A stretch of DNA of 45,780 nucleotides from Candidatus Kuenenia stuttgartensis. GTDB taxonomy: Bacteria > Planctomycetota > Planctomycetia > Pirellulales > UBA1268. Under the pieces are notes generated by a model. That model saw nothing but the letters and a program-made list of their open reading frames with translations. It ran no database searches and had not been told where the DNA came from. Positions 1 through 45,780 of the stretch are shown one piece after another; position 1 is the first letter of the stretch; each line of letters opens with the position of its first letter. The DNA is taken from contig CAMBSN010000014.1 of NCBI GenBank assembly GCA_945870505.1, positions 1-45,780 of the forward strand, in the 5' to 3' direction. The translations under genes and the position numbers were made by a program.

Positions 1-85
1 CGCTCGCTCGATGCTGACTTCGCTCCGCCATCCATGGCTGCGCTTGTCAGCAACGCCGGCTCCCGGGCACGGGCAGCCCCTCGCT
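1..85 (+). repeat. Dispersed palindromic element, copy A (cut by window edge)
   Basis: The first 85 bases are identical to 27315-27399. They are the right-hand part of an element whose complete copy lies at 27265-27394. The right terminus reads CGGGCACGGGCAGCCCC and ends at base 80. Homology then continues more loosely through the AGGTT/AACCT hairpin into about base 150. The left terminus lies outside the window. Confidence 0.85.
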
Positions 86-97
86 GCCACCCCGTAG

Positions 98-117
98 CAC
101 AGGTTTTTCAACCTGTG
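98..117. repeat. CACAGGTT/AACCTGTG hairpin module
   Basis: An 8-bp perfect inverted repeat (CACAGGTT, loop TTTC, AACCTGTG). Related dyads sit at 27416-27430, 20699-20711 and 20781-20801. Copies A and B of the 130-bp element both carry it about 20 bp beyond their right terminus. Role unknown; it could act as a small hairpin at the 3' end of the minus-strand gene at 159-731. Confidence 0.6.
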
Positions 118-158
118 TGTCTTCTCGGCTCGCCTTGGGCTCGGTTCCCCATGGCCTG

Positions 159-731
159 CTACTGGCAGTTGGTGCACGGGGCCGGCGTGGCCCAACCGTT
201 CGACCAGAGTCCGTTGCCGGCGAATGGCACTGGAGCCTTCCCTGGGGTGGTGGCACCAACGCGGCTCGGCCGGCGGCCGGGGCAGTCTTCGAAGGCGTCA
301 GGCTCGATGAACACGACCCGCACGGCGTTGGGATCAAGCCCCAGGAAGCCGTCCTCGGTCTCCAGCAGGTGTGTGAACTTCTCCTGAAGGACAGCCCGGA
401 CCACCTCCGCGGCCTGCCGCTCCCCAGTCCGCTTGTCACCGACGAAGAGGTTTCGCCGGGTTGTCATCGCCACGAGCACCTGGTGATCGCGGTGGTAGAC
501 GCGAAACGCGTCGTCGGTGTCGATGAAACGGCGGAGGTTCTCGGCGGCATCGGTCTCACCGTCCGCGATCGCGTCCTGAATCTCGGACGCCACGAACGAT
601 GCGTTTTGAGCGACCCGGTCACCTGCTGCGGGACTCAGCGGTCCAGCACTCGCGGACTGCATGGTGGCGGCGGTGGAGGAAACAAGAACAGCGGCGGCGA
701 CCGCAAGGACGAAGCGGCAGTTCAAGGACAT
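159..731 (-). CDS. Secreted hypothetical protein
   Basis: A 190-residue protein of no family I recognise. The ATG at 731 is chosen because it is followed at once by a classic Sec signal peptide: a short polar start (MSLNCR), then a hydrophobic core VLAVAAAVLV, with likely cleavage near residues 28-30 (SASAG). Longer in-frame starts would bury that signal. The mature part has an acidic helical stretch (EIQDAIADGETDAAENLRRFID) and a mixed alpha/beta segment (AFRVYHRDHQVLVAM). The tail is proline-rich with two cysteines (CTNC). The stop codon lies just beyond the repeat at the left edge. It is on the same strand as the aldo/keto reductase but 273 bp downstream of it, so probably a separate transcript. 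The 732-1004 gap holds nothing I can identify. Confidence 0.65.
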   Translation of the reverse strand: MSLNCRFVLAVAAAVLVSSTAATMQSASAGPLSPAAGDRVAQNASFVASEIQDAIADGETDAAENLRRFIDTDDAFRVYHRDHQVLVAMTTRRNLFVGDKRTGERQAAEVVRAVLQEKFTHLLETEDGFLGLDPNAVRVVFIEPDAFEDCPGRRPSRVGATTPGKAPVPFAGNGLWSNGWATPAPCTNCQ

Positions 732-1004
732 GGCCGGATTCCACGAGGGTTTGAGGGGGAGACCGAATACCCCTCCGACGCTAGTTTCGCGGGAGGGGCT
801 GGTCAAACGGCCTAAAATGTCGGGCCGGCACGGGGAGGACCAACTTCGAGGGCCAAGGGCGGGGAGGGCCAAGCGGGTGGCCAAGGGGGCGACGGAGAGG
901 AAGGGCGGGTGGTGCGGCGTCCACTTTGACCGTGCCCGAGGCCTTACGGCCTTCGGCCTGCACGAGCACCGGGAACGGGGCCTGCGGATCACGGGTGATC
1001 CGGA

Positions 1005-1997
1005 TCAGATGGGTTGGCGGCCGGCGACGGGGCCGCGGGCCCGAATGGCGGCGTGGATCGCCTGACGGGCCTCGGCGTCAAGCTCGCACCGCAGTGCGGC
1101 AGCATTCTCCCAGACCTGCTCCGGGGATGTGGCCCCAAAAAGCACACTCGTGATTCCGGGCTGCTCGGCCGTCCAGGCGAGCACCAGGTCGGGCAACTCG
1201 CAGCCGAGCCGAGCCGCCACGGGCCGGAGGGCATCCACGAAGTCGAGGTTCCGGTCAAACTCAGGTCCGTTGAAGATCGGATACTTGTGGCGGCTATCGC
1301 TCGTCGGGAACGTCTGGCCGCGACGCATCCGGCCTGCGAGCAGCCCCTTCATCAGCGGCCAGTAGACCACCATCGCCACGCCGTGGGCGAGGCACCAGGG
1401 GAGCACCTCCGCCTCGATCTCCCGCTGGAGCATGTTGAACTGCATCTGGCAGGCGACCAGCGGGCACGCCGTCGCGAACCGCGAGAGATTCGCCGCTGAT
1501 GCGTTCGACAGCCCGATCGCCCGGGCCTTGCCGGCTTCGAGCAGTCGCTTTAACTCCCCAGCCGATTCCTCGATTGGCACGGTCGGGTCGGGGGCGTGGA
1601 GGTAGAGGAGATCGAGCCGGTCGGTGCCGAGGCGGTCGAGAGTCTCATCGACCTGCATTCGGATTCGCTCAGGCCGGCCATCGACCACTTGCCTCCGTGG
1701 CGGGTCTTTTGCCTGATCGGGCTCCCAGTGGATGCCACACTTGCCGGCAATCACGACATCTTCGCGGCGGCGGCCCGGCAACGCCTCCCGGATCGCCCTC
1801 TCGCTCTCGCCGTGCTCGCCGTAGCAGTACGCCGTGTCGAGGTGGGTGACACCAGAGTCGATCGCGGCCCGCACCGTGGCGACCGCCGCTTCTCGGGTGA
1901 CTCCGTCGCGGGTCATACCGGCGAGGGGCCAGCAGCCGAGGCCGAGCGGGCCAACGGCAACGGTTGACGAGCCAAGGGAGCGGGGCGCGAGGTCCAT
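1005..1997 (-). CDS. Aldo/keto reductase
   Basis: A 330-residue NAD(P)H-dependent oxidoreductase of the aldo/keto reductase (TIM-barrel) superfamily, length normal. Visible family features: the N-terminal LGLGCWPLAG strand, the active-site block DTAYCYGEHGESE (Asp54, Tyr59 as acid), Lys86 in VVIAGKCG, and His134 in LLYLHAPDP, giving the Asp/Tyr/Lys/His tetrad. IGLSNASAANL and the late FGATSPEQVWEN block (cofactor-phosphate region) also fit. The closest functional types are the YajO/Tas/L-glyceraldehyde-3-phosphate reductase-like members; the substrate cannot be told from sequence. It starts 11 bp after the hydrolase stop codon, so it is probably the third gene of a hemH-hydrolase-reductase operon. 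Confidence 0.9.
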   Translation of the reverse strand: MDLAPRSLGSSTVAVGPLGLGCWPLAGMTRDGVTREAAVATVRAAIDSGVTHLDTAYCYGEHGESERAIREALPGRRREDVVIAGKCGIHWEPDQAKDPPRRQVVDGRPERIRMQVDETLDRLGTDRLDLLYLHAPDPTVPIEESAGELKRLLEAGKARAIGLSNASAANLSRFATACPLVACQMQFNMLQREIEAEVLPWCLAHGVAMVVYWPLMKGLLAGRMRRGQTFPTSDSRHKYPIFNGPEFDRNLDFVDALRPVAARLGCELPDLVLAWTAEQPGITSVLFGATSPEQVWENAAALRCELDAEARQAIHAAIRARGPVAGRQPI

Positions 1998-2008
1998 CTG
2001 GATAGGAG

Positions 2009-2674
2009 TCAGGGGTTCCGCGGGGCTGTGGCGGCAGTCGCCGGGAACTCGCCCGTGGCGAGGAATCCAGCCACGAGGTCAGCGGTCTCGCGGCTGAAGA
2101 GCAGGCCCGTGTGCCACGTTGGCAGCGTGATGTGGGCGTGTGGGGCGTCGGGCCGCGTGCTCTCTTCGGCCACCAGGGCGTCGTGCTTCGCCGCGATCAC
2201 GCCGATGTCGATCCCCTGCGGTGTCGGCAGTGAGTTCACGAGGCTATTTTCCGCCGTGGAGAGTTCGGCCACAGGTGTGAGGAACCGGCCAAGCGTGCGA
2301 GCCGTGGCTGTGGCTACGAATGAGCCGCGGTTGGGCGGGGCGAGCATGACGAACCGCCCCATCTTCCGCGGTCGGTAGCGGTCGAGGGCCGCCCGGCTGA
2401 TGATGCAACCCATGCTGTGGCCGACCACGTGAAGCGTGTCGATACGCGCTTCACGGTCAAGCAGTTCCAGTTCACGGGCGAACCGCTCCGCGTGGACGAG
2501 CAGCGAGCAGCCCATGTTCCAGTATCCCCACGCGGTCGTCGAATAGCCGTGGGCTTGCAGCCGGCGGCTCAGCACCGCGAGCATGTACTTGTTCGCCATG
2601 AAGCCATGGACGAGCGCCACGCATTCACGCGGGTGATCAGGGGGCGAACCCGGCGTGAAGCGGACCGATGGCAT
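2009..2674 (-). CDS. Alpha/beta hydrolase (lipase/esterase-like)
   Basis: A 221-residue alpha/beta-hydrolase fold protein. The oxyanion region is ALVHGF (residues 20-25). The nucleophile elbow is GHSMG with Ser87. Asp165 (AAKHDALV) and His188 (PTWHTGLLF) are placed to complete the triad. The layout (HGF, then GHSMGC, then APPNRGS, then a late THxG-type histidine) matches the small EstA/LipA-type and PGAP1-like lipases found in planctomycetes and proteobacteria. No signal peptide is seen, so it is probably cytoplasmic. It lies 7 bp after hemH and 11 bp before the reductase. There is no obvious metabolic link to heme; co-transcription is inferred from spacing only. Confidence 0.85.
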   Translation of the reverse strand: MPSVRFTPGSPPDHPRECVALVHGFMANKYMLAVLSRRLQAHGYSTTAWGYWNMGCSLLVHAERFARELELLDREARIDTLHVVGHSMGCIISRAALDRYRPRKMGRFVMLAPPNRGSFVATATARTLGRFLTPVAELSTAENSLVNSLPTPQGIDIGVIAAKHDALVAEESTRPDAPHAHITLPTWHTGLLFSRETADLVAGFLATGEFPATAATAPRNP

Positions 2675-2681
2675 GGGCTGG

Positions 2682-3758
<1,077 letters not shown>

Positions 3759-3765
3759 GAGCGTG

Positions 3766-3783
3766 GTGCGGGTGCGGGTGCGG
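3766..3783. repeat. Three tandem GTGCGG hexamers
   Basis: Three perfect GTGCGG units between hemH and tRNA-Glu, just upstream of the hemH start codon on its strand, followed by a degenerate fourth unit. A simple repeat with no obvious function; it could vary in copy number between strains. Confidence 0.7.
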
Positions 3784-3819
3784 GTCTGCGGTGCGATCCG
3801 CCGCGCGGGCGACAGAGAT

Positions 3820-3891
3820 TGACCCCACGGGGATTCGAACCCCGGTTACCGCCGTGAAAGGGCGGTGTCCTAACCACTAGACGATGGGGCC
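3820..3891 (-). tRNA. tRNA-Glu (anticodon UUC)
   Basis: A 72-nt cloverleaf on the minus strand. The acceptor GGCCCCA pairs with TGGGGTC. T8, then the D arm GTCTAGTGGTTAGGAC. The anticodon stem-loop CCGCCCTTTCACGGCGG has anticodon TTC. The T arm CGGGGTTCGAATCCCCG is perfect. The discriminator base is A, and CCA is not encoded. Glu-tRNA(Glu) is also the substrate of HemA in the C5 tetrapyrrole route, which makes the position just upstream of hemH notable. Confidence 0.97.
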
Positions 3892-4022
3892 GTGCCGGAT
3901 CGGATTGACCCTCGGCTACGGGCGGAAACCGACCCAAAGCGTACCCGCTAACGGCCGGCGGCGTAAGTGCCGAACGGCACTCCGTCCGTTCCTACGCCCG
4001 ACACCGCACCATCGGGAAAAAA

Positions 4023-4289
4023 TCAGTCCCGCGGCGGAGCAGGTTGCTCAGCCGCACGCGCGGCCTCTGGATCAACTCCGGTCGCTCCGACCGCCGGCGC
4101 CACGACGGACGCAGCATCGACCGGTTCGCCCCGGGCGATCGCCTCGAAGACTTCGCGGCGGTGCACAGGCACTTCCTTCGGCGCCTCGACGCCGAGCCGG
4201 ACCTTATCACCACGGATCTCCACCACAACGATCGTGATGTCGTTGTTGATGACGATGCTCTCGTCTTTCTTCCGCGACAGTACGAGCAT
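4023..4289 (-). CDS. csrA: Carbon storage regulator CsrA, copy 1
   Basis: A dimeric RNA-binding regulator that binds GGA motifs in mRNA leaders and alters translation or stability. Residues 1-50 (MLVLSRKKDESIVI through VPVHRREVFEAI) are a canonical CsrA fold, with Leu4, Arg6 and Arg44 for RNA contact. After residue 51 it departs from the family. The usual IQEEN-type helix is replaced by IARGE, followed by an Ala/Pro-rich tail that takes the length to 88 residues (usual 60-75). Position 55 is Glu, whereas the second CsrA at 21482 has Asn there, the residue linked to FliW binding in Bacillus. Monocistronic by spacing. Its leader holds a promoter and a GGA-loop hairpin that suggest autoregulation. 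It is not next to fliW. Confidence 0.95.
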   Translation of the reverse strand: MLVLSRKKDESIVINNDITIVVVEIRGDKVRLGVEAPKEVPVHRREVFEAIARGEPVDAASVVAPAVGATGVDPEAARAAEQPAPPRD

Positions 4290-4292
4290 AGG

Positions 4293-4305
4293 GCCAATCC
4301 TTGGC
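4293..4305 (-). promoter_or_regulatory. GGA-loop hairpin at the csrA1 ribosome-binding site (CsrA site candidate)
   Basis: On the minus strand GCCAA-GGA-TTGGC forms a 5-bp perfect stem with the triplet GGA as its whole loop. The GGA is also the best Shine-Dalgarno match, with 8 nt between it and the csrA ATG. A GGA in a hairpin loop over the RBS is the textbook CsrA target. Two further GGA triplets lie upstream in the leader (complement of 4314-4316 and 4330-4332), the latter within the palindrome TACGGAGTCCGTA. Confidence 0.6.
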
Positions 4306-4344
4306 GAAGCGGATCCGTCGCCTACGGACTCCGTAAACTCCTCA

Positions 4345-4372
4345 ACTGTAAAGGTTTCCAGTTGTCAGTCAA
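4345..4372 (-). promoter_or_regulatory. Sigma-70-type promoter candidate for csrA1
   Basis: On the minus strand TTGACT (complement of 4367-4372), a 16-nt spacer and TACAGT (complement of 4345-4350). A start about 7 nt downstream would give a leader of about 49 nt before the csrA ATG. This stretch is clearly more AT-rich than its surroundings. Confidence 0.5.
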
Positions 4373-4580
4373 GCATTTTCGGCGGGTCTGCTCGGAGCTG
4401 GGGGGTGGTTTTTCAGCCGTTTCGCCGGGTGACGGGACGTCCGGGGCCCTGATTTGGACAGATTCTGGGGGGGCGGTCGTTGCGGACACCTGGAACCGCG
4501 GCCGTTCGCCAGGAGGCGAGACGGTCTGCGGTGGGGCAAGTTCGCCAAACCGCGGGCTGCCCCCACAACACGGTCGCCGC

Positions 4581-4608
4581 TTGTTGGGACGGAAGCCACA
4601 CCTATACT
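4581..4608 (+). promoter_or_regulatory. Promoter candidate for the nuo cluster
   Basis: TTGTTG at 4581-4586, a 16-nt spacer and TATACT at 4603-4608, 52 bp before the nuoI ATG. The -10 is good and the -35 is partial. This is the only AT-rich stretch near the nuoI start. Confidence 0.45.
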
Positions 4609-4660
4609 TTCGCGCGACTTCCCTCCGCCCTTCGCCTGACACCATCCACGGGCCTCCCGC

Positions 4661-5188
4661 ATGAGAGAGTGGCTTCGCAACCTGTTCACGGCCGTGGGCA
4701 CGGTGCTCGAGGGCATGCTCGTGACGCTGCGGGTCTTCAGCAGCACCTACGACCAGAAGCGTCGGACGTTCACGGAGCACTTTGAGTACCCGGAACTGCC
4801 GGCGCCGGTGGCCGCACGGTACCGGGGCTTCCACCGCTACGACCTCACCACCTGCATCGCCTGCGACCAGTGCGCGAAGGCCTGTCCGGTCGACTGCATC
4901 TACATCGGCAAGGAGCGGGTCGAGAACGGCAAGGGCTTTCAGGTGAGCGGATTCACGATCGACTACTCGAAGTGCATGTTCTGTGCACTCTGTGTGGAGC
5001 CCTGTCCGGTCGACTGCATCTTCATGGGCTCGACACTCGATCTCTCGTGCTACAGCCGTGACGGAACGATCGTCGACTTCGCCCGCCTGCCGGTCGAGGT
5101 GGCCTGGGGGCGATCCACCATCAATCCCACGGCCGTCGCTGCCGCGAAGGTGATCGTGGAGCCCGTCCATGGCGGGCCCAACCAGTAG
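4661..5188 (+). CDS. nuoI: NADH-quinone oxidoreductase subunit I
   Basis: Peripheral-arm subunit of complex I carrying the two [4Fe-4S] clusters (N6a, N6b) that pass electrons towards NuoB and quinone. 175 residues, typical length. Two full ferredoxin motifs are visible: Cys65, Cys68, Cys71 with Cys75 in CIACDQCAKACPVDC, and Cys105, Cys108, Cys111 with Cys115 in CMFCALCVEPCPVDC. The N-terminal helix (WLRNLFTAVGTVLEGMLVTL) fits the amphipathic membrane-anchoring segment. It is the first gene of the cluster, before nuoA, instead of its common place between nuoH and nuoJ. Its stop is 28 bp before nuoA. Confidence 0.96.
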   Translation: MREWLRNLFTAVGTVLEGMLVTLRVFSSTYDQKRRTFTEHFEYPELPAPVAARYRGFHRYDLTTCIACDQCAKACPVDCIYIGKERVENGKGFQVSGFTIDYSKCMFCALCVEPCPVDCIFMGSTLDLSCYSRDGTIVDFARLPVEVAWGRSTINPTAVAAAKVIVEPVHGGPNQ

Positions 5189-5216
5189 CCGAACACATCT
5201 TTCAAACGCCACCGTC

Positions 5217-5864
5217 ATGCACCCCACTCTCATCGCCGGCTTCGTCGCCCTGTTTGTCGCAGTTGGCGGCGCCTTCCTTGCCGTCAATCTGCTCGTCGGC
5301 CGGCTGGTGCGGCCACGGATGCCAAACGCTGAGAAACTCGAGGTGTACGAGTGCGGTGAACCGACCATCGGTTCGAGTTTCGTGCAGTTCGATCTGCGGT
5401 TTTACGTGGTCGCGTTGTTGTTCATCATCTTCGACGTGGAAGTCGCGCTTTTCTTTCCATGGGCGACGGTGTTTGGCAAGGCGACCCAACTCACCGATCC
5501 CGCCCTTGTCTCGGCGACGGCTGATGGAGGCGTGAGCCCGGCCAGCAACGGCCTACTTCGCGAACTCGGTGTGCATGATCCATCCGTTCCGCAGCAGGCG
5601 GGGCCGTTCTTCACGCCCACGCTCCCCGAGGTCCGGCACGTTGAGGCGACGCGCGGCGAGATGACGCCTGCGCAGGCCTCGGCCCAGTGGTCGCTCGCGC
5701 GTGCCGGGTCGCTGCTCGCCCGAACAGCCCTCGTCGACATGGCAGCATTCTTCGCCGTGCTGCTCACAGGATTCGCCTACGTCTGGTACCGCGGCGACCT
5801 CGACTGGGTCCGGGCGGTGTCGGCCGAACGAGCCGGTTCGGCGGGCCGCGTCTCCACCCGCTGA
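5217..5864 (+). CDS. nuoA: NADH-quinone oxidoreductase subunit A with a large internal insertion
   Basis: Small membrane subunit of complex I next to the quinone site. The ATG at 5217 gives the expected first helix ([23 protein letters not shown]). The conserved loop [11 protein letters not shown] is at 44-54, helix 2 with [12 protein letters not shown] at 72-83, and helix 3 with [20 protein letters not shown] at 178-197. At 215 residues it is far longer than the usual 120-150. The excess is about 80 residues (roughly 89-168) between helices 2 and 3, rich in Pro, Ala, Gly and Ser. The signature blocks on both sides are intact, so the gene is probably functional. nuoC follows 47 bp later; no nuoB lies between. 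Confidence 0.93.
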
Positions 5865-5911
5865 CGACGACGGCCCATCACCCCACCATCCCGATTCACG
5901 AACGGAATACC

Positions 5912-6442
5912 ATGCGAGGCCCCGGTTTTCTGGAGCAGTTGGAGGAGGCCCTGCCCGGCGCTGTCGTCGGCAGGAACCTCGAGGCGATCGACCCGTGGGT
6001 CGAAGTCGCCTCCGAGCGGATCGACGACGTCTGCCGCTGGCTGGCGACGTCGAGCCCGGTGCGGTTTGACTCGCTGCAATGCATCACCGCCGTCGATTGG
6101 TGTGAACCCGACCCCAAGAAGGCCGCCAAGGTTTCCTGGCAACCGCACCTCGAGATGGTCTACCACCTGTGGAGCACGCCGACCCGCGTGAGCCTTGTGG
6201 TCAAGACGAACCTGCCCCGTTGGAAGGCCGACGTGCCTGGTCAGCCGCCGGAGATTCCGAGCGTCTGCGGCGTGTGGCGCGGAGCCAACTGGCACGAGCG
6301 AGAGGTCTACGACCTCTCGGGCGTGTGGTTCACCGGGCATCCCGACCTGCGGCGGATCCTCTGTCCGGAGGACTGGGAGGGCTTCCCGCTCCGCAAGGAC
6401 TACGAGATGCCGCTCGACTATCACGGTATTAGGGGGAAGTAG
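5912..6442 (+). CDS. nuoC: NADH-quinone oxidoreductase subunit C
   Basis: Peripheral-arm 30-kDa-type subunit of complex I with no cofactor; structural, beside NuoD. 176 residues. The ATG at 5912 is chosen because the family-like N-terminus ([14 protein letters not shown]) starts there; a longer reading frame upstream overlaps nuoA and has no family similarity. The diagnostic C-terminal block is complete: [19 protein letters not shown], then [23 protein letters not shown]. The stop is 2 bp before the nuoD ATG, so the two are translationally close. It is separate from nuoD, not fused as in E. coli. Confidence 0.95.
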
Positions 6443-6444
6443 CG

Positions 6445-7653
6445 ATGGCTTCGATGGTTGACGACGATCCCCGGATCATCGAGTTTGACGTCCGCACGGA
6501 CGAGATGCTTGTCAACATGGGTCCGCAGCACCCGAGCACTCACGGCGTGCTCCGGCTCGTGCTTCGTACCGATGGCGAGGTGGTGTCGGAAGTGGAGCCG
6601 CACATTGGCTACCTCCACCGCTGCGCTGAGAAGATTGGCGAAAATCTCACGCATCGCCAGTTCATCCCGTACACCGACCGGATGGACTACCTGGCGGCGA
6701 TGAACATGAACCTCGGCTGGGCCCTCGTAGTCGAGAAGCTCATGAAGTATCAGGTGAGCGAGAAAGCCCGCCACCTGCGGGTCCTGATCACCGAACTCAA
6801 TCGGATCGGCAGTCACCTCGTGGGCATGGGGGCGTACGGCCTCGATCTCGGCACCTTCAGCCCCTTCCTCTACGCGTTCCGCGAGCGTGAGAAGATCCTC
6901 GATCTCTTCGAGGAAGCTTGCGGTGCCCGGCTCACCTACAGCTACATCACGGTCGGCGGCCTGACGGCCGACCTGCCGCCGGGCTGGCTGCAGAGGTGCG
7001 AGGCCTTCCTTGGCCAGTTCGAACCGATCATCAAGGAGTATCACGCACTCCTCACCACGAATGCGATTTTCGTGAAGCGGACGGCGAACATCGGCGTCAT
7101 GTCGCCGGACCTCGCGATCGAATACGGTTGCTCCGGTCCCGTGCTCCGTGGCAGCGGCGTCGATCAAGACATGCGGCGGGACGGCGAGGCGATCTACACC
7201 GCCATGTACGAGGGCTACGCTTTCGAGGTGGCCGTGATGAAGGACGGCCAGTATCCCCGCGACCGCGAATACCCGGCTGTGCCGGCCGATGCCGTGCTCG
7301 GCGACTGCTGGCACCGGTTCTTCGTGCGGATGCTCGAAGTCGTGCAGTCGATGGACCTCGTCCGCCAGGCGATGGACCGCTACTCGGCCTGCAATGGGCC
7401 GCTCGGTGAACCGCTCAAACTGACCGAGAAGATGCCCGCTGGCGACGCCTACCTTGAGACAGAGTGCCCCAAGGGCCAGATGGGCTTCTACATCGTCAGC
7501 GACGGCTCGGCGATCCCGTGGCGGGCTCGGGCCCGCTCCAGTTCCTTCTCGAACCTCGCCGTTGCCCACGAACTCTGTCGCGGGTGCCTGATCGCCGACG
7601 TGCCGGCGATCGTGGGCAGCCTCGATATCGTGATGGGTGAGATTGACAGGTAG
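6445..7653 (+). CDS. nuoD: NADH-quinone oxidoreductase subunit D
   Basis: 49-kDa-type subunit of complex I, forming the quinone cavity with NuoB; related to the large subunit of NiFe hydrogenases. 402 residues, normal length. Conserved stretches: NMGPQHPSTHGVLRLVLRTD, IGYLHRCAEKIGE, the QFIPYTDRMDYLAAMNMN block, and the C-terminal PKGQMGFYIVSDGS and ADVPAIVGSLDIVMGEIDR. The acyl/hydrogenase cysteines are absent, as expected for NuoD. It starts 2 bp after nuoC and is followed by the only long gap inside the cluster. Confidence 0.97.
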   Translation: MASMVDDDPRIIEFDVRTDEMLVNMGPQHPSTHGVLRLVLRTDGEVVSEVEPHIGYLHRCAEKIGENLTHRQFIPYTDRMDYLAAMNMNLGWALVVEKLMKYQVSEKARHLRVLITELNRIGSHLVGMGAYGLDLGTFSPFLYAFREREKILDLFEEACGARLTYSYITVGGLTADLPPGWLQRCEAFLGQFEPIIKEYHALLTTNAIFVKRTANIGVMSPDLAIEYGCSGPVLRGSGVDQDMRRDGEAIYTAMYEGYAFEVAVMKDGQYPRDREYPAVPADAVLGDCWHRFFVRMLEVVQSMDLVRQAMDRYSACNGPLGEPLKLTEKMPAGDAYLETECPKGQMGFYIVSDGSAIPWRARARSSSFSNLAVAHELCRGCLIADVPAIVGSLDIVMGEIDR

Positions 7654-7835
7654 GCGAATCGCCGCGCCCGCTCACCACGAATCGTGCGCGCCGGCGACGG
7701 GCCGGCAGTTGTCTCGTCGCGGTGGGCCGGGGCGGCCCAAGGCTCCTCGAGCAACCGCCGATCCCGTCGCCTCACTGGTGGAGGTGGTCGGGCCGATTTG
7801 CTGCCGGGACTTGTGAAAAGGAGTGGGGTACGGCA

Positions 7836-7861
7836 CACTTCGTGAGAATTTTCACGAAGTG
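7836..7861. promoter_or_regulatory. 26-bp near-perfect dyad between nuoD and nuoH
   Basis: CACTTCGTGA, GAATTT, TCACGAAGTG: a perfect 10-bp inverted repeat around a 6-nt centre. Because the centre contains AATT, the whole 26-bp site is symmetric except for one base pair. It lies 59 bp upstream of the nuoH ATG in a 267-bp gap. A second weaker inverted repeat (GGTTTCC, GCTCG, GGAAATCC) follows from about 7863. The size and symmetry suit a dimeric repressor operator; an RNA hairpin acting as attenuator or processing site is the alternative. Confidence 0.65.
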
Positions 7862-7920
7862 GGTTTCCGCTCGGGAAATCCGCGAACCGCAGGGCTTTCG
7901 AGGCGCCGAAACGCTGACTG

Positions 7921-9159
7921 ATGGCTGACTTTCTGATCAACACTTTGGGCCTGCCGGCGTGGCTGGCGTGGACGGTCGCGGCCGTCGTCGCGGCCGTGCT
8001 GATCCTTCACGTGATCGCCGGTGGCGCGCTCGTTTTCATCTGGGCGGAGCGAAAGATTGCCGGCCGCATCCAGGACCGTCTTGGCCCCACTCGAACGGGC
8101 GGGAAGTTCGGCTGGCTCCAGTCGCTCGCCGACGGCATCAAACTCCTGGCCAAGGAAGACCTGATGCCCGATGGGGCCGACGGCATGCTCTTCCGGATCG
8201 CGCCCTACGTGAGTTTCTGCGCCTCGTTCTGTGCCTTCATCTGCCTGCCCTTCGCGTTCGACGTCGTCGGGCAACGGCTCAACGTCGGCGTGTTCTTCGT
8301 GATCGCCGTGCTTGGGCTGGAGGTCTTCGGCGTGATCCTCGCCGGGTATGCCTCGGCCTCGAAGTGGTCGCTGTTCGGGGCGATGCGCGAGGCGGCTCAG
8401 GTCGTCAGTTATGAAGTGCCGCTCGGCATGTGCGTCGTGGTGCCGGTGATGCTGGCCGGAAGCATGGACCTCGTGACGATCGCCGAAAAGCAGGCGGGCT
8501 GGTTCACCAACTGGTTCCTGTTCCACGACCCGTTCACCTTCGTGGTGTTCTGGATCTACGTCACCTGCGCCGTGGCCAGCGTCAATCGCGCGCCATTCGA
8601 CCTTGCGGAGGCCGAAAGCGAACTGGTCGCCGGCTTCCACACCGAATACTCGGGGCTGCGGTGGAGTTTCTTCTTCATGGCGGAATACGGCTCGATGTTT
8701 CTCGTTTCAGCGTTGGCGGCCTTGCTCTTCATGGGGGGCTGGAACGGCCCGATCCCGGTGGCCACGCTGCTCGGGCTTTCCGAGGGCACGGGCGACACGG
8801 CTCACTACTTGGTCAGGCTCGTCGGCTTGGCGAATCTCATCGGCAAGGCCACGCTCGGCGTGCTCATGATGATGTGGATCCGCTGGACCCTGCCCCGCCT
8901 CCGCATCGACCAGGTGATGACCACCTGTCTGAAGTACTGCACGCCGCTGGCTGCCGCCATGTTTCTGGGCGCCATGCTCTGGCAGATCGCGCTCCCCGGA
9001 GGCCTGGTGCCGGTGCTTCATCGCCCGGCCGCAGAGATCCGCGAAGGCTGGCTGCCAGGGCCTGGCGGCGAGGTCCGCGCCAGAGATGCGGTCAGCACCG
9101 GGGATGCGGTCAGTACCGGGGATGCCGTCGCCGCCAAGGTCGCTCAGGTGGGGTCATGA
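7921..9159 (+). CDS. nuoH: NADH-quinone oxidoreductase subunit H
   Basis: Membrane subunit of complex I that forms the quinone entry and links the peripheral arm to the proton pumps. 412 residues with about eight hydrophobic helices. Family blocks: AERKIAGRIQDRLGPTRTG, LQSLADGIKLLAKEDL, AAQVVSYEVPLG, the acidic RAPFDLAEAESELVAGFHTEYSG, and LPRLRIDQVM. The last 50 or so residues form a hydrophilic extension that includes an in-frame 18-bp tandem repeat (DAVSTG twice). Its TGA overlaps the nuoJ ATG (ATGA), indicating translational coupling. It has its own 267-bp upstream region with a dyad, so it may begin a second transcript for nuoH-N. Confidence 0.96.
   Translation: MADFLINTLGLPAWLAWTVAAVVAAVLILHVIAGGALVFIWAERKIAGRIQDRLGPTRTGGKFGWLQSLADGIKLLAKEDLMPDGADGMLFRIAPYVSFCASFCAFICLPFAFDVVGQRLNVGVFFVIAVLGLEVFGVILAGYASASKWSLFGAMREAAQVVSYEVPLGMCVVVPVMLAGSMDLVTIAEKQAGWFTNWFLFHDPFTFVVFWIYVTCAVASVNRAPFDLAEAESELVAGFHTEYSGLRWSFFFMAEYGSMFLVSALAALLFMGGWNGPIPVATLLGLSEGTGDTAHYLVRLVGLANLIGKATLGVLMMMWIRWTLPRLRIDQVMTTCLKYCTPLAAAMFLGAMLWQIALPGGLVPVLHRPAAEIREGWLPGPGGEVRARDAVSTGDAVSTGDAVAAKVAQVGS
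9085..9120 (+). repeat. Two 18-bp tandem repeats in the nuoH tail
   Basis: GATGCGGTCAGCACCGGG at 9085-9102 and its one-mismatch copy at 9103-9120, followed by a partial third unit (GATGCCGTCGCC). In frame, they encode DAVSTG-DAVSTG-DAVA. A slippage-type repeat in the non-conserved C-terminal extension. Confidence 0.85.
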
Positions 9160-9890
9160 TGCCCGGCATCGCCACATTCGCCGACGCGGTCCTCGCCGCC
9201 CCGCTGCCGCTGGCCGCGATCAACTGGCATTCCTTCTTCTTCGTGCTCTTCGCCGCGCTCGCCTGCGGGTTTGCGGTGGCGGTCGTGGCTGCCGAGAACG
9301 TCGTGCGGATGGCCCTCTACCTCGTGCTCTCGCTGGGGGCCACCGCGGGCCTGTTCTTCCTCGCTGGCGCCGAGTTCGTGGGGGCGATGCAACTCATGAT
9401 CTACGTCGGCGGCACCCTGGTGCTGCTCGTATTCGGCGTGATGCTTACGGCGCAGGCGCCGTTCGTTTCCATTAAGGGGAGTGGTCGCGACAAGGTTGTG
9501 GCCGGCGTTGTGGGGGCGGTGCTGCTGGCGGTGCTGCTCCAGGCCGCCCTGTCGGTGAAGGCGTGGCGGGCCCCGGCGGCGGGTGTCGTCGCGGATCCCG
9601 CAGCCACGCCGATCGGCATGGCGCTTGTCGGGGTTCGCGTGGATGAGCCGGGCGTCGGCGCTCCGGCCAGGAACGTTCGCCCCGGCTACCTGCTGCCGTT
9701 CGAAATCGTGTCGATCCACCTGCTGGTGGTGCTCGTCGGTGCCGCCTACCTAGCTCGAGCGAAGCGGCGGAAGATTCCGCGGGCGATCGACGTGGCCGCG
9801 TCAGCCGAGCCGCCGGCATCGGTTGCGGAGCATGCGGCGATCGGCCGTGACCGGCAGCGGAGTGGTTCCGTGCTCGCAGGAGGTCGGTGA
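9156..9890 (+). CDS. nuoJ: NADH-quinone oxidoreductase subunit J
   Basis: Membrane subunit of complex I in the E-channel region beside NuoA and NuoK. 244 residues with five helices. The family block MALYLVLSLGATAGLFFLAGAEFVGAMQ with LMIYVGGTLVLLVFGVML is clear. The start is taken where ATGATG overlaps the nuoH stop. It is longer than the common 165-185 residues because of a hydrophilic loop around 130-175 (GVVADPAATPIGMALVG and following) before the last helix, and a polar 35-residue tail after the KRRK stop-transfer. AGGAGG, 6 nt before the next ATG, couples it to nuoK. Confidence 0.95.
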   Translation: MMPGIATFADAVLAAPLPLAAINWHSFFFVLFAALACGFAVAVVAAENVVRMALYLVLSLGATAGLFFLAGAEFVGAMQLMIYVGGTLVLLVFGVMLTAQAPFVSIKGSGRDKVVAGVVGAVLLAVLLQAALSVKAWRAPAAGVVADPAATPIGMALVGVRVDEPGVGAPARNVRPGYLLPFEIVSIHLLVVLVGAAYLARAKRRKIPRAIDVAASAEPPASVAEHAAIGRDRQRSGSVLAGGR

Positions 9891-10267
9891 TGACGTTGGG
9901 TCTTGCAGTCGCCACGCCGGTGTTCGGACTGATCACGCAACCGGTGAGCGTCGCCCACTATCTCGTCGTCGGGGCGATCATGTTCGTCTGCGGCATCGTC
10001 TGCATGGCGATGAAGCGGAATGCCCTCGGCGTGCTGATGGGCATCGAACTGGTGCTCAACGGCGCCAACGTCAACTTTGTCGCCTTTGCATCGCCCTACC
10101 TACAGGGTGAGGGCTCGCGGTCGCTCGGCCTCGATGGCCAGGTGATCGCCCTGTTCGTGATTCTGCTGGCAGCCGCCGAGGCTGCGGTGGCGCTCGCGAT
10201 CACGCTCAACTTCTACAACAACCACGCGACCGTCGACGTTGATCGGGCGGACGACCTCAAGGGCTGA
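9890..10267 (+). CDS. nuoK: NADH-quinone oxidoreductase subunit K
   Basis: MrpC-like membrane subunit of complex I carrying the two buried glutamates of the proton path. 125 residues with three helices. VGAIMFVCGIVCMAMKRN is followed by LGVLMGIELVLNGANVNFVAFA, which has the conserved Glu of the GIEL motif. VIALFVILLAAAEAAVALAI carries the second Glu. An AGGAGG at 9878-9883 lies 6 nt before the ATG at 9890 but only 3 nt before the overlapping GTG at 9887, so the ATG is preferred. The start shares one base with the nuoJ stop. Confidence 0.95.
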   Translation: MTLGLAVATPVFGLITQPVSVAHYLVVGAIMFVCGIVCMAMKRNALGVLMGIELVLNGANVNFVAFASPYLQGEGSRSLGLDGQVIALFVILLAAAEAAVALAITLNFYNNHATVDVDRADDLKG

Positions 10268-10301
10268 CGCCTCGCCTGTCCACGCACTCAACCATCGCAT
10301 C

Positions 10302-12740
10302 ATGGATCTCTCCACCCAACTCCCGCAGCTCCTCGGCCTGGCCTGGCTCATGCCGCTGGCCTCGTTCGTGCTGATCCTCTTTTTTGGCCCGAAGATGGGG
10401 CATCATGGCCGCAACGCCGCCTGGGTGGCGACGGCCGCGATCGTCACGTCGCTTGTGCTCTCGCTGGTGGCGTTCGTGTCGTGGCTCGGGGCGCACCCGG
10501 TGTCGGCCGGGCATCACGGTGGGGATCATGGGGCCGCTCATGCCGAAGACCATGCCGACGCGGCCGGCCACGTGGCAGGCGAGCACGGCAGCGACGCGTG
10601 GCACGCTGCCGGCGGCCATGCTGCCGCAGGGCACGGCCCGATCGCCTATTCCGGTGACTGGTACACGCTCTACGAGGGCGGCCGGCTCCGGCTCTCGATC
10701 GGCTGGTACATCGACTCGCTGACGATCCTGATGTTCGTGGTGGTCACCTTCATAGCCACCTGCATCCACGTCTATGCGTCGGGCTATATGCACGACGAAC
10801 TTCACGACGTCACCGATCACGAGGTGACGCTCACCGACGGCCATCATCTCCACCGCCCAGGTCGCTTCCCGCGTTTCTTTCAGGCGCTGTCGTTGTTCTG
10901 CTTCTCGATGCTTGGCATCGTGATCGCCGGCAACCTGGCGATGGTGTTCATTTTCTGGGAGCTCGTCGGCATCTGCTCGTGGTTTCTGATCGGGTTCTAC
11001 TACGAGCGGAAGAGTGCTTCGAACGCCGCCAACAAGGCCTTCATCGTCAACCGCGTCGGTGACTTCGGGATGCTGATCGGCCTGATGGCCCTCTGGGGCG
11101 CCCTGGGCACGCTCCAGTTCGCCGATTCGTCCGTGCCTGGTGCCGACGGTCATGCGGTGACGAAGCCGGGCCTCTTCAGCCTCGTGCGGCCCGCCGACCA
11201 CGGCCACGCGCTTCGCGTGCCAGATGGGATGGTTGAGTTCGCCGCCGCGGAGAAAGTCGCCCATACGCCTCCGGCCGAAGTGGCGGGGAAGGTCGATGCC
11301 TGGCGAGCCGAGGGCTTCGGCCGCTGGCTCCTGTTCATCGCCGGCGTCGGGATCTTCTGCGGTTGCGTCGGCAAGAGCGCTCAGTTTCCCCTGTTCGTCT
11401 GGCTGCCGGACGCGATGGAAGGCCCCACGCCGGTCTCGGCGCTCGTCCACTCGGCGACGATGGTCGCGGCAGGCGTCTATCTCGTGGGGCGGTTCTTTCC
11501 GGTGCTCACGCCCGACGTGCTTCTCGTGATCGCCTATGTGGGGGCGATCACGCTCTTCATTGCGGCCACGATCGCGCTGGTCGCCAACGACATCAAGCGC
11601 GTGCTCGCCTACTCCACCGTGAGCCAACTCGGCTACATGATGCTCGCCCTTGGCGTGGGCGGCTGGGCGGCCGGGCTGTTCCATCTCGTGACCCACGCGT
11701 TCTTCAAGAGCCTCCTCTTCCTCTGCTCAGGCTCGGTGATCCACGCCTGCCATACCAACGACATGCGGAAGATGGGCGGACTCGCCAGAGTGATGCCTTA
11801 CACGGCGGGCACGATGCTCGTGGGCTGCCTGGCGATCATTGGCGCCGGGATCCCGTTCGTGATCGGGCTGTCTGGCTACTACTCGAAGGACTCGATTCTC
11901 GCCCAGGCCCTGTCGTTCGCGCAGGCCAACCCTCGGCACACGATCCTCTTCTATGCGGTCGCCGGTGGTGCCGCCCTGACGGCCTTCTACATGTTCCGGC
12001 TCTGGTTCATGACGTTTGCCGGGGAGCCCCGTGACCACCACGTGGCCGAGCACGCCCACGAGTCGCCTCAGGTGATGGTGATGCCGCTGTTGGTCCTGGC
12101 GGTGCTCGCCGTCGTCGCCGGCTGGACGCTTCCGGGTGGCTTCGGGATCGCCAATCTGCTCGAGCAGTCACGGCCCGCCGGGACCGTGGAGACAGCCGTG
12201 GGCGGCTTCGCCTTTGGGCAGACGCTGACGATTCCCGCGGAGCACCTCAGTCACGGCGAGCCGTTTCACTCGACGGCGACCTGGACTGCCTTCGCGACGG
12301 CCCTCGGCGGAGTCTTGCTCGCGGCGGCCATGTACGTCTGGCGGGTGATTTCACCCGCGGCTGTCGCCGCGATGTTCCGACCAGTGTATTCCTTCCTCGC
12401 CAATCGCTGGTACTTCGACGAGCTCTACCACGCCCTGTTCGTGGTGCCGGCCCACGGCCTCGCGGCGGTCGCCAGCGGAATCGATCAGGGGCTGATCGAT
12501 CCGTTCATCAACTTTCTCGCCTGGACGACGCGGCAGGTCGCCGGCATCGACGCCTGGATTGACCGCACGTTCGTCGACGGGTTGGTGAACGCTACCGCCA
12601 ATGCCACCTGGACGCTCGGCAACGAGCTCAAGAGACTGCAGACCGGCAGCCTCCGGCAATACGTCACCTTCATCGTCGTCGGCACCGTGGCCCTGTTCGT
12701 GATCGCCAGCCTGTTCTTCCGGCAGGCCCTCGCGGGCTGA
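10302..12740 (+). CDS. nuoL: NADH-quinone oxidoreductase subunit L with histidine-rich insertions
   Basis: Distal antiporter-like proton-pumping subunit of complex I, with the long lateral helix. 812 residues (family usually 600-700). Core motifs are intact: FWELVGICSWFLIGFYYE, NKAFIVNRVGDFGMLIG, VWLPDAMEGPTPVSALVHSATMVAAGVYL and KRVLAYSTVSQLGYMM. There are two unusual inserts. Residues about 65-112 hold 11 histidines among Gly, Ala, Asp and Glu. A second short insert (HDELHDVTDHEVTLTDGHH) lies near 165-190. Both fall in loops between helices. A further insert near 275-320 precedes the conserved pump helix. Confidence 0.96.
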   Translation: MDLSTQLPQLLGLAWLMPLASFVLILFFGPKMGHHGRNAAWVATAAIVTSLVLSLVAFVSWLGAHPVSAGHHGGDHGAAHAEDHADAAGHVAGEHGSDAWHAAGGHAAAGHGPIAYSGDWYTLYEGGRLRLSIGWYIDSLTILMFVVVTFIATCIHVYASGYMHDELHDVTDHEVTLTDGHHLHRPGRFPRFFQALSLFCFSMLGIVIAGNLAMVFIFWELVGICSWFLIGFYYERKSASNAANKAFIVNRVGDFGMLIGLMALWGALGTLQFADSSVPGADGHAVTKPGLFSLVRPADHGHALRVPDGMVEFAAAEKVAHTPPAEVAGKVDAWRAEGFGRWLLFIAGVGIFCGCVGKSAQFPLFVWLPDAMEGPTPVSALVHSATMVAAGVYLVGRFFPVLTPDVLLVIAYVGAITLFIAATIALVANDIKRVLAYSTVSQLGYMMLALGVGGWAAGLFHLVTHAFFKSLLFLCSGSVIHACHTNDMRKMGGLARVMPYTAGTMLVGCLAIIGAGIPFVIGLSGYYSKDSILAQALSFAQANPRHTILFYAVAGGAALTAFYMFRLWFMTFAGEPRDHHVAEHAHESPQVMVMPLLVLAVLAVVAGWTLPGGFGIANLLEQSRPAGTVETAVGGFAFGQTLTIPAEHLSHGEPFHSTATWTAFATALGGVLLAAAMYVWRVISPAAVAAMFRPVYSFLANRWYFDELYHALFVVPAHGLAAVASGIDQGLIDPFINFLAWTTRQVAGIDAWIDRTFVDGLVNATANATWTLGNELKRLQTGSLRQYVTFIVVGTVALFVIASLFFRQALAG

Positions 12741-12792
12741 CCAGCCGACCACCACCTATCTGCATTTCCCGGAACCCCAGACGGATCCTCCG

Positions 12793-14586
12793 ATGTCTCC
12801 CGCCGACACCCTGACACAGCCCGCCCTCTGGCCCCTGTCGATGATCGTGTTCCTGCCGGCGCTCGTCGCCGCGGTGCTGTCGTTGCCAATCATCCCCAAG
12901 GCCCGTGAGGAGCTGATCCGCTGGGTGACCTTGGCCACCACGATCGTCGTCTTCGTGCTCTCGCTTTGGATGGCGTGGCCATCGCTCTTCGGAGCGGCCG
13001 GGCCAGCGCAGTTCACGGTGGGCGAGGCCGCGATGCAGGGGGTGGTGAAGCGGCCGTGGATCCCGGCGTTCAACATCGAGTACCTCCTCGGTGTCGATGG
13101 CATCAGCATGCCGCTGGTCGTGCTCACGACGTTCTTGTCGGTGCTCGCCTGTGCGGCGAGTTGGCCGATCACCAAGCACGTGAAGGCCTACCACGTGCTC
13201 TTCCTGCTCCTCGAGACCGGCATGCTCGGCGTGTTCGTGTCGCTCGACTTCTTCCTGTTTTACGTGTTCTGGGAGGTGATGCTCCTGCCGATGTACTTCC
13301 TGATCGGCATCTGGGGCGGTCCGCGGCGGGAGTATGCGGCGATCAAGTTCTTCCTGTACACGCTGTTCGGCTCGGTCCTGATGCTGATCGCTGTTCTCAT
13401 GCTCTACTTCACGAGCGACGTGCGGATGCTCTCCGACGCCCAACTCGTGGGGGCCCACGTCGTCAGCCCGGCGGCTGACGGTGCTTTGCAGGCCGACGCG
13501 ATCGCCACGATCCGCGGGGCCAAGAGCCCGGTCCACACCTTCAACATTCTCGCCCTCGCGGAACTTGGCCAGCTGCCGAATTCGCCGTTCGCCGCGGCAG
13601 CCGTCTGGGGCATGAGCCTCGAGACGTGGGCCTTCCTGCTCCTGCTGATCGGCTTCGTGATCAAGGTGCCGGTGGTTCCGGTTCACACCTGGCTGCCAGA
13701 CGCCCACGTGGAGGCTCCGACGCCGATTTCGATGATCCTGGCCGGCGTGCTCCTGAAGCTCGGCGGCTATGGCATCCTGCGGATCTGCTATCCGATCTGC
13801 CCGGGAGCTGGCCTGTCGCTCGCCTGGCTTGTCTGCGGCGTCGGCGTGGTCTCCATGGTCTACGGGGCCTTTGCGGCGCTGGCCCAGAAGGACTTCAAGC
13901 GGATGGTGGCCTATAGCTCGGTGAGCCACATGGGCTACGTGATGCTGGGGTTGGGTGTGTGGAGCGCCGTTGCGGGCAACCAGTTCCGCTGGGACGCCTG
14001 GGCTCAGGGCGTGAACGGCGCGATGTTCCAGATGCTCGCCCACGGCATCTCCTCGGCTGGCATGTTCTTCATGGTCGGCGTGCTCTATGACCGGGTCCAC
14101 CACCGCAACCTCGAGGAGTTTGGCGGGATCTTCAATCGCATGCCGGTCTACAGCGGCCTGGCGATTGCCGTGTTCTTCGCCGGCCTCGGTCTGCCGGGTC
14201 TCTGCGGCTTCATCGGTGAGGTGCTGGTGACGCTCTCGAGTTGGAACTACAGCCGCACGCTGGCGGTGATCTCCGCGTTTACCGTGATTCTCACCGCGGC
14301 CTACATCCTCTGGGCAATCCAGCGGGTCTACCTGGGTGCGGAATACAAGGGCCCGCACGGCGACCACCTCACGCCGATCACCGGCCGCGAGTTGGCGATC
14401 GCCGCGCCGCTGGTGTTCTTCGCGATCCTGTTCGGCGTCGCGCCCCAGCTGATCTTCAACTACGTCACGCCGTCGGTGAACCGCCAGGTGGAGACGCTCG
14501 CCGACTGGACCCGCGACGTTGGCGGCAAGGCCGTGCAGCCCGTGGCCGGAGGCCCGGCGGCGGCGGATATGACGACGGTGCGGTAA
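12793..14586 (+). CDS. nuoM: NADH-quinone oxidoreductase subunit M
   Basis: Antiporter-like proton-pumping membrane subunit of complex I. 597 residues, slightly longer than average, with about 14 hydrophobic helices. Signature blocks: FYVFWEVMLLPMYFLIGIWGG (with the key Glu), the broken-helix region VPVVPVHTWLPDAHVEAPTPISMILAGVLLKLGGYG, and KRMVAYSSVSHMGYVMLG. A hydrophilic insert near 225-265 separates two helices. 52 bp after nuoL and 48 bp before nuoN. Confidence 0.97.
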   Translation: MSPADTLTQPALWPLSMIVFLPALVAAVLSLPIIPKAREELIRWVTLATTIVVFVLSLWMAWPSLFGAAGPAQFTVGEAAMQGVVKRPWIPAFNIEYLLGVDGISMPLVVLTTFLSVLACAASWPITKHVKAYHVLFLLLETGMLGVFVSLDFFLFYVFWEVMLLPMYFLIGIWGGPRREYAAIKFFLYTLFGSVLMLIAVLMLYFTSDVRMLSDAQLVGAHVVSPAADGALQADAIATIRGAKSPVHTFNILALAELGQLPNSPFAAAAVWGMSLETWAFLLLLIGFVIKVPVVPVHTWLPDAHVEAPTPISMILAGVLLKLGGYGILRICYPICPGAGLSLAWLVCGVGVVSMVYGAFAALAQKDFKRMVAYSSVSHMGYVMLGLGVWSAVAGNQFRWDAWAQGVNGAMFQMLAHGISSAGMFFMVGVLYDRVHHRNLEEFGGIFNRMPVYSGLAIAVFFAGLGLPGLCGFIGEVLVTLSSWNYSRTLAVISAFTVILTAAYILWAIQRVYLGAEYKGPHGDHLTPITGRELAIAAPLVFFAILFGVAPQLIFNYVTPSVNRQVETLADWTRDVGGKAVQPVAGGPAAADMTTVR

Positions 14587-14634
14587 GCACGACAAGGCAC
14601 CATTTCACCGCACCAGGTAACGGACCCAAGCCCC

Positions 14635-16266
14635 ATGGATCTCGGAACACTCCTCACGAGCAACCTGACCGACACGCTCGACGTGTCGCTGCCGCACTTC
14701 CGCACGGAACTGGCTCTCTCGGCCACGATCGTGCTCGTCCTGCTCTGCCGGATGCTGCCCGTGCTCCGCTGGCTCGACTCGGGGTTCGTGGCCATGGGCG
14801 GCGTCGCGTTTGCCCTCTGGTATGCCTGGTGTGATTTCCGCGGCCTGCCCGGCTCGCCGTGGGCGACGATCGCCGCTTCGCAGCCCGGCTCCGTGGAGCT
14901 CTTCGGTGGCCTGCTCGTGTTTGACTCGCTGACCGCCTACATCCGCCTCCTGCTGTGTGGCTTCCTCGTCCTCTACATCCTCTTCACGAAGGTCTCCGGC
15001 ATCCCCGACCGCGAGGACGGCGCCGACTTTTACACGCTCGTGCTCGGTTCGTCGCTGGGGATGTGCCTGATGGCTTCGGCCAATCACCTGCTGATGCTCT
15101 TCATGGCGGTGGAGATGGCGAGCGTGCCGTCCTACGTCCTCGCGGGCTTGCTCAAGGGCCGCAAGGCGAGCTCCGAGGCGGCTCTGAAGTACGCCGTCTA
15201 CGGGGCCGGAGCCGCAGGCGTCATGCTCTACGGCATCAGCCTGTTGGCAGGCGTGCTCGGCACCTGCCATCTGCCGAGCATGGCGGCCGAGCTTGGCAGG
15301 ATTGTGGGTGAAGGGGCCGACACTGGTTCGATCATGGTGCTGGCTCTGGGCGGCCTGATGCTCGCGGCCGGCCTGGCGTTCAAACTCTCGGCCGTGCCCT
15401 TCCACTTCTGGTGTCCCGACGTGTTCGAGGGGGCGGCAGCGGAGGTAGGAGCGTTCCTCTCGGTGGCGAGCAAGGCGGCGGCGGTGGCCCTCGCGATCCG
15501 CGTGGCGTTTTCACTCGGCTGGCTGGGCGACGCCACGGGCGTCACCGCGACGGGCCTGGCCGACGTCCGGCACTTCTCCGTGTACCTCATCGGCCTGATG
15601 GCGGCGGTGACATGCACGCTCGGCAATCTCGCCGCCTACGGCCAGACCAACATGAAGCGGCTGCTCGCCTACTCGACGATCGCCCATGCCGGCTACCTGC
15701 TGATGGGCGTGGCGGCGGCGGTGGCCATGCTCGGCGTCGACCCTGAGGGGTGTCGCGCGGCGGTGGCTGCGCTGGCCTTCTACCTGGCCACCTACCTGTT
15801 CATGAACCTCGGGGCCTTCGCGATCGTGGCGGTGCTGCGGAACCGGCTGCGGAGCGAGGAGATCGCCTCCTACGCCGGTCTAGTGCACACGAACCCGGGG
15901 CTCGTCGTGGCCGCGGTGGTGGTGCTCGTGAGCCTCGTCGGCCTGCCGCCGTTCGCCGGGTTCGTCGCCAAACTCCAGGTGTTCGCGGCGCTCGCCAACG
16001 CGATCACCAAGGGCATCGAGCGGCCCCTGATGCTCGTGCTGCTGGTCGTCGGCGGCATGAACACCGTGCTCAGCCTGTTCTACTACCTCCGCGTGCTGAA
16101 GGTGATGACGTTCGACCCGCCGAACGACGCCCGGGTAGCCGCGGCGGCGCCGGTCTGGCTGCCGGGTGCGCTGGTCACCGCGGTGGTGGTGCCGGTGGTG
16201 CTGCTCGGCATCTTCTGGGGCGGGCTCCTCGCCGTCGCCCAGCTCGCCGGCACGTTCGCGTCGTAG
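14635..16266 (+). CDS. nuoN: NADH-quinone oxidoreductase subunit N
   Basis: Third antiporter-like pumping subunit of complex I. 543 residues with about 14 helices. Diagnostic stretches: LLMLFMAVEMASVPSYVLAGLLKG, SEAALKYAVYGAGAAGVMLYG, KLSAVPFHFWCPDVFEGAAAE, the Lys-containing QTNMKRLLAYSTIAHAGYLLMG, and LVSLVGLPPFAGFVAKL. It ends the nuo run; an unrelated gene follows after 17 bp on the same strand, so read-through is likely. Confidence 0.97.
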   Translation: MDLGTLLTSNLTDTLDVSLPHFRTELALSATIVLVLLCRMLPVLRWLDSGFVAMGGVAFALWYAWCDFRGLPGSPWATIAASQPGSVELFGGLLVFDSLTAYIRLLLCGFLVLYILFTKVSGIPDREDGADFYTLVLGSSLGMCLMASANHLLMLFMAVEMASVPSYVLAGLLKGRKASSEAALKYAVYGAGAAGVMLYGISLLAGVLGTCHLPSMAAELGRIVGEGADTGSIMVLALGGLMLAAGLAFKLSAVPFHFWCPDVFEGAAAEVGAFLSVASKAAAVALAIRVAFSLGWLGDATGVTATGLADVRHFSVYLIGLMAAVTCTLGNLAAYGQTNMKRLLAYSTIAHAGYLLMGVAAAVAMLGVDPEGCRAAVAALAFYLATYLFMNLGAFAIVAVLRNRLRSEEIASYAGLVHTNPGLVVAAVVVLVSLVGLPPFAGFVAKLQVFAALANAITKGIERPLMLVLLVVGGMNTVLSLFYYLRVLKVMTFDPPNDARVAAAAPVWLPGALVTAVVVPVVLLGIFWGGLLAVAQLAGTFAS

Positions 16267-16283
16267 CAATCAGAGACACCGCC

Positions 16284-16736
16284 ATGGCCATTGACCCGCT
16301 CTGTCGCCTCGTCGCCTCGATCCAGCCGTCGATGCTGATGTATCTCGGCGACTCCGGCATCTGGTCATACCCGGGAGCCGAGTCGTTGAAACTCGCGCTG
16401 GCCGACGCGGTGGATGATCTCAAGAACGTCGTCGAGAGAGCCACGACGATTCTTGATGATCGTGAGACCGCGGTGCCCCAGAGAGCCGCCTACCCGCTCT
16501 CCTTCACCGCCCTGCACGACATCGACCTCTCGAGCCTGCTGCCACGGGTGATCGACGGGCTGAAGCGTCAGTTCGCGGACCTCGACGGCCTGACGGGCCC
16601 GGCCGGCACCGACGCGGCCGCGGCCGATCTCGTGACTGACGCGAAACAGTCCACTCGCCAGCACCTCGATGCCCTCGAGCAGCTGGCCGTCAAGCTCAAG
16701 GCGGGCCTGGCCGGAGTGCCGCCGACCGCGGGCTGA
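16284..16736 (+). CDS. Hypothetical helical protein coupled to tatD
   Basis: A 150-residue protein I do not recognise. It is mostly alpha-helical by composition, with no signal peptide or membrane segment. Notable stretches are MLMYLGDSGIWSYPGAESL near the N-terminus, an acidic amphipathic helix ADAVDDLKNVVERATTIL, and a lysine/leucine helix LDALEQLAVKLKAGL at the end. The ATG is 17 bp after nuoN. The TGA overlaps the tatD ATG (TGATG), so the two are translationally coupled. Coupling plus co-directionality support a real gene despite the absence of a known family. Confidence 0.75.
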   Translation: MAIDPLCRLVASIQPSMLMYLGDSGIWSYPGAESLKLALADAVDDLKNVVERATTILDDRETAVPQRAAYPLSFTALHDIDLSSLLPRVIDGLKRQFADLDGLTGPAGTDAAAADLVTDAKQSTRQHLDALEQLAVKLKAGLAGVPPTAG

Positions 16737-17509
16737 TGGAACTCTACGACAGCCACTGCCACCTCGACCCGATGCGGTTCGGTGCGGAACTGCCAGACGT
16801 GCTGGCGCGGGCCCGCGCGGCCGGTGTGAAGAGGCTGACGGTGATCGGCACCCGGGCACTCGACAGCGAAGCGGCCGCCGATCTGGCCAGCCGTGAGCCG
16901 GGCATCGTGGCGGCGGCGGGCATCCACCCCAACGACGTCGCGGAGGCTGAGCCGGACGAATGGGACCGGATCGTGCGGCTTGCCGAGTCGGGCCGGGTGG
17001 CGGCCGTCGGCGAGACGGGGCTCGACTGGTATCGGACCACGGCGCCGCAGGAGATGCAGCGGGAGTGGTTTGATCGTCATCTCCGGCTCTCCCAGCGGCT
17101 GTCGCTGCCCGTCGTGATCCACACCCGGGAGAGCATCCGCGACACGCTCGACATGCTTCGCGAGGCGCTCGGCCGCGGTCCGCTCAAGCCGATCCTCCAT
17201 TCGTTCACCGGCACGGCCGCCGAGGCTACCGAAGCGATCGAGATGGGCTGCCATCTCGGCTTTGCCGGCATGGTGACGTTTCGATCCTCGGCCGCGCTCC
17301 GCGAGGTGGCCAAGGCGGTGCCGCTCGACCGGATCCTTGTCGAGACCGACAGCCCGTTCCTCTCCCCGGAGCCGCTTCGCGGGAAGCGAAACGAACCGGC
17401 CAACGTGGTCCACACCGCCCGCTGCCTGGCGCTGGCCCGCGGCGAGCCGCTGGAGGCCTTTGCCGCCGCCACCACCGCCAACGCCCGCCGCGTATTCGGA
17501 GCGGTCTGA
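16736..17509 (+). CDS. tatD: TatD-family metal-dependent hydrolase (DNase)
   Basis: A 257-residue TIM-barrel metallohydrolase of the TatD type, a 3'-5' exonuclease acting on DNA in characterised members. Metal and active-site motifs in order: DSHCHLD (residues 5-11), GIHPND, GETGLDWYR, VIHTRES, HSFTGT and the C-terminal ETDSPFLSPEP. Length and order are standard. The second motif block has an ordinary TatD pattern, so I see no sign of a changed activity. It overlaps the preceding small gene by one base and lies 63 bp before the radical SAM gene. Confidence 0.94.
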   Translation: MELYDSHCHLDPMRFGAELPDVLARARAAGVKRLTVIGTRALDSEAAADLASREPGIVAAAGIHPNDVAEAEPDEWDRIVRLAESGRVAAVGETGLDWYRTTAPQEMQREWFDRHLRLSQRLSLPVVIHTRESIRDTLDMLREALGRGPLKPILHSFTGTAAEATEAIEMGCHLGFAGMVTFRSSAALREVAKAVPLDRILVETDSPFLSPEPLRGKRNEPANVVHTARCLALARGEPLEAFAAATTANARRVFGAV

Positions 17510-17572
17510 CCCGAGCGTTGGTGTGGCTCCAGGACGTCCAGGGGTGTGATACTCTTGGTGCGGGGAGACCGC

Positions 17573-18985
17573 ATGACCGCCTCGATCCGCCGCCAGACAC
17601 CGTACGTGTTTCACGGTCAGACCACGTCGCTGTGCGACGAGTGCCTGGCGCTGGTGCCGGCGAAGATCCTGATCGAGGACGGGCAGGTCTTCTACCAGAA
17701 GCGCTGCCGTGTCCATGGGACCCGGCGGGTGCTCGTGTCCACCGACGCGGCCTACTGGCGGCTCTGTCACGACTACCTCAAGCCCGGCGACCGACCGCTC
17801 GCCCTCCAGACGCACACCGAGCGGGGCTGCCCCTACGACTGCGGCCTCTGCCCCGACCACGAGCAGCACTCCTGCCTCGCGCTCATTGACGTCAACGAGG
17901 CCTGCAATCTCACCTGCCCCGTCTGCTTCTCCGACTCCTCGCCCCAGCGGCCGCTGCACCGGCCCCTGGCCGAGATCGAGCGGATGATGGACGTGCTCGT
18001 GGCGAGCGAAGGCGAGCCCGACCTCCTGCAGATCTCCGGGGGCGAGCCGACGATCCACCCGGAGATCCTGGAGATCCTCGCCGCGGCCAAGCGGCGGCCG
18101 ATCCGCCACGTGATGCTCAACACGAACGGCATCCGGATCGCCGAAGACGCCGAGTTCGTGGCCCGGCTCGCGGAGCTGCGGCCGGGCTTCGAGGTCTATC
18201 TGCAGTTCGACTCGCTCCGCCCCGCGGCCCTCGTGAACCTCCGCGGAGCCGACCTCACCCGCATCCGCCGGACGGCCCTCGAGAACCTGGAACGGGCCGG
18301 GATCTCCACGACGCTCGTTGTCGTGGTGAAGCAGGGCGTGAACGACGACGAGCTCCAGGCCATCGTCGATCACGCGCTGGAGTGGCGGTGCGTTCGCGGC
18401 GTCGTCTTCCAGCCCGTGCAGGATGCCGGCCGCAACGACGGGTTCGACGCCGCGACCGACCGGTTTCCGCTCTCGGCCATCCGCCGGCGGCTCATCGATG
18501 CGGGCGGACCCTTCGGGGAGGGGGACATCATCCCGCTGCCGTGCAATCCCGAGAGCATCGCCATCGGCTACGCCCTGCGGAAGGGATCGACGATCGCCCC
18601 GGTGACGGCGTTCTTTCCGCGGGAGCTGCTCGTAGAGGCCCTGCCCAACGCGATCACGTTCGAGAAGTATCCCGACCTCCACAAGCAGGTGCTCAATTTC
18701 TTCTCGCTCGCCACCACCGAGTGCAACAACGAAGCCCGGCTCGCCGAACTCCTCTGCTGCCTGCCCGAGGTGCCGCTGCCGGCGGGCCTGGGCTACGAGG
18801 ACACGTTCCGCGTGGTGATGGTGGAGTTCATGGATGCCCACAACTTCTGCCTCGGCCGTGTGAAGCGCTCCTGCATCCACTTCGTGACGCCGGACGGGAA
18901 GATCATCCCGTTCGAGACCTACAACCTCTTCTACCGCGACGCGGCCGCGAGGGCCCGGATGCAGCGCTCGCTGGAGGGTTCATGA
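17573..18985 (+). CDS. Radical SAM protein of the tetraether-lipid-synthase-like (Tes/MJ0619) family
   Basis: 470 residues. The radical SAM cluster motif is CNLTCPVC (C-x3-C-x2-C), followed by the glycine motif SGGEPTIHPE. Upstream are two extra cysteine modules typical of this family: a zinc-ribbon-like CDECLALVPAKI...CRVHG, and GCPYDCGLCPDHEQHSC. Cys-containing stretches near the C-terminus (ATTECNN, LLCCLPEV, FCLGRVKRSCIH) could hold auxiliary clusters. The archaeal member Tes joins lipid tails by radical C-C coupling; most bacterial relatives are unassigned, so lipid chemistry here is inference. The ATG at 17573 has GGGGAG 5 nt upstream; a GTG at 17546 is the alternative. Its stop overlaps the next gene, which encodes a membrane protein. 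Confidence 0.88.
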   Translation: MTASIRRQTPYVFHGQTTSLCDECLALVPAKILIEDGQVFYQKRCRVHGTRRVLVSTDAAYWRLCHDYLKPGDRPLALQTHTERGCPYDCGLCPDHEQHSCLALIDVNEACNLTCPVCFSDSSPQRPLHRPLAEIERMMDVLVASEGEPDLLQISGGEPTIHPEILEILAAAKRRPIRHVMLNTNGIRIAEDAEFVARLAELRPGFEVYLQFDSLRPAALVNLRGADLTRIRRTALENLERAGISTTLVVVVKQGVNDDELQAIVDHALEWRCVRGVVFQPVQDAGRNDGFDAATDRFPLSAIRRRLIDAGGPFGEGDIIPLPCNPESIAIGYALRKGSTIAPVTAFFPRELLVEALPNAITFEKYPDLHKQVLNFFSLATTECNNEARLAELLCCLPEVPLPAGLGYEDTFRVVMVEFMDAHNFCLGRVKRSCIHFVTPDGKIIPFETYNLFYRDAAARARMQRSLEGS

Positions 18986-19404
18986 GAGGCCTGTTGATCG
19001 TGCTCTGCTCGCTGGCCACCTTGGCGGCGGTCCTGGCCGGAGGGTGCGCCTTTCTGTTCACGGGTTTGGCGGCCGCCGTGGATCCGAATAAGGACGACTT
19101 TGTGGCGATGCTCGTCATCACGCTCCCAGTGCTCCTCGTCGCCGCCGTCGTGATTGGTGCCAACACCGCCTTGGTCGCCGCGATCCGTCAGAACCGCGCC
19201 CCGCGACGCAGCGGCTGGTTCGTGACGCTGGCCGTGATCGACCTTCTGGCCGCCTGTTGGATGTTCACCCTGGCGGGGGCGAGAGGCGTCCCGGGTTTTG
19301 AGTCCCTGCTGCTCCCGGTCGCGCTCGTGGCGAAAGGCGTACTCACGCTCCGGCTCCCGGCGAAGCCGCCACACCCGCCGCCGGCGGGGCCCGGTCGGGA
19401 GTGA
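18982..19404 (+). CDS. Small four-helix membrane protein (paralogue of the next gene)
   Basis: 140 residues with about four hydrophobic segments (near 3-32, 43-67, 79-98 and 102-122) and a proline-rich basic tail. The N-terminus has the pattern MRGLLIVLCSLATLAAVLAGGC, very like the next protein, with a cysteine that could be mistaken for a lipobox. No known family. Its ATG overlaps the radical SAM stop (ATGA), so production is coupled to that enzyme. Likely an inner-membrane partner; function unknown. Confidence 0.78.
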   Translation: MRGLLIVLCSLATLAAVLAGGCAFLFTGLAAAVDPNKDDFVAMLVITLPVLLVAAVVIGANTALVAAIRQNRAPRRSGWFVTLAVIDLLAACWMFTLAGARGVPGFESLLLPVALVAKGVLTLRLPAKPPHPPPAGPGRE

Positions 19405-19411
19405 CCCCATC

Positions 19412-19861
19412 ATGAGAGCCGTGCTGATCCTGCTGACGCTGACCGTGATTCTGGCGGCGTTGTTCTGCGGAGGCTGTTCCGTGCTTACGGTCGGCAAGTT
19501 CCTCTTTGATGGCCCCTGGCAGTATTTCGACGAGACTGCTGCCTGGATCACGGCGGGGGTGGGGCTGGCGGCCGTGGCCGTGCTGGTGGCGAACATCTGG
19601 GTCCTTCGATCCTTGCTTGGCGGGCGGGTTCCGCGAGGAAGGTCGCTGAGCAAGGGCGTCGTACTGATGCTGGCACTCGTCGATCTCGGGGCTGCTCTCC
19701 TGAGTCTCGGCTTGGTAGGACTGTTGGGGGGCTTGGGAGAGGTGTCGGGGCTCCTTGGAGTCGTCGTGTTCGCCGCCTTCGCGGCCAAGGGTCTGTTGAG
19801 CCTCCTCTGGGCCGCCTCGGCACCGCAAGCGGGTTCTTTCGAACCGCCCGCCTCACGATGA
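19412..19861 (+). CDS. Small four-helix membrane protein (paralogue of the previous gene)
   Basis: 149 residues. MRAVLILLTLTVILAALFCGGC matches the preceding protein in layout: an N-terminal helix ending in GGC, a short polar loop, a helix pair around a basic loop (RSLLGGRVPRGRSLSKG), a helix with VDLGAALLSLGLVGLL, and a last helix preceded by AFAAKGLLSLL that aligns with LVAKGVLTLRL of its neighbour. The tandem pair looks like an old duplication. It is 7 bp after the first copy, and its stop overlaps the start of the Lgt-like gene by 4 bp. Confidence 0.78.
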   Translation: MRAVLILLTLTVILAALFCGGCSVLTVGKFLFDGPWQYFDETAAWITAGVGLAAVAVLVANIWVLRSLLGGRVPRGRSLSKGVVLMLALVDLGAALLSLGLVGLLGGLGEVSGLLGVVVFAAFAAKGLLSLLWAASAPQAGSFEPPASR

Positions 19862-20628
19862 ACGTGCACACCGCGTTCGACATCGCCTCGGCCACGGCGG
19901 CGGCCGGCATGACGGTCGCCTGCTTCTTCTGGCGGCTCAAGGACGCAGCCGCGCGGATCGACCAGGCGGGCTTCGGCTACGCCTTCGCCCTTGTGGCCGG
20001 CGCGGCCGCTGGCGGCTACGCAGCCGGCACGGCCAACCTCTGGCTCTCCGGCGAGCCGGGCGTGGCCCGCAGCATCGTGGGGGCGCTCGCCGGCGGAATC
20101 ACCGCGATCGAACTCTTCAAGCAGGCCCGCGGCATCACCGGCTCGACGGGCATCATCTTCGTGCCGGCCTTCTGCACGAGCGTGGCCATCGGCCGCTGGG
20201 GCTGTTTCTATTCTGGTCTCACCGACCACACCCACGGCGCGGCAACGGCGGTCGCCTGGGGCCACGACTTCGGTGACGGCGTGCTCCGGCACCCGGTGCA
20301 ACTCTACGAGTCGGCCGCGATGGCCGCGTTTCTCGTCTCCGCCCTCACGATGCTCGCCCGCCGCGACCCCTTCTTCCTCCGCAACGGCTTCTACCTGATG
20401 GTGCTCTGGTATGCGGCGCAGCGGTTTTGCTGGGAGTTCTTCAAGCCCTATGCCCCGGTACTCGGCCCGCTGAACCTCTTTCACCTCATCTGCCTCGCCC
20501 TCATCGCCTACGCCCTGAGGATGATGACCAAGGAGCCACCCACCCAGCTCGGGGTCGCCCATGCCCCGGGAGCCGGCCTCGCTGGCCAAGCGCAGCCAGG
20601 ATGGCGAAGCGAGGCCAGCGCGGAGTGA
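19858..20628 (+). CDS. Prolipoprotein diacylglyceryl transferase (Lgt)-like membrane protein
   Basis: 256 residues with about seven hydrophobic segments. It resembles Lgt, which moves a diacylglyceryl group from phosphatidylglycerol to lipoprotein cysteines. The shared core is GRWGCF (the GRxGNF arginine region), RHPVQLYES, and the late GFYLMVLWYAAQRFCWEFFKP with its arginine. The HGGL motif with the essential His103 of E. coli Lgt is not present; the equivalent stretch reads SIVGALAGG. It may therefore be a divergent transferase, not the housekeeping Lgt. The last 25 or so residues (from about 232) are encoded by a dispersed repeat element and look like a foreign tail. Last gene of the coupled radical SAM / membrane-protein run. 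Confidence 0.82.
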   Translation: MNVHTAFDIASATAAAGMTVACFFWRLKDAAARIDQAGFGYAFALVAGAAAGGYAAGTANLWLSGEPGVARSIVGALAGGITAIELFKQARGITGSTGIIFVPAFCTSVAIGRWGCFYSGLTDHTHGAATAVAWGHDFGDGVLRHPVQLYESAAMAAFLVSALTMLARRDPFFLRNGFYLMVLWYAAQRFCWEFFKPYAPVLGPLNLFHLICLALIAYALRMMTKEPPTQLGVAHAPGAGLAGQAQPGWRSEASAE

Positions 20629-20682
20629 GCGGATGCCACGATGGCATCCCCGAACGTCCGGCGACGGGGCATGGGCGACCCC
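20551..20682 (-). repeat. Dispersed palindromic element, copy C (inverted, diverged)
   Basis: Aligned in reverse complement with 27265-27394 along its whole length. It shares both termini (GGGGTCGCCCATGCCCCGTC and CCGGCTCCCGGGGCATGGGC) and the core around CGCCATCCTGGCTGCGCTTG. Identity is lower than between copies A and B, roughly four bases in five by eye. The first 78 bp overlap the 3' end of the Lgt-like gene and provide its stop codon. Confidence 0.75.
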
Positions 20683-20698
20683 GGGCGGCGCGGCGCAC

Positions 20699-20711
20699 AG
20701 GTTGAAAACCT
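20699..20711. repeat. AGGTT/AACCT dyad
   Basis: AGGTT-GAA-AACCT, the same hairpin module that accompanies copies A and B of the 130-bp element, here just right of copy C. Confidence 0.5.
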
Positions 20712-20780
20712 ATGCCACGTGGCGAAGGGGCATGGGCAGCTCTGAGCCGCCGCGGGAACCCGACCCAATGTGGAATGCCT

Positions 20781-20801
20781 GTGCAGGTTGACAACCTGCA
20801 C
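20781..20801. repeat. 21-bp perfect dyad GTGCAGGTTG-A-CAACCTGCAC
   Basis: Ten-base arms around one central base. It contains the AGGTT/AACCT core of the dispersed hairpin module. It lies 81 bp upstream of the thioredoxin-fold gene; between them are a TAAGAT -10-like hexamer (20846-20851) and an AGGAGAG ribosome-binding site. Repeat or operator cannot be distinguished here. Confidence 0.65.
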
Positions 20802-20881
20802 CTACGTGGGAGCCCCGAGCCTCCCGCAGGCGCGCCCCGAGCGGATAAGATGGCGTCTCCCAATCCCAGGAGAGCCAGCCC

Positions 20882-21463
20882 ATGGTCCGCACCCCCAGTA
20901 CGATGCTGCCGCTCGGCACGACCGCTCCCGACTTCGATCTGCCGAACGTGGACGGCCAGATGGTGGATTACGCCGCCGCCGCCGGTCCGAAGGGCACGGT
21001 GGTGATGTTCATCTGTAACCACTGCCCGTTCGTGAAGCACGTGGCGGACCAGCTCGGCGCGCTCGGCCGCGAGTACCTGCCCAGGGGCGTCGGCTTCGCC
21101 GCCATCAGTTCCAACGACGTCTCTGCCCACCCGGCGGATTCACCAGAGCAGATGGTGCGCGAGGCCGAGGACCGGGGGTACGTGTTTCCGTATCTCTACG
21201 ACGAAACGCAGGAGGTGGCAAAGGCCTATCACGCAGCCTGCACACCCGACTTTTACGTCTTCGACGCCGATCGGAAGCTCGTCTACCGCGGGCAGCTTGA
21301 TCCCAGTCGGCCAGGGAGCGATGTGCCGGTGAGCGGTCACGATCTGCGTGCCGCCCTCGACACACTTCTCGCCGGGAAGCCGCCGGTCGCAGCGCAGATT
21401 CCCAGCCTCGGTTGCAACATCAAGTGGAAGCCGGGCAACCACCCACCCTACTTCAGCCCCTGA
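20882..21463 (+). CDS. Thioredoxin-fold peroxiredoxin-like protein (CNHC active site)
   Basis: 193 residues. The AhpC/TSA-like N-terminus LGTTAPDFDLPNVDGQ leads to FICNHCPFVKH, where a CxxC (CNHC) replaces the usual peroxiredoxin or TlpA active site. SSNDV, DETQEVAKAYHAACTPDFYVFD with its cis-Pro (TPDF), and YRGQLD follow, as in the widespread single-domain thioredoxin family proteins of soil and marine bacteria. No signal peptide, so probably cytoplasmic. A late cysteine (SLGCNIKWK) closes the conserved signature. AGGAGAG precedes the ATG. It converges on csrA2, with 18 bp between the stops. Confidence 0.9.
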   Translation: MVRTPSTMLPLGTTAPDFDLPNVDGQMVDYAAAAGPKGTVVMFICNHCPFVKHVADQLGALGREYLPRGVGFAAISSNDVSAHPADSPEQMVREAEDRGYVFPYLYDETQEVAKAYHAACTPDFYVFDADRKLVYRGQLDPSRPGSDVPVSGHDLRAALDTLLAGKPPVAAQIPSLGCNIKWKPGNHPPYFSP

Positions 21464-21481
21464 TGACGCTGGCCGCCCACG

Positions 21482-21742
21482 TCACCGAGGCTTGTCGCCA
21501 CCGGGTCGCGCGGCGTTGCGGTTGGCAAACGTGCCGATGTCCTGCGTGTCGCCCGGTTCGAGCCGCGAGGCGCGGAGATTTTCCCGTTGGATGGCCTCGT
21601 AGACCTCCTGACGGTGGACCGGGATCTCGGAAGGGGCGTTGATACCCAGCCGGACCTTGTCTCCCCGGATGTCCACGATCGTGACAACGATGTTGTCGCC
21701 GATCATGATGCTTTCGTCGCGTTGTCTGGAGAGTACGAGCAT
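21482..21742 (-). CDS. csrA: Carbon storage regulator CsrA, copy 2 (fliW-linked)
   Basis: 86 residues. [45 protein letters not shown] gives the complete CsrA dimer fold, with Leu4, Arg6 and Arg44. Asn55 is kept, in the IQREN helix, the position tied to FliW binding in Bacillus subtilis. After residue 60 there is a polar tail of 26 residues ([19 protein letters not shown]). The ATG at 21742 is where family similarity begins. It is 60 bp downstream of fliW on the same strand, the classic fliW-csrA pair, so FliW probably sequesters this copy. The role expected from the pair is control of flagellin and other GGA-bearing mRNAs. Confidence 0.96.
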
Positions 21743-21770
21743 GGCTGATTCCTTCCTGATCCGTCGTGGA

Positions 21771-21790
21771 GGCGGCGCTCCGCTGCCGCC
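21771..21790 (-). promoter_or_regulatory. Hairpin with GGA loop between fliW and csrA2
   Basis: On the minus strand GGCGGC, a bulged A, GC-GGA-GC, GCCGCC: a strong stem whose loop is GGA. It starts 12 nt after the fliW stop codon and ends about 28 nt before the csrA2 ATG. A CsrA site or a simple intergenic stem-loop are both possible; GC-rich DNA forms such stems easily. Confidence 0.4.
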
Positions 21791-21802
21791 AGCCACTGTT
21801 GA

Positions 21803-22243
21803 TTATGCACTCTTTTTGAGTGCAGGTCGTTCGTGGGAAAGTTCGTATTGCAGTGGGAGGTCGCCGCTCGCAACGACTTGACGGCCGGTGCGGGCTTCGA
21901 GGTTGATGACGATCGGCGCTTTGAGATTGAGTGTGAGGCCTGTGCCGTTTTGTCCGACGACGACAACGACCTGAGCCAGACGCATGTCGGCCAGTGCCAG
22001 AGGGCTTAGCTCGCTCCGGGGGATCCGTACCTGGTATTCGGGCACGAACCGCCTCGGGCTCACGACGGCTAAGGCGACGTCGCCCCGCGTCGTGCTCTGC
22101 AGCCAGCCGAGGGCGTCGTTCGAGGCGTCGGCGAGCAGGGCCCATTCGCGGCAATCCTCGAGGCCCGGCATCCCGCTGGGGAACCGGATGAGGTCGCTTG
22201 CCTCGACGTCGATACAACCAAATCGTGTGGTGGTGATTCGCAT
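21803..22243 (-). CDS. fliW: Flagellar assembly factor FliW
   Basis: A 146-residue cytoplasmic protein that binds CsrA allosterically and flagellin, so free flagellin levels set CsrA activity. Family blocks: MRITTTRFGCIDVEASDLIRF at the start, FPSGMPGLEDCREWALL, GWLQS, ALAVVSPRRFVPEYQVRI, and the highly conserved LTLNLKAPIVINLEARTGRQVV. The ATG at 22243 is chosen because FliW similarity begins there; the upstream extension has none. It forms an operon with csrA2. A GGA-loop hairpin sits directly before the start codon, suggesting CsrA control of fliW itself. Confidence 0.95.
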   Translation of the reverse strand: MRITTTRFGCIDVEASDLIRFPSGMPGLEDCREWALLADASNDALGWLQSTTRGDVALAVVSPRRFVPEYQVRIPRSELSPLALADMRLAQVVVVVGQNGTGLTLNLKAPIVINLEARTGRQVVASGDLPLQYELSHERPALKKSA

Positions 22244-22249
22244 GGTCCT

Positions 22250-22262
22250 GGCACTCCTTGCC
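22250..22262 (-). promoter_or_regulatory. GGA-loop hairpin at the fliW ribosome-binding site (CsrA site candidate)
   Basis: On the minus strand GGCA-AGGAG-TGCC: a 4-bp stem whose loop is AGGAG, the fliW Shine-Dalgarno. A second GGA (CAGGACC) follows between the hairpin and the ATG at 22243. Paired GGA motifs, one in a loop over the RBS, are the usual CsrA binding arrangement. Confidence 0.55.
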
Positions 22263-22487
22263 CGATCCGTTCCGGTCGGATTCGCCCTCAAGGGCGGGGC
22301 TCCGACGAGGAAATGGCCGATTCTCGACGGTTATCCGCCGGGGGTTGGTCGAACTCCCGTTCGCCCCCATGGAGATCGGCAGGAAGGGTAGTTGGGGTTA
22401 AGAAAAAAGGTCTGGCGAAGAGAAGCCGGTGCAGCAGGGGATGACGGCAGCGGGTTTCCGGGTGGTCGCGGGCTTTTTGCCGCCGGC

Positions 22488-22514
22488 TTGACCCGCCCCT
22501 AAACTCCTCACAAT
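22488..22514 (+). promoter_or_regulatory. Promoter candidate for the lipoprotein gene
   Basis: TTGACC at 22488-22493, a 15-nt spacer and CACAAT at 22509-22514, 44 bp before the ATG. Good -35, short spacer and fair -10. Confidence 0.35.
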
Positions 22515-22557
22515 CGAAGCAATGGTTCGAACGGCCTAGGGTTCCACGGGAAGCATC

Positions 22558-23301
22558 ATGCGTCAGACAGCAGGGATGGGCGTTGCGGTCGTCGGCCTGG
22601 TGATCCACTTTGCCGGCTGTGCGTCGCGGCCGTACGAGCAGGACTACCAGCAGCGAGTCGCGGACTTTCGTGGCCAAGCGGTCTTTGCCACGCTCGCGAC
22701 TGATCCGACGGAGTTTGCCAACGGCCGGCTGAAGCTTCGGCTGCCATCGATCCTGGGGCTGCCCCAAGAGGACGATGGCACCAAGATTCGGGCGCGTCCG
22801 CCGTTCGTGCTTGATTTTCCCGGATACGCCGCCGCGTACGAGAAGCTACTCACGGCGAACAACGTGCAACTGCCCGTGGTGCTCACGGTGGGCGTCGTGC
22901 CTGCTGCCGAGCGGCGGCATGGCGACGTGGAACGGTCGATTGTGGAGCAGGTGCGCCGCGACGAAGCGTTCCCGAAGGTGGATTGGGAGCGGGGCAAGGC
23001 CGTCGAGCCGGTGGCGGGTGGCCCTGCCATCTGGGACGTGCTCTCGCTGAGTGGCCAGCAGGAGTTCGAGAGCACTGTCGCCGGCAATCCCGACTACAAG
23101 AAGTGGGCAGGTCGGTGCGAGATCTGGGTGTCGGCAGATCCGAAGCAGGAAGCCTGCACCGTGCTCGCCCTCCGCGTGCCCGATGACGTGGCCAACCAAC
23201 TGCAAGTGCCGGTGTCGGAGATGATCGAGCTGGTGGCCCGCACGGTTGAGCCCGTGGCCGCTCCAGCGGAGGAGCCGCCAGCCGAGCCGCCGGCAAAGTA
23301 A
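22558..23301 (+). CDS. Putative lipoprotein of unknown function
   Basis: 247 residues. A hydrophobic signal (GMGVAVVGLVIHFAGC) ends in a lipobox with Cys21, so lipid attachment and envelope location are likely. The mature part has a repeated alpha/beta look: LPVVLTVGVVP, WDVLSLSGQQEFES, KKWAGRCEIWVSADPKQEACTVLALRVPDD (two cysteines that could pair). It ends in a Pro/Glu/Ala low-complexity tail (PAPAEEPPAEPPAK-like). I do not recognise a domain. It converges on the LptF/G-type gene, with 9 bp between the stops. Confidence 0.7.
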   Translation: MRQTAGMGVAVVGLVIHFAGCASRPYEQDYQQRVADFRGQAVFATLATDPTEFANGRLKLRLPSILGLPQEDDGTKIRARPPFVLDFPGYAAAYEKLLTANNVQLPVVLTVGVVPAAERRHGDVERSIVEQVRRDEAFPKVDWERGKAVEPVAGGPAIWDVLSLSGQQEFESTVAGNPDYKKWAGRCEIWVSADPKQEACTVLALRVPDDVANQLQVPVSEMIELVARTVEPVAAPAEEPPAEPPAK

Positions 23302-23310
23302 CTCCTCCGG

Positions 23311-24441
23311 TTACTGCCACATCGGCTGGGCCCGCCAGGCGGCAAGCGGGGCGAGCACGAGCAGCGGCATCCAGGCCCCGATGGACGGGCTGAAGGCATC
23401 GCCGGTGACCAGCGAGTGCGAGCCCATGACCGTCAGGAAGAAGACGACGGTCATGCCCACGCACAAGCCCACCGCGACGAATACGCCCCGTCGGCTGGGC
23501 CCGAGCACGAGCGGGATTCCCAGCAGCACCAGGGCCATGTCGAGTGCCGGTGCCACGAACCTCGAGTGGATCCGAAGCGGGATTTCGGCCGCGACCCCCA
23601 GGCTGGGATTGCGGATCGCCCGCAGGAGGTCGAGGGTCGAGGAATACTGGCTCCAGTTGGTCGAGCCGACGAGCTGCTCGAACGTGACTTCGCTGATCAC
23701 AAAGCATTCCCGTGGCTCAAGCCAGGACGCCGCAGCCCGCGACAACACCACTGGGGCGCCGCCGCATTCGAGCGCCGGCAGCCGGTCGATGTCGGCCGGC
23801 TCGCGGATGCCCCGGAGCAGATAGCCGGCTGGCCGGTCACCCTCTGCCGGCTTCCAGAACGCCTCCGCGGCCGTGATCTGCGGGCCGTAGCCACTGAGTT
23901 GTGGCGGCATCAGTAGGCTCGGCTGATCGATCCGCACCTTCATCGCCTGCGCACCGCGGCCCCGGAAGAGGATGTCCGTACGGTTGTCGTATCGCGGCTC
24001 GAACGGGGTGGCGAACTCGCCCTTGAGATCCTGGGCGTTGCGAGCGAACGCCTGCCGGATGCGAGGTAACACGACCTCGCGATTGGTGGCGGCGAGGAGT
24101 GCCACCACAGCCGAGAAGACGAGCACCGGCCGGGCGATCCGCCAGCGGGTGGTGCCGGCCGCGAGGAGCGCGGTGAGTTCGTTGTGCCGCTCAAGCCAGG
24201 AGAGGGCGAACATCGCGCTCGCCAGGGAGATCACTGGGCTTGTGGCATCAAAGAACCAGAGAAGCCGGCAGCCGTAGTAGGATGCCAGTACCTTCGCCAG
24301 CCCGCCAGTCTCTGCAGCGTGCGAGATGAACTCCTCCATGTTCGTGAACGCGTCGAACACGAAGTACAGCCCGGCGAGGCTCACAAACACGACGACAAAC
24401 GCGTGCAGTTGGGCGCGGGTGAGATAGCGGTCGATCAGCAT
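23311..24441 (-). CDS. LptF/LptG-family permease
   Basis: A 376-residue inner-membrane protein of the LptF/LptG (YjgP/YjgQ) family, which with LptB extracts LPS from the inner membrane. Layout: MLIDRYLTRAQLHAF start, helix 1 VVVFVSLAGLYFVFDAF, then helices with SPVISLASAMFALSWLERHNELTALLAAGTTRWRIARPVLVFSAVVALLA (the family's E-L-T-A-L-x-A-G-x-x coupling loop), a periplasmic domain of about 180 residues, and three closing helices ending AAWRAQPMWQ. Length is typical. LptF and LptG normally pair; the partner is not next to it. LpxA at the right edge supports an LPS-bearing envelope. Divergent from comF, with a 117-bp gap. Confidence 0.88.
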   Translation of the reverse strand: MLIDRYLTRAQLHAFVVVFVSLAGLYFVFDAFTNMEEFISHAAETGGLAKVLASYYGCRLLWFFDATSPVISLASAMFALSWLERHNELTALLAAGTTRWRIARPVLVFSAVVALLAATNREVVLPRIRQAFARNAQDLKGEFATPFEPRYDNRTDILFRGRGAQAMKVRIDQPSLLMPPQLSGYGPQITAAEAFWKPAEGDRPAGYLLRGIREPADIDRLPALECGGAPVVLSRAAASWLEPRECFVISEVTFEQLVGSTNWSQYSSTLDLLRAIRNPSLGVAAEIPLRIHSRFVAPALDMALVLLGIPLVLGPSRRGVFVAVGLCVGMTVVFFLTVMGSHSLVTGDAFSPSIGAWMPLLVLAPLAAWRAQPMWQ

Positions 24442-24558
24442 GGGTGCTTGACTGGACCGCCGGCCTGCGGACGATGGACGTTCGTCCGGGGCCGGCCGAG
24501 GGCGGGCCGCGGAGAGTAGGGAGCGCGGGCGGCGCCGTCAATCTGGGAAACTTCGCGG

Positions 24559-25296
24559 ATGGCCTGGTGGAACCTGCCTGGACTGGCACCGTTCATCGAC
24601 CTCGTTTGCCCGCCGCGGTGTGCCTTCTGCGGCGCTGACCTGCCCGTGACGGCCGCCGGCGGGCCGATGGCATGCGCATCGTGCGCGGATGCGATCTCGA
24701 TCGACTCGGTTCGCTGCGGATCCTGCGGTGAGCCCGTGCCGTCGTCGGAGTGTAGGTGCCGGGGGCGGTGCAGCGACTGGGACGGCATCGTCGTGCTCGC
24801 GTCGTACGGCGACGCTGTCCGCGGTCAGGTGCTGCGGGCGAAGCGTCCTGCTGGTGAGTCCGTGGCTGCCGCACTCGCGGGACTCCTGGTCGCGAAGCAC
24901 CGTGAGACGTTCACCGTCTGGCGAATCGACGTGGTCGTTCCCGTGCCGATGCACTGGAGGAGGCGACTGGCCCGGGGCACGAGCGCTGCCGATCTGCTGG
25001 CGGCTGGAATCGCCCGCCGCCTGGGGCTCCCTCACCGCCATCTGCTCCGGCGCCGGCGTGCCACCCCGATGCAGAACGAACTTCCCTTCGATGACCGTCA
25101 CGGTAACGTCCGCGGCGCCTTTGTGGCGTCCCGCCGTGCAGCCGGCCGCCGGGTCCTTCTCGTCGACGATGTCACCACCACGGGGGCCACGCTGGCCGAG
25201 TGTCGGCGGGCCCTGGTGGAGGCGGGAGCCTCCGCCGTCTACGCTGCGGTGGTGGCCCGGGCTGATCGTGGCAGCGCCGAAGGTGGGCGGCCTTGA
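24559..25296 (+). CDS. ComF-family phosphoribosyltransferase-like protein
   Basis: 245 residues. An N-terminal zinc-ribbon-like part has cysteine pairs CPPRCAFCG, CASCAD and CGSCGEPVPSSECRC (residues about 17-72). A type I phosphoribosyltransferase domain follows with VDVVVPVPMHWRRRLARG and the PRPP-binding loop VLLVDDVTTTGAT. Both parts match ComF/GntX proteins, linked to DNA uptake or processing in naturally competent species; the reaction is not established. The QNELPFDDRHGNVRGAF stretch is the family's RxxNVxGAF block. The stop overlaps a possible TTG start of the next frame, but the hemC ATG is 99 bp on. Confidence 0.9.
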   Translation: MAWWNLPGLAPFIDLVCPPRCAFCGADLPVTAAGGPMACASCADAISIDSVRCGSCGEPVPSSECRCRGRCSDWDGIVVLASYGDAVRGQVLRAKRPAGESVAAALAGLLVAKHRETFTVWRIDVVVPVPMHWRRRLARGTSAADLLAAGIARRLGLPHRHLLRRRRATPMQNELPFDDRHGNVRGAFVASRRAAGRRVLLVDDVTTTGATLAECRRALVEAGASAVYAAVVARADRGSAEGGRP

Positions 25297-25394
25297 AGGA
25301 CCCGCCGCCGAGGATCCCGGAGCCGCCCCGCCAGACAGCTCTGACATCCATCACGTTTGACGTTCCTGAGGGAGGCCGCCAGGCCCCAGCTTCG

Positions 25395-26354
25395 ATGACT
25401 ACCAGTGTTCCCCTTCGCATCGGCACGAGGGCCAGTCTGCTCGCCCGCACCCAGACCGGCTGGGTCGCCGAACGGCTTCGGGCGCACGGCATCGAGGTGA
25501 GCATCGAGGTCATTGGCACTCGCGGTGATGAACGTCGTGACGTGCCGATCGCCGCGATCGGCGGCGACGGCGTGTTCGTTCGCGAACTCGAACAGGCACT
25601 CCTCGATGGTAGAATCGAGGCGGCGGTGCACAGTCTCAAGGACATGCCCACGGCAGAGACCGCGGGGCTGACGCTGGCCGGGATCCCAGTCCGTGCGACG
25701 CCGTTCGACGCCTTGGTCGGTCGCACCGCCGGCCGCCTCGAGGACCTGCCAGCCGGCGCCCGCATCGGCACGTCGAGCATCCGGCGGGTGGTGCAGCTCA
25801 AGGCGGTGCGGCCCGACGTCGAGGCGGTCCCCCTTCGCGGCAACGTCGACACGCGGTTACGGAAACTTGATTCGGGCGAGTACGACGCCCTGATTCTCGC
25901 CGCCGCCGGACTCGAGCGACTAGGTTTCGAGCAGCGAATCACGCAACTACTCGAGCCCCCGATGTTCTGGCCGGCGGTCGCGCAGGGAGCGCTGGCCGTG
26001 CAGGTGAGGGCCGCCGATGCCCTCACGATCGCCCGCGTCGCCATCATCGACGATGTCGCGACGCACGCCGCCGCACTGGCCGAGCGAAGCATGCTCGGCG
26101 CACTTGCGGGGGGCTGTCTCGCGCCGATCGGAGGTTGGGCGCGGCTTGGCGACCATGGCGATCTCACGCTCGGCGGGTGCGTGCTCGACTTCGATGCAAC
26201 GAGCGGGGCGGTGTCCAGGATTATCGCCGAGGAGTCGGCGCCACGGGGTGCGGTGCGAACCGAGGCAGAGGCGCTCGGCGCGGCCGTGGCGCAGCGGCTC
26301 ATCGCCCAAGGGGCTGATGCCATGCTGGCCCGCATGCGGACGAGGATTGCCTGA
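25395..26354 (+). CDS. hemC: Hydroxymethylbilane synthase (porphobilinogen deaminase)
   Basis: Condenses four porphobilinogen molecules to hydroxymethylbilane in tetrapyrrole synthesis. 319 residues. Blocks: RIGTRASLLARTQT, GDGVFVRELEQALLDGRIEAAVHSLKDMPT (Lys82, Asp83), GTSSIRRVVQL with the substrate arginines, LRGNVDTRLRKL, and the cofactor attachment site LAGGCLAPIGG with Cys241 for dipyrromethane. The ATG at 25395 is chosen because RIGTRAS starts right after it; a TTG at 25293 would add 34 unrelated residues. Together with hemH it puts two heme genes in the window, but in different transcription units. Confidence 0.96.
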   Translation: MTTSVPLRIGTRASLLARTQTGWVAERLRAHGIEVSIEVIGTRGDERRDVPIAAIGGDGVFVRELEQALLDGRIEAAVHSLKDMPTAETAGLTLAGIPVRATPFDALVGRTAGRLEDLPAGARIGTSSIRRVVQLKAVRPDVEAVPLRGNVDTRLRKLDSGEYDALILAAAGLERLGFEQRITQLLEPPMFWPAVAQGALAVQVRAADALTIARVAIIDDVATHAAALAERSMLGALAGGCLAPIGGWARLGDHGDLTLGGCVLDFDATSGAVSRIIAEESAPRGAVRTEAEALGAAVAQRLIAQGADAMLARMRTRIA

Positions 26355-26592
26355 CTGGCACCGCAACGGCCTGCTTTCGATGGCTGTCCGGCACCGCTCA
26401 GGTGGAGGGTATGAGGCCGTACGGACCGGCATAGAATCTGCGGTGGCGACCGCCCTGGTGGTCCCGAGGGGCTTCAGTGGCTCCCCAGCTAGGGCGTTGT
26501 GTCAAGAAGACAAGCCGCTCGCGTACGCGGTGTGACGGTGTTGTGTTGTTGTGCACGCGAAGCAATGGCTTTCGGCAGAAGGTTTGGAGCTT

Positions 26593-27225
26593 ATGGCGAT
26601 CAAGATAGTGATTGCGGACGACCACGAGATGGTGCGGCGCGGACTCGCCAGTCTGCTGGCCGGCTCGGAGATCAAGATCGTCGGCGAGGCGACGACGGGC
26701 GACGAGGCTGTGAAGCTCACCAAGAAGACCAAGCCAGACGTCGTGCTGCTCGACATCCGCATGCAGGGCAAAGATGGCCTCACGGCTCTCGAGAAGATCC
26801 GTGCCGACATGCCGAGTGTGCGCTGCGTGATGCTCTCCACATTCGACAACCCCACCTACGTGGCCCGCGCCGTGGCCTCCGGGGCGCACGACTACATGCT
26901 CAAGGGCTGCACTCGAAGTGAGCTGATCAACTCGATCACCGGCGCCGCGGCCGGTCAGTTGCCGATGAAGGCGGGCGAACTGCGGCGGGTCGCCACCACG
27001 ATGGCCAACCGCTTGGCCACGGCCGACCCCGATATTCCGCTGACGCAGCGAGAAACCCAGGTCCTCCGGCACATGGCGCTCGGGCTCTCCAACAAGGAGA
27101 TCGCGCAGTCGCTGACGATCAGCGTCGAGACGGTCAAGGAGCACGTGCAGAACATCCTCCGCAAGATCGCGGTGAGCGACCGCACGCAGGCCGCCGTCTG
27201 GGCGGTGCGGCGCGGCCTTGTCTGA
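26593..27225 (+). CDS. NarL/FixJ-family response regulator
   Basis: 210 residues. An N-terminal receiver (IKIVIADDHEMVRRGLASLL, phospho-acceptor Asp54 in VLLDIRM, switch Ser/Thr in CVMLSTFD, Lys in YMLKG) joins a LuxR-type helix-turn-helix (LTQRETQVLRHMALGLSNKEIAQSLTISVETVKEHVQNILRKI). It is a DNA-binding transcription regulator; the cognate kinase is not adjacent. A GTG at 26551 would add 14 residues, but the receiver begins at the ATG at 26593. A TAGAAT -10-like hexamer at 26432-26437 lies upstream. The 238-bp leader has no other clear feature. Confidence 0.95.
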   Translation: MAIKIVIADDHEMVRRGLASLLAGSEIKIVGEATTGDEAVKLTKKTKPDVVLLDIRMQGKDGLTALEKIRADMPSVRCVMLSTFDNPTYVARAVASGAHDYMLKGCTRSELINSITGAAAGQLPMKAGELRRVATTMANRLATADPDIPLTQRETQVLRHMALGLSNKEIAQSLTISVETVKEHVQNILRKIAVSDRTQAAVWAVRRGLV

Positions 27226-27264
27226 TACGACTCACCTTTGAACCTCGCGCGTTTCACGACGCTC

Positions 27265-27394
27265 GGGGCTGCCCATGCCCGTCGCCGGACACTCGCTAAG
27301 GCCTTCCAGGCCTTCGCTCGCTCGATGCTGACTTCGCTCCGCCATCCATGGCTGCGCTTGTCAGCAACGCCGGCTCCCGGGCACGGGCAGCCCC
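27265..27394 (+). repeat. Dispersed palindromic element, copy B (complete)
   Basis: 130 bp with imperfect terminal inverted repeats of about 24 bp. The left begins GGGGCTGCCCATGCCCGTC; the right, read in reverse complement, begins GGGGCTGCCCGTGCCCGGG. Copy A at the window start is identical over the shared 80-85 bp; copy C at 20551-20682 is diverged and inverted. No coding capacity. The form fits a non-autonomous palindromic element (REPIN- or MITE-like); no transposase is in the window. Confidence 0.85.
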
Positions 27395-27415
27395 TCGCTC
27401 CCTCTTCTCGTAGCA

Positions 27416-27430
27416 CAGGTTTTCAACCTG
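27416..27430. repeat. CAGGTT/AACCTG hairpin module
   Basis: CAGGTT, loop TTC, AACCTG, placed 21 bp beyond the right end of copy B exactly as in copy A. The shared flank TAGCACAGGTTTT shows that it travels with the element or marks its insertion context. Confidence 0.6.
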
Positions 27431-27519
27431 CGTGTTTTCCCGGTTCGAATTGGGCTCGCACCATCTTCCCTCACATGTGATTCCGGAAGGGGGAGCAGCC
27501 GGATCGGAGGCACGCGCAG

Positions 27520-27594
27520 AAGCCGGTGAGACGTGTGCCCCGCGGCGGTCGCTCCGGAGCGTTTGAGCAGAGAACTCACACGTCCCGCCGGCTT
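27520..27594. repeat. Imperfect inverted repeat with inner palindrome
   Basis: AAGCCGGTGAGACGTGTG (27520-27537) pairs 16 of 18 with CACACGTCCCGCCGGCTT (27577-27594). Between them lies the perfect palindrome CGCTCCGGAGCG (27550-27561). Unrelated in sequence to the 130-bp element. It could be a bidirectional terminator-like structure for the converging genes or another small palindromic repeat. Confidence 0.55.
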
Positions 27595-27670
27595 CGAGCA
27601 TGTCGCCGGCCGGCTGCGGTGGCCCTCCAACGCGCGAGGGTCACGTGTGAACCGTCTGACAGGCTGCTCG

Positions 27671-27691
27671 CTCCGCCCTGCCCCGGCGGAG
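27671..27691. terminator. GC-rich hairpin downstream of the Xer gene
   Basis: CTCCGCC, loop of 7, GGCGGAG, ending 3 bp from the recombinase stop codon. There is no U-tract, so it is at most a weak or Rho-assisted terminator. Confidence 0.35.
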
Positions 27692-27694
27692 GCC

Positions 27695-28615
27695 TCAACG
27701 AGCGCGAGGGTGGGCCTTGTCGAAGGCGTCGAGGAGGCGGCTGGTCGTCACGTGGGTGTAGATCTGCGTGGTCACGAGGCTCTTGTGTCCGAGCAGTTCC
27801 TGCACGCTGCGAATGTCGGCGCCGGCGTCGAGCAGGTGGGTCGCAAAGCTGTGCCGTAGCGTGTGCGGGCTCGCCTTCCCCGCCAGACCCGCTGCGGCCA
27901 GATGCTTTTCCAGCAGCCGGGCGACGCCCCGCACGGATAGCCGTCCGCCGAACTTGTTGGTGAACAGCGGGCGGCTGGCGGTGCGGCCTCCGGTGGCGGT
28001 GGGCCGTGCGGCGAGCCAGTTTCGCAGGGCCGCCTGGGCGTGTGACCCCACGATTCCCAGTCGCTCCCGTCGTCCCTTTCCCCGGATGCGCACCGTGGCG
28101 TTGCGAAGATCGAGGTCGCCGTCGTCGAGGCTGACGAGCTCGCGGACACGGCATCCCGACGAATACATCAGTTCGAGGATCGCCCGATCTCGAAGGCCCC
28201 CTGCCTGACCGGGGCGAGGAGCCGCGAGGAGTTGAGAGATCTCGTCGCCGGTGAGGAACTTGGGGAGCTTACGAGGCTTCCGCGGGCTGCGGAGCGGCTT
28301 GGCGGGATTGCCCCGCACCCAGCCTTCACGCTGTCCGAACGCGTAGAAGCTTCGCATGCTGGCGAGCTTGCGGGCCACGGTGGTCGGGGCGTAGCCGGCG
28401 GCATGCAGACCGGCGGCGAATCGCCGCAGGATCACGCTGGAGGCATCGCCGGGTGCCCGGCAGCCGGCCGAAGCGAGAAACTCCTCGAGTTGGAGGAGGT
28501 CCTCGCGGTAGCTCTTCACCGTGAGGGGCGAGCCGCCGCGTTCCGCCACGATGTGCCGGAGGAAACGCTCGGCCGAGTCGCCGAAGGCCGTGCGGTTCGG
28601 TGCGGCACTGGCCAT
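27695..28615 (-). CDS. XerC/XerD-type tyrosine recombinase
   Basis: 306 residues, the size of chromosomal Xer proteins. An N-terminal SAM-like core-binding domain (LRHIVAERGGSPLTVKSYREDLLQLEEFL) precedes a C-terminal catalytic domain with the full set: Arg156 (SGCRVREL), Lys180 (RGKGRRER), His251 and Arg254 (HTLRHSFATHLL), His277 (LLGHKS) and nucleophile Tyr286 (TQIYTHV). Length and motif spacing fit dimer resolution (XerC/D) better than a phage integrase, although the nearby inverted repeats leave room for another role. A small unknown gene lies 19 bp upstream on the same strand. Confidence 0.93.
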   Translation of the reverse strand: MASAAPNRTAFGDSAERFLRHIVAERGGSPLTVKSYREDLLQLEEFLASAGCRAPGDASSVILRRFAAGLHAAGYAPTTVARKLASMRSFYAFGQREGWVRGNPAKPLRSPRKPRKLPKFLTGDEISQLLAAPRPGQAGGLRDRAILELMYSSGCRVRELVSLDDGDLDLRNATVRIRGKGRRERLGIVGSHAQAALRNWLAARPTATGGRTASRPLFTNKFGGRLSVRGVARLLEKHLAAAGLAGKASPHTLRHSFATHLLDAGADIRSVQELLGHKSLVTTQIYTHVTTSRLLDAFDKAHPRAR

Positions 28616-28634
28616 GGCGATCGGGCCCGTCGGC

Positions 28635-28868
28635 TCAGGCCAGCCGGTCGGCCCGCCGACCGAACGGCAGCCGGGTCGGACGCGGTGTGTTTTGCCGCAC
28701 CTTCTGCCCGAGCACCGCGGCGTCGTACCACGAGAAACTCAGGTCAGGGTTGGCGGCATGCCGTGCCAGGGCCTCGAGGGCCTGGTCGCGGCTGTCATCG
28801 TCGTACAGGAAGACGTAGCGTTCGCCCCCCTTGACGAGTGCGATCACATTGATGTCACGGGAGGCCAT
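28635..28868 (-). CDS. Small hypothetical protein upstream of the Xer gene
   Basis: 77 residues, no recognised family. The first half has a convincing alpha/beta pattern: INVIALVKGGERYVFLYDDDSRDQALEALARHAANPDLSFSWYDAAVL. The last 20 or so residues are basic and proline-rich (RPTRLPFGRRADRLA). No signal or membrane segment. It lies 19 bp before the recombinase on the same strand, so probably co-transcribed. The 28869-29076 gap upstream shows nothing definite. Confidence 0.65.
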   Translation of the reverse strand: MASRDINVIALVKGGERYVFLYDDDSRDQALEALARHAANPDLSFSWYDAAVLGQKVRQNTPRPTRLPFGRRADRLA

Positions 28869-29076
28869 GCGAGTCCCCGGGCGAACGCCGTGGCCGGACG
28901 AATGGCCACCTGTTGGAGTATCGGTCGGTGCCTCGCAGTGACCGCAGGGTTCCGTGGCGCGATCCCCAAGTCTCCGCGATCAGGCCAACCACCCCCAAAA
29001 ACGGGGCGATGTGGGGCTTCTCGGCACGACTCTGGGAAGGATGTGAGGGCCGCAGGATCTGCCGGGGCCCTCGACC

Positions 29077-29760
29077 TCAAAACAAGCTGGCGAAGTTTTT
29101 GAGCGCGACTGGTTCCCGGCTCCAGAAGGGCTCGCCGTGGCGGGTGCCAATCATGCTGCCCCACCAGGCATCGGCGGCTGCCACGCGGTCGAGCGTGCCG
29201 AGACCGTCGCCACGCGGAGGAAACTGGCTCGCGTAGCAGTCGAGACTCCGGCACTTGCTGTCCCACGTGGCCGAGATGTCGACCACGAAAGACGGCTGTC
29301 GCACCGCCTTGAGGTGCACGCAGCCGTAGTGATAGACCCGCTCAGGGTGCCATGGCTCGCCGGGGAGTTCGCACTTGGTGAGCTTTGCCCAGAATCGCGC
29401 AGCCTCCACCAGCCTGGTGGCGGCGACGTGGTCTGGGTGCGCGTCGATCCAATGCGGGGCGAACAGCCAGCGTGGCCGTGCCATACGGATCACCCCCGCC
29501 AGCCGTCCGCGGGCGGCGAGCGTGGCCCGCAGTCGGCGGTTTGGCAGTCCCAGGTTCTCCCGCCACGTCACCCCGAGGGCTGCCGACGCCGCGGCCGTCT
29601 CGCGGGCCCGAATGTCGATCGACCCCCGCGGCGTTGGCTCTCCGTCGGTCAGGTCCAGGATGCCGACCGACATGCCCGCGCGGAGCATGAGCGAGATGGT
29701 GCCTCCCATGCCGAGTTCGGCGTCGTCGGGATGCGGGGCGATCACGAGGGCGTCGAGCAT
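29077..29760 (-). CDS. bshB1: PIG-L family deacetylase, BshB1-like
   Basis: A zinc-dependent N-acetylglucosaminyl deacetylase of the LmbE/PIG-L family. 227 residues. The opening LVIAPHPDDAELGMGGTI has the zinc-binding His-Pro-Asp-Asp motif. LDLTDGEPTPRGS, RRENLGLPNR-like and HWIDAHPDHVAATRLVEAARFWAKL follow. The pattern matches bacillithiol enzymes that deacetylate GlcNAc-malate. Whether this organism makes bacillithiol cannot be told: bshA and bshC are not in the window. The ATG at 29760 starts the family similarity. Divergent from the carboxypeptidase gene. Confidence 0.85.
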   Translation of the reverse strand: MLDALVIAPHPDDAELGMGGTISLMLRAGMSVGILDLTDGEPTPRGSIDIRARETAAASAALGVTWRENLGLPNRRLRATLAARGRLAGVIRMARPRWLFAPHWIDAHPDHVAATRLVEAARFWAKLTKCELPGEPWHPERVYHYGCVHLKAVRQPSFVVDISATWDSKCRSLDCYASQFPPRGDGLGTLDRVAAADAWWGSMIGTRHGEPFWSREPVALKNFASLF

Positions 29761-29792
29761 GCCAGGGTTCCGTGTCGGTGTGGTCGCAAACC

Positions 29793-29822
29793 TTGCGGGC
29801 GAATCGGACGCATGATCATACT
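29793..29822 (+). promoter_or_regulatory. Promoter candidate for the M32 carboxypeptidase
   Basis: TTGCGG at 29793-29798, an 18-nt spacer and CATACT at 29817-29822. If used, transcription would start just before the ATG at 29833, and the earlier ATG at 29812 would not be in the message. Confidence 0.35.
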
Positions 29823-29832
29823 TTCGCCGCCG

Positions 29833-31380
29833 ATGACTGCGCTCCCACACCGATCCCCCGCCTCCTCCACAACGGCCGACCTGTTCGCGGCCGCCTGCGG
29901 GCACGCGCGGCGCACCGCCGTGCTCGCCAGCGTCGAGTCGCTGCTTGGCTGGGACGAGCAGACCATGCTCCCCAGGGCCGGCGGTCCTCATCGAGCCGAC
30001 CAGGCCACCGCCATGGCGGCGGTCGTCCATGGGCTGCGGACCGACCCCGCCCAGGCCGAGCGGCTCGCGGCCCTGGCCGTTTCACCGCTGGCGACCGGGG
30101 GAACGCCGCAGGAGCGAGCCGCGATCCGTCTGCTCAAGCACGACGCCGACAAACAGTCGCGTCTGCCGCTGCGGCTCGTCGAGGAGTTGGCCAGGGCTGC
30201 CGTCGAGGCCCAGCAGGCCTGGGTCGAGGCGCGGTCCTCATCGACGTGGTCAACGCTCCGCCCGCATCTCGTGCGGATGTTCGCCCTCAAGCGGGAGCAG
30301 GCGGCCTGCCAACGGCCCGACCTCGATCCGTACGATGCCCTACTCGACGACTATGAGCCCGGAGCCCGCTGGCGGCGGCTGGCGGATCGGTTTGCGCCGC
30401 TCCGCGCCGCCGTCGTGGATCTCGTAGGAGCATGCGGCGGCGCCATCCGCCGGCCGGACGACTCGATCCTCACGGAGCGACTCTATCCGGTGGGAGCCCA
30501 GCGGGATTTCGTCCGCGAGGTGGCGGGGCGGATCGGTTTTGATTTCGAGCGCGGCCGGCTCGACACGACCGAGCATCCATTCTGCACGACGCTCGGCCCT
30601 GACGACTGCCGGATCACCACGCGGTGGAACGAGCGGTCGCTGCCGACTGCCCTGTTCGGCGTGCTTCACGAGGCAGGGCATGGGCTCTACGAGCAGGGCC
30701 TGTCCCGCGAGTGGTATGGGCTGCCTCCCGGCGAGGCCGCCTCGCTCGGCATCCACGAGTCGCAGTCGCGGCTCTGGGAGAACCTCGTGGGACGGTCGCG
30801 ACCGTTCTGGGAGTGGTGCTTTCCGCTGGCCCGCAAGGCATTTCCGGCTGTGCTTGGCGACATCGATGCCGCCCGGTTTCGCGAGGCACTTCTGACAGTG
30901 CGGCCGTCGTTCATTCGGGTGGAAGCCGACGAGGTCACCTACAACCTGCACGTGATGCTGCGGTTCGATCTCGAACGCGCCATCGTGCATGGCGACCTTG
31001 CAGTGGACGACCTGCCGGCTGCATGGAACGATCGGTTCGAACGAGACTTCGGCATGCGGCCGCCGGATGATGCGCACGGCGTGCTCCAGGACATCCACTG
31101 GAGCGCGGGCCTGATCGGCTACTTTCCCACCTATACGCTCGGGAACATTTTTGCCGCACAGCTCATGGAGGCGGCCCGGCGAGCGGTTCCCGACCTCGAT
31201 GACCAGGTGGCCGCCGGCCGGTTTGTCGATCTGCTAGGGTGGCTCCGGCGGGAAGTCCACGCGTTCGGCCGCACCCTGGAATCCGAGCCTCTGGTGGAGC
31301 AGGCGACCGGTGGCAGCGTTTCGGGGGACTGGCTCGTGCGAAGCCTCCGCGACCGCTATGGGCCCGCCTACGGCCTCTGA
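29833..31380 (+). CDS. Carboxypeptidase Taq (M32 family metallopeptidase)
   Basis: 515 residues. A zinc carboxypeptidase that removes C-terminal residues; cytoplasmic, no signal peptide. The catalytic HEAGH is at about 279-283 (FGVLHEAGHGLYEQGL). The family's IHESQSRLWENLVGRS follows, and later YNLHVMLRFDLERA and IHWSAGLIGYFPTYTLGNIFAAQL. GWDEQTMLPRAG near the N-terminus is also typical. Length fits the family (about 500). Start: the ATG at 29833 is preferred over 29812 because a -10-like CATACT overlaps the extra codons and the added MIILSPP has no family match; this is uncertain. Confidence 0.93.
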   Translation: MTALPHRSPASSTTADLFAAACGHARRTAVLASVESLLGWDEQTMLPRAGGPHRADQATAMAAVVHGLRTDPAQAERLAALAVSPLATGGTPQERAAIRLLKHDADKQSRLPLRLVEELARAAVEAQQAWVEARSSSTWSTLRPHLVRMFALKREQAACQRPDLDPYDALLDDYEPGARWRRLADRFAPLRAAVVDLVGACGGAIRRPDDSILTERLYPVGAQRDFVREVAGRIGFDFERGRLDTTEHPFCTTLGPDDCRITTRWNERSLPTALFGVLHEAGHGLYEQGLSREWYGLPPGEAASLGIHESQSRLWENLVGRSRPFWEWCFPLARKAFPAVLGDIDAARFREALLTVRPSFIRVEADEVTYNLHVMLRFDLERAIVHGDLAVDDLPAAWNDRFERDFGMRPPDDAHGVLQDIHWSAGLIGYFPTYTLGNIFAAQLMEAARRAVPDLDDQVAAGRFVDLLGWLRREVHAFGRTLESEPLVEQATGGSVSGDWLVRSLRDRYGPAYGL

Positions 31381-31502
31381 CCGCTGCCTTCCCGCGGGCG
31401 GCGCCCCGCGGAAATCCCGCTGGTACAATCGTCGCCGTGGAGTGGGAGGCCCCTCCTTTCTGGCGTGCGATTCCTCTGAAGCGAGATCCTGGAGCGAGAG
31501 CG

Positions 31503-33350
31503 ATGGCTGACGACGGCAAGGACCACGGCGACGACGACACGAAGGACGAAGGCTTTGATCCCTGGGCCGATCTTGAGGCGGAGGGGTCGACAGATTTGGG
31601 TGAAGGGTTTTCATTCTCGGTGGACGATGTCTCGCTGGATGCGGGACTCGACGCGCCAGCCGACGAACCGGTAGGAGAGGGCGTCACGGCCGACGATGCC
31701 TTCGTGAACGCCTGGCTCAACGAGCCGACCGACGAGGCATCCCCAGGGACTCCGCTTTCCGTGTTCGCCCCCGATGATCTCGCGGATGTCGGTGAGACGG
31801 TCGACGGTGATGCGGCTGAATCAGACTGGCCTGGCGATCCGGAGGCGATCGAAATCGGCACCGGGCAATCGGGCGTGACGTCGGCGAGCGACATCGACGC
31901 GCTGGGGCTCGGAGGTGACGACGCTGTCCTTGAGGAAGCCACTGGCGAGGAGCCCGTTTTCGGCACGGCATCGGTGGACGGCACCGAGCCCGAGGCTGTT
32001 GAGGCCATCGCCTTTGCATCTGTGGAACGCGAGGACGAGCAGGCCGAGGAAGACATTATCGACTTTGGCACCGCCGCCGGGGCTATCACGCAGGCCGCCG
32101 CGGCCGCGGACGGCGAAACCGTGCCGGTGAACGCGAAGGTTGGTTCGGCAGACCAGGGCAAGCCGCGGAAGCGCGGGCTGCTGGGGCAACTCCTCGGCGT
32201 GGTGCTGGGTGGCTTCCTGGCGATCCCGATCGTACTCGGCATTCTGATCGGCCTGATGTGGATGGGATGGAATGACACGGTTGGAATCCGCAGGTTGCTG
32301 CCTGAGCAACTCTCCTTCCTTCTGCCCCAGGCGAAAAACGCCGTTGCGGTGGGCACGACCAGCGGGCCGGACCTCGGTGCGGCGCCCACGCTCAACGAGC
32401 TTTCGGCGTCCGATGACGCTGTGGCTGTCGCTGAAGAGGCCTCGACGCCTTCGCCGGACGCGGCACCCGCCGCCGACGCGGTCGTGACCGAGGAGTCTGC
32501 CGCGACGGAGACGGCGCCAGTGTTGGATTCGCTCGCCGCGGTGCCCGCCGCTCCGCCGATGACAGACGAGCCCGCGGAGTTGGTCGCAGATGGTGCTGCG
32601 GTGAACAACGAACCGCCGCCAGTCGCGGCTCCGCCCGCCGCCGTTGTCACTGAGCCGGCGCTCGACGACGTGGCCGTGATCGCGCCGCCCGCGACCGACG
32701 CTCTCGCTCCAGCGAAGGACGTTGCGCCGCCCGCTGCCATCATCCCCGTCGTGCCAGAACCGGAGCCGCTCGATCTCGGCGGCCTCGAGGCCACGGTTGC
32801 GGAGGCGACGGCCGCGCTCGATGCCGTGGAGGCGGTGGCCGATCCCACCGACCCGGTCCGGAAGACACTACTCGTTGACTGGTACAAGCGGCTTGCGCGG
32901 GTCGCCGAGGAACTCGCCACGCTCGAGCATCGCGCGGTCGATTCGGGGCGGCCCCTCACGGCGACTCCCGCCATGGCGGCCGGCCTCGGGGGTCGCATTC
33001 TCGCAGCGCCCGATCTCGCCGATGACCTCGCACGGCTGGCGAGGAACTGGCTCACCTACTCCCGCCGTGACGGTGACGGTGTCGTGATGCCGGCCACGTT
33101 CTCCGGCTCGCGTCGCGTGGGGCCCTATTGGTGTTCCCGCGTGTCGATCGCAGAGGCGGGGGGCGCGTCTCGCGAACTTTCCGTGATCTCGCGGATCGAG
33201 CCGACCGCCCTACCGGGCGACGCGGTCATCGTCATGGGCCTCGTGATGGACGGCGGCGTGCTCTGGGCGTCGGAATTGCTGTCAGCAGCGGCGGCCTCCG
33301 CGCCGGCTGCGGCCGCCGAGTCTGATCCGTTCAATCAACCTGGCCTGTGA
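31503..33350 (+). CDS. Single-pass membrane protein with acidic cytoplasmic domain
   Basis: 615 residues, no recognised family. Residues 1-220 are strongly acidic and low in complexity (DDGKDHGDDDTKDEGFDPWADLEAE and following). KPRKR at 220-224 precedes one transmembrane helix (about 225-256), so the acidic part should be inside and the rest outside. Residues about 270-450 are an Ala/Pro/Glu/Val linker. The last 150 or so residues look folded (LLVDWYKRLARVAEELATL, then FSGSRRVGPYWCSRVSI and a beta-rich end). A TACAAT -10-like hexamer at 31424-31429 lies 73 bp upstream. The stop overlaps the amidase GTG start (GTGA), so the two are coupled. Confidence 0.8.
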   Translation: MADDGKDHGDDDTKDEGFDPWADLEAEGSTDLGEGFSFSVDDVSLDAGLDAPADEPVGEGVTADDAFVNAWLNEPTDEASPGTPLSVFAPDDLADVGETVDGDAAESDWPGDPEAIEIGTGQSGVTSASDIDALGLGGDDAVLEEATGEEPVFGTASVDGTEPEAVEAIAFASVEREDEQAEEDIIDFGTAAGAITQAAAAADGETVPVNAKVGSADQGKPRKRGLLGQLLGVVLGGFLAIPIVLGILIGLMWMGWNDTVGIRRLLPEQLSFLLPQAKNAVAVGTTSGPDLGAAPTLNELSASDDAVAVAEEASTPSPDAAPAADAVVTEESAATETAPVLDSLAAVPAAPPMTDEPAELVADGAAVNNEPPPVAAPPAAVVTEPALDDVAVIAPPATDALAPAKDVAPPAAIIPVVPEPEPLDLGGLEATVAEATAALDAVEAVADPTDPVRKTLLVDWYKRLARVAEELATLEHRAVDSGRPLTATPAMAAGLGGRILAAPDLADDLARLARNWLTYSRRDGDGVVMPATFSGSRRVGPYWCSRVSIAEAGGASRELSVISRIEPTALPGDAVIVMGLVMDGGVLWASELLSAAAASAPAAAAESDPFNQPGL

Positions 33351-34852
33351 ACCCGTCCGTCCCTCCGGCACCGGAACAGCCGACCTCCGCAGTCGACATC
33401 GCGCGGCACGTGGCTGCGGGAGGATTGCTGGCGGCCGATGTGCTGGCGGCATCCCTGCGGATGCACGACAAGCGTGCGCCGCGGCTCAACGGTCTCGTAC
33501 AGTCGCGGCGGCGAGAAGCGGAAGCCGAGGCGACAGCGATCGACGACGGGATCGCGGAGGGGGCGTCGATCGCCGGGCCTCTGGCGGGCGTGCCGGTGAG
33601 CGTTAAGGAGTGCTTCGCCGTCCGTGGGCTCGCGACGACGCTCGGCATTCCGGGCCGGCGCGGTCTCGTGGACAGCGACGACGCCGACATCGTTCGCCGG
33701 GTGCGGGCAGCTGGGGCCGTCGTGATCGGCAAGGCCAACGTGCCGCAGGCCATGTATCTCCACGAGACCGACAACCCCGTGTGGGGTCTGACGCGGCATC
33801 CGCTCGACGAGTCGCGTGGTCCTGGCGGATCGAGCGGTGGCGATGCCGCCCTCGTGGCGGCCGGGGTGGTGCCGCTCGGTATCGGCAACGATCTCGCCGG
33901 CAGCCTGCGGCAGCCTGCCAACGCCTGCGGCATCGCCGCGATCATGCCGCGGACCGCCGCGCTCGGCGAGGGGGGAGGATTCGACACGCTCCCTGGTCTG
34001 AAGGCAGTCCGCCCCCGTGCCGGCTTTCTCGCCAGGACCGTCGACGACCTCGGCCTTGCTGTTACCGCGATCGGCGCCGCTCGTCCGGCGGCCGCGGTCC
34101 CTTCAGCGCCGCGGCGGGTCGCGTGGTGGGATGACACTGGCCCAATCCCACCGTCGCCCGCCGTGCGTCGCGCCGTGCATGAGGCTGTGGCACGGCTCGA
34201 GTCTCACGGGCTCGACGTCGTTCGCGTGACCGGCGACATCGCTGCCGAGGCGGCCTGGCTGCTGCTCGGGATCGTGGCCGCCGACGGTGGCGACGACGTG
34301 CGGAGGCTGTTCGCTGGAAGTCGCCCCACGCGGGGCGTCGGGAAACTTCTCGCCATCGCCCGCCTGCCACGTCGCTGGCGGCCACTCGTGGCGGCTGTGC
34401 TCCGTCTCACGGGCAACAGGAGCGAGGCGGAAGGCGTGCTGCGGACAGGCCGACGCACGCCGGCGGAACTCGCCGGCCTGATGGCCGCCCGCGATGCCCT
34501 GGTGACACGATTCTCCGCGGCCGTGGTCGGCTGCGATGCGGTGGTCTGCCCCGTGTCGGCGGTGCCGGCGCTGCGTCAGGGGAGCGCGGCGCGGCTCGTG
34601 CTTGCCGCTGCGCCATGCCTGCTGGCCAACCTGTTTGACCTGCCGGCCGGAGCTGTGCCGGTGACAACCGTCCGGACTGAAGAAGAACGGTGCCGGCCCT
34701 GGAGCCTCGATCCGGTGCTCCGCGCCGCCGCCGCCACCGATCGCGACAGCGCCGGCCTTCCCGTCGGCGTGCAGGTGGTCGGCTGCCCGGGACGCGACGA
34801 GGCCACCGTGCTCCACGTCATGCGGCTGATCGAGTCCGCCCGCCCGAGCTGA
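33347..34852 (+). CDS. Amidase (amidase-signature family)
   Basis: 501 residues, GTG start overlapping the previous stop. The Ser-cisSer-Lys catalytic set is visible: Lys87 (GVPVSVKECF), cis-Ser162 in GPGGSSGG, and nucleophile Ser186 in GNDLAGSLRQPA. The latter departs slightly from the usual D-I/L-G-G-S. The arrangement resembles fatty-acid-amide-hydrolase-like and generic amidases, and lacks features needed to call it GatA; no gatB or gatC is nearby. The DLPAGAVPVTTV and GLPVGVQVVG blocks at the C-terminus are family standard. Substrate unknown. Converges on the chemosensory operon. Confidence 0.92.
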   Translation: MNPSVPPAPEQPTSAVDIARHVAAGGLLAADVLAASLRMHDKRAPRLNGLVQSRRREAEAEATAIDDGIAEGASIAGPLAGVPVSVKECFAVRGLATTLGIPGRRGLVDSDDADIVRRVRAAGAVVIGKANVPQAMYLHETDNPVWGLTRHPLDESRGPGGSSGGDAALVAAGVVPLGIGNDLAGSLRQPANACGIAAIMPRTAALGEGGGFDTLPGLKAVRPRAGFLARTVDDLGLAVTAIGAARPAAAVPSAPRRVAWWDDTGPIPPSPAVRRAVHEAVARLESHGLDVVRVTGDIAAEAAWLLLGIVAADGGDDVRRLFAGSRPTRGVGKLLAIARLPRRWRPLVAAVLRLTGNRSEAEGVLRTGRRTPAELAGLMAARDALVTRFSAAVVGCDAVVCPVSAVPALRQGSAARLVLAAAPCLLANLFDLPAGAVPVTTVRTEEERCRPWSLDPVLRAAAATDRDSAGLPVGVQVVGCPGRDEATVLHVMRLIESARPS

Positions 34853-34912
34853 GCCCTGCTCAGCCACGCCGTGAAGGAGCATGCCTGCCGCTGCGGCAGG
34901 CCCGCACGCGGC

Positions 34913-35917
34913 CTACGCGTTCATGCGGGCCGCGATCACGCTCGACATCCTGTCGATGGCGAGCACCTCGCAGGCCGCGCCCGCATCAATCGCCGCCTTG
35001 GGCATGCTGAACACGACACTCGTCGCCTCGTTCTGGGCGATCGTATGCCAGCCGCGGGTTCGGAGCTTCATGAGGCCCCGGGCTCCGTCGCGGCCCATTC
35101 CCGTCAGCAGGACGGCGGTGCCGGTCTGCGGCCAGTAGTCCGCGACGCTCTCGAAGAACACGTCGACGCTCGGGCGGAAGAAGACGTCGCGGGGCTCCTG
35201 ACGGTACTCCAGGGTACGGGCCTTGGTGAGCACGAGGTGGTCGTTGGTCCCGGCGAGCAGCACATCGCCAGCGAGCGGTTGCTGGCCGTGCTCCGCCACG
35301 CGGACCGCTCGGCCCGTGCGGTCGCCGAGCCACTTCGCCAGCCCCGGCGCGAAGGCGACATCGACATGCTGCACGATAACGACCGCGGCGTTCCAGTCGT
35401 GGGGCAGTGGGAACAGCAGGTCGGAGATCGCCTTGGGTCCCCCGGTGGAAGCCCCCACGACGAGCAGTCGTGGAGGAGACGTCGAGGCCGCGGCCCGGCG
35501 GGCCCGCCGCGGGTCGGCGGTCGCCCCGACGAGTTTGGCGATCGTGCCGATCTTCTCCACGAGCGCGCCCGCCCCAGATACCTCGCCGCCAGGACCGAGC
35601 ATCGGGGTATCGACCGCATCGAGGGCTCCGTAGCCCATTGCGTCGTACACGAGGGAGATGTTCCCGCTCACGGTCGCCGTCACCACCAGGATCGCGCACG
35701 GGGCGGCGGTCATGATCTGGCGGGTGGCCTGGGCGCCGTCCATGTGCGGCATCAGCAGGTCCATCAGGATCAGGTCGGGGCGGTCGCGCTTTGCCATCGC
35801 GATCGCTTCGACGCCGTCGCTCGCCGTCCAGACCACCTCGTGGTCGGGCAGGCTGTCGACCACGCGTCGCAGCGCTTCGCACGCCGCCTTCAGGTCGTTG
35901 ACGATCCCGATTCGCAT
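34913..35917 (-). CDS. cheB: CheB-type methylesterase, WspF-like
   Basis: 334 residues: a receiver (1-120) with phospho-acceptor Asp53 (LILMDLLMPHMDG), and a methylesterase domain (about 150-334) with Ser157 (GASTGGPKA), His184 (IVQHVD) and the late Asp in GMGRDGARGL. The N-terminus MRIGIVNDLKAACEALRR has Asn-Asp where CheB normally has Asp-Asp. The same IVND start is what I recall of WspF, so this is a family feature, not damage. It removes methyl groups from the chemoreceptor after phosphorylation by the kinase encoded 9 bp upstream. Last gene of the seven-gene operon. Confidence 0.95.
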   Translation of the reverse strand: MRIGIVNDLKAACEALRRVVDSLPDHEVVWTASDGVEAIAMAKRDRPDLILMDLLMPHMDGAQATRQIMTAAPCAILVVTATVSGNISLVYDAMGYGALDAVDTPMLGPGGEVSGAGALVEKIGTIAKLVGATADPRRARRAAASTSPPRLLVVGASTGGPKAISDLLFPLPHDWNAAVVIVQHVDVAFAPGLAKWLGDRTGRAVRVAEHGQQPLAGDVLLAGTNDHLVLTKARTLEYRQEPRDVFFRPSVDVFFESVADYWPQTGTAVLLTGMGRDGARGLMKLRTRGWHTIAQNEATSVVFSMPKAAIDAGAACEVLAIDRMSSVIAARMNA

Positions 35918-35926
35918 GGGCTGTTC

Positions 35927-38233
35927 CTACGCAGTTGCCTCGCCGATCAGATCGATGATCGTATCGACGAAGGTCTCATCGTGGAAACTGCTTTTCGTGA
36001 GATAGCGGTTCGCCCCGGCGTCGAGCCCGCGGAGCCGGTCTTCCTCCCGGTCCTTGTAGGACACAATCACGACCGGCGTTTCCCGGCGGGCCGGGTCGGC
36101 CTTGATGAGCGAAACGAGCCCGATCCCATCCATTCGAGGCATGTCGACATCGGTCACGACCAGGTCGTAATGGGTGCCGCGGATCGCGTTCCAGCCGTCC
36201 ATGCCGTCGACAGCGACGTCGACCGTGAAGCCGCGGGCTTGGAGCAGTTGCCGCTCGAGTTCGCGGACCGTGATCGAGTCGTCCACCACGAGGATCCGCT
36301 TTCGCTGGCGGGCCTGTTCCGCCATCCGCTCGAACTCGACCCGCGAGAGTCGGCGGCCCATCAGCACGTTGTCGATCGAGCGGACGAGATCCTCGACGTC
36401 GACGATCAGCACGGGGTCGCCGTTCTCCAGGAGCGAGGCACTGTTGACGTCGGGCACCTTGCCGAGCCTCGGGTCGAGCGGCCGTACCTCAAGGTCACGC
36501 TCGCCCAGAAACGATTCTACGATCATCCCGAACTGCTGCCCGCGGTCGCTGATCACCACCACGGGCATCGGATCGGCCGGAGGCTGCCCTGCCGTCTCGA
36601 GGATCTGGGCGGCCATCACCAGCCCGATGGAGACGCCATCGCGGTCGAAGTACTGGCGGCCCTCGACCGTGCGGATGCTGGCAGCCGGGCAGAACAGGAT
36701 CTGGTCGATTCGCGTCAACGGAAAGGCGTAGGGCTCGCCGCCAATCTGCACGAGGAGCGCCCGGATCACCGACATCGTGATCGGAAGCTGAAGCGTGAAC
36801 ATGGTCTGGCGGCCGGTCTGCGTGGCCACACGGACGCTGCCCCCCACGTTCTTGACCATGCTCTGCACGACGTCCAGCCCCACGCCGCGGCCCGAGATCT
36901 CGGTGACCTGATCCTTGGTGGAGAAGCCAGGGAGGAAAAGAAACTCGAGGAGCTCGAGTTCGGTGAGCTGATCGGCGACCTGTCGGGCGACGAGGCCGCG
37001 GGCCACCGCCTTGGCACGGAGGTGCTCGACGTCGATGCCCCGGCCGTCGTCGGTGAGTGTGATCTGGAGCATGCCGGCTCGGTGACGGGCCTCGAGCCGG
37101 ATCGTGCCGGTCGGTGGCTTGCCCGCCGCCTCACGGTCGGCTGGAAGCTCGATGCCGTGGTCGAGCGAGTTGCGGATCAGGTGAGAGAGGGGGGCCTCGA
37201 GCTTGTCGAGGATGTCGCGGTCGACGCCCGTCTGTTCACCGCGGACCTCGAACTTGACCTGCTTGCCGAGTGTGCGGGCCACGTCGCGGACGAGCCGGGG
37301 GAAGCCGCGGATCCCGTCGGCGAGCGGCCGCATGCGACTGACGATCACCTCGTGGTGGAGCCGATTTGACAGGTCCTCGTTGCGGCGGGCAAAGCTCTCG
37401 AAGTCCTCGACGTGCCGCGTGAGCGATGCGAGGCCGGCATCGGAACGCTCGCGGATGGTCGTCAGCATCGCGGTGATCGTGCCCGGGACGGCGATGTCGC
37501 CGGCCTTGAGCTTCTCGTCGAGGGCGGCGATGGCATCACAGATATCCACTTCGGACGCGCGGAGCTGCAGGAGCGAGTCGACGAACGGCCGCAGTTGCCG
37601 TGTTTCCACCAGTGACTCGCCTGCCAGCCCGACGAGACGCGTCAGGCTATCGGCCGATACTCGGACCACGCGATCGGCCTGTTCGGCCGGCCGCGGGGCC
37701 GCAGGTGGCGTCTCGGCTGGTTTCACGCCCGTCGCCGGGGCCGGGGCCGAAGCGGCGGCGGATGTCCCGCCCGGCATGTCGGGCGGCGTCTCGGCCGGCC
37801 TGGATGGTGGCATCGGTGCTGGCACTGCGGCTTGATCGGCGACCATCGCCCCGAGTTCGTCGACGAGCCGCTCAGCCCGAATCGGCCACTCGCTCACCGG
37901 CGCGAGTGCGTCATCTGACTTGGCGATCGCTGACAGGAAATCGATGCCGGCCAGGATGCGGTCGGCGTGCTCCGGCTTCACGCGGAAGGTTCCCTTCCCC
38001 GCGGCAACGAACACGTCTTCGAGCGCGTGGGCGACGCGAACGGCGGGGTCAAGCCCCACGATGCGGGCCGCGCCCTTGAGCGAGTGCGCCGCCCGCATCA
38101 TCGACTCAACGGTCTCGGGTGACCGCTCCAGTTCCTCGATGGCGAGGACGCCGGCGGAGAGCACGGCTGTCTGGCTCTCAGCCTCCAGCCGGAATAGCTC
38201 GAGCATCGAGAATCCGCTCAGGTCGTCAGCCAC
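35927..38233 (-). CDS. cheA: CheA-type hybrid histidine kinase with C-terminal receiver, WspE-like
   Basis: 768 residues. Order: Hpt domain with His50 (MRAAHSLKGAARIVG); an Ala/Pro linker (about 140-185) in place of a CheY-binding P2 domain; dimerisation helices (GLAGESLVETRQLRPF); an HATPase with the N-box LSHLIRNSLDHGIE and G-box DDGRGIDVEHL; a CheW-like domain; and a C-terminal receiver with DD in ILVVDDSITVRELE and Asp695 (DLVVTDVDMPRMDG). The CheA-REC fusion without P2 is the WspE architecture. It should phosphorylate its own receiver, CheB, and a separate output regulator not seen here. Confidence 0.95.
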   Translation of the reverse strand: MADDLSGFSMLELFRLEAESQTAVLSAGVLAIEELERSPETVESMMRAAHSLKGAARIVGLDPAVRVAHALEDVFVAAGKGTFRVKPEHADRILAGIDFLSAIAKSDDALAPVSEWPIRAERLVDELGAMVADQAAVPAPMPPSRPAETPPDMPGGTSAAASAPAPATGVKPAETPPAAPRPAEQADRVVRVSADSLTRLVGLAGESLVETRQLRPFVDSLLQLRASEVDICDAIAALDEKLKAGDIAVPGTITAMLTTIRERSDAGLASLTRHVEDFESFARRNEDLSNRLHHEVIVSRMRPLADGIRGFPRLVRDVARTLGKQVKFEVRGEQTGVDRDILDKLEAPLSHLIRNSLDHGIELPADREAAGKPPTGTIRLEARHRAGMLQITLTDDGRGIDVEHLRAKAVARGLVARQVADQLTELELLEFLFLPGFSTKDQVTEISGRGVGLDVVQSMVKNVGGSVRVATQTGRQTMFTLQLPITMSVIRALLVQIGGEPYAFPLTRIDQILFCPAASIRTVEGRQYFDRDGVSIGLVMAAQILETAGQPPADPMPVVVISDRGQQFGMIVESFLGERDLEVRPLDPRLGKVPDVNSASLLENGDPVLIVDVEDLVRSIDNVLMGRRLSRVEFERMAEQARQRKRILVVDDSITVRELERQLLQARGFTVDVAVDGMDGWNAIRGTHYDLVVTDVDMPRMDGIGLVSLIKADPARRETPVVIVSYKDREEDRLRGLDAGANRYLTKSSFHDETFVDTIIDLIGEATA

Positions 38234-38245
38234 GGCAGCCTCCGC

Positions 38246-38968
38246 TCATGACGACACCGCCTCGCGCAAAGCCTCGAAGAGGCGAACCTCGTCAAGGAGC
38301 GCGACCGTGCGATCCTGCCACTCGAAGAGCGCCGAGGAGCAGCGGGCCGCCGCCTGACTCACCGTCGACGGCACGGGCCGGAGATCGGCCTTGCCGACGC
38401 GGTGCACGCCCGCGACCTCGTCGACGCCCACGACCAACCGCTCTGTCGCTTGGCCCGACGCACGCTCGAGCACAATCAGTCGGCCGACGCCGTCCGCGGG
38501 GCTATCGGCCTGAGGCGGTGCCGCCTGCGGGCCACCCGGTAGTCCGAGCACCGCATGAAGAGACACGCAGAGCTGGAGTTGTCCGCGGACGTTTACGATG
38601 CCCGCCAGCGCCGTTCCGGCGCGGTGCGGTACCGAATGGAGCATGCGAGACGGCGTCACCTCGACGAGTGCCGCGGATGGCAGCGACAGCCACTCATGGT
38701 CGACACGGAACACAAGCACGCTGGTGTCCGCCGCCCCAGCCGTCTCGGCCGGCTCCTCCAGGATTGCCTGCCAGGCGTCGAGGTAGCCCTCCGGGGCGGG
38801 CCGGTCGAAGAACGACCTGGCGGCGTCGGCCAACACCGGGCAGTTCCGGCAGTGCACAAAGGCCTGCAACTCGGGACAGCTGCGGTCGCCGGCGACGCCG
38901 ATCACCCTCCAGCACTCGGGCATCGGTGCGGTCACGGCCGGCGTCTCATGGCGTGCGCGGTCGATCAT
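38246..38968 (-). CDS. cheW: CheW-type coupling protein with N-terminal Cys motif, WspD-like
   Basis: 240 residues. A CheW domain (about 82-235) is preceded by an N-terminal module with Cys19, Cys31, Cys40 and Cys43 in CWRVIGVAGDRSCPEL and HCRNCPV. I recall the same CW-x-GD-x-SC-x-HCRNC signature from Pseudomonas WspD; it looks able to bind a metal or a cluster, which is inference. It couples receptor to kinase. The start overlaps cheR by 4 bp. It is the second of two CheW-type genes in the operon, as in wsp. Confidence 0.93.
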   Translation of the reverse strand: MIDRARHETPAVTAPMPECWRVIGVAGDRSCPELQAFVHCRNCPVLADAARSFFDRPAPEGYLDAWQAILEEPAETAGAADTSVLVFRVDHEWLSLPSAALVEVTPSRMLHSVPHRAGTALAGIVNVRGQLQLCVSLHAVLGLPGGPQAAPPQADSPADGVGRLIVLERASGQATERLVVGVDEVAGVHRVGKADLRPVPSTVSQAAARCSSALFEWQDRTVALLDEVRLFEALREAVSS

Positions 38969-40221
38969 GACGACGACTTCCTGGCGAAGGCGCGGGCGGC
39001 AGACTGCCGGTACGTTTCGGCCATGCGAGTGTCACCGCGTTGCCGGGCGAGCAGGGCGAGGGCGAGGAGCGCCTCCTCGTTGGCGGCGTCGAGGTAGAGG
39101 GTCTTGTGGAGGCAGCCCTCGGCGCGATCGAGGTCGCCGAGTGACTGGTGCAGCATGCCCATCAGGAAGAACAGCTCAGGCGACGGGGGCAGGGCAGTGC
39201 GGTGCCGCTCGCAGAGTTCGAGGGCATCGAGGTGCCGACGCTCGTTGGCGAGCGAGCCCGCCTGCTCGAGCACGTCGCGGAGCGTCGGCGGCTGTTCGAC
39301 CGGGCGGCCGGAGGGAGTCGGAGTCGGGGCAACGACGGGCGGTGTCGTGGGCCGCGACGGGGCACGGGGCTTCACGGTGGCCGCAGGGGGAGTCGTCGGC
39401 CGGGCGTCGGCGGCCCCAGTGCCGCAGTGAAGATGAACGCCACGGCGGAGTGCGAACAGCGAGGCCGCGCCGGCGGGGATCCAGTCGCCCCGGAGGATCG
39501 GCGGCTCGGCCGCGCCCAACACCAGGATGCCATCGTTTCGGAGTAGGCGGTCGAGCGTCCGCTCCATCCGCCCCCGGGCCTCCGTGGTGAGGTAGATCAG
39601 CAGGTTGCGGCAGAAGACGACGTCGTATGGGCCACGCTCCGCCATGGATCGGTCGTCGAGCAGGTTTGCCCAGTCGAACCTCACGCAGCCGCGGACCCGG
39701 TCGTCGAGCACGGCCGTCGAGCCCTCGGTGCGGAACCAGCGGTCGCGAAACGTGCAGTCAGCATTCCGGAACGCATTGGCGGAATACCGTCCGCGCTGGG
39801 CACGCTCCAGGGCGGCCCGGCTCACGTCGACGGCATCGATGGAGAACTGCGCCGGCTGGAGGCCGGCGTCGAGGAGCGCCATCGCGACAGAGTAGGGCTC
39901 CTCTCCCGACGCGCATGGGGCGCACAGGATCCGCACCGGTGACCGCCCGGGAAGCGGGGTGAGCGTGACGGCGACATCGGCCACGAAGTTGAAGACCTGC
40001 CGATCGCGGAAGAACCAGCTCTCGGCAACGATCACGTCCTCGACCAGTCGGTCGCGTTCGGCGGAGTCGGATCGCACGGCGGCGGCGTAGGCCTCGGGGT
40101 CGCCGATTCCCAGAGCGTCCATGCGGCCGCGGATCGCGCGGGCGAGCGACGGCGTTCCGATCGTGGTGGCATCCAGCCCGATCCAGTTCCGCAGCAGTTC
40201 CACGGTGGCGTCGATGTTCAT
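38965..40221 (-). CDS. cheR: CheR-type methyltransferase with TPR tail, WspC-like
   Basis: 418 residues. The SAM-dependent chemoreceptor methyltransferase domain (about 1-265) has AESWFFRDRQVF, ILCAPCASGEEPYSVAMAL (SAM motif), DVSRAALERAQRGRYSANAFR and DVVFCRNLLIYL. A Pro/Thr-rich linker (about 275-315) leads to TPR-like helices (SLANERRHLDALELCERHR, MGMLHQSLGDLDRAEGCLHKTLYLD, ALLARQRGDTRMAETYRQ). CheR-TPR fusion is the WspC form. It overlaps both neighbours by 4 bp, so translation is coupled. Confidence 0.95.
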   Translation of the reverse strand: MNIDATVELLRNWIGLDATTIGTPSLARAIRGRMDALGIGDPEAYAAAVRSDSAERDRLVEDVIVAESWFFRDRQVFNFVADVAVTLTPLPGRSPVRILCAPCASGEEPYSVAMALLDAGLQPAQFSIDAVDVSRAALERAQRGRYSANAFRNADCTFRDRWFRTEGSTAVLDDRVRGCVRFDWANLLDDRSMAERGPYDVVFCRNLLIYLTTEARGRMERTLDRLLRNDGILVLGAAEPPILRGDWIPAGAASLFALRRGVHLHCGTGAADARPTTPPAATVKPRAPSRPTTPPVVAPTPTPSGRPVEQPPTLRDVLEQAGSLANERRHLDALELCERHRTALPPSPELFFLMGMLHQSLGDLDRAEGCLHKTLYLDAANEEALLALALLARQRGDTRMAETYRQSAARAFARKSSS

Positions 40222-40688
40222 TGCGGCACCACGGTCGAGATCGAGGGAAATAGGCCGGAGGAGACGTCTCCGGGCAGGAGTTTCTCGACCTCGAGCAACT
40301 GGATCGTGCGACCGCCGATGCGGAGGATGCGGCCCAGAAACGGGGCGCTGCCAAACTCGAGGGAGGGGAGCGATGCCTCCGCGTCCTCGGCGGAGCAGAC
40401 TGAAATCACGTTCTCCGCGACGAGGCCGAGTTGCTGCGACGCGCGGCCCGCGGCGGCATATTCGACGACGATCACGCGGGTGCTCAGCCGCTCCTGGAGT
40501 TGGCCCACGGCCAAGAGCAGGGCGAGGTCAACGAGCGGCACAAGCCTCCCGCGGTAGGTGAAGATTCCGCGGATGAAGCCGGGCATGTGCGGGATCGGCC
40601 GCGCGGGCACGAGGGGCAAGACCTCGATCACCCGCCGCGATTCGATCGCGTACGTCTGTCCTGCGACGGTGAAGGTGAGGAGTTGCAA
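40218..40688 (-). CDS. cheW: CheW-type coupling protein, WspB-like
   Basis: 156 residues, a stand-alone CheW fold: LLTFTVAGQTYAIESRRVIEVLPL, PIPHMPGFIRGIFTYRGRLVPLVDLALLL, and a C-terminal LRIGGRTIQLLEVEKLLPGD. It links the receptor tip to the CheA-type kinase. 13 bp after the receptor gene, and it overlaps cheR by 4 bp. Confidence 0.95.
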   Translation of the reverse strand: MQLLTFTVAGQTYAIESRRVIEVLPLVPARPIPHMPGFIRGIFTYRGRLVPLVDLALLLAVGQLQERLSTRVIVVEYAAAGRASQQLGLVAENVISVCSAEDAEASLPSLEFGSAPFLGRILRIGGRTIQLLEVEKLLPGDVSSGLFPSISTVVPQ

Positions 40689-40701
40689 GGTTGGTTGATG
40701 G

Positions 40702-42711
40702 TCAGATGGTGAAGCGGGAGACCTCCTCCTTCAGATCACCGACGGCTTCGCGGAGGTGGACTGTAGCGCCGTTGAAGTCGTTGAGCGACGAGGCGGTGCG
40801 GGTGGCGCCCTCCGCGAGGCGGATCATCGCCTCGCGGATCTGCTCGGCACCCTGCGACTGCGCCCGCATGCCCTCGGTCACCTGCCCGAACCGCCCGGAG
40901 ATGCCTTGGACGGCGGTGATGATCTCGGCAAGCTTGGACGACACATCGCCGATCTCCCGAACGCCGGTCCGCACCTGTTCGGCGAACTTGTCCATCTCCA
41001 TCACGCCGGCCGACACGCTGTACTGCATCTCCTTCACCATTCGCTCGATGTCGAGTGAGGCGACGGCGGTCTGGTCGGCGAGGCGGCGGATCTCGCGGGC
41101 CACCACCAAGAACCCGAGGCCGTACTCGCCCGCCTTCTCAGCCTCGATCGCGGCGTTGATGGAGAGCAGGTTGGTCTGGTCGGCCACCTTGGTGATCGTG
41201 GTCACGGCGAGGTTGATGTTGGCAGCCCGCTCGCTGATGACAGCGAGTTTCGAGCCGAACGAGGAGGTGCTCTCGGCGAGTTGTCGCATGGTGCCATCCA
41301 TGCCCGCGAGGCTCACGCGGCCGTCGGCGGCCATCTTCCCAGTGTGCCCGGCCATGTCGTTGACCTCCGTCATGGTGCGGAGGAGTTCCTGACTGGTGAC
41401 CGAGATTTCCTTGACGGCCGCGACCGCCTGGCTCGTCGAGGCACCGTAGTCGGTGATCACCTGCTGCTGCTCGCTGGCCGTCGCCTGGATCGCGGTTGCC
41501 GTGGAGATCAGGGCGACGGACGAGTGCTGAATTCGCCCGATCAGGCCGCGGAGGTCGTTGGTCATCGTCTGGATCGCGCCGAGCAGCGCGCCCGTCTCGT
41601 CGTCTGCCGTGTCGCCGACATCTGCCCGGAGGTCGCCGCCCGCCACCTGGTTGGCCATGGACACCGCGGTGCGGATCGGCGTCGAGATCGACCGGGCCAC
41701 CGCCAGGGCCGCCGCGGTCACCCCGAGGATCGTGGCCAGCGACAGGCCGATCACGGCGAGCCGTTGGAATCGCACCAGACCATAGGCCTCGTCGGCGTCC
41801 TGCTTGACCACCAGCCCCCAGCGGAAGCTCGGCACGTAGCACCAGGCAGCGGCCACGTCCTTGCCGCGGTAGTCGACCGCCTCGCCGTAGCCACGGTCGC
41901 CAGTGGCCGCCTTCTGGGTTGCCGTGGCCTGCGCCGACGCCAGCGGAATCTTCATGCGAAAAGCGGCATTGGTCGCATGCCGCAGCGGGGTGGTGATCAG
42001 CACGGCATTTCCGGACAACTCCCCGGTCACGATCTCACCGGTGTCGCCCAGCCCAGTCAGGTCGGACAGGATCTTCCAGATCCGCTGGGGTCCGATGCCC
42101 AGCGCGAGCACGCCGGTCACCCGACCTTCGTCGAACACTGGGCACGTGACGAACGCGAGCGGCTCAGCGGACTTGCCGTACGGTTGGAATCCGCAGAGAT
42201 CCGACTGCAGCAGCGTGCGGGCCCGGTCGAAGCCGCTGGCGAGTTCCGAAGACGCGAGGGAGCCGCTGGTCACGAACGAGCCGCAAGGAATCGACTCGGC
42301 GAGCGAGAAGAGCACGCGGCCTTCGAGGTCGATCAGCAGCAGATCGGCGTAGCCGAACGCCTTCGCGACATAGAGAAAATAGTCGCGGGAGCTGCCCCCG
42401 GCCTGCCGCAGATCCCCGCCCGAGGCGGCGGTTGCGGTGAGGTCGCGGACGGCGGCGGTAAACGTGGGGCCACGGGCGAATGCCGCGCCGTCGCGGACTC
42501 GCTCGGCGGCGTAGGCCTCGAGTTCGTTGGCTTTGCCAGCGGCGATCTGCACGAGGTTGTCGCGGACCGCCTTCTGGAGTGCCGTCGCCGCAATCCGCGC
42601 CGTGATCGCGGTGAGGATGGCGCACGGGATCAGTGCGATCACCAGGAACCAGAACAGCAGCCGTCCAGCGATCGATCGCCGCAGGGCACCGCTCCCTTCG
42701 CTCGCTGTCAT
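40702..42711 (-). CDS. Methyl-accepting chemoreceptor, WspA-like
   Basis: 669 residues. TM1 [20 protein letters not shown] (about 18-37), a periplasmic Cache-like sensor of about 270 residues, TM2 [22 protein letters not shown], and a HAMP domain ([21 protein letters not shown]). The cytoplasmic coiled coil has tip [20 protein letters not shown] followed by EYGLGF and [14 protein letters not shown]. The EAEKAGEYG tip and the [18 protein letters not shown] segment are the pattern I associate with WspA. No C-terminal CheR-tethering pentapeptide is seen; the TPR-bearing CheR may make it needless. The ATG at 42711 overlaps the binding-protein stop by 4 bp, so receptor and binding protein are made together. 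Confidence 0.94.
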
Positions 42712-44009
42712 GGTGTCGCCCCCCCGGCTGTTGGTCCGACCGGCTTGCCCCACTGGCCACCCCAGGACCGCTGCAGGTCGCTGACAAAGGCCTCCCACTC
42801 CGGACGCGAACGGGAGATTGGGAAGGGCACCGGACGGACGGCCGTGCGGCTCTGCCAGCGGATGTCGAACTGGCCGTCGCTGCGGATCTGGCCGATGAAC
42901 ACGGGCCGCCAGGTGTGCTGCGTCTCGGGGTCAACGGCGATGATTCCCTCGGGGGCGTTCATGCTCTGGTGCCGCATGGCGTTGCGGACGGGGCGGACGT
43001 CCGCCGTCTCCGCCTCCCGAACCGCCTGTGCCCAGAGCATCACACTGTCGTAGGCCGCCACCATTGTATCGGAGGTGGTGCGGTCCACGCCGTAGCGGGC
43101 CTTGAAGGCGCGTACGAAGGCGAGGTTCTCGGGCCGGTCGATGCTCTGGAAGTAGTTCCACGAGGCGTAGTTCCCGGCCATGTCGGCAGCCTGCTGCCGC
43201 AGTTCGTTCTCGCCCACGGCGAACGTCACGATCGGCGTCGTCTCGGGCATCATGCCGGCGGCCCGCACGGCCCTGGCAAACGGGATCGCCGAATCTCCCA
43301 CCACGGTGCTCAGGATCACGTCGGGCTTGGCGGCCGCGATCTGCGCCACCAATTCGTCCACGTCGGTGCTGCCGAAGTCGAGATAGGCTTCGCCGACGAG
43401 CTCTGCGTCGAGACCCTTGAGCTGGTCGGTGATAATCGCGTTGACACAGTGCGGCCAGATGTAATCGGACCCTACCAGGAAGAACCGCCGGGCCCGCAGG
43501 GTGTCGTGGCACCACTGCACAGCTGGGGTGATCTGCTGGTTCGGTGCGGCTCCCGTGTAGATGATGTTCGGCGACTGCTCAAGCCCTTCGTAGGCCATCG
43601 GGTAGACGAGGAGGTGGTCGTGCGCCTCGACGACCGGCAGCACGCTCTTCCGTGACGCACTGGTCCAGCAGCCGAAGATGACGTTCACGCGGTGCTCGCG
43701 GATCAGTTCCTCGGCCCGCTGGGCAAAAGTCGGCCATTTCGACTCGCCGTCGGCGACCACCGCCTTCACCGGCCGCCCCAGCAGGCCCCCTTGGCGGTTG
43801 ATCTCCTCGATGGCCAGCAACTCGGCATCGATCATCGACCGTTCGCTGACAGCCATCGCTCCGGTCTGCGAGTGGAGCAGGCCGACGACGATCGGCCGCC
43901 GGTTCACGAGCAGCCGGTCGAGGAGCAGCCAGCCGAGCGCGAGAGCGACGATCGACGCGAGGATCGCGAGCCAGCGGGCGAGGTGGCGGGGCGCTGTCGT
44001 GGAAGCCAT
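42708..44009 (-). CDS. Urea/amide-type periplasmic binding protein heading the chemosensory operon
   Basis: 433 residues, type I periplasmic-binding fold, of the UrtA/AmiC (branched-chain amino acid/amide) group. An N-terminal hydrophobic anchor ([23 protein letters not shown]) without a clear cleavage site suggests membrane tethering with the rest outside. Then [79 protein letters not shown] and [11 protein letters not shown]. No ABC-transporter genes are near, so it probably senses rather than imports. The 4-bp overlap with the receptor gene supports a binding-protein/receptor sensor. The ATG at 44009 is chosen for the signal-like start. Confidence 0.92.
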
Positions 44010-44320
44010 GGTGCGACGTGGCGGAAAGGGGCCGGCGGATTGCCGGGAAGCCTCCTGCAATCTTTGTCCATCTTTCCTGACCGGGCGACTCGCGGGCAAA
44101 AAAACCCTGTTTGTCCCGAGTTTTTGCCTCGTTTTCCCGACACGTTCCGGTGATGCAACCGTTAGCACCCCTCCAGCCGGACGCCTCGCTTGGTTCGATT
44201 GCTGGCCCGTCCATCGCCAATGGGGTATAGAAACAGTGTCGCGAGGGCCGTCTGGCACCGCAGCCTATCCCGCCTGTTTGTTCGCCCTGCACGGTCCGAC
44301 GATCTCCGGAAAACCGCCGC
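44010..44320. other. Divergent regulatory region, chemosensory operon / sigma-54 activator
   Basis: 311 bp, including an AT-rich tract near 44098-44135. On the plus strand TATAGA at 44226-44231 is a -10-like hexamer, 89 bp before the activator ATG; no good -35 goes with it. I looked for a -24/-12 (GG-N10-GC) sigma-54 site on both strands and found only a poorly spaced one (GG...TTGCA on the minus strand near 44155-44170). Confidence 0.5.
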
Positions 44321-45463
44321 ATGGATCCGGTCACCAGCACGTCGCCCGAGCATGACGCCATCGAGCGAATCATTGGGGTGTCTCCGTGGGCCGAACAGGT
44401 CCGGCGATCGATCGAACTGGTGGCAGTGCACCAGTCGAGCGTGCTGATCCTCGGTCCCAGCGGGACGGGCAAGGAGCTGATCGCGCGGGCGATTCATTCC
44501 TGCAGCATGCGGTCGAAGAAGGCCTTCATCCCGGTCGACTGCGCGGTGACGACGGGCACGCTCTTTGCGAGCCACATGTTCGGGCACGTGAAGGGCTCGT
44601 TTACTGGGGCCACGTCGTCCACCCTGGGCTGCTTCCGCGCGGCCGACTCAGGCACCATCTTTCTCGACGAGATCGGGGAGATGGAACTGGAGCTTCAGGC
44701 GAAACTGCTCCGAGTTCTGCAGCAGCGGGTGGTCGTGCCGGTCGGTAGCCACTCAGAACTTCCGGTCGATGTGCGGGTGCTGGCGGCCACCAACCGCGAC
44801 CTCGCCTCCGAGGTGCAGGCCGGTCGCTTCCGCGAGGATCTCTTCTACCGTCTGAACGTGGTGGCCATTCGCACGATCCCGCTTCGAGAGAGGATCGAGG
44901 ATGTGCCGGTGCTCGCCACCCGCTACTTGGCTGAGCTTTCCGCCCGTCACGGGATGCCGATGTGCGCCCTGTCGCCGGAATCCACCGAAATCCTCCAGCA
45001 GTATTCGTGGCCAGGCAACGTCCGCGAACTCGAGAACGTGCTCGAGCGGGCGGTGATGTTCTCGTCAGGCGACCAGATCGACCCCGATTCCCTATCGGGC
45101 CTGATGGTGGGCGGCGCCCCGGGCGAGCCACCGTCGCTGGGCAGCAGCGCCCAGATGGCGATGGCCGCCACCTGCGGTATCGTCTCGGCCACGCCGCTGC
45201 CGGGTGTCTACCGAGTGGAGCCGAAACTTGCCTCAGGGGCCGCCACCGCTCCGGGCCAGCCGGCCGCTGCTGAAGCCTCGAGCGACTCGTGGCCGACGCT
45301 CGCGGATGTGGAGCGAATGCACCTCGAAAAGACGCTCGCTGCCACCATGCAAAACAAGTCGCTTGCGGCCAAGTTGCTGGGCATCGACCGTTCGGTGCTG
45401 CGCCGCAAACTGGAGCGGTATGGCCTCGAAGAAGCCGAAGGTCCTTCGGGCTTGGCGGAGTGA
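44321..45463 (+). CDS. Sigma-54-dependent transcriptional activator lacking a receiver domain
   Basis: 380 residues. The AAA+ domain begins almost at the N-terminus: Walker A GPSGTGKE (45-52), the sigma-54 contact loop GSFTGA at 92-97 (usually GAFTGA), Walker B GTIFLDEIGE (111-120), RVLAATNRDL, and the arginine-finger region FREDLFYRLNVV. YSWPGNVRELENVLERAV closes the domain. A linker of about 70 residues (Ala/Pro/Gly/Ser) leads to a Fis-type helix-turn-helix (LEKTLAATMQNKSLAAKLLGIDRSVLRRKLERYGL). With no REC, GAF or PAS domain its control must come from elsewhere, as in PspF or HrpR types. Divergent from the chemosensory operon; ends 3 bp from lpxA. Confidence 0.94.
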   Translation: MDPVTSTSPEHDAIERIIGVSPWAEQVRRSIELVAVHQSSVLILGPSGTGKELIARAIHSCSMRSKKAFIPVDCAVTTGTLFASHMFGHVKGSFTGATSSTLGCFRAADSGTIFLDEIGEMELELQAKLLRVLQQRVVVPVGSHSELPVDVRVLAATNRDLASEVQAGRFREDLFYRLNVVAIRTIPLRERIEDVPVLATRYLAELSARHGMPMCALSPESTEILQQYSWPGNVRELENVLERAVMFSSGDQIDPDSLSGLMVGGAPGEPPSLGSSAQMAMAATCGIVSATPLPGVYRVEPKLASGAATAPGQPAAAEASSDSWPTLADVERMHLEKTLAATMQNKSLAAKLLGIDRSVLRRKLERYGLEEAEGPSGLAE

Positions 45464-45466
45464 CGG

Positions 45467-45780
45467 TCAGCCGGCGCGGGCGCGGATGACAGCGGCCTCT
45501 TCCTCGGGCACCCGCAGCCGCAGGGTCGTGGACGGCGGCACGCGGCGCTCCTGGGCGAAGCCGCGGCTGCCTCCTGCGAGGAACTGCCGCAGGTGCCGCA
45601 CCGGGCCGCTCGCAAACTCCTGGTCCAGCACGTCGAGCACGTCCTTCCACGGCAAGCCGCGACGGTAGACAACGCGATAGGCCGCCTTCAGTTCGGCGAT
45701 GTCTTCGGGCGTATGCCCACTTCGCCGCAAGCCGACCACGTTGAGCCCGACGATGCAGCCCGTCTGCCCGTCGACGAGCA
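45467..45780 (-). CDS. lpxA: UDP-N-acetylglucosamine acyltransferase, C-terminal part (window edge)
   Basis: About 104 C-terminal residues; the 5' part lies beyond the window. Residues read LVDGQTGCIVGLNVVGLRRSGHTPEDIAELKAAYRVVYRR and continue in a helical end, matching the C-terminal helical domain of LpxA that follows the left-handed beta-helix (GxNxxGLxRxGF-type start). LpxA begins lipid A synthesis, so the organism should make LPS. The tail after GFAQERRVPP is about 20 residues longer than in E. coli. Converges on the sigma-54 activator with 3 bp between stops. Confidence 0.85.
   Translation of the reverse strand, partial: LVDGQTGCIVGLNVVGLRRSGHTPEDIAELKAAYRVVYRRGLPWKDVLDVLDQEFASGPVRHLRQFLAGGSRGFAQERRVPPSTTLRLRVPEEEAAVIRARAG

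Follow-up and report, generated by a model that had tools for sequence, protein, structure and literature searches.

Gene content and layout of the locus

We analysed a stretch of planctomycete DNA of 45,780 nucleotides, hereafter the window, and examined four genes lying on its forward strand. The genes, together with the motifs and single codons discussed below, are as follows.

17573..18985, + strand: rSAM, radical SAM enzyme of the Tes/TrsS superfamily, 470 aa (PF04055 and PF23545; match to 7TOL)
17633..17716, + strand: rubredoxin-like motif of rSAM, C21-x2-C24-x20-C45-x2-H48 (read from the sequence; invariant in the alignment of relatives; a GDGT-MAS motif)
17828..17869, + strand: N-terminal auxiliary cluster motif of rSAM, C86-x3-C90-x2-C93, with a nearby His (invariant in the alignment; a GDGT-MAS motif)
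17903..17926, + strand: radical SAM cluster motif of rSAM, C111-x3-C115-x2-C118 (invariant)
18982..19404, + strand: M1, small membrane protein with ~4 TM helices, 140 aa (open reading frame; paralogue of M2)
19045..19047, + strand: Cys22 codon of M1, in LAGGC (invariant in the small-protein alignment)
19412..19861, + strand: M2, small membrane protein, 149 aa (open reading frame; paralogue of M1)
19475..19477, + strand: Cys22 codon of M2, in FCGGC (invariant in the small-protein alignment)
19858..20628, + strand: LgtL, Lgt-fold membrane protein, 256 aa (Pfam LGT; match to 5AZB)
20077..20079, + strand: V74 of LgtL, equivalent of Lgt His103 in HGGL (from alignments)

The sequence GGGGAG is found upstream of the rSAM ATG at 17573. 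The stop codon of rSAM and the start codon of M1 overlap as ATGA (18982-18985), a gap of 7 nt lies between M1 and M2 (19404/19412), and the M2 stop and LgtL start share a second ATGA (19858-19861), so that the frames confirm the overlapping or nearly touching starts and stops described for these genes in a first-pass annotation. We infer that the four genes together make up a single copy of a dedicated membrane system with three components, namely LgtL, a Tes-like rSAM and small Cys proteins.

The radical SAM enzyme and the Lgt-fold protein

In addition to its PF04055 and PF23545 domains, rSAM of the window carries all three N-terminal metal modules that were described for GDGT-MAS/Tes (PMC9433317). 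When compared with the PDB, it matched Tes (7TOL) with an E-value of 1.9e-64, the second-best match being 1.8e-4, and its AlphaFold model matched 7TOL with a Foldseek E-value of 1.3e-36 and a TM-score of 0.78. The motifs, the 7TOL match and the fold thus agree with the initial assignment of a radical SAM gene with Tes-family cysteine modules. On the other hand, rSAM scored 263 bits against the Tes model NF045702, under the equivalog cut-off of 450, and its best NCBIfam score, 290 bits against TrsS (NF045646), was also under the equivalog cut-off of 490. By alignment, Met439 and Tyr459 of Tes, both completely conserved in 1000 archaeal Tes homologues (PMC9433317), are replaced by V417 and F437, and the tree placed rSAM on a separate supported branch away from characterised Tes. 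Hence, the earlier reading was supported as to the Tes-superfamily enzyme, the Lgt fold of the last gene and the linkage across phyla, but its joining of lipid tails was not supported by the Tes score, the two substituted residues and the tree. Note that Tes variants at Met439 and Tyr459 remain active, both residues being dispensable in vitro, so that their absence does not exclude coupling.

LgtL scored 61 bits against Pfam LGT (PF01790; gathering cut-off 24.9) and 23.9 bits against the NCBIfam Lgt model TIGR00544, under the cut-off of 118.9. The LgtL model aligned with E. coli Lgt (5AZB) with a Z-score of 13.1 over 205 residues at 18% identity, and the runner-up had a Z-score of 5.7. In E. 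coli Lgt, His103 of the HGGL motif and Asn146 are essential, whereas LgtL has V74 and C116 at these positions; 29 relatives have V, L, M, T or I at the His site, and none of them has His. The last protein was therefore correctly described at first as resembling a diacylglyceryl transferase that lacks the HGGL His. Furthermore, Lys88 was invariant in the LgtL family alignment, and Lgt residues R143, E202, Y235, R239, E243 and R246 correspond to R113, E151, Y185, R189, E193 (E/D) and K196 (K/R) of LgtL, all of which are conserved. Specifically, in the set that forms the phospholipid site (Arg143, Tyr235, Arg239 and Glu243), R113, Y185 and R189 were invariant and E193 was Glu or Asp in 29 sequences.

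The missing HGGL His is a weak hint of altered LgtL function. The sole other LGT-family protein found in the genome, which is 87% complete, also lacks the His (Phe, in a by-eye alignment) and Asn146, indicating that His loss alone does not show loss of activity; His loss as proof of a new function was withdrawn for this reason. We also rejected an ordinary second Lgt, given scores far under the NCBIfam cut-offs and the presence of another LGT-family protein in the genome. As a separate observation, Lgt was not listed by Foldseek alone for the LgtL model and was recovered by VIA re-alignment.

Small cysteine proteins and the spread of the gene set

M1 and M2 are paralogues (33%, E 4e-10). No family was listed for either in Pfam or NCBIfam (0 in both), and the small proteins of the system gave sub-cut-off matches only in these two collections. 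The gene following rSAM encodes a membrane protein in 56 of 57 cases and begins with a 4-nt overlap in 48. GxC or GC was present in 55 of 56 next-gene proteins as compared with 20.5 in shuffles, and in other lineages a Cys lies within the last 22 residues in 35 of 38 proteins (10.9 expected). No such Cys-bearing small neighbour was found beside 12 rSAMs without LgtL. The tandem arrays, with up to eight copies (locus L136), are divergent and share mainly the Cys, suggesting that the small proteins are more substrate-like than a fixed subunit. The Cys is absent from a few of them (that of L050, three of the eight in L136 and the downstream frame of L129), and the Persicobacter small gene encodes just 59 aa. 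Invariant polar residues N61, D87 and K118 lie within the TM helices of M1/M2-type proteins, and Pro-rich or Zn-ribbon tails occur on small proteins. A PROSITE-style lipobox pattern was present in 40 of 58 type-A sequences; the full rule held for 26 of the 58, and for M1 but not M2. A Leu or other non-small residue precedes the Cys in about a quarter, and the hydrophobic stretch continues past the Cys. In this genome and three Alphaproteobacteria, no convincing unlinked M1/M2-type gene was found (one match, E 0.03). Judged from sequence, M1 and M2 belong to a third conserved component, a group of small membrane proteins that are often arranged in tandem and carry a Cys at the outer end of a TM helix, as predicted by hydropathy and charge only. 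The middle genes are thus copies of a conserved component whose GGC motif is invariant, and not the generic membrane proteins for which they were first taken.

The rSAM-LgtL pair was found in 78 of 80 fetched relatives, in all three positive genomes among 240 Alphaproteobacteria screened and in 26 of 31 Planctomycetota, these counts being non-independent as the loci are mutually related. The pair was also found in Actinomycetota and Bacteroidota, and versions of the gene set exist in at least four bacterial phyla. The gene order differs in blocks, being LgtL-rSAM-small protein in Alphaproteobacteria and rSAM-M1-M2-LgtL in the window. The co-occurrence check proposed in the first-pass annotation thus showed linkage of rSAM and LgtL across phyla in a block-variable order. 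A chance neighbourhood was rejected because the linkage in relatives is far beyond chance, and the neighbouring TatD, NuoN and thioredoxin-like genes were rejected as parts of the system because their conservation does not extend beyond the closest planctomycete loci. We found no description of the trio of LgtL, Tes-like rSAM and small Cys protein in the searchable literature, which excludes most subscription papers. The gene set looks like a so far undescribed system for the modification of membranes or lipids, with a putative function.

Candidate functions and comparison with known systems

We tentatively favour a dedicated system in which, going by the sequences and structural models, LgtL would lipidate the cysteines of the small proteins and rSAM would perform C-H chemistry on the lipid chain. 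One to eight small proteins per system, M1 and M2 in the window, would serve as protein substrates whose Cys is displayed where an in-to-out helix ends at the outer leaflet. A phospholipid, probably phosphatidylglycerol, would be held in the retained Lgt-type cavity of LgtL on the same face as the Cys, onto which LgtL would move a lipid group (diacylglyceryl, or acyl). rSAM would dock from the cytoplasm, perhaps on small-protein tails of the Pro-rich or Zn-ribbon kind, and abstract a hydrogen from the lipid chain, by which the tail would be joined or otherwise altered. This lipidation reading is supported by phospholipid binding in the active site of GDGT-MAS (PMC9433317) taken together with the conserved phospholipid-site residues of LgtL and the Cys linkage, and the lipobox-pattern matches also count for it. 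Conversely, the Cys-less small proteins and the 59-aa Persicobacter gene count against it, and the Cys might instead serve metal binding or packing. It also counts against this reading that rSAM is cytoplasmic whereas the Lgt site and the Cys are predicted to face outward, which makes access of both enzymes to one substrate hard to explain. The fuller proposal, an undescribed lipidation of membrane proteins in which an Lgt-derived transferase acts on the outward Cys before Tes-like alteration or coupling of the tail, possibly giving a membrane-spanning anchor lipid, appears somewhat unlikely.

Translational coupling of the genes, the invariant N61, D87 and K118 in TM helices, which suggest a structural role, and tails through which rSAM could dock would all suit small proteins that are stable subunits. 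In such a complex with LgtL and rSAM, free phospholipid would be modified: LgtL would present an outer-leaflet lipid, the small proteins would scaffold rSAM and the product would be a modified tail. We regard this as possible but doubtful, since subunits do not usually come in arrays of as many as eight divergent copies, and the Cys is the best-kept feature across lineages. It is unlikely that the system is a bacterial membrane-spanning lipid synthase, in which rSAM would couple tails as Tes does while an outer-leaflet partner lipid is held by LgtL. Aerobic carriers such as Caulobacter are not known to make membrane-spanning lipids, which counts against such a synthase. The Tes fold and N-terminal metal sites of rSAM, the activity of the Met439 and Tyr459 variants and the brGDGT synthesis proposed for bacterial Tes homologues (PMC8941075) speak for it; however, rSAM is far under the Tes cut-off and branches separately from Tes, its C-terminal Cys set is unlike that of Tes, and the Tes loci examined lacked LgtL and small proteins. 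Membrane-spanning lipids are a possible product that no evidence in this analysis favours.

The small proteins, being tandem, divergent and next to a radical SAM enzyme, also resemble precursor arrays, and the target of rSAM might be the small membrane protein, which would receive a RiPP-like thioether, a methyl group or another C-H modification close to its Cys, with LgtL just anchoring or lipidating the product. Methyltransferases adjoin rSAM relatives without LgtL, indicating that the superfamily acts on more than lipids. Nevertheless, we consider this rather improbable, because the nearest structure belongs to a lipid enzyme whose pocket is long and hydrophobic, there is neither a leader-like soluble peptide nor a peptidase, and the Cys is predicted to lie across the membrane from rSAM. 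Finally, the lipobox matches, including the full rule in M1, would suit ordinary lipoproteins of the housekeeping Lgt, leaving LgtL and rSAM with a separate function. This is very unlikely, given that M2 and more than half of the type-A sequences fail the full rule, a non-small residue precedes the Cys in about a quarter, hydrophobic sequence persists after it, and in other lineages it is near the C-terminus.

Bacterial 'Tes homologues' are in use to infer the makers of membrane-spanning lipids. Zeng et al. counted them at E < 1e-50 and identity > 20% (PMC8941075), and a Black Sea survey reported them in 110 of 684 Planctomycetota MAGs (PMC11868695). Such counts may mix functions, because a whole branch of the superfamily travels with Lgt-like and small Cys proteins. 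If the small proteins are indeed lipidated, the system would add to the known protein-lipidation pathways a new one that uses radical chemistry, and its presence in culturable carriers such as the Alphaproteobacteria Aestuariivirga litoralis, Tabrizicola rongguiensis and Caulobacter sp. Root343 makes it directly testable there.

Among known systems, the bacterial membrane-spanning lipid synthase Mss, for which the Tes catalytic architecture was proposed as common (PMC13274423), was studied with Ger and not with an Lgt-like protein. The TrsS radical SAM (seleno)protein gave the top NCBIfam score of rSAM; LgtL-less relatives beside a methyltransferase were also under the TrsS cut-off, so that the comparison covers the NCBIfam TrsS model and these sub-cut-off relatives. 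Tes/GDGT-MAS (MJ0619) shares with rSAM the fold, the rubredoxin-like site, the auxiliary cluster motif and the radical SAM motif, but rSAM differs in its score (263 vs 450 bits), the absence of Met439 and Tyr459, another C-terminal Cys set, a separate branch and its linkage to LgtL and small Cys membrane proteins. Likewise, LgtL shares with Lgt the fold and the equivalents of R143, E202, Y235, R239, E243 and R246, and differs from it in an aliphatic residue or Thr at the His103 site, Cys in place of Asn146, the invariant Lys88 and NCBIfam scores far under the cut-offs.

The four-gene locus and linkage of rSAM with LgtL

The window corresponds to contig C14 in a fragmented, 3.35-Mb MAG, whose closest relatives, among the matches listed, are Planctomycetaceae MAGs. 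It contains a coupled run of genes for a Tes/TrsS-superfamily radical SAM protein (rSAM), two small membrane proteins (M1 and M2) and an Lgt-fold membrane protein (LgtL):

17573-20628, + strand: coupled four-gene run rSAM, M1, M2, LgtL

NuoN and TatD are encoded upstream of the cluster, and a thioredoxin-like gene lies downstream, as does a csrA-like gene (name assigned from sequence) on the opposite strand.

A contig scan gave at least 552 confirmed relatives, and the best 80 of these were retrieved. With one or two exceptions, these 80 had LgtL near rSAM, located upstream and mostly overlapping in Alphaproteobacteria, and downstream, behind small genes, in the window's planctomycete clade. 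When 240 Alphaproteobacteria were sampled, rSAM (>800 bits) was detected in three genomes, one of which had been used to centre the sample, and LgtL (>300 bits) was detected in the same three, the next LgtL score being 66 bits. Furthermore, 31 of 294 Planctomycetota genomes had rSAM at ≥340 bits, with LgtL within ~5 kb in 26 of them; four of the other five apparently lay at contig ends, as read from positions, and one (G132) had none. Where LgtL scored ≥90 bits, it adjoined rSAM in 20 of 20 such Planctomycetota genomes. The pair was also present in records of Mycobacterium branderi, M. avium and Nonomuraea, as well as in Persicobacter. At the G132 locus (L114, contig C112), rSAM is from the LgtL-linked branch, no LgtL was found, and the gene for a ~299-aa membrane-anchored protein overlaps the rSAM stop by 4 nt.

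Small Cys-bearing membrane proteins

M1 and M2 are paralogues and align with small proteins encoded immediately downstream of alphaproteobacterial rSAMs (23-56% identity to M1), G20, G21, C22, N61, D87 and K118 being invariant. No family was found for them in Pfam or NCBIfam, which gave sub-cut-off matches only. We counted next genes as ATG frames starting between -8 and +12 nt relative to the rSAM stop (n = 57), chosen without a Cys condition. A TM segment was present in 56 of the 57, and 48 started with a 4-nt overlap; a TM-bearing frame occurred at 3.6% of random positions. GxC or GC was found in 55 of the 56 TM-bearing proteins versus 20.5 in shuffles, with L/F at -4, G at -2, G or L at -1 and a small residue at +1 relative to Cys. 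The last charged residue was mostly 17-21 residues before Cys, and an in-to-out helix orientation is predicted from the flanking charges.

Distant planctomycete, actinobacterial and Persicobacter loci encode different small proteins, again with a membrane Cys, near the C-terminus. In 35 of 38 such proteins, taken from simple-script gene chains and perhaps including a few that are not real genes, Cys was in the last 22 residues, the expectation calculated from the proteins' other stretches being 10.9. Additional small proteins upstream of rSAM had the same ending, with Cys near the C-terminus. By contrast, none of 12 rSAMs without LgtL, Tes included, was followed by a Cys-bearing small protein. 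The largest arrays had six copies (locus L145) and eight (L136). At L136, the eight are different small membrane proteins between rSAM and LgtL, and several have N-terminal Zn-ribbon-like Cys pairs.

The LgtL site and possible roles of the cassette

LgtL matched Pfam LGT at 61 bits, and its AlphaFold model (pLDDT 90.7) gave Z 13.1 across 205 residues of E. coli Lgt. An alignment of 29 LgtLs, representing four phyla, showed K88, G112, R113, C116, E151, Y185 and R189 to be invariant; E85 was present in 26, and the His103 site was aliphatic or Thr in all 29. Mutations of R143, R239, E243, R246 and H103 in E. coli Lgt cause loss of function in complementation (PMC4728403), and N146A causes loss of activity (PMC8689077). 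The conserved and replaced residues therefore indicate that LgtL retains the lipid-site network but not two residues essential in E. coli. Note that this loss is an unsafe argument for a new activity, because the one further LGT-family protein detected in the source genome (L089; G000:C24:26696-27451, - strand) is also without both residues: in its translated motifs, GGLVVFGS ... GRVGCFLNGCC, read by eye, Phe stands in place of His103 and Cys in place of Asn146. Should L089 be the housekeeping Lgt, His would not be universal at the first of these sites.

These comparisons establish the parts of the cassette, their linkage, folds and conserved residues. As a mechanism, LgtL would bind phospholipid at a site predicted to lie on the same leaflet side as the small-protein Cys; rSAM would act on a lipid chain, and the small proteins would be substrates. 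That the small Cys proteins are substrates is the best explanation, if a tentative one; that they are stable subunits instead is little less likely. The main difficulty, shared by the two readings, is that rSAM is cytoplasmic and the Cys is predicted to be outward. The cassette parts are members of known superfamilies, and no description of rSAM, LgtL and small Cys proteins as a trio was found in the searchable literature.

Phylogeny of rSAM and comparison with Tes

In a 47-row tree, the window rSAM and two planctomycete relatives were nested within Alphaproteobacteria (99/97), which suggests transfer of rSAM into the window's lineage. Same-order and same-class planctomycetes (G121, G205 and G216) had a different LgtL-linked branch, and Tes clustered with haloarchaeal and Mycolicibacterium proteins without LgtL. 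The LgtL-linked label required four changes versus 14 in shuffles, with two rows scored as unlinked possibly reflecting contig ends or loss, and some joins on long branches.

Three planctomycete loci (L130, L131 and L132) have two neighbouring divergent Tes-like radical SAM genes, then apparent short-chain dehydrogenase genes, without LgtL or small membrane proteins. A planctomycete protein at L140 (G033:C142) exceeds the Tes cut-off at 576.5 bits and is, by its sequence, a candidate for a bona fide Tes in a bacterium. In Mycolicibacterium and haloarchaeal replicons (L124, L125 and L127), a related radical SAM gene is directly 5' of a methyltransferase gene, with genes for CcdA, disulfide oxidoreductase, redoxin or DUF547 proteins nearby.

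A sequence search of the PDB matched the window rSAM to Tes (GDGT-MAS, 7TOL; E 1.9e-64, profile match 2.9e-83), and the predicted structure matched 7TOL with TM 0.78 (Foldseek). Its bit scores were below the cut-offs for both TrsS (290; cut-off 490) and Tes (263; cut-off 450). All three N-terminal metal motifs are common to rSAM and GDGT-MAS. In the alignment, two C-terminal Cys of Tes are replaced by S433 and E448, and C324 is present in 30 of 30 LgtL-linked rows and in neither of two Tes rows. The C-terminal cluster ligands are not readable from the rSAM model because residues 360-404 are poorly modelled. Met439 and Tyr459 of Tes correspond to V417 and F437 in rSAM; since Tes variants at both positions retained activity in vitro (PMC9433317), the two replacements are compatible with tail coupling.
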